Assembly (NCBI GenBank): GCA_944325865.1
Contig: CALVBS010000005.1
Coordinates: 1 to 64,000 of the forward strand
Source: Candidatus Gastranaerophilales bacterium
GTDB taxonomy: Bacteria > Cyanobacteriota > Vampirovibrionia > Gastranaerophilales > Gastranaerophilaceae
Reading direction: 5' to 3'
DNA length: 64,000 bases
The notes under the pieces: model-generated
Databases searched by the model: none
Seen by the model: the letters and a program-made list of their open reading frames with translations, nothing else
Told to the model about the DNA's origin: nothing
In this document: positions 1 through 64,000 of the stretch, in pieces
Layout of the letters: each line of letters starts with the position of its first letter
How positions within the stretch are numbered: position 1 is the stretch's first letter
Translations under genes and position numbers: made by a program

Positions 1-1
1 T

Positions 2-3000
2 ACCCAGGCTACTGATATTGTTGAGGTTCCGGACGATATTCTTGCTCTCCCTGATGCTCAGGGATACGGCAATGTCTTGTCTCTTCATCAGGCTATGGCT
101 AAGGATTCCAGCGGTGAACTTAAGACTCTTGTTCAAGATTTTGTTAACGCCTCAAGTGAAACTGATAAATTAAATCTTGTTAAACAAATTATTCTTAAAT
201 GGACAGGAGTTGAAAACATTGCCGCTGACTCCAGAGGAGAATTTTATAACGCTCAGCAACTCGCCGCACTGGAAGCATTTATGGGACAGGGTTATACCGG
301 AATTCCGGAACAGGGTACAGGACAAACGACATTCCCGAACTCTCAGGCTGCTAATGTTCTAAATGCCGCATATACAGCCTTAGTTGAACATGTTTATGCA
401 CAACTGACATCACAAACAACTTTAAGCAGTATTTATGACATGATTAACATCTCTGTTGATATTGAAACAGGCGAAGCCGTTATTGATTTAACAGATGTTA
501 CAGAATACATTAGTGCCCAGATTGCTTTGGATAAAGCCGCCGGTGACAACCTGCTTGCAGAATTTAACAGAAGTTTTATTCATCTAGGATTAAAAGATTA
601 TGCAAATTATGAGATATTTTATAATGAATTTGCCAATATCGACGAATCTTATAAAATTCTGCTGAGTCTTTCTGAGAAAACTGTAATAAACGGAACAGAA
701 GGAGACGATTCTATAAATGGTGGAGCGACGGAAGATGCAATATTTGCAGGCTCCGGTAATGACACTATTTATTCACGTCAGGGAGAAGACCTTGTTTATG
801 GCGGTGACGGGGATGATTATATAGATACCTGTCAGGATGATGATATTGTCTTTGGCGGTAACGGCAACGATACTATAATAGGCGGTTACGGTGATGATAT
901 ACTTTACGGAGAAGCAGGCAATGACACTATTTACGCCGGCGATTTCGGCAAAACTACTATTATCGGAGGTACAGGAGATGACGAATTATACTCAGTCTCA
1001 CAAAATTCTCTTGGCAACGAAACCACTTACGTTTATAACTTAGGTGACGGCAACGACGTTATTCATACAGGTGTTAACGATGATTACTTACAATTCGGTG
1101 AAGGTATTACTAAAGACAATGTTATGTTCTCTGCTGTCGGATACGATTTACTTATTACCTTCAAAGATAGCGAAGGTTCTATTATCGTCAAAGATAACTT
1201 TGATCACAGACCTTTCAGTTTAATAAAATTCGCAGATGGTTCCACATACGACTTTAATCAGGTAAGCCAACTCCTTGAAATCCATGGAACAGAAGGTGAT
1301 GACACTGTTCAAGGATCTTCCCAAAGTGAAGTCATTTATGCCTACGGAGGAAATGACAATATAGATGCCGGTGCTGGCGATGATATAATCTATGCCGGGG
1401 ACGGCGACGATACCATTAATGCTGGTTATGGGGATGATATTGTTTATGCTGGTAACGGCAACGACACTATTTATGCCGGTGATTTTGGTAAAACAACCAT
1501 TATCGGAGGAGCAGGAGATGACGAACTATACTCAGCCTCACAAAATTCTCTTGGCAACGAAACTACTTACGTCTATAACTTAGGTGACGGTAATGACATT
1601 ATTCATACCGGTATTAACGATGATTACATTCAATTTGGCGATGGTATTACCAAAGACAGTGTTATGTTCACTGCCGTCGGATACGACTTGCTCATTACTT
1701 TCAAAAATTCAGATGGCTCTATTATCATCAAAGATAACTTTGATCACAGACCTTTCAGTTTAATCAAGTTTGCCGACGGCTCTACTTATGACTTTAACCA
1801 GGTTAATTCTCTATTAGCACTTCACGGAACAGAAGGTGACGACACTATTCAAGGGTCTTCCGAAGGTGAAGTTATTTACGCCTATGGAGGAAACGACAAT
1901 ATTGATGCCGGACAGGGTGATGATTTAATCTATGCTGGGGACGGCGACGATACCATTAATGCTGGTTACGGGGATGACGTTGTTTATGGCGGTAACGGCA
2001 ATGACACTATTTATGCCGGGGATTTCGGTAAAACAACTATTATTGGCGGGGCAGGAGATGACGAATTGTACTCAGCATCGCAAAATTCTCGTAGCAACGA
2101 AACCACTTACGTCTATAACTTAGGTGATGGTAATGACATTATTCATACCGGTGTTAACGATGATTACATCCAATTCGGCGATGGTATTACCAAAGACAAT
2201 GTCATGTTCTCTGCCGTCGGATACGACTTGCTCATTACTTTCAAAAATTCAGATGGCTCTATTATCATCAAAGATAACTTTGATCACAGACCTTTCAGTT
2301 TAATCAAGTTTGCCGACGGCTCTACTTATGACTTTAACCAGGTTAATTCTCTATTAGCACTTCACGGAACAGAAGGTGACGACACTATTCAAGGGTCTTC
2401 CCAAAGTGAAGTCATTTATGCCTATGGAGGAAACGACAATATTGATGCCGGACAGGGTGATGATATTATTTATGCCGGGGATGGCGATGATACAATCAAT
2501 GCTGGTTACGGGGATGACGTTGTTTATGGAGGTAACGGCAACGACACTATTTACGCCGGTGATTTCGGCAAAACTACTATTATCGGGGGAGCTGGAGATG
2601 ACGAATTGTACTCAGCATCGCAAAATTCTCGTAGCAACGAAACCACTTACGTCTATAACTTAGGTGACGGTAATGACATTATTCATACCGGTATTAACGA
2701 TGATTACATTCAATTTGGCGATGGTATTACCAAAGACAGTGTTATGTTCACTGCCGTCGGATACGACTTGCTCATTACTTTCAAAGATGCAGATGGAAGT
2801 ATTCTTGTTAAAGATTTTTCTAACAGAAGGCCTGTTGATGCCATTAACTTTGCTGACGGAACTTCATACAATCAAAACGATATAACATCTTTACTAACAA
2901 CACATGGGACAAATGAAAATGACACATTAAACGGTTCTACTCAATCCGAAAAAATATATGGATATGATGGCGATGATTACATTGATGCAAACAGCGGCAA

Positions 3001-3556
3001 CGATACAATCTATGGAGGAAACGGCAACGATACTATTTATGGAGGCTCCGGTGATAATTTAATATATGGCGGAGACGGGAACGATTATATTGAAGCCGGC
3101 TCAAGCGGCCATTCTATCCTTATTGGAGGAAATGGAGATGATATTCTTGTCGGAGAATCCCAGAACTCAAAAGCCAGTACAACAACATATGTCTATAACT
3201 ATGGCGACGGCAATGATAGTATAATCAATGGTTACGGTTCAAATTATTTAGAGCTGGGGGAAGGTTTTACTAACGATAATGTAATATTATTTTTAGATTC
3301 TCAAAATGACTCACTACAAATCGGCTTCTTAAATTCTGATAATGTAATAGAAATCGACAGAAAAAACCGTAATGCTTATATGGATAAAATTACTTTGTCG
3401 GATGGCAATTATCTGGACAACAATCAAATTAATCAGATTATACAAAATATATCAGCATATGCCTCTGATAACGGAATTGATATAAGTTCCATTGAAGATG
3501 TAAAAAATAATCCTGATTTAATGAATATGATTAGCAGCTCCTGGATGGCTGCTTAA
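2..3556 (+). CDS. RTX / hemolysin-type calcium-binding repeat protein, 5'-truncated by window edge
   Basis: The reading frame is open from base 2, so the true start lies left of the window; the TTG at 77 is only the first start-like codon. The visible part is about 1,180 residues. An N-terminal helical region of about 220 residues is followed by blocks of GGxGxD nonapeptides such as GGNGNDTIYGG, which form Ca2+-binding beta-rolls. These alternate with modules ending FADGSTYDFNQV, the pattern of the haemolysin-type calcium-binding related domain. The C-terminus lacks repeats, as expected of an uncleaved type I secretion signal. The exporter genes follow 11 bp downstream after an AAGGAA ribosome site, so this is probably their substrate. 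It is likely a secreted adhesin or surface protein; no enzymatic domain is visible. Confidence 0.9.
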   Translation, partial: TQATDIVEVPDDILALPDAQGYGNVLSLHQAMAKDSSGELKTLVQDFVNASSETDKLNLVKQIILKWTGVENIAADSRGEFYNAQQLAALEAFMGQGYTGIPEQGTGQTTFPNSQAANVLNAAYTALVEHVYAQLTSQTTLSSIYDMINISVDIETGEAVIDLTDVTEYISAQIALDKAAGDNLLAEFNRSFIHLGLKDYANYEIFYNEFANIDESYKILLSLSEKTVINGTEGDDSINGGATEDAIFAGSGNDTIYSRQGEDLVYGGDGDDYIDTCQDDDIVFGGNGNDTIIGGYGDDILYGEAGNDTIYAGDFGKTTIIGGTGDDELYSVSQNSLGNETTYVYNLGDGNDVIHTGVNDDYLQFGEGITKDNVMFSAVGYDLLITFKDSEGSIIVKDNFDHRPFSLIKFADGSTYDFNQVSQLLEIHGTEGDDTVQGSSQSEVIYAYGGNDNIDAGAGDDIIYAGDGDDTINAGYGDDIVYAGNGNDTIYAGDFGKTTIIGGAGDDELYSASQNSLGNETTYVYNLGDGNDIIHTGINDDYIQFGDGITKDSVMFTAVGYDLLITFKNSDGSIIIKDNFDHRPFSLIKFADGSTYDFNQVNSLLALHGTEGDDTIQGSSEGEVIYAYGGNDNIDAGQGDDLIYAGDGDDTINAGYGDDVVYGGNGNDTIYAGDFGKTTIIGGAGDDELYSASQNSRSNETTYVYNLGDGNDIIHTGVNDDYIQFGDGITKDNVMFSAVGYDLLITFKNSDGSIIIKDNFDHRPFSLIKFADGSTYDFNQVNSLLALHGTEGDDTIQGSSQSEVIYAYGGNDNIDAGQGDDIIYAGDGDDTINAGYGDDVVYGGNGNDTIYAGDFGKTTIIGGAGDDELYSASQNSRSNETTYVYNLGDGNDIIHTGINDDYIQFGDGITKDSVMFTAVGYDLLITFKDADGSILVKDFSNRRPVDAINFADGTSYNQNDITSLLTTHGTNENDTLNGSTQSEKIYGYDGDDYIDANSGNDTIYGGNGNDTIYGGSGDNLIYGGDGNDYIEAGSSGHSILIGGNGDDILVGESQNSKASTTTYVYNYGDGNDSIINGYGSNYLELGEGFTNDNVILFLDSQNDSLQIGFLNSDNVIEIDRKNRNAYMDKITLSDGNYLDNNQINQIIQNISAYASDNGIDISSIEDVKNNPDLMNMISSSWMAA
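692..3420 (+). repeat. Tandem 540-bp repeats inside the RTX gene
   Basis: The phrase GGAACAGAAGG or its variant recurs at 692, 1286, 1826, 2366 and (diverged) 2906. The last three intervals are exactly 540 bp (180 codons). The first is 594 bp, longer by 54 bp, which equals two extra nonapeptides. Long stretches of the 1826 and 2366 copies are identical, while the last copy is clearly diverged. Each unit encodes about five RTX nonapeptides plus one HCBP-related module. The near identity suggests recent duplication or gene conversion. Confidence 0.9.
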
Positions 3557-3567
3557 GAAAGGAAATC

Positions 3568-5685
3568 ATGCAGACTGGGCTGATTGCATTTGATGCCGCG
3601 GCTAAAATTAATGGAATAAGTCTCGACATACGTTCCATTATAAGAGAATACAGCATAAGCAATGATGAAATTGAGCCGGAAGAACTGCTTCGTATAATGA
3701 AGGAGTTCGACTTCAAAGCTAAATTAAAAAATATTCAGCCTGCAGATTTAAGCAAAGATTATCCTCTTCCTGCTATAATTTTAAATTCAGACAATACATA
3801 TTCGGTTTTACTGAAAATTAATACAGAAACAGAACATGTTCTTATATATTCAGTAACGGAAAACACGACAAAAGAATTATCATATGAAGAACTTGAAACA
3901 TTCTGCCATAATCGCTTTATAATACTATCTCATAAACTTATTAATTCTCAGATTAAGTTCGGATTTAAATGGTTTTTTAACGAAATTCTTACTTATAAAC
4001 AGGTTATTGCAGAAGTAATGCTGGGTTCTTTTATTGTTCAGCTTTTCGGCCTTGTAACCCCGCTATTTACACAGGTTATACTCGATAAAGTCATTGTTCA
4101 CAGAAGCCTTATTACGTTAAATGTTCTTGCATTTGCATTTGTGGCTGTAATGATTTTTGAACTGCTCTTAAATTTTGCAAGAAAATATATATTTTTACAT
4201 ACCGCAAGTAAAATCGATGCTAAACTTGGTGCTAAATTATTTAAACATTTATTTTCTCTTCCTTTTCCGTATTTTGAAAACAGAAAAGTTGGTAACATTA
4301 TAACCAGAGTCAGAGAACTAGATCAGATAAGAGAATTTATCACTAACAAAAGTGTTTCTGTAATTCTGGATTTATTCTTCTCTTTTGTATTTGTAATAAT
4401 GATGTTTATTTACAGTCCCGTTTTAAGTTTCATTGTAATAGGATTTGTAGTTGTAATAGGTCTGCTTTATTTGATAATAACACCTGAACTTAGAGAACGC
4501 TTAGAAAAGAAATTTCAAATGGGTGCTCAGTCTAACTCATACCTTGTAGAATCAGTAACAGGTATTCAAACTGTTAAATCGCTGGCAATAGAAGGGAGTA
4601 TGCAGAAGAAATGGGAAGATTATCTGGCAAGGTATATCAGTTCTTCTTTTAAACTTTCAAATATGGGAAATATTGCAAATGCACTGTCAAATATGCTGCA
4701 AAAAGCGATGACCATCGCAATCTTATATTTCGGGGTAAAACTTGTAATAGCAAATAAATTAACAATAGGACAACTTATTGCATTTCAAATGTTTTCAAAC
4801 CAATTTTCAGCACCGGTACTACGGCTTGTAAATCTGTGGAACGAATTTCAACAATGTCTTCTGGGTATCGACAGGCTTGGAGATATCTTAAATTCACCGG
4901 TTGAAGTTCAATCAAGCCAGAGTATTACACTCCCTAAAATTTCAGGTTCCGTTAAATTCGATAACATTTGTTTCAAATATTCAATTAATTCGCCTTACGC
5001 CGTAGCAAATTTTAAATATTTTATAAAACCGGGAATGAGCGTAGGAATTGTAGGTCGCAGCGGAAGCGGCAAAAGTACCATTACAAAATTAATTCAAAGA
5101 CTCTACATACCGAACGAAGGGACAATTTATATTGACGGAGTTGACATCCGACAAATGAATCCGGCCTGGCTAAGATACAATATAGGAGTTGTTTTGCAGG
5201 AAAATTATCTGTTTGCCGGAACAATAAGAGAAAATATTTCACTTCCCAAACCCGATGCCCCGATTGAACTTATTATGCAGGCTGCCCAAATTGCAGGTGC
5301 TCATGAATTTATATCTGAATTTCCGGAAGGTTACGACACTCTTGTTGGGGAACGTGGTTCAAGCCTATCAGGAGGTCAGCGTCAAAGAATTGCAATCGCC
5401 AGAGCCTTAATAACAAATCCTAAAATATTCATTATGGATGAGGCCACTTCCGCTCTTGATTATGAATCAGAACGCATTATTCTCAATAATATGAACAAAA
5501 TTACTAAAAACCGTACAACATTTATTATTGCACACAGACTTTCCGCTGTAAGAAACTGTGACGTAATTCTTGTTATGGATAAAGGTCATATTATAGAAGC
5601 AGGAAATCATGATGAACTTATACAGAACCCTAAAGGTTACTACAGATACCTTTACAGCCAGCAGGAGGGTATAAATGTTCACTAA
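3568..5685 (+). CDS. Type I secretion ABC transporter, HlyB family with C39-like domain
   Basis: A 705-residue inner-membrane exporter with fused permease and ATPase, which would energise secretion of the RTX protein encoded just upstream. Residues 1-130 resemble the C39 peptidase-like domain of HlyB. The catalytic Cys of true C39 peptidases is absent near TGLIAFDAAAKINGIS, so it should bind rather than cleave substrate. Transmembrane helices span roughly 150-430. The nucleotide-binding domain has Walker A GRSGSGKS (about 496-503), the LSGGQ signature (about 600-604), Walker B ending MDEATS (D624, E625) and the H-loop AHR. It overlaps the HlyD gene by 11 bp, indicating translational coupling. 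No TolC-type outer-membrane gene is in the window. Confidence 0.94.
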   Translation: MQTGLIAFDAAAKINGISLDIRSIIREYSISNDEIEPEELLRIMKEFDFKAKLKNIQPADLSKDYPLPAIILNSDNTYSVLLKINTETEHVLIYSVTENTTKELSYEELETFCHNRFIILSHKLINSQIKFGFKWFFNEILTYKQVIAEVMLGSFIVQLFGLVTPLFTQVILDKVIVHRSLITLNVLAFAFVAVMIFELLLNFARKYIFLHTASKIDAKLGAKLFKHLFSLPFPYFENRKVGNIITRVRELDQIREFITNKSVSVILDLFFSFVFVIMMFIYSPVLSFIVIGFVVVIGLLYLIITPELRERLEKKFQMGAQSNSYLVESVTGIQTVKSLAIEGSMQKKWEDYLARYISSSFKLSNMGNIANALSNMLQKAMTIAILYFGVKLVIANKLTIGQLIAFQMFSNQFSAPVLRLVNLWNEFQQCLLGIDRLGDILNSPVEVQSSQSITLPKISGSVKFDNICFKYSINSPYAVANFKYFIKPGMSVGIVGRSGSGKSTITKLIQRLYIPNEGTIYIDGVDIRQMNPAWLRYNIGVVLQENYLFAGTIRENISLPKPDAPIELIMQAAQIAGAHEFISEFPEGYDTLVGERGSSLSGGQRQRIAIARALITNPKIFIMDEATSALDYESERIILNNMNKITKNRTTFIIAHRLSAVRNCDVILVMDKGHIIEAGNHDELIQNPKGYYRYLYSQQEGINVH

Positions 5686-7015
5686 AATAAAAAACACTGT
5701 GCTTAACAGTATTAAAAATATAAATGATTCTTATGAGTTCAAACCGTTATTAAGTGAAATTGAGGATTCACCGGTAAGTCCTTTGGGAAGATTTACATTC
5801 TGGACAGTCGTATCTTTAATATTTGTCACAATATTGTGGCTTTGTCTCGGACAAGTTGATATTGTAGTCAATGCAAGGGGTATTGTGATTCCTGACGGAG
5901 AAGCTAAAATTATTCAACCGCTTGAAACCGGTGTTGTTAAACAAATTCTTATACAAGAAGGAGACTTTGTTAAAAAGGGACAACTATTAATTTCTATTGA
6001 TGCATCAACAACAGATGCTCAATTAGAGACTGTAAAACGAAATCTTGAACAGAGCAAGCTTGAAGCAAAACGATTAAAAGCTTCAGGTAATAATACACCG
6101 TTCGTAAAAGATACTAACAATAAAACGGAAGAATATGAAATTCAACAAAATTTGTATGCTGAAAATCTCGCAGCAATGAACAGTTCAATCAACGCAAAAC
6201 TGCAGGAAATAAATCAGGTAAACAGACAAATAAATTCTGCAGCCGCACAAAAAAGAGATTATGAATTCCAGCTGAAAAATGCAAACGACAGATTACAAAA
6301 ATTAGGTAATGTCATAGATATCATTGCATATAATCAATATCAGGAAGCCTCCGATAAAGCAAACAGTCTTAGAGAATCCGTCATAAGAACTGAAGCGGAG
6401 ATACAACGATTATATGCCCAGCGGAAACAGATTGACAGTGAAATCTCACAAATTAAGGCTGATTTTAAAGCACAAAATTTAACCGTTTTATCTGATACTC
6501 AGAAAAAGATTAATGAACTTGAAGCAAACAAAGAACAAATAGAATTTAGCAATATAAATCAAAAAATAACAGCACCTTGTGACGGATATATTGATAAATT
6601 GATGATACATACAATAGGAGGAGTAGTCACTCCTGCACAGGAACTTATAGCACTTACCCCGGCAGATATACCACCTGTAATAAAAGCAAAAGTTTTAAAC
6701 AAAGATATAGGATTTATACGTGTCGGCATGCCGGTCTCTATTAAAATAGATACCTATGATTTCCAAAAATACGGAATTCTTCACGGAAGTGTTAAGTCCA
6801 TTTCTCAAAACAGTCTGGAAGATGAACAACTCGGTCCGGTTTATGAAATTTATATAACACTGAAAGAAGATACTTTTCTTATCGATGGAAAAGAACAAAA
6901 AATATCAACAGGGATGACTCTCAATGCAGAAATTGAAATAGGGAAACGCCGTATTATAGAATTTTTCATATACCCGTTGATTAAATATATGGATGAAGGG
7001 ATAAGTGTCCGATAA
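5675..7015 (+). CDS. HlyD-family membrane fusion protein
   Basis: A 446-residue periplasmic adaptor that would join the ABC exporter to an outer-membrane channel. A short cytoplasmic N-terminus is followed by one transmembrane helix (about 40-62, around WTVVSLIFVTILWLCLG). A lipoyl-like beta segment (GVVKQILIQEGDFVKKGQLL), a long coiled coil rich in Q, N, E and K (about 105-290), the returning lipoyl half (ITAPCDGYIDKLMIHTIGG) and a C-terminal beta-barrel come next. The start has a good GCAGGAGGG ribosome site lying inside the end of the transporter gene. It is the last gene of the secretion operon and is followed by a terminator. Confidence 0.92.
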   Translation: MFTKIKNTVLNSIKNINDSYEFKPLLSEIEDSPVSPLGRFTFWTVVSLIFVTILWLCLGQVDIVVNARGIVIPDGEAKIIQPLETGVVKQILIQEGDFVKKGQLLISIDASTTDAQLETVKRNLEQSKLEAKRLKASGNNTPFVKDTNNKTEEYEIQQNLYAENLAAMNSSINAKLQEINQVNRQINSAAAQKRDYEFQLKNANDRLQKLGNVIDIIAYNQYQEASDKANSLRESVIRTEAEIQRLYAQRKQIDSEISQIKADFKAQNLTVLSDTQKKINELEANKEQIEFSNINQKITAPCDGYIDKLMIHTIGGVVTPAQELIALTPADIPPVIKAKVLNKDIGFIRVGMPVSIKIDTYDFQKYGILHGSVKSISQNSLEDEQLGPVYEIYITLKEDTFLIDGKEQKISTGMTLNAEIEIGKRRIIEFFIYPLIKYMDEGISVR

Positions 7016-7055
7016 GTTACAACTTCTCCATTAAAATATATGAAAAGACTCTATC

Positions 7056-7089
7056 AAAAAAGCACCGCCAAAATTTAGCGGTACTTTTT
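7056..7089. terminator. Bidirectional rho-independent terminator
   Basis: An A-run, the arm AGCACCGC, a 9-nt loop, the arm GCGGTACT and a T-run. The stem has one mismatch. It lies between the convergent hlyD-like gene and the basic secreted-protein gene and can serve both strands. Confidence 0.8.
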
Positions 7090-7094
7090 ATAAA

Positions 7095-7508
7095 CTATCT
7101 TCTTGAACGATGATTACGGTAATGTCTGTTATGTGATGATTTGCGTTTTCTATTCTTCTGAAATTTTTTTTGATGTTTTTGATGCTTTTTTATAACGTGT
7201 TTTTTATTCTTTTCATATCTTTTTATAGCTTTTTTACTACGCTGTTTTTTCTTAATATTCTGTTTCTTTTTACGCCATTTGAACCATCTGTGTTTTGAGT
7301 CTTTCTTTTTAATTTTATGATTTTGGGAGGAATGCTCACTTCTTTTTATTGAACTTCTATCATTATCCCGATGCCACCAATTAAACCATCTGTGCTGAGC
7401 CGGTCTGTCACTATGGTGTGTATGTGGAGCAGCCAAACATACCGCACTTAACCCCTGACCCAACAACATTATCCCTGCAATTAATAGAGACAAAAACCTT
7501 TTAAACAT
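7095..7508 (-). CDS. Small secreted Lys/Arg/His-rich protein, unknown function
   Basis: The chosen start is the ATG at 7508, preceded by AGAAAGGATTAGTGTT, rather than an earlier in-frame ATG; this gives 137 residues. The N-terminus MFKRFLSLLIAGIMLLGQG is a clear signal peptide, with a likely cleavage near CLAAP. The mature protein is extremely basic, with repeated motifs HRWFNWWHR and HRWFKWRKK followed by long K/R/H runs. Such a composition fits binding to acidic polymers (DNA, RNA, polyphosphate, cell-wall polymers), but this is inference and no family is recognised. It is convergent with the type I secretion operon. Confidence 0.75.
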   Translation of the reverse strand: MFKRFLSLLIAGIMLLGQGLSAVCLAAPHTHHSDRPAQHRWFNWWHRDNDRSSIKRSEHSSQNHKIKKKDSKHRWFKWRKKKQNIKKKQRSKKAIKRYEKNKKHVIKKHQKHQKKFQKNRKRKSSHNRHYRNHRSRR

Positions 7509-7659
7509 AACACTAATCCTTTCTTTTCCATATATTTTATATATTTTTGTATTATAACAAAAAAATATTTTTATAGACACTCACACAAAAATTATATAAA
7601 CATCTCTGGAAAATACCTTTTTCACGCTTATTTTTATACCCGATTTTTAAATCTTCGGT

Positions 7660-7957
7660 TGGGCATACCTGTCCAACGATAAATTTGGACATTAATCGGA
7701 CTTGGAATTTTTGTAATGTGCTTAACTCATAGGCTAATTAACAAATATTTTTTATTAAAGTCCTAATAAGGTCCGATTTCACCCAATTTGATTTTTTATA
7801 ATCAAGCAACTTCCGACGACTGATATTTAGTGTTGTTGGGCATGTATGCCCAACCTACTTACTTTTGTACACTTTGTGTTGGGGTAGAAACCCCAACCTA
7901 CAAGCTGACCGATTACTTTTTAGTGGGGACAATTCAAGAAACCCCAACCTACAAACT
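7660..7957. repeat. Gene-free stretch with short GTTGGG...CCCAAC hairpins
   Basis: The 613-bp gap 7509-8121 has no convincing gene. It holds several small palindromes built on GTTGGG/CCCAAC: about 7658-7677, 7836-7853 (TTGGGCAT-GT-ATGCCCAA, perfect) and about 7878-7902 (GGTTGGGG/CCCCAACC). A direct repeat, AGAAACCCCAACCTACAA, occurs near 7888 and 7939. A similar hairpin is at about 9387-9412. The pattern resembles REP-type intergenic repeats. Confidence 0.6.
7687..7774. repeat. Palindromic intergenic element, copy A
   Basis: An 88-bp unit with imperfect inverted ends. The left end is GGACATTAATCGGACTT; the right end read on the other strand is GGACCTTATTAGGACTT (14 of 17 match). A diverged relative lies at 9421-9513. 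It could be a decayed MITE-like element; it carries no ORF. Confidence 0.5.
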
Positions 7958-8121
7958 ACAAAAATATTTACAAGAAATAACAGAGATATGTATGTCCCTG
8001 TTGAATATTACGGCATTCCAAAAAAGAAATAAATGTAAATTTATATTAAAATTGTACCAAATTTATTTTTTACGAGGTTTACTATAATATAACATTCAAG
8101 TTAAGAAAGGGGTATATATTA

Positions 8122-8478
8122 ATGAACACAAATTATTCAAACAACTATCATCAATCATTTGGTAGCTTCAACTTTTCTAAAGATGCAAAAGAATTATTAA
8201 AGTGGCGTGTTAAGACAAGTGCAAGATTAGCAAAACTTGAAAAAATATGTAATAAAGAGAATACAGGTGCAAGAGCTGCTAGAAATATTGATGTTAATGT
8301 AATTTCTAATCTAGCAGGAGGGCCAGTATTGGTAGCTGACTATAAGGGTGCAAGTTTGTATGCTGAAAGATTTTTCGATACACCTTTGTCTTTCTTAAAA
8401 AAAGCAACAAAACGTGCTGACAAATGGGATGCACATGACAATAGCCCTGTAACTAAAGCAATTGATAAATTAGTTTAA
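8122..8478 (+). CDS. Hypothetical protein, 118 aa
   Basis: A small soluble protein preceded by a good ribosome site (AAGAAAGGGG) and a TATAAT box at 8083-8088. The N-terminus is Asn- and Phe-rich (MNTNYSNNYHQSFGSFNFSK), resembling the lead-in of other hypothetical proteins in this window. The middle is helical and basic (KWRVKTSARLAKLEKI). No transmembrane segment, signal peptide or recognised domain is seen. It stands alone in repeat-rich DNA; the function is unknown. Confidence 0.65.
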   Translation: MNTNYSNNYHQSFGSFNFSKDAKELLKWRVKTSARLAKLEKICNKENTGARAARNIDVNVISNLAGGPVLVADYKGASLYAERFFDTPLSFLKKATKRADKWDAHDNSPVTKAIDKLV

Positions 8479-8966
8479 ACTTCAAGAGATATATTATAAA
8501 AGAAGTATAATTAATATAAAAGAAGTTATAATTATTAAAAAAGCTAAAACTAAATTTGAAACAAGTAGCCAGTAGGTTAGGCATACTAGCCAAACAAGTT
8601 TAAAATACTCAAATTACTCAAACTACTCTTTAATTACTCGGGGGAAAAATCGGCTTGTGAAGTAAAGAAAAAGCTAATTTTGCAAAAATTAAAAATTCTG
8701 AGTGAGTAGAAAAAGAGTAAAGTGGGTAATTTGAAATTGAAATAATCAAACCACTTCCGACCGCCTAAAAGCTAGATTGTTTCGGACTTTTGCCCTCGCA
8801 ATGACAAAAAATACTTCCGACCAAATTACTCTGTTATAAAGTGACACAAGCATTGATTATATTGAACAAATAGTTCGATTATTTTGGGTAAACAATATAT
8901 AAAACATAACTAATATTTTTTATTGTAGGACGATTAAATCAACCTAACCGATAATGAAGAATAGAT
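8479..8966. other. Gene-free stretch, 488 bp
   Basis: No ORF with a plausible start and ribosome site was seen. It contains repeated ACTACTC/GAGTAG-type words and the first copy of a 46-bp direct repeat (8789-8834). It is otherwise AT-rich without recognisable features. Confidence 0.5.
8789..8834. repeat. 46-bp exact direct repeat, copy 1 (copy 2 at 9636-9681)
   Basis: The block begins TTTGCCCTCGCAATGAC and ends AAATTACTCTGT. It recurs base for base at 9636-9681, 847 bp away. The two copies flank the small membrane-protein gene at 8967-9332. Neither copy is coding. Confidence 0.85.
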
Positions 8967-9332
8967 TTAAAATTCTTCATAAATATTTAATGGTTTGTTT
9001 TGAAGTTTTGTCTGTAAATATTCGGCAAAAAACTTTGTTTTTGATTCATCTTTACCAAAATCTTTTGGGATTTTGTAAATTTTTGAATTTTTTAAAATAA
9101 TTAACAAGTGATTATGTGTACAAACTCGACCTCTCGACTTTACATAATCGAATCCAATTATCTCTTCAGGATTAAATGTCTTACCAGATACCTGAATATT
9201 GAACATATTTTTATTTGATATATAACACGCACTATCGTTACAAACAAATTTCGAATTTGTAATCCACAATAACCAAAAAAGTGCAATTAGAAAAAATATA
9301 ACTATATATGAATTTATACCAAAAAATTTCAT
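8967..9332 (-). CDS. Small membrane-anchored hypothetical protein, 121 aa
   Basis: The start is placed at the ATG opening MKFFGINSYIVIFF; an ORF start 18 bp further upstream is possible. One N-terminal transmembrane helix (YIVIFFLIALFWLLW) is followed by a polar domain of about 95 residues. That domain has a beta-rich PH-like look (FNIQVSGKTFNPEEIIGFDY, then HNHLLIILKNSKIYKIP); this fold guess is tentative. It lies between the two copies of a 46-bp direct repeat, so it may sit on a small duplicated or inserted segment. The function is unknown. Confidence 0.6.
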   Translation of the reverse strand: MKFFGINSYIVIFFLIALFWLLWITNSKFVCNDSACYISNKNMFNIQVSGKTFNPEEIIGFDYVKSRGRVCTHNHLLIILKNSKIYKIPKDFGKDESKTKFFAEYLQTKLQNKPLNIYEEF

Positions 9333-9420
9333 ATATAGATAATAATACAAATTTTGATTTTAGTAAATAAAAGTAGTATAAAGTCCGTAGGTTGGGCTTT
9401 CAGCCCAACAAGGATTAATA

Positions 9421-9513
9421 GGACATTAATTGGACTATAAAAATTCTTAGATTTTAGTAAGAATCAGGCTAATTTAAAAGTATCCTTTGTAAATCCAAGT
9501 CCTAATAAAGTCC
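9421..9513. repeat. Palindromic intergenic element, copy B
   Basis: The ends are GGACATTAATTGGACT and, on the other strand, GGACTTTATTAGGACTT. Its flanks also resemble those of copy A at 7687-7774: both are followed about 50 bp later by a phrase like CTAATATTTAGTGTTATTGGGCA. This suggests two old copies of a larger unit of about 200 bp. Confidence 0.5.
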
Positions 9514-9635
9514 AGTTCTGATTTATTAAAAATTCAATATCATAAAACTTCCAACGGCTAATATTTAGTGTTATTGGGCAAGTATGCCTAAGCAACAGTT
9601 TATTGTTAGGAAACCAAACTGGACATTAAAATACA

Positions 9636-9681
9636 TTTGCCCTCGCAATGACAAAAAATACTTCCGACCAAATTACTCTGT
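9636..9681. repeat. 46-bp exact direct repeat, copy 2
   Basis: Identical to 8789-8834. It lies just outside the left attachment site of the integrative element. Confidence 0.85.
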
Positions 9682-9701
9682 AAAAGAACAGTTGCAAAAA
9701 C

Positions 9702-9741
9702 TAAAAAAGTGACTTTTAGGAAACCTCTAAAAGTCACTTAT
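9702..9741 (-). terminator. Original terminator of the initiator tRNA gene, displaced
   Basis: On the minus strand this is a perfect 13-bp stem (AAGTGACTTTTAG with its complement), a 7-nt loop and a T-run. It lies 3 bp beyond the duplicated tRNA 3' end, in the position expected of the terminator that served tRNA-fMet before the 21-kb element inserted. Confidence 0.75.
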
Positions 9742-9744
9742 ATC

Positions 9745-9792
9745 AATTGGTTGCGGGAGCTGGATTTGAACCAACGACCTTCGGGTTATGAG
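9745..9792 (-). other. Left attachment site: displaced 3' end of tRNA-fMet
   Basis: 48 bp identical to 30969-31016. It covers the CCA end, acceptor 3' strand, T arm, variable region and anticodon stem 3' half with the anticodon CAT of the initiator tRNA (minus strand). Beyond 9792 the identity stops (GGGCTTTT instead of CCCGACG), so this copy is not a functional tRNA. Confidence 0.9.
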
Positions 9793-10126
9793 GGGCTTTT
9801 GGGGACAAAAAACTTTGTAAAAACTTATTTCACACTGTTTCATAAATAGCCTAAAAATCAACATTTACAATATCTCAACAGATATTCTGTTTAATCAATA
9901 TTTCACTTTAATTAATTATGATTTTCATAATTATGGGAACAAAATGGGAACAATTCAAAACTCTGAAAACACTTGTTAAATCATTGATACACTATATAAA
10001 ATTTTATTACTTTATTACTTTTAAATAAAACAGATACTAAAAGTCAATCAGTATAAACATTTTGATTAGTAATAAAAATGTTAGAATTTCGTAATAAGTA
10101 ATAATTTTTTTTGTTTATCTAGAAAA
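9793..10126. other. Gene-free left end of the element
   Basis: AT-rich DNA between the left attachment site and the KAP gene. It contains short repeats of AATATTTCA/AATTATTATG type and the paired phrases GGGGACAAAAAACTTTG and GGGAACAAAATGGGAAC. These could be integrase arm sites, but no clear repeat set was resolved and no gene is supported. Confidence 0.4.
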
Positions 10127-11479
10127 TTACTCATTATAATCAAAATTATTAATGAATTTTATCTTAGTTGGATAATTTTGTAAGTATTTTTCTTGCTCAA
10201 TGTCATTTTTTGAGATCATATTACACAAATAATTATTGAGCCTCAACGTGAATTCTTTTTTTTGACTAGTATTTCCTGAATAATCATTAAGTTCAGTTCT
10301 ATAAGAATCTTTAAATATACCTTTCCATAATGGTAAAAACTTATTTATTTCTAAATATTTATTTAAAGGTTTCACATTCACATAATTATCAAATTCATCT
10401 ACATCAGTCATTGCTAAAGCATTTAATAGTAACGAAGGTTCAATTAATAACACATCTTTTTCTGAAAGTATATCTAAAAATAAATTAAATCGCATGAAAT
10501 ACTTTTCAATATCTCTTGCGGAAAATTCAAGGATATTTGTAATGTCAGATATTAAATGACTTAAAACATTTTGTTCTTGATTAACTTCCATGTCTCTTGG
10601 ATACCCAAAACTATCAATGTAACGCTGTAAGTTATAGTTGTAATATCTACCACTTTTTACAAATTTGTCAATTTTATCCCAAACCTTATGTAAATGATAG
10701 CGTATCAATTGTTCATTAGAACTATCTGGCAGTTGAAAATCGACATCTATAAATTTTCTTAAATATCCATTGACATCTCCATCATTTGTTCCAAAAATTC
10801 TTTTTACAGAATTTTCGAGTTGTTTTTTATCAACAGATAAGACAAAAATTATATTAGGAATTCCAAATAAATGTTTTACGATTTCAAGAGTTTTTATTGC
10901 ATACATAGGATTACAGCGGTCAAGTTCATCAACAAATATTATAATCTTTTTCCCAAGTTTTTCTTGAATACTCTTTAGCTTACTTTTAAAACTTCTTATT
11001 TCGTTTTTAAGTTCGTTGTATTCAGAATCAATCATTTTTTTAGAAGGGTCAAAATTCGCAGAACAATTTAATACTCCAAAATTTACTCCAATTTGAAGAG
11101 AAGTTTTTTCACAAATTTTTTTTGCAAATTCTTTACTTTTCTGTATCTCTTCTTCAAGTTGAGTTTTTAAATCATATTCTTCTAGTTTCGCAAATAATTC
11201 AACTAATAAAGGAATAATCGGTTTATCATAAAAATCAGACTCCCACGCGTTATATAAAATATTTATTGAATCTTCTTGCATTAACTTAATTAAATTTTCA
11301 ATAAAATATGTTTTTCCACCACCCCATTGAGCAGAAACACTAAAAACATTCAAATCGGTGTTGAGCAAAATATTCTTAAAATTTTCAGCGACAGTCTTTC
11401 TATTTAATTTATCATCAGCAAAGGCTTCTGATATTTGAACGACCTTTTTATTGTTTTGCATTTCAATTTCATCTGCCAT
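10127..11479 (-). CDS. KAP-family P-loop NTPase
   Basis: A 450-residue ATPase. Walker A is SAQWGGGKT (about 49-57) and Walker B is IIFVDELDRCNP (about 180-191, D184 and E185), the typical KAP form. It is followed by HLFGIPNIIFVLSVDKKQLE, matching the sensor region of KAP proteins (family PF07693). No transmembrane insertion is visible, unlike many KAP members. A good AAGGAG ribosome site precedes the ATG. KAP NTPases are frequent in mobile elements and some take part in phage exclusion; its role here is inferred as defence or element maintenance. It is divergent from the toxin gene, 55 bp away. Confidence 0.85.
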   Translation of the reverse strand: MADEIEMQNNKKVVQISEAFADDKLNRKTVAENFKNILLNTDLNVFSVSAQWGGGKTYFIENLIKLMQEDSINILYNAWESDFYDKPIIPLLVELFAKLEEYDLKTQLEEEIQKSKEFAKKICEKTSLQIGVNFGVLNCSANFDPSKKMIDSEYNELKNEIRSFKSKLKSIQEKLGKKIIIFVDELDRCNPMYAIKTLEIVKHLFGIPNIIFVLSVDKKQLENSVKRIFGTNDGDVNGYLRKFIDVDFQLPDSSNEQLIRYHLHKVWDKIDKFVKSGRYYNYNLQRYIDSFGYPRDMEVNQEQNVLSHLISDITNILEFSARDIEKYFMRFNLFLDILSEKDVLLIEPSLLLNALAMTDVDEFDNYVNVKPLNKYLEINKFLPLWKGIFKDSYRTELNDYSGNTSQKKEFTLRLNNYLCNMISKNDIEQEKYLQNYPTKIKFINNFDYNE

Positions 11480-11500
11480 AGCTACTCCTTATTAAATAAT

Positions 11501-11534
11501 TTTACCATGAACATAATTATGCTATAATAAACGC
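11501..11534 (+). promoter_or_regulatory. Promoter giving a probably leaderless toxin mRNA
   Basis: TTTACC at 11501, a 16-bp spacer and TATAAT at 11523-11528, only 6 bp before the ATG at 11535. Transcription would begin at or next to the start codon, and no ribosome site is present. Confidence 0.6.
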
Positions 11535-11891
11535 ATGGCAAAACGAACAGAGGCATTGGAAGTATATTTTTATCAAACGAGTTCAGGGAATGAACCTGTC
11601 AGAGAATGGCTTAAAGACCTGCCCAAAGAAGATAAGCGTACAATCGGTTTTGACATCAAAACTGTTCAATATGGCTATCCGCTAGGTATGCCTTTGACAA
11701 GAGTTTTGCATGGTACAAATGGATTAGAAGAAGTTCGCAGTAATGTTTCAAACGGGATTGCACGAATTATTTTCTATGTTGAAGATAACACAATGGTGCT
11801 TTTACACGCATTTATCAAGAAAAGTCAAAAGACACCGCCAAAAGATTTAGATGTTGCAATCAAACGGTATAAAGATTTAAGCAAAAGATAA
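11535..11891 (+). CDS. RelE/HigB-type toxin (phage Gp49-like family)
   Basis: A 118-residue protein with the pattern of HigB/Gp49-type toxins (PF05973): EVYFYQTSSGNEPVREWLKDLP, then GMPLTRVLHGTNGLEEVR and RIIFYVEDNTMVLLHAFIKKSQKTP. These act as ribosome-dependent or free mRNA interferases. The C-terminal K/Q-rich tail PPKDLDVAIKRY is typical. Usually the toxin precedes a co-oriented XRE antitoxin. Here the only candidate antitoxin is convergent and overlaps the toxin's last 15 bp. The start appears leaderless. Confidence 0.85.
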   Translation: MAKRTEALEVYFYQTSSGNEPVREWLKDLPKEDKRTIGFDIKTVQYGYPLGMPLTRVLHGTNGLEEVRSNVSNGIARIIFYVEDNTMVLLHAFIKKSQKTPPKDLDVAIKRYKDLSKR

Positions 11892-12161
11892 AATAATTCT
11901 TTTGCCTAAGTATTTTGCTACTTTTTCAATTGTGTTCAAGGTAATTGAAGTGTTTTCAGGGTCTAAAATACGACAAATAGCTGTTCTTGAAGTTTCTAAT
12001 TCTTTTGCTAAGCGATTTACTGAAATATTATCTTCAATCATTTTTTGTTCTAATGCGTATGCAATAACCCTTTTTATTGCAACAGCTTCTGATTCTTGAA
12101 GCATATCTTCTTCTTCAAGAAAACTATCAAAACTGGAGCCTAAATGTTTTTTATCAATCAT
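11877..12161 (-). CDS. XRE-family antitoxin (HigA-like), convergent to toxin
   Basis: 94 residues. After a short acidic N-terminus (DSFLEEEDMLQESEAVA) comes an HTH: VNRLAKELETSRTAICRILDPENTSITLNTIEKVAKYLGK. The length and motif match antitoxins that partner Gp49/HigB toxins. AAAGGATAA precedes the ATG. The last 15 bp overlap the toxin 3' end tail to tail, so each transcript is antisense to the other's 3' end. A promoter with a perfect palindromic operator lies directly upstream, consistent with autorepression. Confidence 0.82.
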   Translation of the reverse strand: MIDKKHLGSSFDSFLEEEDMLQESEAVAIKRVIAYALEQKMIEDNISVNRLAKELETSRTAICRILDPENTSITLNTIEKVAKYLGKRIILSFA

Positions 12162-12188
12162 TTTTAATTATCCTTTTTTTATATTTAC

Positions 12189-12217
12189 ATTGTACCAAAA
12201 TTGGTACAATATTTCAA
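12189..12217 (-). promoter_or_regulatory. Antitoxin promoter with 22-bp palindromic operator
   Basis: On the minus strand TTGAAA (12212-12217), a 17-bp spacer and TACAAT (12189-12194). The -10 box and most of the spacer are covered by a perfect palindrome with half-site ATTGTACCAA (12189-12210). A similar half-site, TTGTACCAAAAT, occurs at about 20824, upstream of the replication-operon promoter. This suggests the antitoxin may regulate both. Confidence 0.7.
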
Positions 12218-12456
12218 CCCCTATGTCAAAAATTTGTTAAAAAACCTTAAAACACTGGCAATACAAATATGTACAGTGTGTTTTATTCCAATTATAATAA
12301 TAAAAATGGCTATTTCAGGCACTTTTGAATAATAAAAACAGAATTGCTGAATCCAGAATAAACGAGATTAAACGGAAACAATATTTTAAATATAAATATA
12401 TATAAAATTCAAGAAAGTTCAACGAGTGTCAATCTCGTATTAGCAGAGGTATTTTT

Positions 12457-13209
12457 ATGGAAAAGATAGATTATTTAAAAGAATTTATGGCAAAACTGCA
12501 ATCATTAGACCGTTCAAGAAGTTTAACGATAGTGTTTAAAGACTTTTTAACACTATGCACCTGTTCATTAGCACAGACGATTTACAGAAGTGATGAATTA
12601 GAACAAAAATACCTACAAACAATAAAACAATATACAAAAGAGCAAGCAGAAGAATTTTCAAAACTGCTTGCTCTTTTAGTTATGGCACTGGAAGAAAAGT
12701 ATCAAGACTTTTTAGGCGAAGTTTTTATGCGGTTGAATTTAGGCAATTCTTCTATTGGTCAGTACGAGACACCTTACACAGTAAGTAAATTTATGGCAGA
12801 AATAAATTTTTCAGAACTGGAAATGTCTCAAAAGATTGCGAATAATCACCTGATAACACTTTCAGAACCTTGTTGCGGAAGCGGTGGAATGATTATAGCC
12901 TTTGCTGAAACTATGAAAGAACATAATTTTAATTATCAAAAACACTTGTATGTTGAGGCGATTGATATAGATGAAATGAGCTTTATGATGGCATACATTC
13001 AATTAACACTGCTTGGAATTCCTGCCAAAGTAATACAAGGAAACACTTTGACATTGAAATTTCAACAGGTGCTTTATACTCCGTTTTATTTTCTGAGCGG
13101 GATTGAGTATAAACTGCAAAAAATCAATACTAACAACAAACATGAACTTATTGAAACAAAAAATAACAATCAAAAACAGAATATGCAGTTACAGCTATTT
13201 CAACTATGA
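12457..13209 (+). CDS. N-6 DNA methylase-like protein lacking the catalytic motif
   Basis: 250 residues. The core resembles type I/HsdM-like N6-adenine methylases: GNSSIGQYETPYTVSKFMAE, then the SAM-binding motif EPCCGSGGMIIAF, then YVEAIDIDEMSFMMAYIQL (motif II) and GIPAKVIQGNTL. The catalytic NPPY/F motif expected next is not present; the sequence runs QVLYTPFYFL instead, and the ORF ends soon after. Similar short proteins are common in mobile elements. It may bind SAM or DNA without methylating; activity is uncertain. The start ATG follows GCAGAGGTATTTTT. Confidence 0.75.
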   Translation: MEKIDYLKEFMAKLQSLDRSRSLTIVFKDFLTLCTCSLAQTIYRSDELEQKYLQTIKQYTKEQAEEFSKLLALLVMALEEKYQDFLGEVFMRLNLGNSSIGQYETPYTVSKFMAEINFSELEMSQKIANNHLITLSEPCCGSGGMIIAFAETMKEHNFNYQKHLYVEAIDIDEMSFMMAYIQLTLLGIPAKVIQGNTLTLKFQQVLYTPFYFLSGIEYKLQKINTNNKHELIETKNNNQKQNMQLQLFQL

Positions 13210-13258
13210 CTAATTCTGACATAGGTATATATCATAATAAAAATACAAGGAACAGGAT

Positions 13259-13735
13259 ATGGAAAAACATCACTGGTACAAATTAAAGAAAAGGTTAGAA
13301 AATATTATGGCTCCGAACTTAAATATATCTCTTAATTATAGTCCTCTAAGAAAGAAAACAAACTGGAGTGAGATAACTTTAAGATTTTTTCAAGTAAAAC
13401 TTGATGATGAAATAATTTGGCAATTTCCGAAAGATACAAATCAAGTTATAGATGAAAATTTCATATACGGACAAAGTAAGTTTGATAACCAGTATATCAA
13501 TATAGAATTCCCGATACAGTCAATAATAGCATATCTTAATTTACCTAAAGAAAAATTGTTTAACTATGAAGATAAAGCAGGAATCGCAGAGATTTTAAAA
13601 GTTTGTGATAAAAGAATTGGATACAATCGCCTAAAAACATTAAAATTATCGCAAGCTAGAACAAAGATTTTTGAAAAAAGATTTAATCGTAAAAGAGACT
13701 TGAAAGGAAGGTATAATGAAAGAACTACCTTGTGA
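13259..13735 (+). CDS. SF0329-like family protein, unknown function
   Basis: 158 residues. The layout resembles small SF0329-type proteins: an N-terminal WYKLKKRLENIMAPNLNISLNYSPLRK, a central WSEITLRFFQVKLDDEIIWQFP, and a C-terminal ILKVCDKRIGYNRLKTL that matches the LDRRxGKRRL motif of that family. The family call is from memory of the motif pattern and is moderate. The C-terminus is very basic. The last 20 bp overlap the DnaC-like gene, so the two are probably co-translated. Confidence 0.55.
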   Translation: MEKHHWYKLKKRLENIMAPNLNISLNYSPLRKKTNWSEITLRFFQVKLDDEIIWQFPKDTNQVIDENFIYGQSKFDNQYINIEFPIQSIIAYLNLPKEKLFNYEDKAGIAEILKVCDKRIGYNRLKTLKLSQARTKIFEKRFNRKRDLKGRYNERTTL

Positions 13736-14453
13736 AGATTTATTCGTCTTATCTAGAAATTATAGAGCCATTTTTGACAACTACATAGCTAAAACAGAAG
13801 CCGATGAACTCTGGGAAAAAACTAAAGATTTTGATAAAGTAGATAAATTTTGTGAAAGAATAAAGCTAAAACAAGAATCAGCATTGCTACTAAAAAAGTC
13901 AAATATCCATAAGCGTTTTATTGACAAAAAATTTAATAATTTTAAAACTTTTGATGAAATTACTAAATCAGCGAAACAATCAGCTGTGGACTATGCTGAA
14001 AATATTTATGCTCATTTAGCTTTTGGTACCAATCTTGTCATTGAAGGTTTAGGAAAAGTCGGAACAGGAAAAACTCATTTAGCCTGTGCGATTGCTCATT
14101 ATGCAATAGAACATGGTGTTCCAACAAAATTTATAAATGTTGTATCAATGATATCTGAATTAAAAGAACGGATGAGTATTCCAAAATATATAAGAACATA
14201 TACAGATACAGATTTATTAATTATTGATGACATTGGTAAAGAAAAAAATTCTGAATGGGTATGCCAAACAATTTATCAGATTATAAATATTCGATATGAA
14301 ACACAAATGCCTACGATTATTACAACTGAAAACTCAATGAAAAATATGACAGCTCATTATAAAGAAAAAGGTAAAGCAATTCAAAGCAGAATTACAGAAA
14401 ACTTTGTCTTAATAACACTTAATGGAAAAGATTACAGACAAAAAGGAAGATAA
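13716..14453 (+). CDS. DnaC/IstB-like ATPase, probable helicase loader
   Basis: 245 residues. An N-terminal helical domain (about 1-90) is followed by an AAA+ core. Walker A is GKVGTGKT (113-120), Walker B is LLIIDDIG (167-174), and a sensor-like TIITTENSMKNM follows. The C-terminal SRITENFVLITLNGKDYR matches the arginine-finger region of DnaC-type loaders. It would load the replicative helicase on element DNA. AAAGGAAGG precedes the ATG inside the upstream gene. The primase-polymerase and helicase-like genes lie 7 kb away in the same element. Confidence 0.82.
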   Translation: MKELPCEDLFVLSRNYRAIFDNYIAKTEADELWEKTKDFDKVDKFCERIKLKQESALLLKKSNIHKRFIDKKFNNFKTFDEITKSAKQSAVDYAENIYAHLAFGTNLVIEGLGKVGTGKTHLACAIAHYAIEHGVPTKFINVVSMISELKERMSIPKYIRTYTDTDLLIIDDIGKEKNSEWVCQTIYQIINIRYETQMPTIITTENSMKNMTAHYKEKGKAIQSRITENFVLITLNGKDYRQKGR

Positions 14454-14501
14454 AAATGCGTAATAATAAATAGAAATGAAAGATTATTAAGGAGAACAAA
14501 C

Positions 14502-15128
14502 ATGAAGACACAATTCGATGAATACTTTATTTTTGATAGTATATCAACATGCTATGAAGAAAATACTTTATTTAGTTACAATGGATATTGTGGAGAAGTA
14601 GATTCGTACGGAAGGGTATTATTTGTAATAAAAGCAGAAGAAATAGCAAAAGCAAATGATAATTCGTTTTTTGTAAAAATTAATGGTAAATGGGGGCTTT
14701 ATAGTGAATGTTTTGAAGTTATTATTGAACCTCAATATGAAGAACTTCGCAATGCATACAATCATCTTGAGGAATGTTTCTGGGCTAAACTAAATAACAA
14801 GTATGGAATAATAACCAGAAATAATACTTGTTTGACCGGTTTTATTTATGATTTTGAATATGGTATCTTTGATCCGACTAAAGGTTATTTTATCGTTGAA
14901 AAAGATAATAAGCGTGGAGTTATAGATATTTACGGTCATATAATTTTTGATTTGATTTATGATGATATTCAAATTTTATGGTCGCAAGGGTATGTATCTC
15001 TTAATGGTAAACAAGCTTTAATTAATGAAAATGGAGTATTTATAAAGATTGATTTAGATAGCCTGAACAATTGTATAGATAAATGTAACAGACTAAAAAA
15101 TTTAGAAAAATCATTCGCTTTATCATAA
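14502..15128 (+). CDS. WG-repeat protein
   Basis: 208 residues with about three WG-type repeats: KINGKWGLYSECFEVIIEPQY, KLNNKYGIITRNN and EKDNKRGVIDIYGHIIFDLIYDD. The G-hydrophobic-D pattern followed by I-x-P-x-Y/D matches WG repeats (PF14903), which build beta-rich binding folds. No signal peptide or transmembrane helix is visible, so it is probably cytoplasmic. AAGGAGAACAA precedes the ATG. It is convergent with the small recombinase gene (6-bp overlap). The function in the element is unknown. Confidence 0.7.
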   Translation: MKTQFDEYFIFDSISTCYEENTLFSYNGYCGEVDSYGRVLFVIKAEEIAKANDNSFFVKINGKWGLYSECFEVIIEPQYEELRNAYNHLEECFWAKLNNKYGIITRNNTCLTGFIYDFEYGIFDPTKGYFIVEKDNKRGVIDIYGHIIFDLIYDDIQILWSQGYVSLNGKQALINENGVFIKIDLDSLNNCIDKCNRLKNLEKSFALS

Positions 15129-15686
15129 ATCTAAACTCAAATAGACATCATCCAATTCATCTTGTGTAATTCCTATGTAGCGGAGTGTAACACTAGGTGA
15201 TGAATGATTGAACAGTTTTTGAATAAGCGTTATGTCATAGCCATTATTGTAGGCATGATAGCCAAAAGTCTTTCTTAGTGTATGAGTTCCGATTTTTTCT
15301 TTTATTCCGACTGATTTTGCAACATCGTTAATAATTTTGTATGCCTGTTGTCGCAGTAAAAAGCCTTTATTCTTACGTGATATGAATAAAGGCTCATTTT
15401 CGTTATATTCTCTTGTCTTTAAATATTCTTTAAGTGCCGATTTTGTACTGTTTGATAGCGGGAAATCCTTAAACTTATTTGTCTTTTTCTCTCTTAGTCT
15501 TATTCTGTCTTTGATTTTCCCCTTTTCACTTACGTCAGATATTTTAAGTTTTAGTAGATCACTTATTCTAAGACCGGAGTTTATTCCAAGAACGAATAAG
15601 CAGTAATCACGTAAATTTTGTTGTTTCAGCAATTTCTTAATAGTATCAATCTGTTTTACATCTCTGATAGGCTGTACAAATTCCAT
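15123..15686 (-). CDS. Small tyrosine recombinase (catalytic domain only)
   Basis: 187 residues, about half the size of full integrases, with no arm- or core-binding N-terminal domain. The catalytic set is complete: R40 (SGLRISDLL), a K near 68-71, H135xxR138 (HTLRKTF), H161 (FNHSS) and Y170 (TLRYIG). It may act as an invertase or dimer resolvase, or cooperate with the larger integrase of the element. Two inverted repeats (15725-15765 and 15844-15874) lie just upstream and could be its targets or operators. Confidence 0.85.
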   Translation of the reverse strand: MEFVQPIRDVKQIDTIKKLLKQQNLRDYCLFVLGINSGLRISDLLKLKISDVSEKGKIKDRIRLREKKTNKFKDFPLSNSTKSALKEYLKTREYNENEPLFISRKNKGFLLRQQAYKIINDVAKSVGIKEKIGTHTLRKTFGYHAYNNGYDITLIQKLFNHSSPSVTLRYIGITQDELDDVYLSLDL

Positions 15687-15724
15687 TTTTGACCTCTTTC
15701 TATGGCTAAAATGCAGTCATAATC

Positions 15725-15765
15725 AATAATACATAATATATTTATATTATAAATTATGTATTATT
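15725..15765. repeat. 13-bp perfect inverted repeat upstream of small recombinase
   Basis: The arms are AATAATACATAAT and ATTATGTATTATT, separated by 15 bp. The core ATTATGTAT recurs in the palindrome at 15844-15874. Confidence 0.7.
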
Positions 15766-15843
15766 CTATGTATACCTTAATATTTACAAGGGTTTACAAT
15801 GTTATTGAAGTTAAATCAGGGTAATAAACAGAGGTATTTTTAC

Positions 15844-15874
15844 GAATGATACAAAATATAATTATGTATCATTC
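15844..15874. repeat. 10-bp perfect inverted repeat
   Basis: The arms are GAATGATACA and TGTATCATTC around an 11-bp AT-rich centre. With the repeat at 15725 it makes a pair of related palindromes in the 337-bp gene-free gap 15687-16023. The same gap holds the phrase CAGAGGTATTTTTA, also seen at 12445 just before the methylase-like gene. Confidence 0.65.
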
Positions 15875-16023
15875 AAACAATGCATAAAGAATACTACTTT
15901 AGGCATTTTACGAGAAGCAACACAGAATTTTTAGAATAAACATAGTGGAATTTTAGCAGATTATTAAATATAAAATATAATAAATACATCTGAAAGTTTA
16001 ATCAGATTTAATCTGGAATCACT

Positions 16024-16239
16024 CTAGTCAAAATCAAACAAATATTTTGCGGGAATTTCAAGGGCTTCGGCAATTTTAAAAATCATTTTTAAATTCGGAT
16101 ATTTTTCAGAGCGTTCAATTTTTCCGATATAAGATAGGTCGCAGTCAACTAATTCAGCCATTTTGCCTTTGCTGTAATTTTTAAGCTCTCTATATTTCTT
16201 AACATTTTGAGCAAATCGCTTGCAATAATTTTCTGTCAT
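16024..16239 (-). CDS. XRE-family regulator, 71 aa
   Basis: A single-domain HTH protein: NVKKYRELKNYSKGKMAELVDCDLSYIGKIERSEKYPNLKMIFKIAEAL, the classic Cro/C1-type fold. It is short enough to be a repressor or a restriction-type controller. It is divergent from the beta-rich gene and PD-(D/E)XK nuclease genes to its right. Their shared intergenic region holds overlapping TATTATAG/CTATAATA boxes, so control of that cassette is a reasonable inference. Confidence 0.8.
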   Translation of the reverse strand: MTENYCKRFAQNVKKYRELKNYSKGKMAELVDCDLSYIGKIERSEKYPNLKMIFKIAEALEIPAKYLFDFD

Positions 16240-16361
16240 ATTTATATTGTGCTATAATACTTGCATCCTATTATAGACTTAAGGTCTAATAATAAATTTT
16301 GTTACGACTGATTTTGACGGAGTCATATGATAAACTGTTGGTAAAAATGAAAGGCGGTGTT

Positions 16362-16661
16362 ATGGCAATTAAAGAAGCTAAGCAAAGCGGAAGTAGTGTA
16401 CTGGTAAAATGCGGAAATTCTACACAGCAGTTTTCAGGTACATTAATCGGTTACACTTCAAACGCTGTATTTATTCAAAATGGCAGAAATCTGCATGTAT
16501 TTGTTGAACGCAACGGAAGTGTTGTAACAAGCGGAAAAAACATTCCACTAAGCGGTAATGAAGATATCAGAATGTATGGCAATCAAGTCGGTATCAAAAA
16601 AGGCTCAACAATTCACTTGTATGATGAAAACGGCAAACCTGCAGGAACAAGACCTGCATAA
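16362..16661 (+). CDS. Small beta-rich hypothetical protein, 99 aa
   Basis: The start is placed at the ATG following AAAGGCGGTGTT; in-frame starts upstream (to 16299) lack a ribosome site. The sequence is composed of short beta segments: SSVLVKCGNSTQQFSGTLIG, NAVFIQNGRNLHVFVERNG, and so on. It is rich in G, S and N and has no Trp or transmembrane segment. No family is recognised. It lies 14 bp before a PD-(D/E)XK nuclease gene and is probably co-transcribed with it. Confidence 0.65.
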   Translation: MAIKEAKQSGSSVLVKCGNSTQQFSGTLIGYTSNAVFIQNGRNLHVFVERNGSVVTSGKNIPLSGNEDIRMYGNQVGIKKGSTIHLYDENGKPAGTRPA

Positions 16662-16675
16662 GAAAGGGAGTAAAG

Positions 16676-17956
16676 ATGAATACGAAAGAAGCTCAAGATT
16701 TATTAGAAGCGTTCATCTGTGACAAAGACTTGAAAGAACTTGAACAGATGTTTGGAAAATTTAATATCTTTGCCTGTTTAAAATTAACAAGAACAGAAAT
16801 TCGTCATTCTAATTTTTTAGCTTGGCTACTTGACCCTAATGAAACACATGGTCTAAAGGATTATTTCTTAAAAGAATTTTTAAAGAATATTTTAAAAAGT
16901 AAGAAAAATGAAATTGCAGAAATCAATGGAAAAGAGATTGAACCAAAAAGCAGTGAAAATTCAGATGAAATTATAAAGAGGCCGTATTCAGTACCATCAA
17001 TATTTGATATTGACTATTGGGACATGACAGAAACCGAAGTTTTCAGAGAATCAGAATATATCGACATACTTCTCGTTGACGAAAAAAATAAATTTGTCTT
17101 TGTCATTGAAAATAAAATTGATTCTTGTCAGCACAGTAACCAACTTGCCAGATATCGTGACTACGTTGATGAACAATACCCAAACGAAAATTATTATAAA
17201 AAAATATTTGTTTATCTCAAGCCAGCAAAAGAAGATGTTGAAAAACCTTATATTTATTTAAATTACGAAGTAGTAAGAAATACAATAATAGAAATGCTTG
17301 GTAATAAAAAAGATAAAATGAGTAATGAAATTTTAGTTGCAATTAAGCATTATAATGAGATATTAGAAAGGGATATTATGAAAAAAGAAGATGATAACCT
17401 TAGAAAAATTTGCAGACAAATTTATAAAAAACATAAATCTGCAATTGATTTAATAAATCAATATGGTAATCCCAAGGAAGCAATTTTTGAAATATTACAA
17501 GAAATATTGGAAGAACAAGAAGATTTAATGATTTGTTCTAGTGAAAATAATGCTATCCTATGCTTACCTGCAAAAATAGAAGGAAAAACGCTTGAAAATT
17601 TAAAATTCGGGAACTGGGATCCGAATAATTATATTGTTCAATTACATTTTATGAACTTTAAATACGGGCATAATGATTTGTGTTTTGAAATATTATTGGG
17701 ACCAGCCTGTAGTGATGATTCAAAAGAGAAGCGCAGTCTTTTGTTAAAAGATATAAAAGACGCACTTAAGCTCTCTTTTAAAGCTGAAGACTCTGATTGG
17801 ACTTGTACTAAAGCGGTTTCACTTTTAACAATGGAACAATATCTAAAATATAATACAAGAGAAGAAATCAAAAATCATATAAAAAAAGTGATAAACGAAA
17901 ATAAAAAGATTTATATTGATGAGTTATGTAATATACTAAACGAATTTTGTAAATAA
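16676..17956 (+). CDS. PD-(D/E)XK nuclease family protein (PF14281-like)
   Basis: 426 residues. The N-terminal FNIFACLKLTRTEIRHSNFLAWLLDP, followed by a D and an ExK triad, matches the PDDEXK_4 group. The candidate catalytic residues are D130 (EYIDILLVD), E145 and K147 (VFVIENKI), with QLARYRDYV after. The C-terminal half (about 230-426) is helical to mixed and of unknown role. AAGAAAGGGAG precedes the ATG. Members often occur in defence islands; here it is one of two such nucleases in a row, separated by a strong terminator. Confidence 0.8.
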   Translation: MNTKEAQDLLEAFICDKDLKELEQMFGKFNIFACLKLTRTEIRHSNFLAWLLDPNETHGLKDYFLKEFLKNILKSKKNEIAEINGKEIEPKSSENSDEIIKRPYSVPSIFDIDYWDMTETEVFRESEYIDILLVDEKNKFVFVIENKIDSCQHSNQLARYRDYVDEQYPNENYYKKIFVYLKPAKEDVEKPYIYLNYEVVRNTIIEMLGNKKDKMSNEILVAIKHYNEILERDIMKKEDDNLRKICRQIYKKHKSAIDLINQYGNPKEAIFEILQEILEEQEDLMICSSENNAILCLPAKIEGKTLENLKFGNWDPNNYIVQLHFMNFKYGHNDLCFEILLGPACSDDSKEKRSLLLKDIKDALKLSFKAEDSDWTCTKAVSLLTMEQYLKYNTREEIKNHIKKVINENKKIYIDELCNILNEFCK

Positions 17957-17962
17957 AATCAA

Positions 17963-18006
17963 TAAAAAGCACAACTATGACCCATTTTGTCGTAGTTGTG
18001 CTTTAT
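17963..18006 (+). terminator. Strong hairpin terminator between the two nuclease genes
   Basis: The stem AAAGCACAACTA pairs with TAGTTGTGCTTT and is extended by GAC/GTC; a short loop and TTTATTAT follow. It separates the 16362-17956 unit from the 18030-20128 unit. Confidence 0.7.
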
Positions 18007-18029
18007 TATAATTATAAGAGAGGTCGAAC

Positions 18030-19160
18030 ATGAATAAAAATGCTATCTTAAAAAATATTGAAGAACTAAGCAATAATGCAATGTTTTCCCTTTCTCTAAC
18101 ATCAAGAGAATTATTTCATACCAACTTTTGGGCTTGGTTGTTAAGAAAATATCCGAATATTTTTACTTCTGTTTTTTATCCGAATTATGACGGCAAAAGT
18201 AAGGTTGAAGTTTTAAGAGAAAAGTATAATTTTGACCTGCTGCTTAAAATAAATGATGAATATATTATTATTGAGAATAAATGCAAATCAGTGCCAAACA
18301 GAGCTCAATTAGAAAAATATTACAAAAAATTTAAAACCGATAAAAAGAAAATTGTTTTAGTTAGTTATTTTATACCGTTATTTTTATCTACTTTATTTGG
18401 TTATGAAGAATTTTTATCATACGAAGAACTGTATTCTCGTTTAAAAAACGCTTTTTATAATATTAGTTCTGAATCTATTGAAAAAAATGACAAAGTTTTA
18501 ATCGAAAGTTATATTGATTTTCTCGCATTATTGAATGAATTTCAAACTAATATAACTATAAATGCAGATGACAAAATAAAAGATTTATGGTCGGTTGTAA
18601 GAGATACTGATATTCAAAACGAATTATACAAAATAAATTTTCAAAAATCTTTTGAACGTTCTTATATAATAAAACTAAGTGAAAAAGTTTTAGAAAATTT
18701 TAAATATAAAGAATTTATAGATGAGATTCGTATTGACTGCGGTCGGGATTTAAAAATGTTTAGCGACATTCTTTTCTATTTTCCGGGTGCATGGGACAAA
18801 GATGAAAATAAACGTCAAGATTTATGCTATTTGGGTGTAAGTGTGTGGGGTGATGATTATAGATATTATGCAGGATTACATAAAGCTCAATGCGGAATTT
18901 TGGCTCATAAAAAAGACAAATACGACAAAGAGAATAAAATCGCAGGTTTCAAATATTTAAGTAAAAACTATAGTTGGCTTTTTGAACAAGAAGATACTTG
19001 TAAGTGGAATGGTTATAGCTACGAGAAGGAAATGTATTTATATAAGAAACTAAACATTTCTGATTTGACAGTCAAAGAGTTAGCAAAAAAAGTTGTACAT
19101 GATTTAGAGTTAATTCATTTTTATTTAGAACCAATAAGAGGGAAAGAATGTCAAGACTAA
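18030..19160 (+). CDS. Second PD-(D/E)XK nuclease family protein
   Basis: 376 residues. The N-terminal FSLSLTSRELFHTNFWAWLL is a diverged version of the same lead-in as the nuclease at 16676. The active-site pattern is D69 (YNFDLLLKI), E82 and K84 (YIIIENKCK), with QLEKYYKKF following. The C-terminal region has YLGVSVWGDDYRYYAGLH and other beta segments. The gene overlaps the WYL regulator by 13 bp, so the two are translationally coupled. A two-nuclease plus WYL unit suggests a regulated defence module; no known named system is recognised. Confidence 0.75.
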   Translation: MNKNAILKNIEELSNNAMFSLSLTSRELFHTNFWAWLLRKYPNIFTSVFYPNYDGKSKVEVLREKYNFDLLLKINDEYIIIENKCKSVPNRAQLEKYYKKFKTDKKKIVLVSYFIPLFLSTLFGYEEFLSYEELYSRLKNAFYNISSESIEKNDKVLIESYIDFLALLNEFQTNITINADDKIKDLWSVVRDTDIQNELYKINFQKSFERSYIIKLSEKVLENFKYKEFIDEIRIDCGRDLKMFSDILFYFPGAWDKDENKRQDLCYLGVSVWGDDYRYYAGLHKAQCGILAHKKDKYDKENKIAGFKYLSKNYSWLFEQEDTCKWNGYSYEKEMYLYKKLNISDLTVKELAKKVVHDLELIHFYLEPIRGKECQD

Positions 19161-20128
19161 ACAAAACCGAAGAAATAATAGAACTTGCAATGATGTTTCA
19201 GAATAGCTATTGCGGATTATGCATTGATGATATTCAAGAGCATTTTGAGTGTTCAAGACGTTCAGCAGAACGTATGAAAGCACTTTTGTTCGACTTGTTC
19301 CCTGAAAAAGTTGAAGAAGTTCCAACATCTGACAAGAAGAAACGTTGGCGGTTTGTTAAAGGCACAATGAATGCTTTAATATCCTTTACTGCGGACGATT
19401 TTGCAAACCTTGAATACTTAAAAGGCTTGTCAACAGATGAAAACAAACAAAAACGGCTTGATGAACTTGTCGCAAAAATTAAGGCTTTAACACCTCAAAA
19501 GAATTTGAGAACACTCGATACTGATGTTTCTGCAATTTTAGAATCGGAAGGCTTTGCCGTAAGACAGTATTCAAGAGCAAAAGCAGACCCGAAAGTTTTA
19601 GAACAATTAAGGTCTGCTATGCTTGCATTTAAAAAGATTCATTTTGATTACCCGATAAACGGTAAAACAAAGACAATTACACTGAATCCGTACGGGCTTG
19701 TTATTGCAGATAAATATTATCTTGTCGGATTCAACGAGTATGTAAACGCTTTAAGGCAGTATAAGGTAGATAAAATCAGCAATCTGTCCGTTTTAGATGA
19801 ATATTTTGAAAAAGATGAAAAATTTTCTCTGACAGATTATTGCAACAATTCATTCGGAGTTTATCAGGAAAAGCCTTTAAACATAACACTTGAATTTGAT
19901 AAATCAGTTGCAGAAGATGTTTTGAACTATCATTTTCACCCGACACAGAAGATGAAACAGCTTGAAAACGGAAATATACAGGTAAAATTTACCTCAGGCG
20001 GAACTTATACAATATGTCAGGAACTTTTTAAATGGGGCTGCAACGTCAAAATCAAAAAGCCTGTTGAATTGAGAGATTATTATAAAACGTATCTGTCTGA
20101 TGTGTTAGATAATGTGATAAATTATTAG
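19148..20128 (+). CDS. WYL-domain transcriptional regulator
   Basis: 326 residues. An N-terminal winged HTH (CIDDIQEHFECSRRSAERMKALL) is followed by a WYL domain at about 150-230 (KIHFDYPINGKTKTITLNPYGLV, then YYLVGFNEYVNALRQYKVDKI). A C-terminal extension (WCX-like, LNITLEFDKSVAEDVLNYHF) completes it. WYL proteins sense ligands, often nucleic acids or nucleotides, and commonly repress phage-defence genes. Its overlap with the upstream nuclease gene implies control of that cassette, although BrxR/CapW-type regulators usually lie upstream. Confidence 0.85.
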   Translation: MSRLNKTEEIIELAMMFQNSYCGLCIDDIQEHFECSRRSAERMKALLFDLFPEKVEEVPTSDKKKRWRFVKGTMNALISFTADDFANLEYLKGLSTDENKQKRLDELVAKIKALTPQKNLRTLDTDVSAILESEGFAVRQYSRAKADPKVLEQLRSAMLAFKKIHFDYPINGKTKTITLNPYGLVIADKYYLVGFNEYVNALRQYKVDKISNLSVLDEYFEKDEKFSLTDYCNNSFGVYQEKPLNITLEFDKSVAEDVLNYHFHPTQKMKQLENGNIQVKFTSGGTYTICQELFKWGCNVKIKKPVELRDYYKTYLSDVLDNVINY

Positions 20129-20164
20129 ACTTGTTTTTTATGGATTTTATCGTATCATAAATTT

Positions 20165-20743
20165 ATGATATATAAAGCAACTGTAATAGATGGTTATACA
20201 TTTAAGCAAATTGATAATATGAGTTCAGATGATAATTTTCGTTTTGAGCAAATTTGTTATGATTATCCATTAATATTTATACCTAATGAGCCTGCTATTA
20301 TATATTTTAATTTTAGAGTCAACCTAGATAGAATGCATTACAATTTATTATATTATTTAGTCAAAAATGCAACTGAAATGAGAAATGATAAAGGTATAAG
20401 TGCATTATGTTTATTTAAACTTCTTGGTTGTAAACATACAAAAGAAAAATCAAGACAGAATTTAACAGAAGAACAAAGAGCTGATGAAAGAATTAAAGAT
20501 CTAAAAAGACGAATAAAAGAAGCTGTTAAAAAAGCTTATACATCTCTAGAACAAAAACTTGTTTCAAGTTCTTTTAATGCAAATGGCATAACCGTTTTAG
20601 AAAATAAAAAATTTTTTAATGGTAGTTTTGAAATTGAAGACTCTAGTCCATACTATAATTTTGAAATTGATTCTGCAATAGATTTACTTATTGTTAATCA
20701 GGCAAATCCTGATAAAAAATACACTACTTTTTTTGCATTTTAG
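20165..20743 (+). CDS. Hypothetical protein, 192 aa
   Basis: Not recognised. The N-terminal half is mixed alpha/beta (DYPLIFIPNEPAIIYFNFRV, then YNLLYYLVKNATEMRNDKG). The middle is a highly charged helix (LTEEQRADERIKDLKRRIKEAVKKAYTSL) and the end is beta-like and acidic. There is no signal peptide or transmembrane helix. The start has no ribosome site. TATCAT ends 6 bp before the ATG with TTGTTT 16 bp further upstream, a leaderless-type arrangement. It follows the WYL regulator by 36 bp. Confidence 0.6.
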   Translation: MIYKATVIDGYTFKQIDNMSSDDNFRFEQICYDYPLIFIPNEPAIIYFNFRVNLDRMHYNLLYYLVKNATEMRNDKGISALCLFKLLGCKHTKEKSRQNLTEEQRADERIKDLKRRIKEAVKKAYTSLEQKLVSSSFNANGITVLENKKFFNGSFEIEDSSPYYNFEIDSAIDLLIVNQANPDKKYTTFFAF

Positions 20744-20839
20744 ATAAATAAAATTATAAGGTGTTATTTTGTATTATTAAGTGTTTTTAAGAAACATTTT
20801 GTGGCTTTTAGAGTTATTATGATTTGTACCAAAATCCGC

Positions 20840-20878
20840 TCATAGTGTTTACTTTGAGGGTATATTTTGTTACTATGA
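20840..20878 (+). promoter_or_regulatory. Promoter of the replication operon with overlapping inverted repeat
   Basis: TTTACT at 20848, a 17-bp spacer and TACTAT at 20871. It is framed by an inverted repeat TCATAGT (20840) and ACTATGA (20872). A TTGTACCAAAAT half-site at about 20824 resembles the antitoxin operator. The predicted transcript would have a leader of about 285 nt before the gene at 21168. Confidence 0.55.
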
Positions 20879-20965
20879 AAATATAAATAAAAAAGTTATC
20901 TACGGAAACGACAGCAAGTAACATTTCTTAACTAACTAAAAATAGTCGCTGTAAGAAAGGAGAAA

Positions 20966-20986
20966 ATGCAGATGAAACCAAAATAA
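20966..20986 (+). CDS. Six-codon leader ORF
   Basis: ATG-CAG-ATG-AAA-CCA-AAA-TAA, preceded by an excellent ribosome site (AAGAAAGGAGAAA). It is too short to be a functional protein by itself. It sits in the structured leader of the replication operon, just before an 18-bp inverted repeat. Two pairings upstream (ACAGC/GCTGT and TTTCTTA/TAAGAAA) interlock and would cover its ribosome site. A role in attenuation or translational coupling is inferred; it could also be the stub of a deleted gene. Confidence 0.4.
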   Translation: MQMKPK

Positions 20987-20995
20987 AAATCGCCT

Positions 20996-21136
20996 CAAAC
21001 AAGGAGTTCAAAGCGACACATAAATTTTCCTATATATATAATATAAAAAATTATACGTTTTTTCAAGTCCTTTTAACTCCTTGTTTGCAATTCCGTAATA
21101 TTCAGAGCCATACACCTCAAAGAGGTGAGCGTGGCT
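20996..21136 (+). promoter_or_regulatory. Structured leader: long inverted repeat plus hairpin
   Basis: The arm CAAACAAGGAGTTCAAAG (20996-21013) pairs with 21070-21087 at 17 of 18 positions. A second hairpin at 21106-21136 has the two-part stem AGCCA-ACCTC / GAGGT-TGGCT with an AAA loop. The leader ends 10 bp before the AAAGGAG site of the next gene. The gap 20744-21167 holds no other gene. Confidence 0.6.
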
Positions 21137-21167
21137 TGCGAAAAACTGCAAAGAAAGGAGAAGAATT

Positions 21168-21752
21168 ATGAATAATGCAGTTAAAAATTTTAATAAGTTT
21201 TGCATCGAATATGCAAAATATCGTATTGAAGCAGACAATAATGAGTCGAATAATATCCGAAAACTTCTCGAAGAAGGAGCACATGAATTTATTGGTGCAG
21301 GAGAGGAAAGCATAATATATGAGCTTGAATGTCCAGTAAAGATAGCAGCTACCTTCTTCAAAAAAATTGACCCAGATACAATAAAGAAAGCCTTTGAGAA
21401 TGTAGATTGGAGAAAATATGCAGAATCAGCTGATTTGTTAGTTGCTGATAAAATTAATGTGTATCTGAATTCAAAATGCAAATTCCTAAATAGATGCCTA
21501 GATAATGGTCTAGCTATTCAAATTGCTGCTAATATCTTTATTACTTTGGATTTACCCAAAGAAATTTTTGCAGATTATTTAAATAGCTGTTTTCCCGGCA
21601 TTAAGCATATTAATCCGTTGGAAATTGACTCAATATGGGAAACAGCCAAAAAATATCCAAAAGGTATTGTTTGTCAGTCTTGTTTTGAGTTAGCAAATAA
21701 TCCATTTAGTAAATCAGGTCTGCCTGAACAAAGGAAGGGTGATGAAGAATGA
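21168..21752 (+). CDS. Hypothetical protein at head of replication operon, 194 aa
   Basis: Not recognised. The N-terminus is helical (VKNFNKFCIEYAKYRIEADN). The C-terminal part has several Cys (CKFLNRCLDNG, NSCFPG and GIVCQSCFELANNPF), the last a CxxC that might bind a metal. AAAGAAAGGAG precedes the ATG, and the stop overlaps the primase-polymerase start by 4 bp (ATGA). Its place implies a role in replication or its control; nothing more can be said. Confidence 0.65.
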   Translation: MNNAVKNFNKFCIEYAKYRIEADNNESNNIRKLLEEGAHEFIGAGEESIIYELECPVKIAATFFKKIDPDTIKKAFENVDWRKYAESADLLVADKINVYLNSKCKFLNRCLDNGLAIQIAANIFITLDLPKEIFADYLNSCFPGIKHINPLEIDSIWETAKKYPKGIVCQSCFELANNPFSKSGLPEQRKGDEE

Positions 21753-22675
21753 TAATACCGGAGATCTCAACTACAACTACAATATTAACGCCTGAGCAGA
21801 TTGAATTAGCTCTCAAAGACATTTCGACATTACCTGTTTACTCAGACACCAAACTCGGAGCTGTAAAACATGGATATAAAAGTGGTATTAACAACGCACC
21901 GATTTCACAATGGTTAAGGAATGGCTATAACTTAGCCATTTCCCTGCCTTTATCGTATCTTGTCTGTATAGATGTAGATAGGCACAATAAGGATGGTTTG
22001 ATTGCATACAATGAGCTAGTTGCGAAATTCGGTGAAATTGATACCTATACGGAACTCACTCCAACAAATGGCGGATTACATATTTTTGTTAAAGCCGATG
22101 GAATTTTAGACAATGTAAAAAATTGTGATTTAGCAGATGGTGTCGAGTTTAAAAAGAATGGCTATGTGGTATGTGCACCAAGCTATTTTAAGGGCAATCA
22201 GTACAAAATTATTAATGGTGTTAATGCAGATGGCTCTTATAAATTTGCCAAGTTATCACCTCAATGGCTTGACTTTATTAATAGTAAAGGTAAGTCTTCT
22301 ACTTATAAACAAAGTGTATCAACAGAAAAGAAGCATAAAACTTTTCCTCAGAACACCAAATTAAATTACAATAAAATGCTTGTAAGCTGTAGATTTCTAG
22401 CGTATCTGAAACAGCACTCCGAAGAAATAAAGGAGCCTGTATGGTATTCAGGAGTCAATATGCTTGCAAGGAACACTACAACTGATGAGTTTATTCACTG
22501 GTTATCGCAGGATTATCCTAAATATACGTTTGAAGAAACTCAAAAGAAAATAGAGCAATCACGTAAAGCAGGGATTTATCGTGGGTGTAATTACATTGCA
22601 CAAAATCACTATGAACTTTGCAAAGGTTGCCCGAAAGCTGAAGAAATAATGAGGAGGAATAAGGATGTCAGGTAA
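21749..22675 (+). CDS. Primase-polymerase (PrimPol-like, bifunctional DNA primase/polymerase N-terminal family)
   Basis: 308 residues. The N-terminal domain has the PrimPol signature: LAISLPLSYLVCIDVDRHNKDG (metal-binding DxD), TELTPTNGGLHIFVK (TxxGGxH) and DLADGVEFKKNGYVVCAPS (the hhPPS-like motif). It fits PF09250. The C-terminus carries CNYIAQNHYELCKGCP, a possible CxxC knuckle. It would prime element replication, acting with the P-loop protein encoded next; the overlap with it is 11 bp. This is typical of plasmid and phage-satellite replication modules. Confidence 0.82.
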   Translation: MIIPEISTTTTILTPEQIELALKDISTLPVYSDTKLGAVKHGYKSGINNAPISQWLRNGYNLAISLPLSYLVCIDVDRHNKDGLIAYNELVAKFGEIDTYTELTPTNGGLHIFVKADGILDNVKNCDLADGVEFKKNGYVVCAPSYFKGNQYKIINGVNADGSYKFAKLSPQWLDFINSKGKSSTYKQSVSTEKKHKTFPQNTKLNYNKMLVSCRFLAYLKQHSEEIKEPVWYSGVNMLARNTTTDEFIHWLSQDYPKYTFEETQKKIEQSRKAGIYRGCNYIAQNHYELCKGCPKAEEIMRRNKDVR

Positions 22676-24497
22676 CAAATATCACAGCATAACGAATCCA
22701 ACAGATTTAGGATTAATTCCCTTGGAAGAATACCTACAAACAAACTGTTTTTCTTATAAAGATATCAGTTTACTCAATAATAAAGTATATAACGTAGATG
22801 ATTCTGTCAATTTAAAAGGCGATCAGACTAGATTGATGATTATAAAAGATTATATAGGTCTTGTAACTGTAAATCGAAAAGATAAAAAGGTAAGCGTAGC
22901 TTTTGGACTCGGTGGAGTACCGGTTGACTGTGCGGAAGTTGAAACGATATCGAATAACCGAACTGGAGAAGCTGTTATTACTAAATATGAAATTCCTATC
23001 AAATGTGCAAATTCAGAAAAAATTAAACTAGCTGTATTTGCCCCTGAAAAGATTTATGATGTTAAAGAATTTCGAAAAGAAACAGGTTGTCTGTGCAATT
23101 TTAATATTCCAGAAGTATTAGAATTCATAAAACAAGAAACCGAAAATGTTAATAAGTTTGTAGCTGAATTCACAAATTGTGGAAGAATTGATTTTGATAA
23201 AAATGATTGGCTTTGGGGCAATGCAGTATTTATTGACGGGAAATTATATCGAGAAATAGATAAGTACAGAAATATTAAAAATACAGATAACCGGTATATA
23301 CGTGCTCAAAAAAGAGTGCGACGAAACATGCCAATGTATTATCATAACGCTAAACCTATCTCAAAAGTCCTTACGGATTTATTTGATAACGTCTATTCTG
23401 CTTGGAATGGAGCTATTGAACCACCTTTTGCAATATGTTTTATGTCACTTTCAGCTTTTTATAATAGATTTTGGCCTAATGAAGGTTTTGGGATCGTTGG
23501 ATTTATCGGGGAAACCGAAGGCGGTAAAACAGAAATATGCAATTTAGCTTGCGGAATCTATGGCTGCGATAAATCATTCTTTAGTGCGGCACGTTCTACG
23601 GTTGTTGGCATAGAACAAGTTCTTAATGCATATAATTGTATCCCCTGTGTGATTGACGATATAAGTCGATACAGGCTATCAGGAGATAACTTTATTGATA
23701 TGTTAAAGCAGATATCAATTGGCGGGCAAAAAGATAAAGGCAAAAATGGCCAAGAAGCAGGAGCATTACCCCCTTGTTCTCCATTAGTTTTTACATCAAA
23801 CGTAATGCCTGCAGAAAAACCTGAAATATTTAACCGAATGTTATTTTTAAATGCAGACAATTTAAATTTTTCACCTGAAAATTTTAAATATTTTGGCAAA
23901 GCTAAAGAAGAATTATCCTGTATTTTGCCTCATATTTTAAAATACTCTCCTGATGAGATAAAAAATAAACATGAAAGAAATAAAAATAAACTAAAAAAGA
24001 AATATGTAAATGGCTCTGACAGAATGCTCAGTCAAATAGCCATAGCATTGACAGGATATGAAGTTTTATCTGAAATTGCAGGGACTCAGCTAACTTTTCC
24101 TCAAGATAAGCTTAACCAGTATGTTATGGATTGTATTTCCCGTTTCAAAAGTTATAAGAATCCTATTGAAAAACTACTGGAAGCATTCCCTGTACTCATT
24201 TGGAATGGGCATATTACCAGTTATAACCAGTACTCAGTTGAGAGAATTGATGGTAAAATAATCCTCAAATTTCATAAAGTCGCCGTATTTAAGGCATATA
24301 ATCGATATTTTGTTGAAGATAAGAGTGAAGAAATCCGTACAAGTGCAGTCAAGCCAGTAAAATCTGAACTATACGAAATAATAAAATTTAATCAATCTAT
24401 CAATATTAATGATAATAGGGGGCACGGGGTTGTTTTAGATATTACAAAACACCCTTATGCGGAAGCAATTTTAAGTGGCAGATACACCATAAAATAA
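22665..24497 (+). CDS. Replication P-loop ATPase / helicase-like protein (DUF927-like)
   Basis: 610 residues. The N-terminal region (about 1-210) is of unknown fold. The ATPase core has Walker A IGETEGGKTE (near 285) and acidic IPCVIDDI (near 330, Walker B). It is followed by a sensor region PLVFTSNVMPAEKPEIFNRM. This arrangement resembles DUF927 or D5/SF3-type helicases that accompany PrimPol proteins in mobile elements. It is the last gene of the replication operon. A perfect palindrome follows 8 bp after the stop. Confidence 0.75.
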   Translation: MSGNKYHSITNPTDLGLIPLEEYLQTNCFSYKDISLLNNKVYNVDDSVNLKGDQTRLMIIKDYIGLVTVNRKDKKVSVAFGLGGVPVDCAEVETISNNRTGEAVITKYEIPIKCANSEKIKLAVFAPEKIYDVKEFRKETGCLCNFNIPEVLEFIKQETENVNKFVAEFTNCGRIDFDKNDWLWGNAVFIDGKLYREIDKYRNIKNTDNRYIRAQKRVRRNMPMYYHNAKPISKVLTDLFDNVYSAWNGAIEPPFAICFMSLSAFYNRFWPNEGFGIVGFIGETEGGKTEICNLACGIYGCDKSFFSAARSTVVGIEQVLNAYNCIPCVIDDISRYRLSGDNFIDMLKQISIGGQKDKGKNGQEAGALPPCSPLVFTSNVMPAEKPEIFNRMLFLNADNLNFSPENFKYFGKAKEELSCILPHILKYSPDEIKNKHERNKNKLKKKYVNGSDRMLSQIAIALTGYEVLSEIAGTQLTFPQDKLNQYVMDCISRFKSYKNPIEKLLEAFPVLIWNGHITSYNQYSVERIDGKIILKFHKVAVFKAYNRYFVEDKSEEIRTSAVKPVKSELYEIIKFNQSININDNRGHGVVLDITKHPYAEAILSGRYTIK

Positions 24498-24504
24498 AAA
24501 CGTA

Positions 24505-24540
24505 ATATAACAGGTAATAAATCTATATTACCTGTTATAT
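24505..24540. promoter_or_regulatory. Perfect 15-bp palindrome between replication and excision/integration genes
   Basis: The arms ATATAACAGGTAATA (24505-24519) and their exact complement (24526-24540) flank a 6-bp centre. No T-run follows on either strand, so it fits an operator, Xis/Int binding site or replication palindrome better than a terminator. Confidence 0.65.
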
Positions 24541-24597
24541 GAACCCTCATAATACTTTCGGACAAATAGTAATAAAGTAATAAAAAGGAGATAATTA

Positions 24598-24825
24598 ATG
24601 TTAAATTATAGATATGAAGCAACGAAATTAACCTCAGGAACAAATATTCCTAGACTGTATAATCTAAAAGAAGTTTCTGTTATGTTAGATATTCCTATAG
24701 GAACACTCTATAACATGAGTTATAGAAAACTCCTACCATGTATTAAAGTTGGGAAAAGGATAAAACTGACCGAAGAACATATAAAGCAGATCCTTGCAAA
24801 AGGAGGCAGTCTTTATGCCGGTTAA
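24598..24825 (+). CDS. Excisionase-like helix-turn-helix protein
   Basis: 75 residues with the excisionase/MerR-like HTH pattern RLYNLKEVSVMLDIPIGTLYNMSYRKLLPCIKVGKRIKLTEEHI. In such proteins the wing (IKVGKRI) contacts DNA. AAAAGGAGATAATTA precedes the ATG. It sits directly upstream of, and overlaps by 11 bp, the large integrase, as expected for xis-int. It would bend attachment-site DNA for excision. Confidence 0.82.
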   Translation: MLNYRYEATKLTSGTNIPRLYNLKEVSVMLDIPIGTLYNMSYRKLLPCIKVGKRIKLTEEHIKQILAKGGSLYAG

Positions 24826-25906
24826 AAGACGTTTTTATAAAAATGATAAAGAAGAAAAAATCTTTAGCAGTTGGATGTATGACTTTTATGACGTTTTCGG
24901 CAAACGTCATAAAAAGTCAGGGTTTAAAACGAAAGCTGAAGCCGAACAAAAAGAAGCTATTGCAAAGGCTGATTATAATAAAGGTCTAGCAACAAGTAAT
25001 GACAACAATATGAAGTTCAAAGAGCTTATGGAACAATTCATAAAACTTCATGCCGAAATTTATCTGAAGCCTTCAACAGTAAGAGGTTATAAAGATCATT
25101 TCAATCTGCATTTAAAAGACTTTTTTGGAGAAATCAAACTTGTTGATATAACCCCTGTTATTATCAATAGATTTATGGAAAACAAACTTAAAGAAGGGCT
25201 TTCTAACAAAACTGTTAATCATTTACTTACAACATTGGGAACGGCTTTTAACTGGGCAATAAATAATAACTATATGATGTACAATCCTGTTAGCAGAGTA
25301 AAAAAGCTTAAAGTTCAACGAAAGGAAATGGAATTTCTTACAGAAGATGAAATAAAAAGAGTACTAGATGTTGCTGAAAAAGAATATCCTGATTTTTATC
25401 CAATTTTAATTACAACAATTTATTCAGGTATGCGACGTGGCGAAGTTCTTGGGCTAACATGGGATTGTGTAGACTTTAATAAGTCAATTATCAAAGTTCG
25501 AAAAGCATTGTATAAAGGCGTTTTATCTACACCAAAGACAGATTATTCAATAAGGGATATACAAGTGCCATCAAAACTAATGCAGGTGCTGAAACAATAC
25601 AAAAAATCAGCAGTAGAAAATGACTTGAATCTAGTGTTCACTCAGAAGAACGGAAAACCACTTGACGCAGACAACCTAATGAGCAGAAGATACAGAAAAA
25701 TCTTAAAATTAGCAGGAGTAAAAAAGATAAGATTTCATGACTTGCGGCATACATACGCAAGTCTTTTAATATCAAAAGATTTAAATATTAAATACATACA
25801 AAAACAGATGGGACATTCATCTTTTGAAGTTACCATGAACACCTATGCACACCTTATGCCTGAAGTTTATGAAAAAAGTAAATTAGCTATTGATGAGTTG
25901 ATTTGA
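24815..25906 (+). CDS. Tyrosine integrase of the element
   Basis: The start is the ATG at 24815, placed after AAAGGAGG, giving 363 residues; an upstream in-frame TTG is discounted. Three domains are visible. An N-terminal arm-binding AP2-like domain (about 1-60, WMYDFYDVFGKRHKKSGF) is followed by a core-binding SAM-like domain (about 65-155). The catalytic domain has R207 (SGMRRGEVLGLTW), K241, H308xxR311 (HDLRHTYASLL), H334 (MGHSS) and Y344. It is intact and probably drives integration into tRNA-fMet. It ends tail to tail over the next minus-strand gene by 20 bp. Confidence 0.94.
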   Translation: MPVKRRFYKNDKEEKIFSSWMYDFYDVFGKRHKKSGFKTKAEAEQKEAIAKADYNKGLATSNDNNMKFKELMEQFIKLHAEIYLKPSTVRGYKDHFNLHLKDFFGEIKLVDITPVIINRFMENKLKEGLSNKTVNHLLTTLGTAFNWAINNNYMMYNPVSRVKKLKVQRKEMEFLTEDEIKRVLDVAEKEYPDFYPILITTIYSGMRRGEVLGLTWDCVDFNKSIIKVRKALYKGVLSTPKTDYSIRDIQVPSKLMQVLKQYKKSAVENDLNLVFTQKNGKPLDADNLMSRRYRKILKLAGVKKIRFHDLRHTYASLLISKDLNIKYIQKQMGHSSFEVTMNTYAHLMPEVYEKSKLAIDELI

Positions 25907-26558
25907 GCTTATTTTTAAAAGTTTCAAACTTTTCATTCATACTATTTCTTAATGTTTCGATTTCAGGCCTTTTGTTTTCAAATTTTTCAAAATCATTAGG
26001 GTCCTCATCTAAATAAAATCTTAACTTTAGCCATACAAACCCATATATTTTATTTCTGTAATTACGAAGTTCTTGCAAGAATTCTTCGATTACACCACTA
26101 TCGTTATTTGCACTATAATATTCATATATTTTATAATTTTTGTTTACTATACGCATTTTTCTAGTAAATTCAACATCAATATTTAATAATTCTTGGTGCA
26201 TTATTTTTTTATCGATTGTTATTTCCCTTGCTATTTCAGGATTATCTTCAGTTTTTTCTGACATTGGTAAGCTATCCCAAGAGTTTATGTCTAAAGTTGC
26301 CATCATATCGATAATAGAAACTATTAAATCATTTTTGGCATTTAATTCTTTATCTTTATATAAGTTTTTCATCCAATCATTTCTTGTTTTGTAAGCTAAA
26401 ATCAACGCGAAAAGAGAAACTATTAAAATTCCAAAATTGATTAAATTATCAAAAAGCTCATGAAACAAGCAATCTGCGAAAATAATAACTATTGTACATA
26501 TGAACAAAATTACATACAAACATTTATAACAGCCATTATCAATACATTTTTTATTCAT
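25887..26558 (-). CDS. Two-TM membrane protein, unknown function
   Basis: 223 residues. Two adjacent transmembrane helices at the N-terminus (YVILFICTIVIIFADCLF and LINFGILIVSLFALILAY) are followed by a helical cytoplasmic domain of about 150 residues (YRNKIYGFVWLKLRFYLDEDPNDFEKFE). Such two-helix proteins with a soluble helical tail occur in mobile-element cargo. A phage-defence or exclusion role is possible but unproven. It is convergent with the integrase. Confidence 0.65.
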   Translation of the reverse strand: MNKKCIDNGCYKCLYVILFICTIVIIFADCLFHELFDNLINFGILIVSLFALILAYKTRNDWMKNLYKDKELNAKNDLIVSIIDMMATLDINSWDSLPMSEKTEDNPEIAREITIDKKIMHQELLNIDVEFTRKMRIVNKNYKIYEYYSANNDSGVIEEFLQELRNYRNKIYGFVWLKLRFYLDEDPNDFEKFENKRPEIETLRNSMNEKFETFKNKLKSTHQ

Positions 26559-26903
26559 TTGTAATTTTTCTTGCAGTTTGACTTGTTTTAACAGTTAGTT
26601 TGATTTTAACATGTGCCCCAGGTTGGAAACGAACCAAGAATGTTTAAGAATATATGCAATGAATTATTAATCCATCTATGTCATTGTGAGTATAAACTAT
26701 TTCTCACAATAATTCAAGCCTATTTAAAAAATTGTCCGAAACAGGACAAGAAAAATTTTTTAATTCCACATGTTTTATATAGTTTTTCTAATATATTTAT
26801 AGGGTACTTTATTGACAATGTACACCATTAGTTTGATTTACATTTCTTAATATTTTGAGAAAATTATGATGGTTATTTATAATCAAAATCAAGAGAGAGT
26901 CGA
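26559..26903. other. Gene-free stretch with tRNA-like 3' fragment
   Basis: 345 bp. A 72-codon ORF here lacks a ribosome site and sensible composition and is not supported. At 26612-26638 the minus strand reads like a tRNA T arm and acceptor 3' strand (GGTTCGTTTCCAACC followed by TGGGGCACA). It could be an old attachment-site remnant. TTGACAATG near 26811 may belong to the promoter of the next gene. Confidence 0.35.
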
Positions 26904-29900
26904 ATGAGCGAGAAAATAAAAAACCTAATTATCAGTTTAGGATTTAAACCCAAAAATGGGGAAGATTTAATTTATAGTAAAAAATATACAGATACCGAAA
27001 TAAAGATTAAATATAATGAAAAAACTCCAGAAAAATCAACTATTGATTATGGCAATATAAAATGTCATAGAGATACTATTTGCAATTTTACAAAACCCGA
27101 AAATGTAGTTCACCTTGAGTGTGTAACTAGATTATTAAATAAAGGGTATATGGCTCAAGACATTGAATTAGAAAAACCTTGGCAGCTTGGGCATAAACCT
27201 GGATATTTAGATATTCTTGTAAAAGATAAAAATAATAAATCCTTTTTAATGATAGATGTAAAACACTGGGATAAATATGAAAGTACGGTACAAGCTGCAA
27301 CTAAGAATGAAAAAGATCAAATTTTTTCTTACTTACAACAAGAACCTAAAACAACTAAGGCTATTTGTTATTATACTTCTCGCATTGAAAATGGACAAAT
27401 TATTTATAAAAATGCAATTGTAAATAATAAAGAAGAATGGAAAGATTTAAATCAAGAAGAAAGGTTTAATCAATGGTCTAAAACTTGGGAAAGCAATGGC
27501 ATTTTTGAAGATAATATTCCTTTGTACAATGTTAATTCAAAATCTATATTAAGGAAAGAATTAACGGTTCTCACCAAAGAAGATAGTGACAGGCTATACA
27601 AACAATTTGCTGAAATATTGAGACATAATGTAATTTCAGATAAGCCTAATGCCTTTAATAAAATAATCAATTTGTTTTTATGTAAAATTTATGACGAAGA
27701 TAGAAACCCTAGCGAAGAAGTCAAATTTCAACTCAAAACATTAGGACGCTATAAAACTAACGAGGAATTGCTTGATGATCTAAATGACTTATATAAAGCC
27801 GGAATGAAAGAATATTTTAATTATGATATTTCTGATTATTCAAAAGATGAATTTGAAACATTGTTAAAATTTCTAGGAGATGATAGTAAAAAACAACAAT
27901 TTGAAGATCTATATAAAACTTTAAGATTGTACAAAAATAATGAATTTGCATTTAAAGAGGTTTTTGATAAAAAATCATTTGAAGATAATGCTAAGGTTGT
28001 TAAAGAAGTTGTTGAGATGTTGCAAAATTATCAACTACGATATACAAAGAAACAGCAGTTTTTAGGCGATTTTTATGAAATTTTATTAAATGATAGTATA
28101 AAACAGGAAGCTGGGCAATTTTTCACTCCAGTACCATTAACTCAATTTATTATTAAATGTTTACCAATTAGAGAAATAATTAATTCTAAAATTGCAAATG
28201 GTGAGAAAAATATTTTACCACTTGTTGTTGATTACGCCTGTGGTACGGGACATTTTCTTACAGAAATTATGGAAGAGTTAGATAATATTATAAAAAATGA
28301 TATTGATAAAACTAATTTAAGTCCTTCATTACAAAGAACTGTAACCAGCTGGCAAGATGATAGTTTTAGTTGGGCTAAAGATTATATTTATGGTATTGAT
28401 TTAGACTATAGATTGATAAAAGCTTCAAAAATTAGTTGTTTCCTAAATGGTGATGGAAAAGCAAATTTGATACATGCAAATGGTTTGGCTCCATTTGATA
28501 GTCAAGATTATATTGGTGAGTTATATAGTGACAGCTTAAAACAAAATAATCAAAAATTTGATATACTGATTGCAAATCCACCATATTCAGTAAAAGAATT
28601 TGGTAAACATGCTATAGAAAAAGGACAACAGTGTTTTGAATTATATTCTTATTTAACCGAAAAGTGTAGTGCCATAGAATGTTTCTTTGTTGAAAGAGCA
28701 AAGCAACTAGTAAAAGAAGGTGGATATGTTGGCATAGTATTGCCAATAACTTTATTTACTAACAATGGAATTGAAACTAAGACAAGAGAAATAATATTAA
28801 AATATTTTGATATAAAAGGAATCCTTTCTCTAAAAGATAAGGCATTTATGGCAACTAATACAGAAACAATTATATTAATAATGAAAAGAAGAGGCAACAA
28901 TGATTGGGAACTAATAAAGCAACACGTTAAAAACTTTTTTATCACATTCAAAGATGTCACTGTTGCAGGAATTGAAAAAGCTTTCTCGGTATTTGTATCA
29001 GAAAATTATGAGGATGTTTCTTTTGAGGATTATGTAAATTTATTACAAGGTGATGTAAAAGATTCTATTAAAAATACAGATTTTTATAAAGATCATAAAG
29101 ACATAGAAGTTAAAGAATTACAGGAGCTAGAAGCTGATAAAATGTTATATTTCTTTTTATCATACAATTCTAAGCTTATTCTTTCTAATTCTGGAGAAAA
29201 AGATATTGAAAAACTCTTTATTGGTTATGAATTTAGGACAATTGATAAACAAAAGAAAATAAATATTTTTAAAGACGAATGTGATAATATCATGTCTTCA
29301 TTGTTTTCAGATATTGATAATTTGGATAATAATAAGCTAAATACTTACATATATAAAAACATATTAGGAGTAGATGTAAAAAAAGATATATCTGACATAA
29401 CTACTGATGAGCACCATCCGCTTAATAATCATATTGACTATTGCAGACTATCTGATTTAATTGACTATACTTTACCATTGTCGAAATTTGAGAAAGCTAT
29501 AAATATAAATTCTAAAAAAAAACTAAAAATTGAAAGCAAATATAAACAAGAAAAATTTGAATTATTAAAATCATATTTTAGTGCTGGTATAACATATGAA
29601 AACAAAGACGAAAGTTTAAAAAAAACCAATAAGGTTATACTAACAGCCGACAATATAACATTAAACAATGAATTAGACATTAAAAAGGAAATTTTTTTAA
29701 AGGAAACAACAAATTTGCCTAGTGATAAAATTTTAAAAGAAAATGACATATTTATATGCTTATCTAGTGGAAGTAAAAAACATATAGGAAAAGTTGCTTA
29801 TATACCATCCGATACTAATTACTACGCAGGTGGTTTTATGGGAATTATAAGAGCGAATGTTGACAAAATACTACCTAAATGTTTATTCTTTCTTCTTGAA

Positions 29901-30650
29901 CATCCAAATATAAAACAAACAATTGAAGCATATGCTACTGGTAGTAATATTAAAAATTTATCAAGTAAACTTTACGGTATTAAACTGCCGTTGCCACCAA
30001 AAGATATTCAAAAACAAATAATTAACGAAATAAATCCATTATGTAATATTCTTTCAGACAATAATAAAAAAATAGTTAGTTTGAACGAACTGATAAACAA
30101 TAAATATCAATTTTTGTATAATCAAGGTAAGAATTTGATACGTTTATCAGATAAAGATGTATTTGATTTATCTATTGGTAAACGTATTTTAAATAAGCAA
30201 TTAAAACAAGATGGTAATATTCCTGTATATAGTGCAAATGTATTTAAACCTTTTGGATACATAGATAAATTACTTTTTGAAGATTTTAATAAATCATCAG
30301 TAATTTGGGGAATTGATGGCGACTGGATGGTAAATTCTATAGATAAAAATATTTTATTTTACCCAACTGATCACTGTGGGATCTTGAGATTGAAAAAAGA
30401 AAATATATTTATTGAAAAATATGTGGCATATGCACTGCAACAAGCTGGTATAGAATATGGATTTTCAAGAAACAAGCGTGCATCAATAGATAGAATTGAG
30501 ACAATAAAAATTCCTATTCCAGACTATAGTGTACAAAAAGATATAATTGCAGAGATAATACCATTAGAAAAAGAAGTAGAAAAATTGCAAAAAGAAATTG
30601 ATGAAATACCTACTAAAAAACAGGCAATTCTCGATAAATATTTAAAATAA
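26904..30650 (+). CDS. Fused restriction-modification enzyme (type IIG / type I-like, R-M-S in one chain)
   Basis: 1,248 residues. The N-terminal nuclease domain has D103 (GYLDILVKD) and DVK at 118-120 (FLMIDVKHW), a PD-(D/E)XK pattern. The HsdM-like methylase carries EAGQFFTPVPL, SAM motif DYACGTGHF (about 444-452) and catalytic NPPY (558-561). The C-terminal third has two HsdS-type specificity halves ending IKLPLPPKDIQKQI and IKIPIPDYSVQKDI, each with a helical spacer. One polypeptide would therefore methylate adenine and cut DNA at an asymmetric site. It is the rightmost cargo gene of the element. Confidence 0.85.
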   Translation: MSEKIKNLIISLGFKPKNGEDLIYSKKYTDTEIKIKYNEKTPEKSTIDYGNIKCHRDTICNFTKPENVVHLECVTRLLNKGYMAQDIELEKPWQLGHKPGYLDILVKDKNNKSFLMIDVKHWDKYESTVQAATKNEKDQIFSYLQQEPKTTKAICYYTSRIENGQIIYKNAIVNNKEEWKDLNQEERFNQWSKTWESNGIFEDNIPLYNVNSKSILRKELTVLTKEDSDRLYKQFAEILRHNVISDKPNAFNKIINLFLCKIYDEDRNPSEEVKFQLKTLGRYKTNEELLDDLNDLYKAGMKEYFNYDISDYSKDEFETLLKFLGDDSKKQQFEDLYKTLRLYKNNEFAFKEVFDKKSFEDNAKVVKEVVEMLQNYQLRYTKKQQFLGDFYEILLNDSIKQEAGQFFTPVPLTQFIIKCLPIREIINSKIANGEKNILPLVVDYACGTGHFLTEIMEELDNIIKNDIDKTNLSPSLQRTVTSWQDDSFSWAKDYIYGIDLDYRLIKASKISCFLNGDGKANLIHANGLAPFDSQDYIGELYSDSLKQNNQKFDILIANPPYSVKEFGKHAIEKGQQCFELYSYLTEKCSAIECFFVERAKQLVKEGGYVGIVLPITLFTNNGIETKTREIILKYFDIKGILSLKDKAFMATNTETIILIMKRRGNNDWELIKQHVKNFFITFKDVTVAGIEKAFSVFVSENYEDVSFEDYVNLLQGDVKDSIKNTDFYKDHKDIEVKELQELEADKMLYFFLSYNSKLILSNSGEKDIEKLFIGYEFRTIDKQKKINIFKDECDNIMSSLFSDIDNLDNNKLNTYIYKNILGVDVKKDISDITTDEHHPLNNHIDYCRLSDLIDYTLPLSKFEKAININSKKKLKIESKYKQEKFELLKSYFSAGITYENKDESLKKTNKVILTADNITLNNELDIKKEIFLKETTNLPSDKILKENDIFICLSSGSKKHIGKVAYIPSDTNYYAGGFMGIIRANVDKILPKCLFFLLEHPNIKQTIEAYATGSNIKNLSSKLYGIKLPLPPKDIQKQIINEINPLCNILSDNNKKIVSLNELINNKYQFLYNQGKNLIRLSDKDVFDLSIGKRILNKQLKQDGNIPVYSANVFKPFGYIDKLLFEDFNKSSVIWGIDGDWMVNSIDKNILFYPTDHCGILRLKKENIFIEKYVAYALQQAGIEYGFSRNKRASIDRIETIKIPIPDYSVQKDIIAEIIPLEKEVEKLQKEIDEIPTKKQAILDKYLK

Positions 30651-30679
30651 GTATATTTGTAATTTTTTAATATTAACGA

Positions 30680-30882
30680 AACTGGACTTTACCAAAATAA
30701 TCATTTTATCCGTACACTTCAAAATTGGTGCTAAATTCAGCTATATTAAGAAAATCTCAATCTATCCGTACAGTCCGAAAAAAGTCCAGTTCGGCAGTTT
30801 GATTTTTTGGGTAAACTTAATTTTCCGACCCGAAAACGCCATCGCAGAGCGGACTGTCCAAAATAATCAAAGTATCCGTACA
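30680..30882. repeat. Right-end repeat cluster
   Basis: Three copies of a CAAAATAATCA-like word followed by TATCCGTACA lie at about 30692-30716, 30750-30772 (diverged) and 30858-30882. In addition an 11-bp perfect inverted pair, AACTGGACTTT (30680) and AAAGTCCAGTT (30781), brackets the first two. They lie 90-290 bp from the right attachment site. The rest of 30651-30928 shows nothing else. Confidence 0.6.
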
Positions 30883-30928
30883 AATCAAACCGGTCGTTAA
30901 ATTACAAACAATTAGCTATTTTTCTATT

Positions 30929-30965
30929 AAAAAAGAGAGTTCCTAAAACCTTGAAACCCTCTTTT
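30929..30965 (-). terminator. Element-supplied terminator for tRNA-fMet
   Basis: On the minus strand the stem AAAAGAG-G-GTT pairs with AAC-T-CTCTTTT, followed by a T-run. It lies 7 bp past the CCA end of the intact tRNA and is different in sequence from the terminator now displaced to 9702-9741. Confidence 0.7.
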
Positions 30966-30968
30966 GAT

Positions 30969-31048
<80 letters not shown>

Positions 31049-31187
31049 ATATTCTATTTTGGGCACCTGACAATTACCATTATCATTTACCCCCACCCCA
31101 TTATTAAACGCTAAAAAACAAAAATCAAGCCCTCTGTTTTTTAAAACACAACAACCCTGTTAAACTGTATATAAACCGAAATCAAAT

Positions 31188-31511
31188 TTATATTATTATT
31201 TTTAACATCTTGTCAATTATTACAAGCTTTGCTCTGTCGGATTTTATTGTTTCCAGATTTTTAATAATATTTTTGTATAACTCTTCTTCAGACTTTAGAC
31301 CGCCGAATGAAAAAAGTTCATCAGGTTCCAGTTCAAGTTTTAAAAGAATTTTTTCCAGTGTTTCAGCCGTCAAAAAACCATTCCCCGTTTCAATAATGCT
31401 TAATGCATTCGTAGAAAGTCCCAGCATCTCTGCAAATTGGATTTGAGAGTAGCCTTTTTCTTTCCGTATCCGGCTGATTTTTGCACCCAATAACTTTTTA
31501 ATATCAGTCAT
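31188..31511 (-). CDS. XRE-family transcriptional regulator, 107 aa
   Basis: The N-terminal HTH is KISRIRKEKGYSQIQFAEMLGLSTNALSIIETGNGFLTAETLEKILLKLELEPDELF, followed by a C-terminal helical tail of about 40 residues (EEELYKNIIKNLETI). The layout matches the XRE protein at 40873-41193, so they are paralogues. AAAAAGGTAAG precedes the ATG. It is divergent from a pilin-like gene whose promoter contains a palindrome, a likely binding site. Confidence 0.85.
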   Translation of the reverse strand: MTDIKKLLGAKISRIRKEKGYSQIQFAEMLGLSTNALSIIETGNGFLTAETLEKILLKLELEPDELFSFGGLKSEEELYKNIIKNLETIKSDRAKLVIIDKMLKIII

Positions 31512-31569
31512 ATCTTACCTTTTTATTATGTTAAATTGCATAACGATTTAAAAGAACCAAGTTTAACTA

Positions 31570-31598
31570 TTTACAAACACAATTTAATTGTGTATAAT
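31570..31598 (+). promoter_or_regulatory. Pilin-gene promoter with embedded palindromic operator
   Basis: TTTACA (31570), a 17-bp spacer and TATAAT (31593). The spacer is filled by the perfect palindrome ACACAAT-TTA-ATTGTGT (31577-31593). A repressor bound there would exclude RNA polymerase; the divergent XRE protein is the obvious candidate. Confidence 0.75.
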
Positions 31599-31642
31599 TT
31601 TCCATATATAAATTAACAATTATATGTTTTAATTAAGGAGAA

Positions 31643-32374
31643 ATGATGAAAACCGATACTTGTTTTGGAATTATAAGGCTGCATAAAAATATTTTACATA
31701 AAAATGCATTTACACTGGCGGAAGTACTCATCACACTTGGAATAATCGGAATAGTTGCAGCAATGACATTACCCGCAATTATACATCAGCAAAATACAAA
31801 AAAACTGGAAGTTGCTCTGCAAAAAAATTACAGCATAATTCAACAAGTATTACAAAGGATGGAACTTGACATAGGGGAAACACCAAAATCAACAAACTTC
31901 GACTATTTAGAATTTGCACCGGAATTTTTAAAATATTTTAACTATGTAAATAAGTGCAGCGAAGGAAACGAAAACTGTGCAAGTAAAACTGAAGACGAAA
32001 ATGATCCGACAATTACAACTCTTATAAAAGAATATAAAACTTATAATAAATCCCGAAATGTCAGTACTACATACTTTGATGACGGAAAATTTCGAACTTT
32101 AAACGAATTCTATATGATAGAAAACCAGAATCCCAATCTGCTTATTATAACAGTTGATATAAACGGTATCTTAAAAAGACCTAATTTATGGGGACATGAT
32201 TTATTCAGTTTTCAACTGTTACAGAATGGGAAATTAGTACCTGCAGGTGCACCTGGAACTAATTTTGCAAACAAAAACACATACTGTTCCACTACCTCAA
32301 CAAACGCTTTAAATGGTTTGGGCTGTACATATTATGCATTAACCGATAAAAACTACTGGAAAAATCTGCCATAA
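31643..32374 (+). CDS. Type IV pilin-like / pseudopilin protein
   Basis: 243 residues. After a 25-residue leader comes NAFTLAEVLITLGIIGIVAAMTLP, the class III prepilin signal: cleavage A|F, Glu5 present, then a hydrophobic assembly helix. The C-terminal globular domain ends with the recurring features of its paralogues: VDINGILKRPNLWGHDLFSF and a Cys pair (NTYCSTTS ... GLGCTYYAL). A second ATG 3 bp downstream has better spacing from AAGGAG. No pilus assembly genes are nearby. It could be a minor pilin or a secretion or competence pseudopilin. Confidence 0.85.
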   Translation: MMKTDTCFGIIRLHKNILHKNAFTLAEVLITLGIIGIVAAMTLPAIIHQQNTKKLEVALQKNYSIIQQVLQRMELDIGETPKSTNFDYLEFAPEFLKYFNYVNKCSEGNENCASKTEDENDPTITTLIKEYKTYNKSRNVSTTYFDDGKFRTLNEFYMIENQNPNLLIITVDINGILKRPNLWGHDLFSFQLLQNGKLVPAGAPGTNFANKNTYCSTTSTNALNGLGCTYYALTDKNYWKNLP

Positions 32375-32397
32375 AATAGGGTTAGATATCAGCAAAT

Positions 32398-32919
32398 TTA
32401 TTTTTTTATAGCCCCCCAGGCTTTGATTGTACCGCGTTGATATTTTATCAGGTAGTAGTCACCGTCCTTATCATATTCTATTGTAGCTTCTTTATAGACA
32501 AAATCTTCGACAGGCGGCATTCCGACTTTTGCACGTTTTTCATTTGTTTCTTTTTTTTCTCTAGCCTCTTTTTTAAGCTGCTTTTTATATTTTTTATTGT
32601 TCAGCCTTGCCGGTTCATTAGCATCAAATTCCACTTTAAAAACAGGGATAATTGCGACGGGATGTTTGCTTTGAATAAGTAGTAAAAAATCTTTATCATC
32701 ATTCAATGCAAGTTCGTAGTATCCCGGCGGGATAAAATTTTTGTCATCATCATAAAGAGGCTCTACAATAATCAGCGTTGGATAATCAGCCTCGGGTAAT
32801 GAATAGCGGTAGATAGCACCCTGCCCCAGAGTAATTCCGGAAACTTCCTGCGGCTGCTGAGGATATGGACGTGTTGTATTATGATTCATAATAGTATCAA
32901 CATAAACACCTTCCAGCAT
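32398..32919 (-). CDS. Conserved hypothetical protein downstream of rnpA, 173 aa
   Basis: Not recognised. The N-terminal part is mixed beta (YPTLIIVEPLYDDDKNFIPPGYYEL, then FLLLIQSKHPVAIIPVFKVEF). A central basic helix follows (LNNKKYKKQLKKEAREKKETNEKRAK), and the end is a short beta unit (DYYLIKYQRGTIKAWG). There is no signal or transmembrane segment. GAGGAGA precedes the ATG and only 4 bp separate it from rnpA, so it is likely the third gene of an rpmH-rnpA transcript. Confidence 0.7.
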   Translation of the reverse strand: MLEGVYVDTIMNHNTTRPYPQQPQEVSGITLGQGAIYRYSLPEADYPTLIIVEPLYDDDKNFIPPGYYELALNDDKDFLLLIQSKHPVAIIPVFKVEFDANEPARLNNKKYKKQLKKEAREKKETNEKRAKVGMPPVEDFVYKEATIEYDKDGDYYLIKYQRGTIKAWGAIKK

Positions 32920-32923
32920 AAAA

Positions 32924-33274
32924 TTAAATCTCCTCTAATAATTTTTTAACGATTTTTTGAATTTCGTCAAAAGTTTTCCCGAGAGCTCTTTCATGACCGA
33001 CAAAAATTAAAGATATAAAGTCCTGAGAATTGCCGAGTGAATTATTTTTCTGTAGAAGTCTATAGCTTTCTCTCATAAGACGTTTAAGCCTGTTTCTTTT
33101 AACAGACCTTTTGCTAACTTTTTTACTAACGACAAACCCGACTCTGGTCGGATAATCTTCTTTTTTCTTCTTTCCGATAAAAAGGGTTAAACCGCCGGAG
33201 TGACGGGAATTTTTTATTCTATAAGTCGCAGTAAAGGCTGCCTTATTTTTTAATCTAAATTGTTTTTTTAACAT
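32924..33274 (-). CDS. rnpA: Ribonuclease P protein component
   Basis: 116 residues. It has the conserved basic RNR-type motif SKKVSKRSVKRNRLKRLMRESYR and the N-terminal KNKAAFTATYRIKNSRHSGGLTLF, the typical layout of RnpA. It binds RNase P RNA and helps recognise pre-tRNA leaders. It lies directly downstream of rpmH in the classic rpmH-rnpA order. Confidence 0.95.
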   Translation of the reverse strand: MLKKQFRLKNKAAFTATYRIKNSRHSGGLTLFIGKKKKEDYPTRVGFVVSKKVSKRSVKRNRLKRLMRESYRLLQKNNSLGNSQDFISLIFVGHERALGKTFDEIQKIVKKLLEEI

Positions 33275-33357
33275 AATATCCTACAAGAACACAGCACGCC
33301 AAACTAATTTCGACCTGCTGTGTTATAATTATTTTTTAATTTGAGTATAACTCAAAC

Positions 33358-33510
33358 TTACGCACGTTTTTTAGCTGTAATAGCTAATCTGTGACGACCT
33401 TTAGCACGGCGTCTATTGATAACTTCTCTGCCGCCAGGAGTTGCCATTCTTGCTCTAAAGCCGCTTACGTGCTGTCTTTTAATCTTAGTTCCTTCTAGTG
33501 TACGTCTCAT
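33358..33510 (-). CDS. rpmH: 50S ribosomal protein L34
   Basis: 50 residues: [13 protein letters not shown], then [20 protein letters not shown] and [16 protein letters not shown]. This is the full L34 signature (FRxRMxTxxGRxVIxRRRxKGRxRL). It is very basic and is followed 83 bp later by rnpA. There is no dnaA gene on the other side; proC is divergent. Confidence 0.97.
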
Positions 33511-33551
33511 TTTCTTTATTCCTTATTAATTTTATTTGTCGTATAATTCTA

Positions 33552-33580
33552 ATGTTAAATAAAAAAAAAGAATTAGTCAA
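33552..33580 (-). promoter_or_regulatory. Probable rpmH promoter
   Basis: On the minus strand TTGACT (33575-33580), a 17-bp spacer and TAACAT (33552-33557), placed 42 bp before the rpmH start. Confidence 0.5.
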
Positions 33581-33607
33581 CACAAAAAGAGGAGCAGGTT
33601 ACGGAAT

Positions 33608-34414
33608 ATGAACAAAAAAATAGGATTTATCGGATGCGGCAAAATGGCAAGTGCTATTATAAAAGGGATAAAGGCATCTTCATGCGGTGAAAAATTTGAG
33701 ATAAAAGGAGCAGAAGTTAACTGTGAGATAGCCGAGCTTGCACAAAACAAACTGGGAATATCTGTATTAACGGATAACAGAATGCTTGTAATAGACAGCG
33801 ACGTGATATTTATTGCGACAAAACCTAATTATGTAGCACAGGTTCTGGAAGAAATCAAAGATGAACTGACTGACGATAAACTTATAGTATCAATCGCTGC
33901 AGGTGTAAGCACTGAAAAAATACAAAATATTATCGGACAAAGAAGAGTTATACGTGTAATGCCAAACACACCGGCTCTTGTACAGGAGGGAATGAGCGGA
34001 GTATGCAAGGGGGAATTTGCGACGGAAGAAGACGCTCAATTTGTAATAAATCTTTTATCCGGTATAGGGAAAGTTATAGAAGTAGAAGAGTCTCAAATTG
34101 ATATAGTAACTGCAATTTCGGGTTCCGGACCTGCATTTTTCTATCAGGTAATTGAGGATATGGCAAGAGCCGGAGAAAAACTCGGACTGGATTATGAAAA
34201 ATCGCTCCTGCTTGCAACACAAACGGCTGCAGGGTCTGCGAAAATGGTAATGAACCGTGGAGAATTAACGGTTCAGACTTTAATTGATAATGTTGCCACA
34301 AAAGGAGGATGTACTTTTGTCGGAATTCAGACAATGAAAGAAGAAAATTCCGCAAAACTTTTTAGCGATGTAATCGAAAAAACCGCACGAAAAGCTAATG
34401 AATTAGGCAAATAA
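33608..34414 (+). CDS. proC: Pyrroline-5-carboxylate reductase
   Basis: 268 residues, the normal length. The N-terminal Rossmann motif is IGFIGCGKMASAIIKGI, with VIFIATKPNYV and VSIAAGVS following. The C-terminal dimer domain carries AISGSGPAFFY and the family signature VATKGGCTFVGIQTM in place of the usual SPGGTT. It makes proline from pyrroline-5-carboxylate with NAD(P)H. It is divergent from rpmH and ends in a strong terminator. Confidence 0.95.
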   Translation: MNKKIGFIGCGKMASAIIKGIKASSCGEKFEIKGAEVNCEIAELAQNKLGISVLTDNRMLVIDSDVIFIATKPNYVAQVLEEIKDELTDDKLIVSIAAGVSTEKIQNIIGQRRVIRVMPNTPALVQEGMSGVCKGEFATEEDAQFVINLLSGIGKVIEVEESQIDIVTAISGSGPAFFYQVIEDMARAGEKLGLDYEKSLLLATQTAAGSAKMVMNRGELTVQTLIDNVATKGGCTFVGIQTMKEENSAKLFSDVIEKTARKANELGK

Positions 34415-34439
34415 AAGGAGGCTAAGCCCTCCTTTTTTA
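34414..34439 (+). terminator. proC terminator
   Basis: AAAAGGAGG, a 6-nt loop, CCTCCTTTTTT. It starts at the stop codon itself and can also act on the convergent pilin-like gene. Confidence 0.85.
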
Positions 34440-34445
34440 TTTATA

Positions 34446-35261
34446 TTACCATTCGAATTCACCATTTGCATCATAGTCTTTATAAACAAAAGGATTTTTC
34501 TTGCCCATTAAAATATTATGCAGACTTTCAGTTCCCCAGGCACTCCAGGTTACATCACCTATTTTATTTCGATATATATCTACGGCATAGGCATCCCGAC
34601 CGAATTGATTAGGATTTTTATTGCCATTTACATCAAACAGTATTTTTCCGCACACGGCTCTTGTTCTTGTCCATGTTTTAATACTTCCGTCAGGATTTTT
34701 CGCGACACTCCCATCAGGATTGAAGGAAGTTCCGGTTTCTACGACTTCATCACAAGAATTTCCCTTATTATCCATAGCAATAATGCTTCCATCATTCAAT
34801 ACAATTCTCGGATATCCAGTCATATTAGTAATTTGAGCTCCACTGTTTCCGCTTTGCATTAGTGATGCATATTTTATTTTATAATTTAAATTTTTACAGC
34901 CTTCAGCATTTGCACCAGCCTCACAATATCTTGCTCCATTAAAATATCCGGACATTTCTTTTGTTAGTTCAGCTGATGTTTTACCGGAAGAAAACAGTGC
35001 CGAATTATCTCCGGGAGTTGCATAATGAGCCTGTGCCAATTCTAAAGCCTGATTTAGTGCCGAATAGGTTTTCTTGACTCTTGTGATTAACTCTTTATCT
35101 CTATGATTATTAATCAAGGCCGGAAGCGTCATTGCTGCTACTACTCCGATTATTCCAAGTGTGATTAAGACCTCTGCCAGGGTAAACGCTGACCTACGAT
35201 TGTCCTGCATAGTGTATTGAAAAACCTCCTTTAAATTCAAGACATTATAATTCTTTTTCAT
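34446..35261 (-). CDS. Type IV pilin-like / pseudopilin protein
   Basis: 271 residues. A leader of about 25 residues ends RRSA|FTLAEVLITLGIIGV, with Glu5 and a hydrophobic helix. The globular part has Cys pairs (ARYCEAGANAEGCKN and NSCDEV ... RAVCGK) and FDVNGNKNPNQFGRDAYAVDIY, the tail seen in its paralogues. GGAAGGAT precedes this start; an alternative ATG at 35210 is also possible. It is an orphan pilin-like gene with no assembly machinery nearby. Confidence 0.85.
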   Translation of the reverse strand: MKKNYNVLNLKEVFQYTMQDNRRSAFTLAEVLITLGIIGVVAAMTLPALINNHRDKELITRVKKTYSALNQALELAQAHYATPGDNSALFSSGKTSAELTKEMSGYFNGARYCEAGANAEGCKNLNYKIKYASLMQSGNSGAQITNMTGYPRIVLNDGSIIAMDNKGNSCDEVVETGTSFNPDGSVAKNPDGSIKTWTRTRAVCGKILFDVNGNKNPNQFGRDAYAVDIYRNKIGDVTWSAWGTESLHNILMGKKNPFVYKDYDANGEFEW

Positions 35262-35351
35262 AGTAATATCCTTCCATTTTTATGAACTATATTTCTATAT
35301 CATGAATTATAGTGGATATATTAAGATTGTCAAGTAAAATAAAATTGTAAT

Positions 35352-35579
35352 ATGCAAAAAGATAATGACATATTGATACAGGTCTCGGATAATATTAGGA
35401 TTGCACGAACAAAAAAAAGGCTTTCTCAGGAAAAGCTTGCTGAAATGATTGATATTTCTACAAAATATCTCAATATGATTGAGAACAGAAAAGCTAATCC
35501 TACTATAGTTATAGTTATTAAAATATGTCTGGCTTTAGGGATAGAATTGAATACAATTTATCCGACTAAAGACCTGTAA
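35352..35579 (+). CDS. Small XRE-family regulator, 75 aa
   Basis: A single HTH domain: VSDNIRIARTKKRLSQEKLAEMIDISTKYLNMIENRKANPTIVIVIKICLALGIELNTIY. No ribosome site is seen. TAAAAT ends 6 bp before the ATG, suggesting a leaderless message. It is divergent from the pilin-like gene at 34446-35261 and may regulate it. Confidence 0.82.
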   Translation: MQKDNDILIQVSDNIRIARTKKRLSQEKLAEMIDISTKYLNMIENRKANPTIVIVIKICLALGIELNTIYPTKDL

Positions 35580-35667
35580 ATAATTCTTCATAATAAAGAC
35601 GGGGAATATCAAAAATATTTTTTACCGGTTATTATATAAATAATGCAGTTAACAACGAGGTCTCACA

Positions 35668-36984
35668 ATGAAAATAAATGCTATTACATTTACAGAATCA
35701 GGTACGGCACAAAATAAAATTCAGGAAAAAAATAAAAAAGAAACTAAAATTCCGCATCTTACAACCGGAGAAGTTATTTATGCAGGACTTTCCGCAGCCG
35801 GAATTCTCGGATTGACCGCTGTTGTTTCTGCAAAACAGGGAAAAATCAATACCTTACGCCGAATTATACAGGAAAATTCAAATTCTAATAAAAATGCATT
35901 AGATTTTGTTGAAACCCTTCTGCCTTATAAAATAGAAAAGTTATCTGAAAACAAACTGTATAAAGCATTTTCAGAAACTAAAGACACTTTCATGAATTTC
36001 TTAAACAACACCAAAGAAGACGCTAAAAATATAAAAAACTTTCTATTTTCAGTAACAGCCGACGAAAAAGCTGGTCAGGAATTTGTACACGAAATGCTGC
36101 AGGATCCAAGAAAAACTGTAGAAAATCTTTCACTGTTAAAAAATAAAATCGGCGGAGAAAAGAACCTGTTGGAGTGGCTGCAAGCCACTAACGGATATAA
36201 TGATGCATACGGAAAATATATTGAAAAAGTCATTGCAAATCCTGACAGAAAAGCTGAAGATTTACTTTCCATATCTCCAAACTGGTTTTTGAAAGAATTT
36301 CAAGACATTGCAAAAACCCAGAATTTCAGGTTTGGAGAATTACCGGAAGAATTTAAAGAACTCGGTGATTACAGCCACTTCGTACACTGGCTAAATAATA
36401 TGAACTTCGCTGAAAACGAAACCAAACTGCTTGAATACAGCGGGAAACATATGCACGTAACCAGAATTAATAAAGGGCTGTCGGGTAAAGCCCCTTATAT
36501 TATTGAATTTAATAAAGGAAAACCCGAAGAAAAAGCATTTGTTCTGAAAGCACAACAGAGCTGGGGATGCGATACAGCTTATGCAAAAGAAAACCTGTGC
36601 TACAAATCTGATTCGGCATTTATGAATGCACAAATGGACTATTATCTGACACTTCATAACTGCGAAAATGCCACGAAATTCTATCTTTACGATTACAATT
36701 CAAACTCAGGACTATATGAATTTCAAAAAGGTAAAGAAGCCGGCGGAATTGAAAACATTCTTGACGCAAACAAACGCCTTAAAGATATGAACAGCCTCGG
36801 AATTTACTATAACGATGCCTGCAGCTGTAATTTTATTGAAAAAGACGGAATTTTAAAAGTTATAGATATCGGAGATTCAAGCTTTATTGATCCGCTGAGA
36901 CCGGGAGCAAAAGGATATAATATGCAAACCCCTAACTGGTGCGGGGTAGGATTGCCGAACCTAAGTATGATGCTAAAAGATTAA
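35668..36984 (+). CDS. Membrane-associated protein with divergent protein-kinase-like domain
   Basis: 438 residues. The N-terminus is MKINAITF..., followed by one likely membrane helix (EVIYAGLSAAGILGLTAVVS, about 33-52) and a long helical middle. The C-terminal region (about 260-410) has kinase-fold landmarks. There is a candidate beta-3 Lys (KAFVLKAQQS), a hinge-like GLYEFQKG, a catalytic-loop-like YYNDACSCNFI (D near 383, N five residues on) and DIGDSSF in place of DFG. The HRD His is Tyr. It may be an active small-molecule or protein kinase or a pseudokinase; this is inference from spacing. The stop overlaps the next, convergent gene by 4 bp. Confidence 0.55.
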   Translation: MKINAITFTESGTAQNKIQEKNKKETKIPHLTTGEVIYAGLSAAGILGLTAVVSAKQGKINTLRRIIQENSNSNKNALDFVETLLPYKIEKLSENKLYKAFSETKDTFMNFLNNTKEDAKNIKNFLFSVTADEKAGQEFVHEMLQDPRKTVENLSLLKNKIGGEKNLLEWLQATNGYNDAYGKYIEKVIANPDRKAEDLLSISPNWFLKEFQDIAKTQNFRFGELPEEFKELGDYSHFVHWLNNMNFAENETKLLEYSGKHMHVTRINKGLSGKAPYIIEFNKGKPEEKAFVLKAQQSWGCDTAYAKENLCYKSDSAFMNAQMDYYLTLHNCENATKFYLYDYNSNSGLYEFQKGKEAGGIENILDANKRLKDMNSLGIYYNDACSCNFIEKDGILKVIDIGDSSFIDPLRPGAKGYNMQTPNWCGVGLPNLSMMLKD

Positions 36985-38132
36985 ACTATAATCTGAGAAT
37001 CTGCAAGAAATTCCATTATATTCATAATTTTGGGAAATTTTTTACCGGAAAACAGAAATCCATGTTTAATTCCTAAAATGCATGCAGGACAGGTTGTAAG
37101 CACAATGTCAGCATTCGTTTTTGCAATATTATCTGCTTTTTTTACTGAAATATTCTTTGAAATCTTATGATTTTTGAGTGCAAATTCACCTGCAAACCCG
37201 CAGCATTCATCATAATCTTCCGCTTCAATATATTCAACATTTTCACACTTTTGAAGAAGAGGTTTCAAAAACTCATCATTTTCGAGATGACACGGCTTGT
37301 GGAAAGTAACTTTAACAGGCTTTTTAAATTTAAATTTAATGTTCTGTCCTGCAAGAAACTCCGCAGCATTAACAAAAGAAAACCCTCCGTCGCTGCGTGC
37401 CACAGCCCTTTCAAAGGAGGCCTTTTTATCCTCTGTTGTAAGGGGGGCATGTGTTGAATTAAAATACCCTTTCAGTGTACTTTCACAACTAGCACAATCC
37501 GTCAGAATATAATCAAAATCACTATCCATAAGTGCTAAATTATATTTTTTAACCTCCTCAAACCGTTCCATATTTCCGCTTGATAAAAACGGGAGTCCGC
37601 AGCAATCAAAATCACGTTCTATAATTTCAACATTAAGATTTGAAAAGATTTTCTTCAAAGCCCGCTCTGTTTTCGGATAAACATTATTCACACACCCTTT
37701 AAAATAGAGCAGCTTAATACAACCTTCTCCTCTGTTGCCTGAAATGGAGGCCGCCGAATTAATTCGGCGGAAAATTTTCATGAATTTCATAAAAGTTCCA
37801 AAGACCAATTTGGACTCAAAAAACTTCTCAAACTTACCTTGAATGGTATTCTTAGCACATTCATATTTAGCTGTATTAAAAATTTCGCAAACATCAATGT
37901 TACTCGGGCAAAAATTTTTGCATTTTCCGCACTTGAGACACATATCAAGGTATTTTTCAATATTTTTATTTAACTTTAAATCACCTTTCAAAACGCCGTC
38001 AAGCATAACGAATTTTCCGCGTGAAACTGCACAATCATTGCCAGTAATTTTATAGACCGGACAAACAGACTGACAAAGCCCGCATTTTGAGCACTTATTT
38101 ATATCATCGGCAAAATCTTCCAGCTTTTTCAT
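36981..38132 (-). CDS. (Fe-S)-binding protein of GlcF/LutA type
   Basis: 383 residues. Two 4Fe-4S motifs, CSKCGLCQSVCPVY and CLKCGKCKNFCPSN, lie in the first 90 residues. Two CCG domains follow (DCCGLPFLSSGN and ECCGFAGEF), each with upstream Cys (KGCVN, HKPCH). This is the plan of the glycolate oxidase iron-sulfur subunit and related heterodisulfide-reductase-like proteins, which pass electrons from a flavoprotein dehydrogenase. No glcD/glcE partner is adjacent. The -10-like TATTAT ends 6 bp before the ATG with no ribosome site. Confidence 0.85.
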   Translation of the reverse strand: MKKLEDFADDINKCSKCGLCQSVCPVYKITGNDCAVSRGKFVMLDGVLKGDLKLNKNIEKYLDMCLKCGKCKNFCPSNIDVCEIFNTAKYECAKNTIQGKFEKFFESKLVFGTFMKFMKIFRRINSAASISGNRGEGCIKLLYFKGCVNNVYPKTERALKKIFSNLNVEIIERDFDCCGLPFLSSGNMERFEEVKKYNLALMDSDFDYILTDCASCESTLKGYFNSTHAPLTTEDKKASFERAVARSDGGFSFVNAAEFLAGQNIKFKFKKPVKVTFHKPCHLENDEFLKPLLQKCENVEYIEAEDYDECCGFAGEFALKNHKISKNISVKKADNIAKTNADIVLTTCPACILGIKHGFLFSGKKFPKIMNIMEFLADSQIIV

Positions 38133-38153
38133 ACTATAATAATAACACGGAAA

Positions 38154-38828
38154 TTACCAAGGGTAATCATTATCCATTTTCCAGCCATCTTTTGATAATT
38201 TTGCTGCACAATATTGGCCATCTCCACTTAGTGAACAATTTTTATCAACAATATCATCATTTTTATCATATCCATAAGGCATTATCCCTTTTTTAGTACG
38301 AGTAAAGACAAAAAAATCTTTACCATATTGATTTGGACGTTTAGAACCATTCAAATCCACATAAATTGAATTATTTATGGAACCTCCGTTTTCAAGGTCT
38401 GAGGAGCCACGAAATGCCATTATCATTATCAGAATGCCATCAGGAGTGTAAAAAGTCGTTCTTAAGGAAGGGTTTGCTACTGCTAATGAATCTTTTTGAC
38501 CATTTAAAAACAGCCAAGGAAATTGTTCTTTATATCCGCATTCATTATAAGTATTACATTGCTTATTTATTTTGAAATAAGGTTTCCAATATTTATTAAA
38601 ATATTCCCCTGGTCCCATTTTATAGGCTTCTTCCCAGTATTCATAGGACTCATTTTTTGCCTGTGACATCATAAACGCCTGATTTAATACTGAATATGTT
38701 TTTTGAAGTGCTGTAATTGTTTCCTGCTGATTGTATTTATTTATTAGTGACGGCAAAGTCATAGCCGCAACTACCCCGATTATCCCGAGGGTAATAAGAA
38801 CTTCTGCTAAAGTAAAAGCTTTTCTCAT
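38154..38828 (-). CDS. Type IV pilin-like / pseudopilin protein
   Basis: 224 residues with a very short leader: MRKA|FTLAEVLITLGIIGVVAAMTLP. The C-terminal domain has Cys motifs (NKQCNTYNECGY and NCSLSGDGQYCAAKL) and VDLNGSKRPNQYGKDFFVF, homologous in layout to the other pilin-like proteins here. GAGGTAAAA precedes the ATG. It follows the GlcF-like gene on the same strand, 21 bp apart, but a functional link is unlikely. Confidence 0.87.
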   Translation of the reverse strand: MRKAFTLAEVLITLGIIGVVAAMTLPSLINKYNQQETITALQKTYSVLNQAFMMSQAKNESYEYWEEAYKMGPGEYFNKYWKPYFKINKQCNTYNECGYKEQFPWLFLNGQKDSLAVANPSLRTTFYTPDGILIMIMAFRGSSDLENGGSINNSIYVDLNGSKRPNQYGKDFFVFTRTKKGIMPYGYDKNDDIVDKNCSLSGDGQYCAAKLSKDGWKMDNDYPW

Positions 38829-38972
38829 TTTTACCTCATTACAATATATTAAATAGTTAAATTAATGAGTTTATATTTACATATTTTTATTTAAATGTCA
38901 ATCAATCATTCAATTTATTCGTTAACATCTTAACTAATTTATATAATTTTAAATAGATTAATGGAGTAAATA

Positions 38973-39191
38973 ATGTCAATAATAAATGAACTAAAAAAAA
39001 TTCTGCTCGATGTTAATGTAAATCTTACAGAACTGGCTCAAGCCTTAAGTAAAAAACTAAACAAACCCTATTCTATGCAAAATCTGTCGAACAAACTCCG
39101 CAAGGAAACTATAACCCACCGTGAAATGATAATTATTGCAGATATACTGGGTTATGATTTAAAATTTGTAAGACGTGAAGAAAAACGTTAG
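38973..39191 (+). CDS. Small HTH protein, 72 aa
   Basis: A phage-type helix-turn-helix: [51 protein letters not shown]. The pattern (LTxxxLA ... NLSxKL) fits small XRE-like DNA-binding proteins of Firmicutes and gut bacteria. It is divergent from the pilin-like gene at 38154. Its last 4 bp overlap ilvD tail to tail. Its targets are unknown. Confidence 0.72.
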
Positions 39192-40852
39192 ACTATAGCT
39201 CCATGGGAGGCATCTTGAACATTTTTTGCATATTTAGCAAGATAACCTGATTTTATTTTCGGCACAAACGGTTTTAAATTCTTTCTGCGTTCCTCAAGCA
39301 CTGAATCATCAACACAAAGCTCAATTAATCTTTTATTTATATCTATTCTGATTTTATCTCCGTTTTCGATTAGGGCTATCGTTCCGCCGTTAGCGGCTTC
39401 AGGACAGATGTGACCGACACAAATTCCGCGGGTAGCTCCTGAAAATCTTCCGTCAGTAATCAATGCACATTTTTTCCCCAACCCTTTTCCGACAAGCAGT
39501 GACGTCGGAGCAAGCATTTCTCTCATACCCGGTCCGCCTTTCGGTCCTTCATAACGGATTACTATAACATCACCCTCTTTAATCTCATCATTCTCAAGAG
39601 CCTTCATTGCATCTTCTTCGCTGTCAAAAGTCTTTGCCAATCCCTCAAACTCATAACATTCAGGTGCAACACCCGATGTTTTTATTACACAACCGTCTTT
39701 TGCTAGATTTCCATACAAAACAGCAAGTCCGGCCTGTGTATAAGTTGATTTTTCATAAGATGGAATAATATTTTCATCAGACCATGCGGATTTTGCAATT
39801 TCATACACAGTCAAACCTGACACGGTAGGAGTATTATACAAAAATCTATTTTCAGAATTTCCCAATAACGATTTCAATACAGCCGGAACCCCTCCGGCAT
39901 TATGAAAATCAGTCATAGTTAGCGTTGATGAAGGATTAATCTTCACAATCTGATGAATTTTTCCGCTCAATTCCTCAAAATCATTCAGCGTAATATCAAT
40001 TCCACCGGCATTCGCTACAGCCAGTAAATGTAAAAATGTATTTGTTGAGCCGCCCAAAGCTAAATCAACCGTTATTGCATTTCTAAGACTTTCTCTTGTA
40101 ATAATATCCGAAGGTTTCACATCATTTTTTACAAGTTCAACAATCTGCATACCGCTTTCAAAAGCAATCCTTCGTTTTTGGGACGATACAGCTGATGCTG
40201 ATGAACAATATGGCATACTCATTCCCATAACTTCAGCCAGACAGGCCATAGTATTTGCGGTGTACATTCCCTGACAGGCTCCTGCGGACGGACAGGAGTT
40301 TTCTTCCAGTGCAAGCAGATGTTCTTCCGTAATTTCACCCTTTCTAAATCTTCCGACAGCTTCAAACGAACCTGTTACCATAGTTAATTTATTTTCACCT
40401 CTGCACATACCGTCAAGCATAGGACCTGCTGTTACAATAATTGCAGGAATATTAAGTCTTAAAGCCCCGATAAGCATTCCCGGAGTAATCTTGTCGCAAT
40501 TAGAAAGCAAAACAATGCCGTCAAGCTGATGTGCCGCAGCAACACTTTCCACACAATCTGCAATCAAGTCCCTTGATGGCAGAGAATATCTCATTCCGCT
40601 ATGCCCCATAGCTATTCCGTCACAAATTGCAGGAACGCCAAAAACAAAAGCTTGACCGCCTGCACTATGAATACCTTTTTCAATTTGACGCTCCAAATCT
40701 CTCATCCCTATATGCCCCGGAACTAAATCCGAAAAAGAACTTGCAATACCGATAAACGGTACATTCATATTCTTACGGCTAACGCCTGTCGCCATTAATA
40801 AGCCCCTGTGCGGAGTTCGTGCTATACCCTTTTTAATATTATCGCTTTTCAT
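39188..40852 (-). CDS. ilvD: Dihydroxy-acid dehydratase
   Basis: 554 residues, the usual length. Fe-S ligand motifs are present: [11 protein letters not shown] and [16 protein letters not shown]. The C-terminal signature [19 protein letters not shown] is also present. It catalyses the third common step of isoleucine/valine synthesis, dehydrating dihydroxy acids to 2-keto acids. GCAGGTGA precedes the ATG and a TATAAT box lies about 20 bp further upstream. It is not clustered with other ilv genes here. Confidence 0.96.
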
Positions 40853-40872
40853 AAAATCACCTGCCGTAACTA

Positions 40873-41193
40873 TTATACAGCAAACTGTTTTATTATTCTG
40901 AAAATTATCTGCTTTTTATCATACGGCTGTCGTTTTATTATCTCTATAATTTCTTCTTCAAGGGATTCTTCATCTTTTAAATATTCGAAATTAAAAAAGT
41001 CCTGCGGCTTAGCATTAAACTTTTCCATTATTTTTAGAATGGTCTGCATTGACGGAAAACTTTTGCCATTTTCTATATTACTTAAAGAAGATGGTTCAAT
41101 ACCAATAATTTCGCTGAATGTCTCCTGAGTAATACCATTACGTTTTCGTATTTCCTTAATTTTCTGTCCGATTAATTTTCTGCTTCCATTCAT
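40873..41193 (-). CDS. XRE-family transcriptional regulator, 106 aa
   Basis: [60 protein letters not shown], then an acidic helical tail. It has the same architecture as the XRE protein at 31188-31511. AAGGAGTTATTT precedes the ATG. It lies upstream of ilvD on the same strand (20 bp); co-transcription is possible. A consensus promoter on the opposite strand begins about 70 bp upstream of its start. Confidence 0.85.
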
Positions 41194-41298
41194 AAATAAC
41201 TCCTTATATTAAAGAATATATTTATGTATTAAAAAAAATAATAATGAAAACACCATAATTTATATTGACATTTGTTGAAAACATTATATAATCATAAT

Positions 41299-41402
41299 AT
41301 ACACATGAAAATTCTCAAAATAATTTAGTGTTTACAACAAAATTAATCATTTATATTGTCATAGAAAAATCTCTCTTTTTTGTAAAAGAGGGATTGTTTT
41401 TA
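41299..41402 (+). ncRNA. Putative small RNA with its own promoter and terminator
   Basis: TTGACA (41265-41270), a 16-bp spacer and TATAAT (41287-41292) form a near-perfect promoter. No plus-strand gene follows. About 70 bp after the expected start is a terminator hairpin (AATCTCTCTTTT, a short loop, AAAAGAGGGATT, T-run; 41368-41402). The transcript would be about 104 nt and contains a seven-codon ORF at 41305 without a good ribosome site. The hairpin also terminates the nagA-like gene on the other strand. Confidence 0.5.
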
Positions 41403-41413
41403 TAGATACATAA

Positions 41414-42355
41414 TTAATCAGAGCATACCCGCAGAATATTACATTCATCATCCCATTCAACAGCCCCCTTAATATCATCAATATTATGGTAATTATAAGG
41501 ATTTTCTATATACTGTGGATGAAACATCCCAACAGAATGTAATCGTTTTATGATATCAGGTAATAAAGTTGTACTGCCTGCTATAGTTCCATCTTTTGAA
41601 GCCGCTTGTTTGCCGTCATAGAAAATTTCAGAGTCAGCAAACATAAATTTGTATAACCCCTCACACTGCCCTTTCCCGCAAATAGCGAGGGTATATTTTG
41701 TACAAGGGAGACAGTCGCTTACAAGAAGTACCTTATCAACCGGTTTGCATTTAAAAAACAGTTTCAATGCGTCATCGGATACGTGAACTCCGTCCGCTAT
41801 GACTTCAGAATACAAATCGTCATTAATCAATGCAGAAAGTGCTGTTGACTTTCCACGGTGTGAAATTCCTTCCATAGCGTTAAAAGTATGAGTGGTTCCG
41901 GAGCAACCGGTTAAGTCGCCACCTACACAGTGTCCGGCCTGAACCTTTACACCTTTTTCTCTTAAATAACCCATCAAATCAACATTAAGCTCAGGAGCAA
42001 GCGTCACAATTTTTATAAAGTCATCCTCTAATAATTTGTAATTTTCAACTGTAGGGGCAAGAAAGTGTACAGGGTTATGTATTCCTTTTTTCTTTTCATT
42101 GATAAATATACCTTCAAGATGAACTCCAAGGATTTTTGCCATTCCGGCTGTCTGTTTTGCGGCAGCTTCCTTAATAACGGCAACTGCCCGCTTTATATTA
42201 GCCGCACTATCTGTCACAAGCGTCGGAAAAATCCCGCCGATACCGTATTTAAGAATTTCTTTTGATAAATATAAAACATCATCAACATTTGCTGTATTAA
42301 AATTGACCCCGAAAGCACCGTGGAAATGCTGCTCAATTAATAATCTGCTTTTCAT
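41414..42355 (-). CDS. nagA: N-acetylglucosamine-6-phosphate deacetylase-like protein
   Basis: 313 residues, about 65 shorter than usual NagA. The N-terminal beta-sandwich strands are missing and the chain starts at the metal-site strand (EQHFHGAFGVNF). Conserved NagA motifs follow: HLEGIFINEKKKGIHNP, QAGHC, THTFNAMEGISHRG, VIADGVHV, LLVSDCLPC (catalytic Asp region) and GSTTLLPDIIKRL. It would deacetylate GlcNAc-6-P in amino-sugar or peptidoglycan recycling, which fits its place after murE. The short N-terminus leaves substrate and activity less certain. Confidence 0.8.
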   Translation of the reverse strand: MKSRLLIEQHFHGAFGVNFNTANVDDVLYLSKEILKYGIGGIFPTLVTDSAANIKRAVAVIKEAAAKQTAGMAKILGVHLEGIFINEKKKGIHNPVHFLAPTVENYKLLEDDFIKIVTLAPELNVDLMGYLREKGVKVQAGHCVGGDLTGCSGTTHTFNAMEGISHRGKSTALSALINDDLYSEVIADGVHVSDDALKLFFKCKPVDKVLLVSDCLPCTKYTLAICGKGQCEGLYKFMFADSEIFYDGKQAASKDGTIAGSTTLLPDIIKRLHSVGMFHPQYIENPYNYHNIDDIKGAVEWDDECNILRVCSD

Positions 42356-42415
42356 TATCTTTCTTCATCCTCTTTCACTCTCCCGCAAGGGGTGAGAGAA
42401 ATATTGTATTTTTTA

Positions 42416-43927
42416 TTAAATTACACTGCCTTCAAAGACTTTTCGTGCTTCTTCCCTGTCATCAAAATGAATTGTACGATCTTTAAGGATTTGATAGTCC
42501 TCATGTCCTTTACCTGCAATGACAACAACATCATTATTTCCGGCAATATTTTTCAATAATGCGATAGCATGACCTCTATCAGGTTCAACGGTAACCTTAT
42601 CGGGATTTGTTGACTTAAGTCCTGCAATAATATCTGTTATAATCGTCTGCGGGTCTTCACTTCGCGGATTATCACTTGTAATTACGATTTTATCGGCAAT
42701 TTTTTCAGCAATGGCACCCATCTTAGGCCGTTTTGTAGCATCTCTGTCACCACCGCATCCGAAAAGACAGATAAGTTTTCCTTCCTTCGGAGTAATTTCC
42801 CTTGCCGAATTCAAAACATTTTCCAATCCGTCAGGTGTATGTGCATAATCAACGATTACCAGAGGCTTTTTAACTACAACCTCAAATCTGCCTGCCACCC
42901 CTTTTACATTTTCCAGAGCTTTTAGAGCAACACTTAAATCAATTCCTATTGCAAGAGAAGCCGTAACAGCAGCCAGAACATTGTAAACGCTGAACATACC
43001 ATTCATATGCAGATTAACAGGATATTCACCATCCTTTGTCACAAGCGTAAATTCTGCTCCGTTAAGCGAGAAATTTATATTTTTGGCCATTACATCAGCT
43101 GATTTTTTTACACCATAAGTAAAAGTTCGGACACCTTTTGGAACAACACCTAAAAACCTATCCGCATAGTTGTCATCAGCATTTATAACAGCAAACGGCA
43201 CTTTCGAAATTTCGTCACCTTCCAATGGCATTGACTCCGCAAGCCCTTTGAACAATAAAGCCTTTGCTTCAAAATAATTATCCATTGTAATATGGTAATC
43301 AAGGTGATCCTGAGTAAGATTTGTCAAAATAGCACCGTCAAACTTACAACCGCCTACTCTGTTTTGCTCCAGAGCATGAGAACTTACTTCCATTACGACA
43401 TTATCAATTTTTTCAACATCCTTAATCATTCTCAAAGTTGCCTGCAATTCAGGAGCCTGCGGCGTAGTATGTTTTGCGTCGCGGTATTCTCCGCCGGATG
43501 AAAGTTTATACCCCAGAGTTCCGATTAAGGCACATTTTTGCCCGCTCTGTTCAAATATTTTCTGTATTAAGTGAGTAACTGTTGTTTTACCGTTTGTACC
43601 GGTCACTCCGATAAGGTTTAACCCTTTTGAAGGACTTGAATAAAATCTGTCAGCGACATCTGCTATTTTATGTCTTGCAGAACATACAACAACCTGCGGA
43701 ATTTTTTTATCTACATCAACTTTTCTTTCCACAAGAAGAGCCGCCGCACCTTTTTCTATTGCATTTTTAGCAAACTCATGCCCGTCAGTATATTCCCCCG
43801 GAAGACATACAAAAATATCCCCCTTCTTCGTTGTTCTTGAATTATAAGAAATACCGGTAATTTCAACATTTCGAAAATTTATTAAATCTTTATAGTCTAA
43901 ATGTTCAATAAGTTCATCCAATTTCAT
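42416..43927 (-). CDS. murE: UDP-N-acetylmuramoyl-tripeptide synthetase (MurE)
   Basis: 503 residues. The P-loop GVTGTNGKTTVTHLI, then MEVSSHALEQNRVGGCKFD, NADDNYADRF and the C-terminal SDNPRSEDPQTI are present. The DNPR form indicates meso-diaminopimelate rather than lysine as the added amino acid. It acts in the cytoplasm, in peptidoglycan precursor synthesis. AAGGAGAG precedes the ATG. It follows the penicillin-binding-protein gene by 28 bp, the order seen in dcw clusters. Confidence 0.95.
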   Translation of the reverse strand: MKLDELIEHLDYKDLINFRNVEITGISYNSRTTKKGDIFVCLPGEYTDGHEFAKNAIEKGAAALLVERKVDVDKKIPQVVVCSARHKIADVADRFYSSPSKGLNLIGVTGTNGKTTVTHLIQKIFEQSGQKCALIGTLGYKLSSGGEYRDAKHTTPQAPELQATLRMIKDVEKIDNVVMEVSSHALEQNRVGGCKFDGAILTNLTQDHLDYHITMDNYFEAKALLFKGLAESMPLEGDEISKVPFAVINADDNYADRFLGVVPKGVRTFTYGVKKSADVMAKNINFSLNGAEFTLVTKDGEYPVNLHMNGMFSVYNVLAAVTASLAIGIDLSVALKALENVKGVAGRFEVVVKKPLVIVDYAHTPDGLENVLNSAREITPKEGKLICLFGCGGDRDATKRPKMGAIAEKIADKIVITSDNPRSEDPQTIITDIIAGLKSTNPDKVTVEPDRGHAIALLKNIAGNNDVVVIAGKGHEDYQILKDRTIHFDDREEARKVFEGSVI

Positions 43928-43955
43928 TTTTACAACTCTCCTTTATAAAATATTA

Positions 43956-45707
43956 TTAATCATTTTTAGGTTTAACCGGAGCCGCTTTATCAGGCTTCAA
44001 ATTCATCATTCTGGCAATCTGAGTAGAAACTTCATGGAAAACAGGCCCTGCAACCGTGTTTCCCCATATAGCCCCGACTTTTGCACTGTCAACCATAACA
44101 TATATCAAAACCTGCGGGTCGCTGGCCGGCAGATACCCTATTGTAGAAGTGTACATATAAGGGGTATATCCGGACGAATTTTCTTTAGGTTTACGGGATG
44201 TGCCTGTTTTTGCCGCAACATTGTAGTTATCCATTTTTATGACAGAGCGGCCGTTATTGACACTTCTTGCGAGCAGTCTTGTAATTACATCGGCTGTCAT
44301 CTGCGAAACAACCTGCGTTCTGTGAACCTTTACGGCTTCTTCTTCAGGCGAATATTTTATAACATGTGGAGTAACCCTGACCCCGCCGTTTGCAAGAGCC
44401 TGAACAGCCGAAATCATCTGCATTGCAGTAACAGAGGTTCCGTATCCGTATGCCATTGTCGCATGGATTCCCTGATCCCAGTTGCTCCAATACGGCAGAA
44501 GCCCTGAAGATTCACCCGGTAAATCAATACCGGTTTTAGAGCCGTAGCCGAATTTTTTCAACATATCGTAAAACTCTTTCGGAGTCATTGTTTTTGCAAC
44601 ATTTATAGAACCAATATTGCTGGAGTGTTCAAAAAGATACTCCAGAGAAATTTCACCCGGGTAAGGATGAACGTCATAGTCGTAATTTTTTATCTCCCAT
44701 TTACCAATCATGGTTTTTCCGGTATCAAGAATTTTTGAACGTTCGTTGATTTTACCAAGTTCCATTGCACTGGCAACGGTCACTATCTTAAAAGTTGACC
44801 CCGGAGGGAATACATCAGTCAGAGTCCAATTTTTAATTAAATCCGGAGAAGCATTTCTGAAATTATTAGGATCGTATGTCGGATAAACTGCATAAGCAAG
44901 GATTTCCCCGTTTTTAGGATTCATTACAATAACAGTTCCTCTCAATGCTTCTTTTTCATCAACCATTTTCTGCAATTCTTTTTCACATATATGCTGAATT
45001 GCAGCATCTATAGTTAGCGTAACATCCTGACCTTTCGGATTTGTAGCCGTTGCAACGGGATCTGTCATAAAGTCATAAATAATTTTCCCTTTTTGCGTAC
45101 GCTGAAATTTCACTGTATTTTCAACATGTTCAAGTTTATCTTTTTCCGTGTATTCAACACCGTTTGCGATATCAGCATCAAAATTATAATACCCCAGAAC
45201 ATGTGCTGCCAGAGAACCTTGAGGATACTCTCTCGTATTTTTTTTATCAAGACTTATCGCCCTTAAATGAAGTTGAGAAATTTCCTTGGCTGTATTTCTG
45301 TCAACATCTTTTTTTACGGCTATAATTTGATTCTGGCTGTTTAACTTTTTCAAAAGCTGTTCTTTGGGGATTTTTAAGATAGGAGCAAGCTGTTTTGCAA
45401 TAACTTCAGGTGACGAGTCATCTTCGTCATAATCAGCACGCCTAGCAAAAACATTATAAAAAACTTTATCGGTAGCAAGCTTAATTCCGTTTCTGTCATA
45501 AATATCACCGCGAACTGCAAAATTCTGCCCCGCACGCTGATTTCTCGCTTTAACTCTATATTTTTTTATATCAATTACCTGTATAAAAAATAAATATATA
45601 ATTAAAGCGACGGCAAAAAGAATAAATAAAATATAAAGCCAGCTCAATATTCTGTCAAAGCTTTTCAATCTTTTATCGGCTGCCTTCTCCTTACGTCTTT
45701 CTCTCAC
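43956..45707 (-). CDS. ftsI: Class B penicillin-binding protein (FtsI/PBP2B-like transpeptidase)
   Basis: The start is set at the GTG at 45707 after GGGAGAAA; the longer ORF upstream covers a promoter-like TGATAAAAT. 583 residues: one transmembrane anchor (SWLYILFILFAVALIIYLFF), a dimerisation domain (RGDIYDRNGIKLA) and a transpeptidase domain. The domain carries PGSTFK (Ser near 304), SSN and KTGTS. It cross-links septal or side-wall peptidoglycan in the periplasm. Its pairing with murE supports the FtsI assignment over an elongation PBP2. Confidence 0.88.
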   Translation of the reverse strand: MRERRKEKAADKRLKSFDRILSWLYILFILFAVALIIYLFFIQVIDIKKYRVKARNQRAGQNFAVRGDIYDRNGIKLATDKVFYNVFARRADYDEDDSSPEVIAKQLAPILKIPKEQLLKKLNSQNQIIAVKKDVDRNTAKEISQLHLRAISLDKKNTREYPQGSLAAHVLGYYNFDADIANGVEYTEKDKLEHVENTVKFQRTQKGKIIYDFMTDPVATATNPKGQDVTLTIDAAIQHICEKELQKMVDEKEALRGTVIVMNPKNGEILAYAVYPTYDPNNFRNASPDLIKNWTLTDVFPPGSTFKIVTVASAMELGKINERSKILDTGKTMIGKWEIKNYDYDVHPYPGEISLEYLFEHSSNIGSINVAKTMTPKEFYDMLKKFGYGSKTGIDLPGESSGLLPYWSNWDQGIHATMAYGYGTSVTAMQMISAVQALANGGVRVTPHVIKYSPEEEAVKVHRTQVVSQMTADVITRLLARSVNNGRSVIKMDNYNVAAKTGTSRKPKENSSGYTPYMYTSTIGYLPASDPQVLIYVMVDSAKVGAIWGNTVAGPVFHEVSTQIARMMNLKPDKAAPVKPKND

Positions 45708-45902
45708 CTTTTTTCTCCCTGTAAATAAAATTTTATCACAAGGAATTATGCACACATACAAATATTAACTAATCTTAACGCATATTTAAATCCAAAAATG
45801 TTAATATCGGCTTTAAAATTGTTACAAATATTTGAAGTTTTCTATCTTTATGCTACCATTGTAAATAAAACAGATGATTATTATTATAATAAGGGGAAAA
45901 AT

Positions 45903-46460
45903 ATGATTTCAGTAAACGATTTCAAAACAGGTTTAACTTTAGAATTAGACAACGGCTTGTGGTCAGTTGTTGAATTTTTACACGTTAAACCGGGTAAAGG
46001 TGCTGCGTTTGTAAGATCAAAACTAAAAAACGTAGAAACAGGGCAGGTTGTTGAAAAAACATTCCGTGCCGGTGAAAAAGTTGCAAAAGCAACTCTTGAC
46101 AGACGTGAAATGCAATACCTTTACAAAGAAGGTGCCGATTATATTATGATGGATAATGAGACTTACGAACAATTACAAATTCCGGAAGATCATATCGGTG
46201 ACGGCAAAAAATATTTGAAAGAGAATATGAATGTTCAGGTTCTTCTTCACGACGGAAGAATCATCGGGGTTGATATTCCTGCTCACGTTGAACTTGAAGT
46301 TGTTGATACTCCTCCTGCTGAAAAAGGAAATACAGCACAGGGCGGCTCAAAACCTGCAACTCTTGAAACAGGTGCCGTTGTTAACGTTCCGTTCTTTATT
46401 TCCAACGGAGACATTATCAGAGTAGATACAAGATCCAACGAATACCTCGACAGAGTATAA
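45903..46460 (+). CDS. efp: Translation elongation factor P
   Basis: The start is at the ATG after AAGGGGAAAAAT (an earlier in-frame start is discounted), giving 185 residues. The three-barrel protein has the KOW-like N-terminal [20 protein letters not shown], the modification-site loop [14 protein letters not shown] (Lys at 32 in the tip) and the C-terminal IVSNGDxIxVDTRxxxYxxRV pattern ([20 protein letters not shown]). It rescues ribosomes stalled at polyproline. The order efp-accB is characteristic of cyanobacteria and some Firmicutes. Confidence 0.96.
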
Positions 46461-46475
46461 CAGAAAGGCAAAATC

Positions 46476-46922
46476 ATGAAATTTGATATCGAATATGTTG
46501 AAAAGTTAGCTAAAGTTCTTGCCGATAATTCGTTAACCGAAATATCGTTGGAAGATGGAGAACAGGCTATTACATTAAGAAAAGACCTTGTAATGACAGG
46601 TGCTCCTGTTCAAACAGCTGTTCCTCAGGCTGCAGCTCCGGTTCCTGCTGTTTCAGCTCAGGAACAACCTGCAGAGCCGGCAAAAAAAGGAAAACCTATC
46701 ACCTCACCTATGGTAGGAACTTTCTATTCGGCACCATCTCCTGATGCAAAACCTTTTGTAGAGGTAGGGCAGACTATTTCTCAAGGCGATGTGGTTTGTA
46801 TCGTTGAAGCTATGAAACTTATGAATGAAATTGAAGCCGAGTGTTCCGGCAAAATTGTTGAAATTTGCGTTAAAGACGGTCAACCTGTCGAATTTGGTCA
46901 GGTTTTGATGTATGTTGAATAA
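46476..46922 (+). CDS. accB: Biotin carboxyl carrier protein of acetyl-CoA carboxylase
   Basis: 148 residues. The N-terminal helical segment and an Ala/Pro/Gln-rich linker (about 43-70) precede the biotinyl domain (73-148). The biotinylation motif [10 protein letters not shown] has its Lys at 114, preceded by the thumb region [14 protein letters not shown]. It carries CO2 between AccC and AccAD in fatty-acid synthesis. AGAAAGGCAAA precedes the ATG, 15 bp after efp. accC follows after a palindromic gap. Confidence 0.96.
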
Positions 46923-46923
46923 A

Positions 46924-46984
46924 GTGAAGCTTAAAAGTTGAGGAGTGAATATTTTTAATTCACTCTTCACGCTTTACACTTCAC
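46924..46984. repeat. Imperfect 27-bp inverted repeat between accB and accC
   Basis: A 61-bp palindromic unit. The inner stem GAGTGAAT/ATTCACTC is perfect with a 7-nt loop, and the outer arms GTGAAG/CTTCAC match again, with mismatches between. No T-run follows, so it is more likely an intergenic palindrome or mRNA-stabilising hairpin than a terminator. Confidence 0.7.
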
Positions 46985-47025
46985 CTTTTCGCAAGAAGTA
47001 TGAATTTTGAAAAGGGATAGAAAAA

Positions 47026-48381
47026 ATGTTTAAAAAAGTATTAATAGCAAACCGTGGAGAAATTGCGGTTCGAATTATAAGAGCCTGCAGAGAAATCGGT
47101 ATTCCGACAGTAGCTATTTATTCTCAGGCCGATGCAAATTCTCTGCACGTAAGATTAGCAACCGAAGCATACTGCATAGGTCCTGCTCAAAGTGCAAAGA
47201 GCTATTTAAGTATTCCTGCAATTATATCTGCTGCGTTGGTATCCGGTGCGGATGCAATCCATCCCGGTTACGGATTTATGTCGGAGAGAGCTGATTTTGC
47301 AGAAATTTGTGCTAAACACGGTATAAAATTTATCGGTCCTACGGCTGAAGCTATGAGAAAAATGGGCGACAAAGCTACTGCCCGTAAAACAATGATTGAA
47401 AATAATGTTCCTGTAACACCGGGAACAGGAATTTTAAAAACACCGGAAGAAGTTAAAGAATTTGCAAGAAAAGCAGGTTACCCTATTATTCTTAAAGCAA
47501 CAGCCGGCGGCGGCGGCAAAGGAATGAGAATAGTCAGAAATGATGATGAAGTTGAAACAAATATGAATCTTTGCCAGTCTGAAGCTCAAAATTTCTTTGG
47601 AAATCCGGATGTTTATGCCGAAAAATATCTTGAAAATCCTCGCCATATTGAAGTACAAATTCTGGGTGATCAGTATGGAAATGTGGTTCATATCGGAGAA
47701 AGAGACTGTTCAATTCAAAGACGCCATCAAAAATTAATAGAAGAAGCTCCGTCTCCTGCTATTGATGAAAAGACCCGTAAAGAAATGGGAGCAGCAGCGG
47801 TTAGAGCAGCAAAAGCCATAAATTATGAAGGTGCCGGAACCTGTGAATTTCTTCTTGACCACGACGGCAAATGGTATTTCATGGAAATGAATACACGTAT
47901 TCAGGTTGAGCACTGTGTCACAGAAATGATTTCCAATATTGATCTGGTAAGAGAACAAATTATGGTTGCTGCAGGTGAAAAACTTGACTTTACGCAAGAT
48001 GACATCGTATTGAGAGGTCATGCTATCGAATGCCGTATTAATGCGGAAAATCCTGAAAAAGACTTTATGCCTAATCCGGGTCAAATCACGGGTTATGTTA
48101 CTCCGGGAGGTTTTGGAGTCAGAGTTGACTCACATGTTTATCAGGATTACTCAATTCCGCCGTACTATGATTCAATGATAGGAAAACTTATCTGCTGGGG
48201 CAGGACAAGAAACGAGGCCCGCAGAAGAATGTATAGAGCATTAAAAGAATATGTTATTACAGGTATTGAAACAACAATTCCGTTCCATCAGGCAATAATT
48301 GAAGATCCCGTATTTACCAGCGGAAACTTTAATACAGGCTTTATTGAAGAATATTACAAGAGGACGGGTAAGACGAAATAA
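47026..48381 (+). CDS. accC: Biotin carboxylase subunit of acetyl-CoA carboxylase
   Basis: 451 residues. The N-terminal [16 protein letters not shown], the ATP-grasp glycine loop [34 protein letters not shown] and [16 protein letters not shown] (with HPGYGFMSE) are all present and normal for AccC. It carboxylates the biotin of AccB using ATP and bicarbonate. AAAAGGGATAG precedes the ATG. A terminator follows. accA and accD are not in the window. Confidence 0.97.
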
Positions 48382-48391
48382 CAAAGATAAA

Positions 48392-48425
48392 CAAAAGGCT
48401 GAAAATTTAATTTCAGCCTTCTTTA
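48392..48425 (+). terminator. accC terminator
   Basis: AAGGCTGAAA, a 6-nt loop, TTTCAGCCTT, then CTTTAAT. It ends the efp-accB-accC transcript and faces the convergent hypothetical gene. Confidence 0.8.
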
Positions 48426-48450
48426 ATATATAGTTGTGAACTATTAAACT

Positions 48451-48966
48451 TTAATTTCCCATTCTTAATTTCTGATCTACAAAAGCATTACGCTGGTTAG
48501 CCTGCAGTTTGCCTCTTATAACATGATACACAGCAACGCCAGCTGCAGCTAAAGCAGAAACGACTTTCACCGGAGTACTCATGCTCTTAAGCGGCTGTTT
48601 AAATACCTGTTTTAAAGAACCACCTTTTTTAAATCCTTTAGGTAATGCATTAAACAACCAGCCGGCGGCCAGACAGCCAATACCTGTCATTGTCCCGTAA
48701 ACAGCACCTTTTGCCGTTCCTTTGGTAATTTCTTCTGTCGCCGTGAAGAATTTTGCAACGGATGCAATAGCTTTTTTCAATTTACCCGGCTCTTTTTCAT
48801 GTTTATCGGTAGCACCTTTTTTGTCTGCTTCAAATTGACATTGATCAAGCACACTCATTGCAAGTGTATTATTTTCTGCTTTTGCCTGTTCTCTGGCTTT
48901 TTCAACAACATTATCAGGCAATCTGTATGATGTAAAATTAACATTTGAATTAAGACTTACTGCCAT
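48451..48966 (-). CDS. Hypothetical membrane protein, 171 aa
   Basis: The N-terminal MAVSLNSNVNFTSYRLP has the Asn/Phe lead-in shared by other uncharacterised proteins here. A charged helical region (about 20-75) is followed by two hydrophobic helices: GAVYGTMTGIGCLAAGWLF and VKVVSALAAAGVAVYHVI. The C-terminus is basic. AGGAGTAATCT precedes the ATG. No domain is recognised; a lineage-specific membrane protein is the best description. It lies between accC and mutS. Confidence 0.65.
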   Translation of the reverse strand: MAVSLNSNVNFTSYRLPDNVVEKAREQAKAENNTLAMSVLDQCQFEADKKGATDKHEKEPGKLKKAIASVAKFFTATEEITKGTAKGAVYGTMTGIGCLAAGWLFNALPKGFKKGGSLKQVFKQPLKSMSTPVKVVSALAAAGVAVYHVIRGKLQANQRNAFVDQKLRMGN

Positions 48967-49050
48967 AGATTACTCCTACACTTAAACTTATTTACATTAA
49001 AACGCATAAATTAAAAATTTTGACCAGATAGACACAAAAATTTACAAAAA

Positions 49051-51630
49051 TTAATTAAACAGATTTAATTGAGGAACAGAAAGTTCGCCGTTATCAACAG
49101 ATTTTTTTCTGGTTGCAAGATCTTTTGAATAATTCTTTTGCATTTTTGTCATCAAATCCTGTGAACGCTTTATTACAGACGATGGAAGTCCGGCCATTTT
49201 TGCCACCTGAATGCCGTAACTTTTACTTGCTCCGCCTTGAACAATTTTTCTCAAAAATTCAATTTCACCGTTTTCTTCAGCTATTGTAATTCTGTAATTC
49301 TTAATCTGCGGATATGTTTTTGTCATAACATTCAGTTCGTGATAATGTGTTGCAAAAATACATCTTGCCTTGATTTTAGTCGCAATATATTCTGCAACAG
49401 ACCAGGCAATCGCAACCCCGTCATAAGTACTTGTCCCCCTGCCGATTTCATCAAGAAGAATAAAACTTCTCTCGGTTGCGGAATTAAGAATGTATGAGGT
49501 CTCAATCATTTCAACCATAAATGTTGACTGTCCGAGAGTTAAATCATCTGATGCCCCAACTCTGGTAAATATCTTATCAATAATTCCAAGTTTAACGTAA
49601 TCTGCAGGAACCCAGGAGCCGATTTGAGCCAGAAGTGCAATAAGGGCATTTTGTCTCATATAAGTTGATTTACCCGCCATATTCGGACCGGTCAAAATCA
49701 TAAACTGAGTTTCAGAAGTTGAATTACATTTCAATTCCAAATCATTCGCAACATATTCACCCAGCGGCAGAATTTTTTCCAACACTGCGTGACGTCCGTT
49801 TTTCACAATAAAGTCATCCGATTCATCAATTTCAGGTCTGCAGTAACTGTTTTCAACCGCGGTTTCCGCAAGAGAAGAAAAGACATCAGCTCTTGCTATA
49901 CATTCTGCAATTTCTCTTATTTTAGTAACAAATTCTTTTGAGTATTCTCTAAAATCAACAAAAATTTTATATTCAAGCTCGGTTGACTTAAATTTTGCTG
50001 AAAGTACATCATCTTCATGTTTCTTCAATTCGTCCGTAATAAATCTTTCGCCGTTTGTAAGGGTCTGCTTTCTTATATATTCAGCAGGAACCAGACCCAG
50101 ATTGGAATTTGAAATTTCTATAAAATATCCGAAAACTTTGTTGTAGCCGACACGTAAATTTTTTATTCCGGTTCTTTCTTTTTCGGATTCTTCAAATTCT
50201 TTCAGCCATTTTTCTCCGCCGGTCAACAAATCTCTGAAATAATCAAGCTCTCCGTTAACTCCTTCCTTGATAATTCCACCGTCTTTTATTACAATCGGAG
50301 GATTTTCAGCCAAGGTTTTTTCGATTAATGCAGTATAATCCTTAATTTCCGGAAGGTATTCCTCAATCGTTTTTAACGGATTATATTCAAGATTTGAAGC
50401 TATTTCCACCAATTCCGGCAGCACAAACAAAGACTCTTTAAGACTTAAAAAATCACGAGGACTTGCTGAACCGTTGCTCATTCTGGTAGAAAGTCTTTGA
50501 ATATCGTAAACTTTTTCTAAACTTTCAATAAACGATTTTCTGATTTCAGTTTTTTCTACAAACTCAGAAACAGAATTCTGTCTGGAAAGAATTTGTCTGA
50601 TATCCTTTAACGGCTGGCAAATCCAATTTTTCAGCAATCTTGCTCCCATATTGGTTTTAGTTTTATCAACTGCCCACAAAAGAGAGCCGTATTTATTCTT
50701 TTCCCTCAATGTTTCAACAAGTTCAAGATTTTTTCTTGTTGATGCATCAAGTATCATATATTCAGATAATTCATAAGTTTCAATTCTTTCGAATTTAGGA
50801 ATATTATTTTTCAAAGTTTCCCAGACATAAGCAAGCAAAGCCCCAGCTGCACGGAACCCGAGTTTATATTTTGAAAACCCGAATGATTCAAGACTTTTAG
50901 TTTCAAAAACAGCTTTTAAATTATTACCTGCAAACTCTGCAGAAAAAACATTTGTCGGAATTTTTGAACAGTTATAAAGCTTTTGAATATTTTCTGGCAA
51001 ATCAATTTTTTCTTCCGGAACAATCTGGAAAGGCTGAACTTTTTGAGCAAGCGACGGAGCGACTATTTCAGCCGGAGAAATTCTCGTCAGTTCTGCCATA
51101 ATTAAATTAAGCGGTGCCTGAGTAGCTTTAAATTCACCCGTTGAAATATCAGCATAAGCAAACCCGTACAAATCACTTTTTTCATCCTTAAACATTGCAC
51201 ATATATAGTTATTGGAATTTTGTTTCAGAAAATCGCTTTCGGTAAGTGTCCCAGCTGTAATAATGCGGGTAACTCCTCTTTTTACAAGACCTTTGGCAAA
51301 TTTCGGATCCTCAAGCTGATCACATATTGCTACTTTAATATTTTTCTGTACAAGTTTTTCCAGATAACCGGTAACAGCCTTTGCCGGAATACCTGCAAGC
51401 GGAACTTTTCCGTAATAACTTCCGGCATCCCTGCATGTCAATGTTAATTCCAGTTCTTTAGACAAAAGAACAGCATCTTCAAAAAATGTTTCATAAAAAT
51501 CACCGAGCCGGTATAGCAATACTGCATCAGGATTTTGGCGTTTATTCTCCAGATACTGCTGCATGACCGGAGTGAGTTTTTCCATCTCAACATCTTTAGT
51601 ATGTATGTTGTTGATTTCGGTTCTTGTCAT
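49051..51630 (-). CDS. mutS: DNA mismatch repair protein MutS
   Basis: 859 residues. The mismatch-binding domain has LYRLGDFYETFFEDA (the FxE motif as FYE). The ATPase domain has GPNMAGKSTYMRQ (from about 648), the acidic LLDEIGRGTSTYDG and FATHYHEL. The usual MutS start is near MEKLTPVMQQYLENK, 15 residues downstream of the annotated ATG. The upstream ATG is preceded by TATAAT 12 bp away and no ribosome site, so either start is possible. It recognises mismatches with MutL, which is not in the window. Confidence 0.96.
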   Translation of the reverse strand: MTRTEINNIHTKDVEMEKLTPVMQQYLENKRQNPDAVLLYRLGDFYETFFEDAVLLSKELELTLTCRDAGSYYGKVPLAGIPAKAVTGYLEKLVQKNIKVAICDQLEDPKFAKGLVKRGVTRIITAGTLTESDFLKQNSNNYICAMFKDEKSDLYGFAYADISTGEFKATQAPLNLIMAELTRISPAEIVAPSLAQKVQPFQIVPEEKIDLPENIQKLYNCSKIPTNVFSAEFAGNNLKAVFETKSLESFGFSKYKLGFRAAGALLAYVWETLKNNIPKFERIETYELSEYMILDASTRKNLELVETLREKNKYGSLLWAVDKTKTNMGARLLKNWICQPLKDIRQILSRQNSVSEFVEKTEIRKSFIESLEKVYDIQRLSTRMSNGSASPRDFLSLKESLFVLPELVEIASNLEYNPLKTIEEYLPEIKDYTALIEKTLAENPPIVIKDGGIIKEGVNGELDYFRDLLTGGEKWLKEFEESEKERTGIKNLRVGYNKVFGYFIEISNSNLGLVPAEYIRKQTLTNGERFITDELKKHEDDVLSAKFKSTELEYKIFVDFREYSKEFVTKIREIAECIARADVFSSLAETAVENSYCRPEIDESDDFIVKNGRHAVLEKILPLGEYVANDLELKCNSTSETQFMILTGPNMAGKSTYMRQNALIALLAQIGSWVPADYVKLGIIDKIFTRVGASDDLTLGQSTFMVEMIETSYILNSATERSFILLDEIGRGTSTYDGVAIAWSVAEYIATKIKARCIFATHYHELNVMTKTYPQIKNYRITIAEENGEIEFLRKIVQGGASKSYGIQVAKMAGLPSSVIKRSQDLMTKMQKNYSKDLATRKKSVDNGELSVPQLNLFN

Positions 51631-51669
51631 AGTTATAATTAAATTATACCATGAAAAGAGGATGTCAAT

Positions 51670-52269
51670 ATGGGCTGTCTTAAAAATATTATCAGAGCCA
51701 TTATACTTACCCTTGCTGTTATAGGATTTTTGTCTATAGGCGGCAAAGAATTTGTTGCGGGATGGTTTTCACAATGGATTCATCCTACGCATGAAACAAT
51801 TCTTGAACGGGCACAAAAAGTAGGAGATTTCTCGGGAATCAACGAAGAGTTTGAATTGGAAAAAGCTGCCGGCATGCTCGGATATAATGCTGTTGTGGCA
51901 GAACATAAGGCTTCCGGACAAAAGTTAATTGTAGTGGATTCTTCAAAAAAGACAATTATTACTGAAGAAGATATTAAATCTGAAAATATTGAAGAAAAAT
52001 TAAAAACAGCTTTGCAAAAATTTAAATATCAGGCCGCTTCCATAGAAGATCTAAAAGTCACAAAACGCGGTAATATGTATGCTTACGGGAAAGAAAAACC
52101 ATACGTGAGATTTGATGCCAAAATCAGCAGGTTGCCAATCGGAGATGTTTCAGGTATAATTTCTGTGACAACAGCACAGGATGGAACAAATAGAATTCTG
52201 GTTGCGGTCAACGAAAAATCAAAATATTCACAGTTGATATCTGAAGAATTTTTCAAAGAAGTTAAATAA
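51670..52269 (+). CDS. Hypothetical membrane-anchored protein, 199 aa
   Basis: One N-terminal transmembrane helix (IIRAIILTLAVIGFLSIGG) anchors an extracytoplasmic domain of about 170 residues. That domain has beta segments near the end: MYAYGKEKPYVRFDAKISRLPIG, GIISVTTAQDGTNRILVAV. The N-terminal MGCLKN has no lipobox and the signal looks uncleaved. No family is recognised. It is divergent from mutS, 39 bp away, and followed by a structured non-coding stretch and tRNA-Leu. Confidence 0.7.
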   Translation: MGCLKNIIRAIILTLAVIGFLSIGGKEFVAGWFSQWIHPTHETILERAQKVGDFSGINEEFELEKAAGMLGYNAVVAEHKASGQKLIVVDSSKKTIITEEDIKSENIEEKLKTALQKFKYQAASIEDLKVTKRGNMYAYGKEKPYVRFDAKISRLPIGDVSGIISVTTAQDGTNRILVAVNEKSKYSQLISEEFFKEVK

Positions 52270-52320
52270 TTGAAAATAAAATAGAAATTATAAGCAAAGA
52301 TAAAAATCCGGCTTAAAAAT

Positions 52321-52408
52321 GTCGAAGTGGCACTCTGCCGAAAAAAATGATTAAGTATCATTTTTTGAGAGGGTATGAGCTTATTGCAAATACTTCCGCC
52401 ACTGAGAC
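52321..52408 (+). ncRNA. Candidate structured RNA upstream of tRNA-Leu
   Basis: The outer helix GTC-GA-AGTGGC (52321-52331) pairs with GCCACT-GA-GAC (52398-52408) and contains a tandem GA internal loop. Inside is a 10-bp hairpin (AAAAAATGAT/ATCATTTTTT) and a weaker GTAT/ATAC helix. The first 11 bases equal the 5' end of tRNA-Leu at 52448, and the right arm contains AGTGGCGGAA of the same tRNA in reverse orientation. It may be a decayed tRNA-derived duplication or a real RNA. Confidence 0.35.
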
Positions 52409-52447
52409 CAAACTATTACTTTGAAAATTTAATTTAAATATATTTAT

Positions 52448-52532
52448 GTCGAAGTGGCGGAATTGGTAGACGCGCATGATTCAGGTTCATGTGGTTAACG
52501 CCTTGAGGGTTCGAGTCCCTTCTTCGACACCA
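52448..52532 (+). tRNA. tRNA-Leu (CAG)
   Basis: 85 nt with encoded CCA. The acceptor GTCGAAG pairs with CTTCGAC. The anticodon stem CATGA/TCATG closes the loop TTCAGGT (anticodon CAG). The long variable arm (GGTTAACGCCTTG) marks it class II, and the T arm has GGGTTCGAGTCCC. A terminator follows immediately. Confidence 0.95.
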
Positions 52533-52534
52533 TT

Positions 52535-52564
52535 AAAAAAAGACTCCTTATGGAGTCTTTTTTT
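52535..52564 (+). terminator. tRNA-Leu terminator
   Basis: AAAAAGACTCC, a 4-nt loop, GGAGTCTTTTT; a perfect stem with a T-run. Confidence 0.9.
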
Positions 52565-52668
52565 GTGATATTTTGCAAGTGTATAAAACCTACGAAACTA
52601 AAAAACTTCAACATTTTTATCTTTAAAGACAGCTTGACATCAGTTTTTGAAATATAATAATAGAAAAT

Positions 52669-52953
52669 ATGAGAATTTCAAATATAAATAGCATTTATAC
52701 TCCCATAAATTTTTATGGAGCCCAAAAAACAAATTTACAAAACAATTCACTCACGAAACCTAATGCACTTAAAACCGGATTAACAACAGCCGGAGCATGG
52801 TTTGGATTTGGCATTGGGCTGGATTATATCTCCAGAAAAATTAAACTATCAAAATCACCTACAAAAAATTCTTTTATGATTAACAGCATTCTTGCAGTTG
52901 GTGCAGGTGTTTATTCTGGTTCCCATTCCCGTGTTTCAAAATCCGATAAGTAA
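52669..52953 (+). CDS. Small hypothetical membrane protein, 94 aa
   Basis: The N-terminal MRISNINSIYTPINFYG has the Asn/Phe-type lead-in. Two weakly hydrophobic helices follow: TGLTTAGAWFGFGIGLDYI and MINSILAVGAGVYSG, with a basic loop between (SRKIKLSKSPTK). TTGACA lies about 40 bp upstream and TATAAT 10 bp before the ATG, but their mutual spacing (13 bp) is poor. No ribosome site is obvious. Its layout is like a miniature of the 171-aa protein at 48451; the function is unknown. Confidence 0.6.
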   Translation: MRISNINSIYTPINFYGAQKTNLQNNSLTKPNALKTGLTTAGAWFGFGIGLDYISRKIKLSKSPTKNSFMINSILAVGAGVYSGSHSRVSKSDK

Positions 52954-52989
52954 TAATAGGTTTAAGTTTCATTCATGTATAATAGGTTT

Positions 52990-53505
52990 ATGGAAACACA
53001 TTTTTTAGAGTCACAAAGACTTTATTTCAGAAAAATAAAACCTGATGATTTTGATATTATAGCGTCAATGTTAAAAGATCCACAGGTTATGTATGCATGG
53101 GAATATAATTTTACTGATAAGGATGTAAACGATTGGATTACAATAAATCTTGAACGTTATAAAACTTACGGATTAGGTTATTTTATCATTTCAGATAAAT
53201 TTTTAAAACAGCCTTTAGGACAGGCTGCTCTTATGCCTGATATTATTAACAACAAACTTTATTATGAAATCGGATATATATTAAAAAAGGAATTTTGGGG
53301 AAAAGGTTATGCAACAGAAGCAGCCAAAACTCTCCTTGATTATGCAAAAATAAAATATCCGAATCAGGAATATATTCTTGAAATACGACCGGAAAACCTT
53401 AATTCTGTCAAGGTTGCCAATCGTCTCGGGGCCAAAATTACCGGAGAATTCAATAAACTTGTGCACGGTAAAATTATGAAACATTTGATTTATACATTAG
53501 ACTAA
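52990..53505 (+). CDS. GNAT-family N-acetyltransferase (RimJ/RimL-like)
   Basis: The start is at METHFLESQRLYFRKI, with TATAAT exactly 6 bp before it and no ribosome site (leaderless type). 171 residues. The family pattern is LxLRxIxPxD (LYFRKIKPDDFDIIASML), then YYEIGYILKKEFWGKGYATEAAKTLLDYA, which holds the acetyl-CoA loop GKGYAT. The end is EIRPENLNSVKVANRLG, typical of RimJ/RimL-like enzymes. It probably acetylates an amino group on a protein or small molecule. The stop overlaps the next convergent gene by 4 bp. Confidence 0.88.
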   Translation: METHFLESQRLYFRKIKPDDFDIIASMLKDPQVMYAWEYNFTDKDVNDWITINLERYKTYGLGYFIISDKFLKQPLGQAALMPDIINNKLYYEIGYILKKEFWGKGYATEAAKTLLDYAKIKYPNQEYILEIRPENLNSVKVANRLGAKITGEFNKLVHGKIMKHLIYTLD

Positions 53506-54683
53506 CCTTTTTGTTTTTCTTTATTGTAACGGTATTTGGTAAAAAGATTTGACGAACCCGCAATAAAAAATCCCATTACACCGATTCCGAATAATAAAGG
53601 AATGCCTGCAATCATACACTTTTGTTTCAATAATTTTTTATATACAGTATCAAAATCTCCGCCCTTTTTTATTGCTAATTCTTTCAAATCTTTCAATTTC
53701 GGAACTTCAAATTGTTCATTAATTAAATCACGGCATTTGTTATTTTTGTATAAAAGTTTTCTGAAACCTTTTTCCAAAAGTTCATTACCGCAGATTATAT
53801 AGAATCCCACAAGCGGGAAACGGAACAGAGTTTCTAAGAAATTCTGTTTTCCCCTGTCTTTTGAGGCTCCGAAATAACCTGCACCACCTACCAGTACACA
53901 AGAAGTCAACTGTCCTTTACTCAAAGCCAGCTTTCCGTTATTGTCGGCAAAATCCAGACTGAAATAACGGTTTAGAAAATCCGCTTTTTTCTTATTATTT
54001 CTAAATAGTTTTGTACCGGGAGCAAGAATTAATTCTGAAATATTCTGTAAAGCTTTAGACTTATTCCCTCTCACCGCAAGCAGACTACCAAGAGCAAGAC
54101 ATCCTGCATATATTCCTGAAGCTTTCAGAATGTTTTTCTTTGCACTTTTTTCAACTCTTGCATTAAAATCTTTATCTTCTTTATTATCTTTATTTAAATT
54201 TGCAATGTTTTCAAAATTTCCCTGCTTAAAAACTTTCAAAGTCATAAGATTTTTTATGTAATTAAGGGTAAATTCAATCAAAGGAATTGCAAAAGCTCCG
54301 AGAGCGATTGCAGCCTTAACGGGCAACAAAGCTTTATTTCCTTTTTGTTTTAATAATTCAACAGCCGGAGTTGAGATTTGTTTTTGTAAATCTGCCGGAA
54401 GTCTTTTCGAATAAATATTTTTGAAAACTTTACCTAATAATGCGGGACAATAATAAACAAGAGCAGACTCAGAAAGTTCCAGAAAAGAATTTTCACCTAA
54501 ATCGGCCTTACTTCTGGCAAAAACAGCCTTCGGGATAAGCCCTGTTGCCGTATCCTGAATAAATCTTATGTTTGAAAGCCCTGCACCTCCTTCCTGAACT
54601 GCAACGATTTTACTCATTGCCTTTAAGCCTAAACCTATATTTGAATTTGTAAAAGATACGTTATTTACATTATTAGTTTTCAT
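53502..54683 (-). CDS. Lineage-specific multi-pass membrane protein under a Trp-codon attenuator
   Basis: The start is set at MKTNNVNNVSFTNSN, preceded by TGGAGAAATTACTG, giving 393 residues. About five hydrophobic helices are visible: AAIALGAFAIPLIEFTLNYI, ASGIYAGCLALGSLLAV, LTSCVLVGGAGYFGA, PLVGFYIICGNELL and IAGIPLLFGIGVMGFFIAG. Basic loops separate them. No transporter family is recognised. Upstream on the same strand are a leader peptide with tandem Trp codons and a terminator, so expression should rise when charged tRNA-Trp is scarce. A TATAAT at 54697-54702 after the terminator might give some independent transcription. A role in tryptophan or aromatic supply is inferred only from this regulation. 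Confidence 0.7.
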   Translation of the reverse strand: MKTNNVNNVSFTNSNIGLGLKAMSKIVAVQEGGAGLSNIRFIQDTATGLIPKAVFARSKADLGENSFLELSESALVYYCPALLGKVFKNIYSKRLPADLQKQISTPAVELLKQKGNKALLPVKAAIALGAFAIPLIEFTLNYIKNLMTLKVFKQGNFENIANLNKDNKEDKDFNARVEKSAKKNILKASGIYAGCLALGSLLAVRGNKSKALQNISELILAPGTKLFRNNKKKADFLNRYFSLDFADNNGKLALSKGQLTSCVLVGGAGYFGASKDRGKQNFLETLFRFPLVGFYIICGNELLEKGFRKLLYKNNKCRDLINEQFEVPKLKDLKELAIKKGGDFDTVYKKLLKQKCMIAGIPLLFGIGVMGFFIAGSSNLFTKYRYNKEKQKG

Positions 54684-54712
54684 CAGTAATTTCTCCATTA
54701 TAATCCGACAAC

Positions 54713-54748
54713 AAAAAATGACCTGAACATAAAGAGTACAGGTCATTT
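54713..54748 (-). terminator. Attenuator terminator (3:4 hairpin)
   Basis: On the minus strand AAATGACCTG pairs with CAGGTCATTT around a 13-nt loop and is followed by a T-run (54713-54718). Segment 3 (CCTGTACTC, 54742-54734) can alternatively pair with segment 2 (GAGACAGG, 54798-54791) of the leader ORF. That pairing would abolish this terminator. Confidence 0.85.
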
Positions 54749-54771
54749 AAAATTTGAACAATATTATCGAA

Positions 54772-54846
54772 CTATCGCCAGCTTAAATTTCCTGTCTCTT
54801 TAGACAGGTGCCACCATAATTGAGCGTTTAAATTTAAGTTTGACAT
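54772..54846 (-). CDS. trp-type leader peptide, 24 aa, with tandem Trp codons
   Basis: ATG at 54846 after the ribosome site AAAGGAAATTGG. The peptide starts MSNLNLNAQLWWHLSK and ends SWR-stop, with Trp codons at 54811-54816 (two in a row) and 54778-54780. The hairpin 1:2 (CCTGTCT/AGACAGG, 54808-54791) begins two to three bases after the Trp pair, so a ribosome stalled on Trp would cover segment 1. This is the geometry of classical trp attenuators. The controlled gene is not a known trp gene. Confidence 0.8.
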   Translation of the reverse strand: MSNLNLNAQLWWHLSKETGNLSWR

Positions 54847-54908
54847 AAATTACCAATTTCCTTTGCTTTATCAGCTTAACATAATAAAAAAATTAGTCAA
54901 GTAGTAAA

Positions 54909-55517
54909 TCAATCAAGATAACGTTTTAATTTTGAATAAAAATGGTCTAGAATTTCTGCATTACCCATATCCGGCTGCCACAGAAAGAAATTATCAACAT
55001 ACCTGTCAAACCAGAATGTAATCTCCCTTACACGTTTCGGATCTCTTGTTATATCACCTTCAAACACGACCCAGAAAGGTAAAATATTTTCGTCCTGGAT
55101 ACGTCCGATATCGCGATATGCCTTTAGTAATCCGGGGGTAAATAATTTACACAACCGTTCATGAGCGTTCCCTCTGCCTGCACTTGGCTCTTTACCTTCC
55201 ACCCAGCCGTCCTGTCGTTTTATCTCACCGAATAAAATTTTATGAGTCCTTGTATTCTCTATAGCAAAATCAGGAGAAACACCCCAGTGCACATTTACAT
55301 AATCTATATCAGGATTGTATATTTTACTTTTCAGCTTTGGCGATAATTGAACCTGTGTATATAAACTTTTCAGATGTTTAGGTTTTTCATGAAGTTTATA
55401 ATCAGTTCCTTCAAATGCCTTTTTGAATACCTCATAAAAATTATGTTCCGCTGCTGTCGCAATAGAGCCGCTCACGGTCTGCCAGTTATCACGTTTTTGT
55501 AATTCTTTTTTACCCAT
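54909..55517 (-). CDS. Type II restriction endonuclease, MunI-like (CAATTG expected)
   Basis: 202 residues, the size of R.MunI, and recognisably similar along its length: NWQTVSGSIATAAEHNFYEVF, LHEKPKHLKSLYTQVQL, GVSPDFAIENTRTHKILFGE. The catalytic residues D83, E98 and K100 (PDF ... GEIKRQDGW) fall at the same numbers as in MunI. MunI cuts C/AATTG, so the same specificity is expected but not proven. The start overlaps the controller gene's stop by one base (TAATG). The methyltransferase is divergent. Confidence 0.9.
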   Translation of the reverse strand: MGKKELQKRDNWQTVSGSIATAAEHNFYEVFKKAFEGTDYKLHEKPKHLKSLYTQVQLSPKLKSKIYNPDIDYVNVHWGVSPDFAIENTRTHKILFGEIKRQDGWVEGKEPSAGRGNAHERLCKLFTPGLLKAYRDIGRIQDENILPFWVVFEGDITRDPKRVREITFWFDRYVDNFFLWQPDMGNAEILDHFYSKLKRYLD

Positions 55518-55723
55518 TATAAACCTTTAAATAAGACTTCCAGACTTATTTCTAATCCGTTTGCAATTTTTTCTATGTTATTTATTGAAATATTTCTCTT
55601 ACCACTTTCTACAGATGCAAGATAAGTTCTGTCCATAGAAATCTGCAGTGCAAATTTTTCCTGACTTAGTCCTTTTTTAACACGTAAATCTTTTATCCTT
55701 TTACCAAGCTTTTCCTGTATCAT
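55517..55723 (-). CDS. Controller (C) protein of the restriction-modification system
   Basis: 68 residues, the size of C proteins: LGKRIKDLRVKKGLSQEKFALQISMDRTYLASVESGKRNISINNIEKIANGLEISLEVLF. The HTH with RTYLxxVExGxRNxS is the classic C-protein signature. It would autoregulate and delay endonuclease expression until DNA is methylated. It is translationally coupled to the endonuclease. No clear C-box could be delimited in the 124-bp intergenic region to the methyltransferase. Confidence 0.88.
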   Translation of the reverse strand: MIQEKLGKRIKDLRVKKGLSQEKFALQISMDRTYLASVESGKRNISINNIEKIANGLEISLEVLFKGL

Positions 55724-55847
55724 TCAGAAACCTCGTAAATATATTATCTATATTCTGACAATAAGACAACGGATTATAAGCAACAATTTCTTGACTAAAT
55801 CTGCTTTATTAAATAAAATAAATAAAGATTAGGGTAAAAGTAAGAGT

Positions 55848-56579
55848 ATGATGAATTCAAACACAGAAAACATTTCAGGATATTCAATCTACAATATAGA
55901 GGCAAAAAAACGAACAAAAATTAACCCTCTTGAAGAATTATATCCGGCACTTCCCGATAAAAAATATGACATTATTTATGCAGATCCGCCATGGGATTAT
56001 GGCGGAAAAATGCAGTATGATAAATCTTGCATAAAAAGTGAAAATATCGGTTTTAAAAAAAATATTTTTATAAGTTCAGCAACTTTTAAATATCCGACAT
56101 TGAAATTAAATCAATTAAAACAACTTGATGTAAATTCCATTGCTTCAGATAATTGCCTGCTTTTTATGTGGACAACCGGACCACAGTTTGCCAATTCAAT
56201 AGAACTTGGAAACACCTGGGGATTTGAGTACAAAACAGTTGCATTTGTCTGGGATAAACAGGTTCACAATCCGGGACGATATACTTTATCAGAAACCGAA
56301 TTTTGTCTTGTATTTAAAAAAGGTAAAATTCCAAGCCCGCGTGGTGCAAGAAACATCCGCCAGCTTATATCGGTTCCGCGGGGTAAACACAGCGAAAAAC
56401 CTGAACTTGTTATATCCGGAATTACAAAAATGTTCCCTCAACAAAATAAAATAGAGCTCTTTGCCCGTAAAAATTACAACGGATGGGATAATTGGGGCTT
56501 AGAAATTCCGGATAATAAAGTTAAAATTACTGATAACTCCAATGAAACCAGTATTCAAAAAGTTTTAGAATTAGTCTGA
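55848..56579 (+). CDS. Adenine DNA methyltransferase, MT-A70 type (MunI partner)
   Basis: 243 residues. The catalytic motif is IIYADPPWDYGG (DPPW at 46-49), with CLLFMWTTGPQF, AFVWDKQ and a C-terminal KPELVISGITKMFPQQNKIELFARKNYNGWDNWG. This is the MT-A70 plan used by M.MunI-like enzymes. It would make N6-methyladenine at the partner's site and protect host DNA. Two ATGs in tandem open the ORF (55848 and 55851). It is divergent from the C-R operon. Confidence 0.88.
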   Translation: MMNSNTENISGYSIYNIEAKKRTKINPLEELYPALPDKKYDIIYADPPWDYGGKMQYDKSCIKSENIGFKKNIFISSATFKYPTLKLNQLKQLDVNSIASDNCLLFMWTTGPQFANSIELGNTWGFEYKTVAFVWDKQVHNPGRYTLSETEFCLVFKKGKIPSPRGARNIRQLISVPRGKHSEKPELVISGITKMFPQQNKIELFARKNYNGWDNWGLEIPDNKVKITDNSNETSIQKVLELV

Positions 56580-56583
56580 TGAA

Positions 56584-57177
56584 TTATCTTTTATATATGG
56601 AAGAACAAGAAACTTCCGATTTTGCAGAATAATCATAATTTAATAAATATTCAATCGTATCTTTCGGAGTTTGAGCAACATAATAAAGATTACTGCTTAA
56701 TTTATGATTTGCAAATTTTTCTTTTATAATAACGTCAAAAAATTCAATAAGCTTATTATAAAAACCGTTTGTATTCAATATAACTATGGGTTTATTATTA
56801 TAGCCAAGCTGCTTTTGCACAATCATTTCTGACAACTCTTCCAATGTTCCAAAGCCGCCGGGTAAAGCGATAACACCATGAGATAACTCATCCATTTTAG
56901 CTTTTCTGGTTCTCATACAAGGCGTTACGGTTAAATCTACACAAGCCTCCGTAGAAACTCCAATATTATATAATTTTTCAGGCATCACTCCGAAAATTTT
57001 TCCGCCATATTCTTGAACCTGTTCTGCACAAGCCCACATTAAACCGAGTGAACTTCCTCCGTAAACCATATTAAACCCGTTTTTGGCAAGTAACTTCCCG
57101 AGTTCAGCGGCAACAGGATAATAACTTTCATCCAGATAATTACAAGAAGAAGCAAACACACAGATATTTTTATTCAA
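56584..57177 (-). CDS. LOG-family protein (TIGR00730-type phosphoribohydrolase)
   Basis: 197 residues. Rossmann-like: ICVFASSCNYLDESYY, VYGGSSLGLMWACAE, MRTRKAKMDELSHGVIALPGGFGTLEELSEM. The PGGFGTLEE motif is diagnostic of LOG/YgdH-like nucleoside 5'-monophosphate phosphoribohydrolases. In bacteria it acts on nucleotides or makes cytokinin-like bases. It is the last gene of the rny-ymdB-PHP run and overlaps the preceding pilin-like gene by 8 bp. Confidence 0.9.
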   Translation of the reverse strand: MNKNICVFASSCNYLDESYYPVAAELGKLLAKNGFNMVYGGSSLGLMWACAEQVQEYGGKIFGVMPEKLYNIGVSTEACVDLTVTPCMRTRKAKMDELSHGVIALPGGFGTLEELSEMIVQKQLGYNNKPIVILNTNGFYNKLIEFFDVIIKEKFANHKLSSNLYYVAQTPKDTIEYLLNYDYSAKSEVSCSSIYKR

Positions 57178-57805
57178 TAAAAGATCCTCCTATATGATAA
57201 TAATACGAACAGCTAACACCGGTACCCTCCATCGAACAGTCCGATTTTAATTCGTCGATAGTAAGTGTATCTCCGATAGGAGCAACCCTGTCATCATAGA
57301 CTTTTACACCGAAAATATCTCTTCCCCATGTATTTGGCGGCAATATTCCGTTGACATCAAACATCATCATAAACATTGCCGATTCCTGAGAAACATCTTT
57401 TATATCTTTGATTCCCACAATAATGTTTCTGTCACCGTTATAAAGTTCTGAAAAATAATATTCATCCCCCTGTTTTATCCTACTTCCGTTAAGATATTTT
57501 GTACGATAGTGTTTTAAATATTTGTTTTCAGTAAGTCTGAAATAAGGTTTTATTATAAGCGTGACAATTTTTTCACGCTCAGATTTGTCTTTTGCCTGTT
57601 TTAACTTAATAAGCATATTTTCCTTTTCATGCTTATTCATTGCATCTTTCATAAATGAAATATTATCATAACAGTCATTCCATTTAGTTATTAAATCAGC
57701 TTGCAAAGTAGATTGTATTGATGTCGGAATTAATAACAGAACGACGATAAATACAACAAAGAATGTAAGTGAATATTCCAGTTTCCAAAAACGCTTTTTT
57801 TTCAT
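57170..57805 (-). CDS. Pilin-like protein lacking a prepilin cleavage site
   Basis: The start is placed at MKKKRFWKLEYSLTFF after TTGAGG, giving 211 residues. The C-terminal part matches the globular end of the window's pilin-like proteins: FDVNGILPPNTWGRDIFGVKVYDDRVAPIG, then a Cys pair (SDCSMEGTGVSCSYYY). But the N-terminus has no A|FTLxE motif: after a basic stretch comes a plain transmembrane helix (YSLTFFVVFIVVLLLIPTS). It is therefore probably a membrane-anchored relative rather than an assembled pilin. It is sandwiched by overlap between PHP and LOG genes. Confidence 0.75.
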   Translation of the reverse strand: MKKKRFWKLEYSLTFFVVFIVVLLLIPTSIQSTLQADLITKWNDCYDNISFMKDAMNKHEKENMLIKLKQAKDKSEREKIVTLIIKPYFRLTENKYLKHYRTKYLNGSRIKQGDEYYFSELYNGDRNIIVGIKDIKDVSQESAMFMMMFDVNGILPPNTWGRDIFGVKVYDDRVAPIGDTLTIDELKSDCSMEGTGVSCSYYYHIGGSFIE

Positions 57806-57813
57806 AAAGAGCC

Positions 57814-58668
57814 TCAAGCCATATCTATTTGTTTCTTTTCCTGCACCAATTTATCGTAAACCCAATCGGGAACAAAATTTTTGCCAAGAATAATTTGTCC
57901 GTTCATAATATTCGGAGCGTGAAAATCAGAACCTCCGGTAACAATTAAGCCGAGTTCTTCAGCCATTGATGAAAAATATTCAACACAGGCAGGAGAATGT
58001 TTCCGGTGATAAGCTTCAATACCTCTCAAGCCAAAGCTCATCAGTTCTTTAATAAGTGATTCAGCTATATCCAAATCATGCGGGTGAGCAATAACCGGAA
58101 CACCACCCGCATCATAAATTATTTCAACGGCATCATGAGGAGAAACCGTCTTTCTCGGGACATAAACAGGAGAATCATCATGGATATATTTTGCATAAGC
58201 TTCCATAACATTGCTTGTTCCGCCAGCATTGGTTATTGCCTTTGCGATATGCGGACGCCCGATACTTCCTCCTTCAGCAACCTGTTTTTTGATATCATCA
58301 AATTTTATTTTTATACCTTCTTTTTTGGCAAGAAGTGTAATAATTTCTTTAGTCTGCTTAATTCTGGCCTGCTGCTGTATTTTCAATAAATTTTGGAAAT
58401 CACTGTTGTTGGTATCCATAAAATAACCGAGAATATGAACTTCATAATTTTTATAAAGTGTATTTATCTCGACACCCTGAATCACTTCCAATTTATCTTC
58501 ATTATTATTTTTTTTCAAATAATCTTTTGCCACACCGTAAGACAGGACATTATCGTGATCGGTCAGAGCAATAACCTGCAAGCCGACATCAATAGCGGTA
58601 TCAACAATCTTTTCGGGTGAAAACACACCATCCGAATAATATGTGTGGATGTGCAAATCTGTCTTCAT
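57814..58668 (-). CDS. PHP-domain phosphoesterase (TrpH/YciV-like)
   Basis: 284 residues. The metal-site motifs are DLHIHTYYSDG, ALTDHDNV, GVEINT, PVIAHPHD and GGSDFHAP, the complete PHP set. Proteins of this size act as 5'-3' exonucleases or 3',5'-bisphosphate phosphatases (RNase AM type). It starts within the end of ymdB (4-bp overlap), placing it in an RNA- and nucleotide-metabolism operon with rny. GGAAACAGGTC precedes the ATG. Confidence 0.9.
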   Translation of the reverse strand: MKTDLHIHTYYSDGVFSPEKIVDTAIDVGLQVIALTDHDNVLSYGVAKDYLKKNNNEDKLEVIQGVEINTLYKNYEVHILGYFMDTNNSDFQNLLKIQQQARIKQTKEIITLLAKKEGIKIKFDDIKKQVAEGGSIGRPHIAKAITNAGGTSNVMEAYAKYIHDDSPVYVPRKTVSPHDAVEIIYDAGGVPVIAHPHDLDIAESLIKELMSFGLRGIEAYHRKHSPACVEYFSSMAEELGLIVTGGSDFHAPNIMNGQIILGKNFVPDWVYDKLVQEKKQIDMA

Positions 58669-59525
58669 TGACCTGTTTCCTTTTCTTTACTATTTCTACT
58701 ACAAAAAACTCTTCTTATGGCAACAGCATAACCCGTATCTTTTTCTATTTCGACTTCAACTGCATTAATCTGCACAACATCGCCGTCTGCCACGTCATAA
58801 CGTTCCGGAATAGCCGTCAAAAACCGATTTAATGATGTTTGATAATCCATACCGATTACACTGTCAACAGCACCGCAAAAACCGGCATCGGTTATATATC
58901 CCATGTTATTAATAATACATTCATCCGCAGTCTGCACATGAGTATGAGTCCCCAAAAATGCACTCACACCAAATTCAGAACAGAATCTGCCAAAACAAAT
59001 TTTTTCCGCCGTTGCTTCCGCATGAAAATCAATTATTACAATCGGCGTAACTTCCTTAATTTTTTGAATTTCTTCTTTTACAATCTCCCAGGGAGAATCC
59101 GCAATATTCACAAATACTCTGCCGAGAACATTAATAACTCCTATTTTTACTCCGTTCTTTTCAAATATACGGCTTCCGACTCCCGAGCAACCTTTAGGAT
59201 AATTTATAGGACGCAGCAGTTTTTCAGCATTATCGATGTAGTTAAAAATTTCACGTTTATCCCAGATATGATTTCCGGAAGTCATACAATCGACTCCGTA
59301 ATCAGAAATTTCATTATAATTTTTTTCAGTTAACCCAAAACCATGAGATGCATTTTCGACATTAGCAATTACAAAATGCGAATGACTAAAATCAAATGCA
59401 GAAATCGGGCTTAAATAATCAGTATCCTTAAACATACCGCTCAAAAAATCTCTCACGGCATATCTTCCGGGTCTGCCGACCATATCACCGAAAAATAATA
59501 TTTTTATAGTATTATCATCACCCAT
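58665..59525 (-). CDS. ymdB: YmdB-family metallophosphoesterase (2',3'-cyclic-nucleotide phosphodiesterase)
   Basis: 286 residues. The motifs FFGDMVGRPGR, VIANVENASHG, MTSGNHIWD, IIDFHAEATAEK and FLGTHTHVQTADE supply the metal ligands of the TIGR00282 family. YmdB hydrolyses cyclic phosphates and in Bacillus influences RNase Y activity and developmental decisions. It lies directly downstream of rny, a widely conserved pairing. AAGGAAGATAA precedes the ATG. Confidence 0.93.
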   Translation of the reverse strand: MGDDNTIKILFFGDMVGRPGRYAVRDFLSGMFKDTDYLSPISAFDFSHSHFVIANVENASHGFGLTEKNYNEISDYGVDCMTSGNHIWDKREIFNYIDNAEKLLRPINYPKGCSGVGSRIFEKNGVKIGVINVLGRVFVNIADSPWEIVKEEIQKIKEVTPIVIIDFHAEATAEKICFGRFCSEFGVSAFLGTHTHVQTADECIINNMGYITDAGFCGAVDSVIGMDYQTSLNRFLTAIPERYDVADGDVVQINAVEVEIEKDTGYAVAIRRVFCSRNSKEKETGQ

Positions 59526-59538
59526 TTATCTTCCTTAC

Positions 59539-59603
59539 GGTTGAATAGTTGAAGGGGAAATGAATTAAATCAATTAACCCTTCAACATTTAACCATTCAA
59601 CTA
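59539..59603. repeat. Palindromic gap between rny and ymdB
   Basis: GTTGAAGGG pairs with CCCTTCAAC, and flanking GGTTGAAT pairs with ATTCAACT, with a bulge in the right arm. The right arm runs into the rny stop codon. It resembles the self-complementary unit between accB and accC in design but not sequence. Confidence 0.65.
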
Positions 59604-61121
59604 TTTTGCGATTTCTGTTGTACGAAATTCTCTTACAACAGTAACCCTGATTTGACCAGGATAATCAAGTTCGTCTTCAATACGTTTTGCGACATCTCTT
59701 GCAAGCCGTTGAGATGCCAAATCATCAAACATTTCAGCCTGAACAATAATTCTGACTTCTCTGCCTGCCTGAACTGCAAAAGATTGTTTAATACCGCTGT
59801 AGCTGTTTACTATTTCCTCAATTTTCTGAAGACGTTTAATGTAGATTTCCAGCGTATCACGTCTTGCCCCCGGTCTGCCGGCAGAAATTGCATCAGCAAC
59901 CTTTACAAGGACAGCCTCAATCGTATTTGCAACAACATCATCATGATGAGCTTCTATTGCATGAATAACTTCAGGGCTTTCACCGTATCTTGCAGCAAGT
60001 TCAACACCCAGCTGAATATGAGTACCTTCCTGAGTCTGATCAACAGCTTTTCCTATATCATGAAGAAGTCCTGCACGTTTTGCAACAGCTTCATTTGCAC
60101 CGAGTTCTGCAGCCAGCATGCCTGCAATATGCCCGACTTCTAGTGAATGTTTCAAAACGTTTTGTCCGTAACTAGTTCTGTAATAAAGACGTCCGAGAGT
60201 TTTGATAAGTTCTTTGTTTAACCCCATAACGCCCATATCAAGAGCGGCATTTTCACCTTCCGTCCAAATTTTCTTTTCAATTTCTTCATTGGCTTTTTCA
60301 ACCATTTCCTCAATGCGGACAGGATGAATACGTCCGTCAACAATTAATTTTTCAAGAGCCAGTTTTGCAACTTCTCTGCGAACAGGGTCAAAGCTTGATA
60401 AAACAACAGCTTCCGGAGTATCATCGATGATTAAATCGACACCGGTTAAAGTTTCCAAAGCTCTGATATTTCGACCTTCACGTCCGATTATACGGCCTTT
60501 CATTTCATCATTAGGCAGAGCTACAACGGAAACAGTTGTTTCCACCACCTGCTCAATCATACATCTCTGCATTGTAGTTGAAAGAATTTCTTTTGCTTTT
60601 TCAAGAGATGTTTCTTTTATTTTAGCTTCATTTTCACGAATCAGCGTCATCTGCTCTTGTGCCAAATCGTGTTTAAGTTGTTCAAGAAGCATATTTTTCG
60701 CTTCTTCCGCAGTCATCCCCGCAATTCTTTCAAGTTCTGTTGTTTGTTTTTGAACTATTTCTGCAAGATAATCTTCTTTTTCAAGAAGTTCATCTATTTT
60801 TCTTTGAACCTGCAAATCTTTATCTGTATATTCCTGAATTTTATCTTCAAGCATATCTTCGCGTTTGTTTAATTTAGCTTCTAATCTTGCAAGCTCCTGT
60901 CTTCTTTCTCTTTCTTCTTCGTTAAGTTTTTCTCTGTCATCCTGTAATTCTTCAATAGCTCTGATTTTAGCTTCTTTAAAAAGAATTTTCTCTTTTTCTT
61001 CAAGAGCGGATTTGTCTTTCTGGATGCTCTGAACGACCGATTTCATTTTGTTTTGCTGGATAATCAGCACAGCGATTAAGGCTATTACTGCAATAACCGC
61101 AAGAATTAATAAGTAATCCAT
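59601..61121 (-). CDS. rny: Ribonuclease Y
   Basis: 506 residues. An N-terminal transmembrane helix ([18 protein letters not shown]) is followed by a long charged coiled coil (about 25-190). A KH domain follows ([25 protein letters not shown]), then an HD domain with [13 protein letters not shown] and AIEAHHDD. It is a membrane-bound endoribonuclease that initiates mRNA decay. AAAAGGATAAGG lies upstream of the ATG. It is the first gene of a run continuing with ymdB. Confidence 0.97.
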
Positions 61122-61168
61122 TAAGTCTTTACCTTATCCTTTTCTATTTTTTTATAATACATGCAATC

Positions 61169-61191
61169 CCCGATACATATAACCTATCGGG
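61169..61191 (-). promoter_or_regulatory. Hairpin in the rny 5' leader
   Basis: CCCGATA and TATCGGG form a 7-bp stem about 50 bp upstream of the rny start. There is no T-run; it may be part of a 5' UTR structure, as RNase genes are often autoregulated through their leaders. The rest of 61192-61316 is AT-rich without visible genes. Confidence 0.4.
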
Positions 61192-61316
61192 TTTGAAATT
61201 TATATTGAATTAAAATTTACACTATCGCATATATTCACAAAAAATATTTATACTACTACATCTGTATATATAATAACATGATAAACGTAATTTGTATATA
61301 GTTTTTTCACAAATTA

Positions 61317-62369
61317 TTACCGTATCTTTTTCCATACCGTCGGAACCGTAATTTTATTTCCGCCATAAGTCAGCCAGGTTTTTGAAAAACCAACGGGGAT
61401 AAATCTATTGTTCTTTTCAAGCGAAGTTTTTAACGGAGATTCTTTAAATAATTTCAGATTTGATGCACAAACATGTTTTTTATCACCGATATCGAAAAAC
61501 GGGGTATCTTTGAATAAAACGACTTCATCATCAGAAAGATTATAATCTGCCAAAAATAAATGATCTTTTATATGATCACCGATTACAAAAATACCGCCGT
61601 TCTCAAGTTTTCTATGAATACGATCAACAAATTTTTCTATAATTTCTTTTTTATTATTTACCGACCGAGAATTAAAATATTTTCTCTGTTCGATAGTTTC
61701 ATTTAAATCATTGCCGACCATCTGGTAAAGAGCATTTCTGAAAAATACCGCCCCTACTTTATCCTGATTTCTATAGTTTTCAATACAGTTGATATTTCCT
61801 TTTCTGATATCAATCTGCTCAAGTTTTTGAGGACTTATGCGGAAAAACTTTTCCTGAAAATTAACAAAAAATTTTTTTATATCAAAATAAGTAGCTTTAT
61901 TGTTAATATATCTGTCTTCCCTTTGAGGAAATGTTTCTTCCATAATTCGATAAAATTTATCTTTTAAAACTTTTTCTTCCCCTTGAGGGTCTTCATTTGG
62001 CAGAAGAAATGAATCATACCAGTTTGAAAATACGGTATAAATACCTTTTTTGGCCAGCTTTAATGCTGATGTGCTGGAATCATATCCTATAACTTTATAT
62101 TTCGGATCTTCAAGAAGGGATTTTATGGAAATAGTTTCCTCTCCGTTGGAACAAGCGAAATCCCAGACTTCTGCACCTTCGGGAAATGTTGTTTTTATTT
62201 CATCGGCAGCTTTTTTCAGGGTATCATAATCTCTAAAAAACCAACTGTCCAAAGGCATTCTGGTTTTCGGATCACAATACAATAATCCTTGAAAACTTAA
62301 GCGGTTTACTGCCCTATTCCCGCAATAAGTATTATTTATTAACCAATTTGGATAGTCACAAATCTGCAT
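61317..62369 (-). CDS. CheR-like SAM-dependent methyltransferase
   Basis: 350 residues. The SAM motif is VWDFACSNGEETISI, then KVIGYDSSTSALKLAKKGIYTVFSNW, matching the CheR-type pattern SxGCSxGEExYSI and DxxxxxLxxAxxGxY. It continues with VGAVFFRNALYQMVG (CheR VFCRNVLIYF) and KLENGGIFVIGDH. The usual N-terminal CheR helical domain is replaced by a short NRLSFQGLLYCDPKTRMPLD segment. No chemoreceptor or chemotaxis gene is adjacent, so the substrate is unknown. Confidence 0.72.
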   Translation of the reverse strand: MQICDYPNWLINNTYCGNRAVNRLSFQGLLYCDPKTRMPLDSWFFRDYDTLKKAADEIKTTFPEGAEVWDFACSNGEETISIKSLLEDPKYKVIGYDSSTSALKLAKKGIYTVFSNWYDSFLLPNEDPQGEEKVLKDKFYRIMEETFPQREDRYINNKATYFDIKKFFVNFQEKFFRISPQKLEQIDIRKGNINCIENYRNQDKVGAVFFRNALYQMVGNDLNETIEQRKYFNSRSVNNKKEIIEKFVDRIHRKLENGGIFVIGDHIKDHLFLADYNLSDDEVVLFKDTPFFDIGDKKHVCASNLKLFKESPLKTSLEKNNRFIPVGFSKTWLTYGGNKITVPTVWKKIR

Positions 62370-62419
62370 ATAATTTTCAAAAGTTGTAAAAACTAAAATT
62401 TGTTACAGCTTAAAATAAA

Positions 62420-62448
62420 TTTACAAACTATAAAAATAATGCTATAAT
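62420..62448 (+). promoter_or_regulatory. pepA promoter
   Basis: TTTACA (62420), a 17-bp spacer and TATAAT (62443), 26 bp before the ATG. The ribosome site AAAAGGAGAG lies between. Confidence 0.8.
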
Positions 62449-62473
62449 TCACTTGTAAAAAGGAGAGATATTT

Positions 62474-63874
62474 ATGGAAATTAAAGTATCGGACAATGTA
62501 AAAGATACACCATGCGAAGTTCTGGTTATTAACAAATTTGAAAACGAAAAAACTTCTCAGGAATTAGCAAATACTTATGCCGTTGAAAAAGATCATTTTG
62601 AAGGCAAATTTGGTCAAACATATCTTATGCATACGTTAGGGAAAATTCCTGCAGACAAAATTCTTGTTGTCGGATTCGGCAAAAAAGAAGAATTTGATTC
62701 AAATAAAATGAGACAAGCCGTAGCTAAAGCTATAAAAAAACTACAGCAAATTCAAGCACAGGATGTATGTTTTGATTTTGACGTAAACTGCGATTACGGA
62801 AAATCTGCAGCCATCGGAGCCTTAATAGCAGATTATGCATTTGACAAATATAAAAATGAAAAAGCAAAAAGAGTTGCGAAAGTAACTTTTGCAAAATTCT
62901 CTGAAGCCGATGTAAAAGAAGGTATTATATTCGGTGAGTCCATGAAATTTACAAGAGACCTTGCAAATGAACCTGCAGCATATGCCACACCTTCCAAACT
63001 TGCGGAAATCGCCTCAAGTATAGATGGAATTACCACTAAAATTTATGATAAAGAAGAAATCGAAAGAATGGGAATGGGAGCATATCTTGCGGTAGGGCAG
63101 GGAAGTATTCAGCCTCCAAAGTTTATCCATATGAAATATACCGGAAGAAACCCTAAGAAAAAAATAGCCATTATCGGGAAAGGTATATGTTTTGACAGCG
63201 GCGGACTTGATATAAAACCTGCTTCGTCAATGCTTACAATGCGTGATGATATGTCAGGAGCAGCCTGTGTTCTCGGTGTTATGAAAGCACTTTCCGCATT
63301 AGAACCGGATATGGAAGTTCATGGCATAATTGCAGCATGCGAAAATATGCCGTCAGGAAGTTCTTATAAACCCGGGGACATATTGAAAGCCAAAAACGGA
63401 AAAACTATTGAAGTTGACAATACGGATGCGGAAGGAAGATTGACACTTGCAGACGCACTTTGCTTTGCATGCGAACTCGGAGTTGATGAAGTAATCGATA
63501 TTGCAACTCTGACCGGTGCATGTATGGTAGCTCTCGGGACACAGGCTTCTGGAATAATGGGGAATGATGAGGATATGATTTCAACACTCATCAGAACCGC
63601 AAAAGACAGCGGTGAAAATTTCTGGCAGCTTCCGATGTTTCCGGAATATAAAGACAGTCTTAAATCAGATATTGCCGATATGAAAAATACAGGCTCAAGA
63701 TATGGCGGAGCATCAACTGCCGGAGTATTTCTGCAGGAATTCGTCAGCGGTGTAAAATGGTGTCACATTGATATTGCAGGAACAGCATTTCTGGAAAAAC
63801 CACAAAAAGAATTTATTGCAGGAGCAACTGGTGCAGGCGTCAGAACCTTTCTGAACTATATTAAAAATGCATAA
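62474..63874 (+). CDS. pepA: Leucyl aminopeptidase, M17 family
   Basis: 466 residues. After a macro-like N-terminal domain (about 1-150) the catalytic domain has IGKGICFDSGGLDIKP (metal Lys and Asp) and the signature NTDAEGRLTLADAL with metal-binding D and E. GASTAGVFLQEF and WCHIDIAGTAF follow. It is a cytoplasmic hexameric metallo-enzyme that removes N-terminal residues from peptides. It is preceded by a near-consensus promoter and followed by a terminator, so it is monocistronic. Confidence 0.95.
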   Translation: MEIKVSDNVKDTPCEVLVINKFENEKTSQELANTYAVEKDHFEGKFGQTYLMHTLGKIPADKILVVGFGKKEEFDSNKMRQAVAKAIKKLQQIQAQDVCFDFDVNCDYGKSAAIGALIADYAFDKYKNEKAKRVAKVTFAKFSEADVKEGIIFGESMKFTRDLANEPAAYATPSKLAEIASSIDGITTKIYDKEEIERMGMGAYLAVGQGSIQPPKFIHMKYTGRNPKKKIAIIGKGICFDSGGLDIKPASSMLTMRDDMSGAACVLGVMKALSALEPDMEVHGIIAACENMPSGSSYKPGDILKAKNGKTIEVDNTDAEGRLTLADALCFACELGVDEVIDIATLTGACMVALGTQASGIMGNDEDMISTLIRTAKDSGENFWQLPMFPEYKDSLKSDIADMKNTGSRYGGASTAGVFLQEFVSGVKWCHIDIAGTAFLEKPQKEFIAGATGAGVRTFLNYIKNA

Positions 63875-63890
63875 GTAATAAGTAAAATAT

Positions 63891-63921
63891 AAAAACAGCG
63901 GGATTAAATATCCCGCTTTTT
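63891..63921 (+). terminator. pepA terminator
   Basis: AGCGGGAT, a 4-nt loop, ATCCCGCT with a T-run. Confidence 0.85.
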
Positions 63922-64000
63922 AGTGATTCGCTAGGTTTTTCCTTCAGAATATTCGCTGAAGTATCACTATCAATGTGTCTATTGTTTAATTTTAAATTTT

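Follow-up and report, generated by a model that had tools for sequence, protein, structure and literature searches.

A putative ribosome-mediated tryptophan attenuator precedes a lineage-specific membrane protein gene in Gastranaerophilales, and paralogues carry methionine-rich leaders

Based on sequence comparison and RNA folding, we conclude that the region around 54683-54846 very probably forms a classical ribosome-mediated attenuator upstream of a membrane protein gene. It lies in a stretch of 64,000 nucleotides from a Candidatus Gastranaerophilales bacterium (contig CALVBS010000005.1), referred to here as the window. A preliminary description of this DNA, made from the sequence alone, had read the locus as a classical Trp-codon attenuator, and this reading is supported by a conserved leader, tandem Trp codons, covarying alternative pairings and a promoter-like sequence upstream. 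Paralogues of the same family are preceded by leaders with methionine codons and, in a single tentative case, with isoleucine codons.

Organization of the leader region

The leader ORF on the minus strand comprises 24 codons, with its ATG at 54846 and a TAG stop codon at 54774-54772. It carries an adjacent pair of Trp codons and a third Trp codon close to its end, exactly as previously described. Likewise, the four RNA segments, their alternative pairings 1:2, 2:3 and 3:4, and the U-run were all recovered at the places given in the preliminary description (Table 1).

Table 1. Positions of the leader elements, the regulated gene and the adjoining cassette in the window.
Feature	Position	Strand	Basis
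Probable leader promoter: TTGACT (54900-54895), 16-nt spacer, extended −10 TGTTAAGCT, TG-T-TAAGCT (TAAGCT at 54878-54873)	54873..54900	minus	inspection
Probable ribosome binding site of the leader ORF, Shine-Dalgarno-like AAAGGAAA	54857..54864	minus	inspection; kept in congeners
Leader peptide ORF MSNLNLNAQLWWHLSKETGNLSWR and stop codon	54772..54846	minus	sequence, relatives
Tandem Trp control codons, Trp11-Trp12	54811..54816	minus	invariant in the 25-sequence alignment A3; 78/78 Trp-type loci
Segment 1, CCTGTCT, partner of segment 2	54802..54808	minus	folding, covariation
Segment 2, GAGACAGG, partner of segment 1 or 3	54791..54798	minus	folding, covariation
Third Trp codon (codon 23)	54778..54780	minus	T37 G38 G39 invariant within the long-leader clade (alignment A3)
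5′ arm of terminator 3:4, AAATGACCTG	54739..54748	minus	folding, covariation
Segment 3 as in antiterminator 2:3, CCTGTACTC	54734..54742	minus	folding, covariation
Segment 4, 3′ arm of the terminator, CAGGTCATTT	54716..54725	minus	folding, covariation
U-run of the intrinsic terminator	54713..54718	minus	T99-T103 invariant (alignment A3)
TATAAT 3′ of the terminator	54697..54702	minus	not conserved as −10
Regulated gene, encoding a basic, helical membrane protein of 393 aa without Trp (lineage-specific family)	53502..54683	minus	sequence, searches, model
MunI-like restriction enzyme	54909-55517		Pfam, E 1e-64
HTH controller-like protein	55517-55723		
MT-A70 methyltransferase, divergent	55848-56579		

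Predicted energies in the window leader are −10.2 kcal/mol for helix 1:2, −13.2 kcal/mol for the 2:3 duplex and −14.2 kcal/mol for helix 3:4. When the RNA was masked as for a ribosome with Trp11 in its A-site, the predicted 2:3 fold remained (−20.0 kcal/mol); with the ribosome placed at the leader stop codon, the terminator remained. A generic terminator scan of the window did not detect this terminator, because its loop measures 13 nt and the limit of the scan is 8 nt. Of the Rfam covariance models run on the window, two tRNAs alone reached the gathering threshold, without Trp_leader or any other Rfam family, and no T-box match was found.

In the mechanism we propose, a promoter upstream of 54846 would drive transcription, and ribosomes would translate the leader ORF of the new RNA immediately. 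With ample Trp-tRNA, the ribosome would pass Trp-Trp and reach the stop codon, helix 3:4 would form and transcription would stop at the U-run. If Trp-tRNA were scarce, the ribosome would stall on Trp11/12 and cover segment 1; segment 2 would then pair with segment 3, no terminator would form and the gene at 53502-54683 would be transcribed. We infer both the stalling and the induction of this gene from sequence. A ribosome stalling at the third Trp codon would hide segment 2 and favour termination.

Conservation of the leader at homologous loci

Homologues were gathered from 99 genomes, from 382 genomes of the class and from 80 named contigs. Upstream DNA was available for 78 Trp-type loci, i.e., the window and 77 of the named contigs. 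An in-frame Trp-Trp leader was present in all 78 (75 starting with ATG, three with TTG), and such leaders are kept down to approx. 55% protein identity. In the same contigs, an ATG-started mini-ORF with Trp-Trp was found upstream of one of 659 other genes and a poly-Met mini-ORF upstream of none (0/659). Against this background, conservation of the leader ORF and its Trp codons, which had been put forward as a check of the attenuator, is evident. The leader peptides differ in length and at both termini, while the tandem Trp codons are constant (e.g., MSNLNLNAQLWW..., MRNNVIKLNRNWWRL, MINNQQKLNNWWQL...). Among named relatives, a Candidatus Scatousia genome is nearest at this locus (93% protein identity).

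The leader DNA is single copy in its own genome, and nucleotide similarity alone finds it in 10 of 58 relatives. An RNA model of the leader matches this locus alone in the genome of the window; weak matches at other loci, with E ~1e-4, were treated as noise. A leader with a single Trp codon occurs in genus g9 (L061 and L062, from genomes G020 and G080, both with trpB), outside the set of 78 loci. The preliminary description had also proposed a search for the same leader upstream of trp genes in related genomes: no such leader was found at the trp operons of G046 and G060 or in the trpB neighbourhoods of G082, G017, G040 and G020. No gene neighbour is conserved in 71 loci, and thus the leader is the sole conserved neighbour of the membrane protein gene; a same-strand gene lies within 60 nt downstream in 17 of 69 loci.

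Covariation of the alternative helices

Covariation, which had been named as a further check, is present in all three helices. In alignment A3, which holds 25 sequences, helices 1:2 and 3:4 have 48 cells changed on both sides compared with 16.8 after shuffling, and helix 2:3 has 11 double-change cells compared with 3.1, numbers which are uncorrected for relatedness and inflated by related sequences. Sliding the register of helices 1:2 and 3:4 cuts the paired cells from 91% to 34-46%. Column 89 in segment 3, where A changes to G, varies together with its partner in 2:3 (T to C) and also with its partner in 3:4 (T to C), which is what maintenance of both helices would produce. Across 70 distinct loci, the 2:3 duplex of each leader has a mean of −11.6 kcal/mol compared with −8.2 kcal/mol when segments are swapped between species, and none of 20,000 permutations was as good, again uncorrected for kinship.

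A clear intrinsic terminator is present in the clade of the window, and in an automatic analysis it was no longer found in some subclades. L150, L153, L154, L161 and their relatives keep the Trp-Trp pair and segments 1 and 2 and have no obvious U-run terminator. In this subclade, a hairpin near the start of the main gene suggests that control may be exerted at translation instead.

Paralogues with methionine and isoleucine leaders

Paralogues with 40-49% identity to the window protein carry poly-Met leaders, e.g., MQNNTMMMQMMMMQNLMSGGRCYACRMC or LKTQLIKNNTMAMMMGMQMMMCMPVLTCRM. An intrinsic terminator is present at each of the 38 Met leaders analysed, with pairing between segment 3 and the stretch after the Met run. 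The mean energy of their 2:3 duplex is −17.1 kcal/mol compared with −10.5 kcal/mol after swapping, with 0 of 20,000 permutations as good (relatedness uncorrected here, too). One gene of the Met clade, L261 in G270, has no recognisable leader. An isoleucine-rich leader, MITSLNIAIISLIIISLL..., precedes one paralogue, L098 (G023:C33), a single and tentative case. The same genome also has a paralogue with a Met leader, and the L098 protein contains 15 Met residues compared with 2-6 in most Met-type proteins. Trp-type and Met-type paralogues are sometimes found in one genome, e.g., in G046, G066 and G082.

Within the class, family groups f9 and f15 also contain far homologues (HMM E-values from 1e-17 to 1e-48), whose leaders lie in more GC-rich DNA. 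Met leaders precede five of them (L102, L105, L227, L233, L242) and Trp leaders four (L220, L222, L223, L224), and no clear leader could be assigned for L221, L240, L241 and L243. L240 and L243, together with L225, all of family f9, each stand second in a tandem pair of family genes and lack a recognisable Trp or Met leader. The most distant homologues of the order (L103, L106, L107, L231-L238) were without an amino acid leader and may represent a different subfamily.

In a tree of 44 proteins labelled as Trp, Met or Ile, at least three changes of control codon are required. The Met-type proteins are paraphyletic, and the Trp-type clade of the order is separate from the Trp-type proteins of f9. 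Given these changes, the control codon has been re-specified while the device was kept. Within one gene family, attenuation has been re-targeted between amino acids, and a methionine form probably exists; the findings also point to an ancient origin of ribosome-mediated attenuation in these non-photosynthetic relatives of cyanobacteria.

The regulated protein

Databases were searched for relatives of the window protein and of every branch of its family. No significant match was found in Pfam, NCBIfam, PHROGs or PDB sequences, in agreement with the earlier statement that the target is a membrane protein of no known family and not a trp gene. Weak candidates were rejected, e.g., mitochondrial pyruvate carrier 2 (E 0.94) and ATP-synt_G (E 0.009, below the cut-off). 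The transporter models of Pfam and NCBIfam gave no match for the window protein, and the weak matches of its relatives include no transporter. In 386 genomes of the phylum, real matches to the family are confined to the class Vampirovibrionia, with two elsewhere at E 3e-4 or weaker; no phage record carries the protein.

An AlphaFold2 model is almost entirely helical (mean pLDDT 87.5, pTM 0.83). A fold search against PDB gave no match with E ≤ 0.001, and the best VIA-align Z of 6.2 lies below a meaningful level for helical bundles. Hydropathy indicates about four strong membrane stretches in the window protein, which is very basic (62 K+R and 31 D+E); Trp-type proteins have a net charge of about +29 and Met-type proteins of about +27. 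A short Asn-rich N-terminal stretch ending in a motif like [VI][NS]F.[GS] was observed in this protein, in those encoded at 52669-52953 and 48451-48966, and in some neighbours at other loci. It may be a lineage-specific signal of these uncharacterised proteins.

Amino acid supply and residue composition

No trpB above the family cut-off was found in the genome of the window or in any genus mate. MetE was also absent from these genomes, as was a full-length MetH, for which a partial match has the size of the pterin-binding domain. Within the host family, 27 genomes without trpB and 7 with it have the Trp-type gene, and 13 of each kind do not. A search for a strict association of this gene with Trp auxotrophy thus gave only a weak one (Fisher p = 0.027, uncorrected for phylogeny). 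Several genomes with trpB have the gene and some without trpB do not, so auxotrophs do not all need it and are not its only carriers. In the same survey, no Met-type paralogue was found in genomes with MetE or a full MetH.

The proteins themselves are biased in composition. No Trp at all is contained in 85 of 93 proteins with a Trp leader, while Trp is present in all 16 proteins with a Met leader; for comparison, 22 of 151 other proteins of 330-460 aa in these contigs lack Trp. At two positions, 11 of 12 aligned Met-type proteins have Trp and nearly all Trp-type proteins have Leu or Phe. This depletion is largely the trait of one clade by descent and fails in several Trp-leader homologues of f9. 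Met-type proteins are, in turn, mildly poorer in Met than Trp-type proteins (1.07% compared with 1.44%, p = 0.016). Cognate bias (Fasani and Savageau, 2014; PMC4209129) is the tendency of proteins required when an amino acid runs short to contain little of it, and the Trp-poor proteins behind Trp leaders fit this idea. The role linked to Trp scarcity which had been suggested for the locus gains support from both the lack of trpB in the genome and the near-absence of Trp in the protein.

Possible function and alternative explanations

Branches of the family share one device with different control codons (Trp, Met and once Ile), and each branch should thus be induced by lack of one particular amino acid. 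Given the attenuator, we lean slightly towards a role of the protein in acquisition, i.e., uptake or salvage, of the control-codon amino acid by auxotrophic bacteria; transport itself we infer. Somewhat short of an even prospect is the broader proposal that Vampirovibrionia possesses a so far unrecognised family of membrane proteins which acquire amino acids and have a new fold. In this proposal, the control codons (Trp, Met, Ile) would reveal the substrate of each protein, and one of the attenuators, the ribosome-mediated methionine form, would lie outside the classical set. As the attenuator names in its codons the amino acid of each paralogue, function is directly testable in laboratory hosts. 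These gut bacteria seem to lack the canonical last steps of Trp and Met synthesis; hence, the family may mark a life off amino acids from the host or community.

With a smaller but still considerable probability, the attenuator is real and the protein is no transporter. It could be a starvation-response factor, e.g., for envelope stress, dormancy, attachment to host or prey, or a membrane-bound regulator, using shortage of a rare amino acid as its signal. Trp and Met are rare and well suited as such signals, the association with auxotrophy is imperfect, and no known transporter fold was matched. Few strong hydrophobic stretches and a high net positive charge are, furthermore, unusual for a permease and speak against acquisition. 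However, amino-acid-specific roles, rather than a single general starvation role, are the better fit for distinct Trp and Met paralogues that each have their own codon and the corresponding residue bias.

It is very improbable that the leader encodes an arrest peptide sensing something else, such as a ribosome-targeting antibiotic, with Trp-Trp as a stalling motif rather than a gauge of Trp-tRNA. Although arrest-peptide attenuators have the same layout of an ORF and alternative hairpins, conservation here is limited to the tandem Trp (or Met) codons, with variable flanks, length and C-terminus, and Met runs replace Trp in paralogues under the same RNA logic.

Comparison with known attenuators

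In the trpL attenuator of enterobacteria, a short leader ORF contains tandem Trp codons, segments 1-4 follow the 1:2/2:3/3:4 logic and the terminator has a U-run. The device in the window has the same leader ORF, tandem Trp codons, segments and U-run as trpL and related trp leaders (Rfam Trp_leader). In contrast to trpL, it precedes a lineage-specific membrane protein gene instead of a trp biosynthesis gene, gives no match at the Rfam gathering level and resides in a genome without trpB, and some relatives apparently have leaderless leader ORFs. In the his, leu, ilv, phe and thr leaders, the identity of the control codons tells which amino acid is sensed as scarce; here, the control codon differs among paralogues of one uncharacterised membrane protein family. 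To our knowledge, no classical attenuator of the ribosome-mediated kind uses methionine control codons, and none turned up in a limited search of the literature.

T-boxes control amino acid uptake genes of auxotrophs, as in Streptococcus suis, where one is reported to couple Trp shortage to the Trp uptake system trpX (PMC9382623). A T-box reads tRNA directly, whereas the window device would do so via a translated leader. The cognate bias of PMC4209129 was described for biosynthetic pathways, in contrast to the attenuator-controlled membrane protein almost without Trp considered here. While the class of mechanism is already known, the target family, the paralogue-specific control codons and the methionine version are new as far as an incomplete literature shows.

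Promoters and start signals

A promoter layout similar to that in Table 1 was found upstream of the leader in congeners, and the promoter-like pair appears conserved by inspection. The preliminary description would have been contradicted by transcription starting only from the TATAAT at 54702-54697, and both the upstream pair and the lack of conservation of this hexamer argue against such a start. We consider it very improbable that the gene is mainly transcribed from there, past the terminator, which would leave the attenuator little weight. The hexamer does exist in the window, but sister species have TATAAA or TATTAT in its place, no good −35 was found for it and it overlaps the stretch just before the start codon; by contrast, the upstream pair and the entire attenuator are conserved. 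The TATAAT is probably part of the translation-start region of the main gene. Finally, an AT-rich intergenic region mimicking an attenuator by chance or composition has practically no probability left, refuted as it is by conservation in 78 loci, covariation and a background of 1/659, and nothing was found in its support.

No Shine-Dalgarno sequence was seen before the leader ATG in 35 of the 75 ATG-started Trp-type loci. In 22 of these 35, exactly 6 nt separate the end of the best −10 hexamer from the ATG, e.g., TTGACG-17-TACTAT-6-ATG; L142-L144, L146 and L148 are examples. With this spacing, the transcription start site would coincide with the ATG and the leader ORF would be leaderless, which suggests leaderless translation of the leader peptide in some relatives, a prediction from sequence. 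In one subclade (L156, L165, L179, L182, L185, L186), a palindrome resembling TATCGATATATCGATA, often within a longer inverted repeat, is located at or just upstream of the start of the leader ORF. In the window, an apparent type II restriction-modification cassette (54909-56579) adjoins the attenuator.
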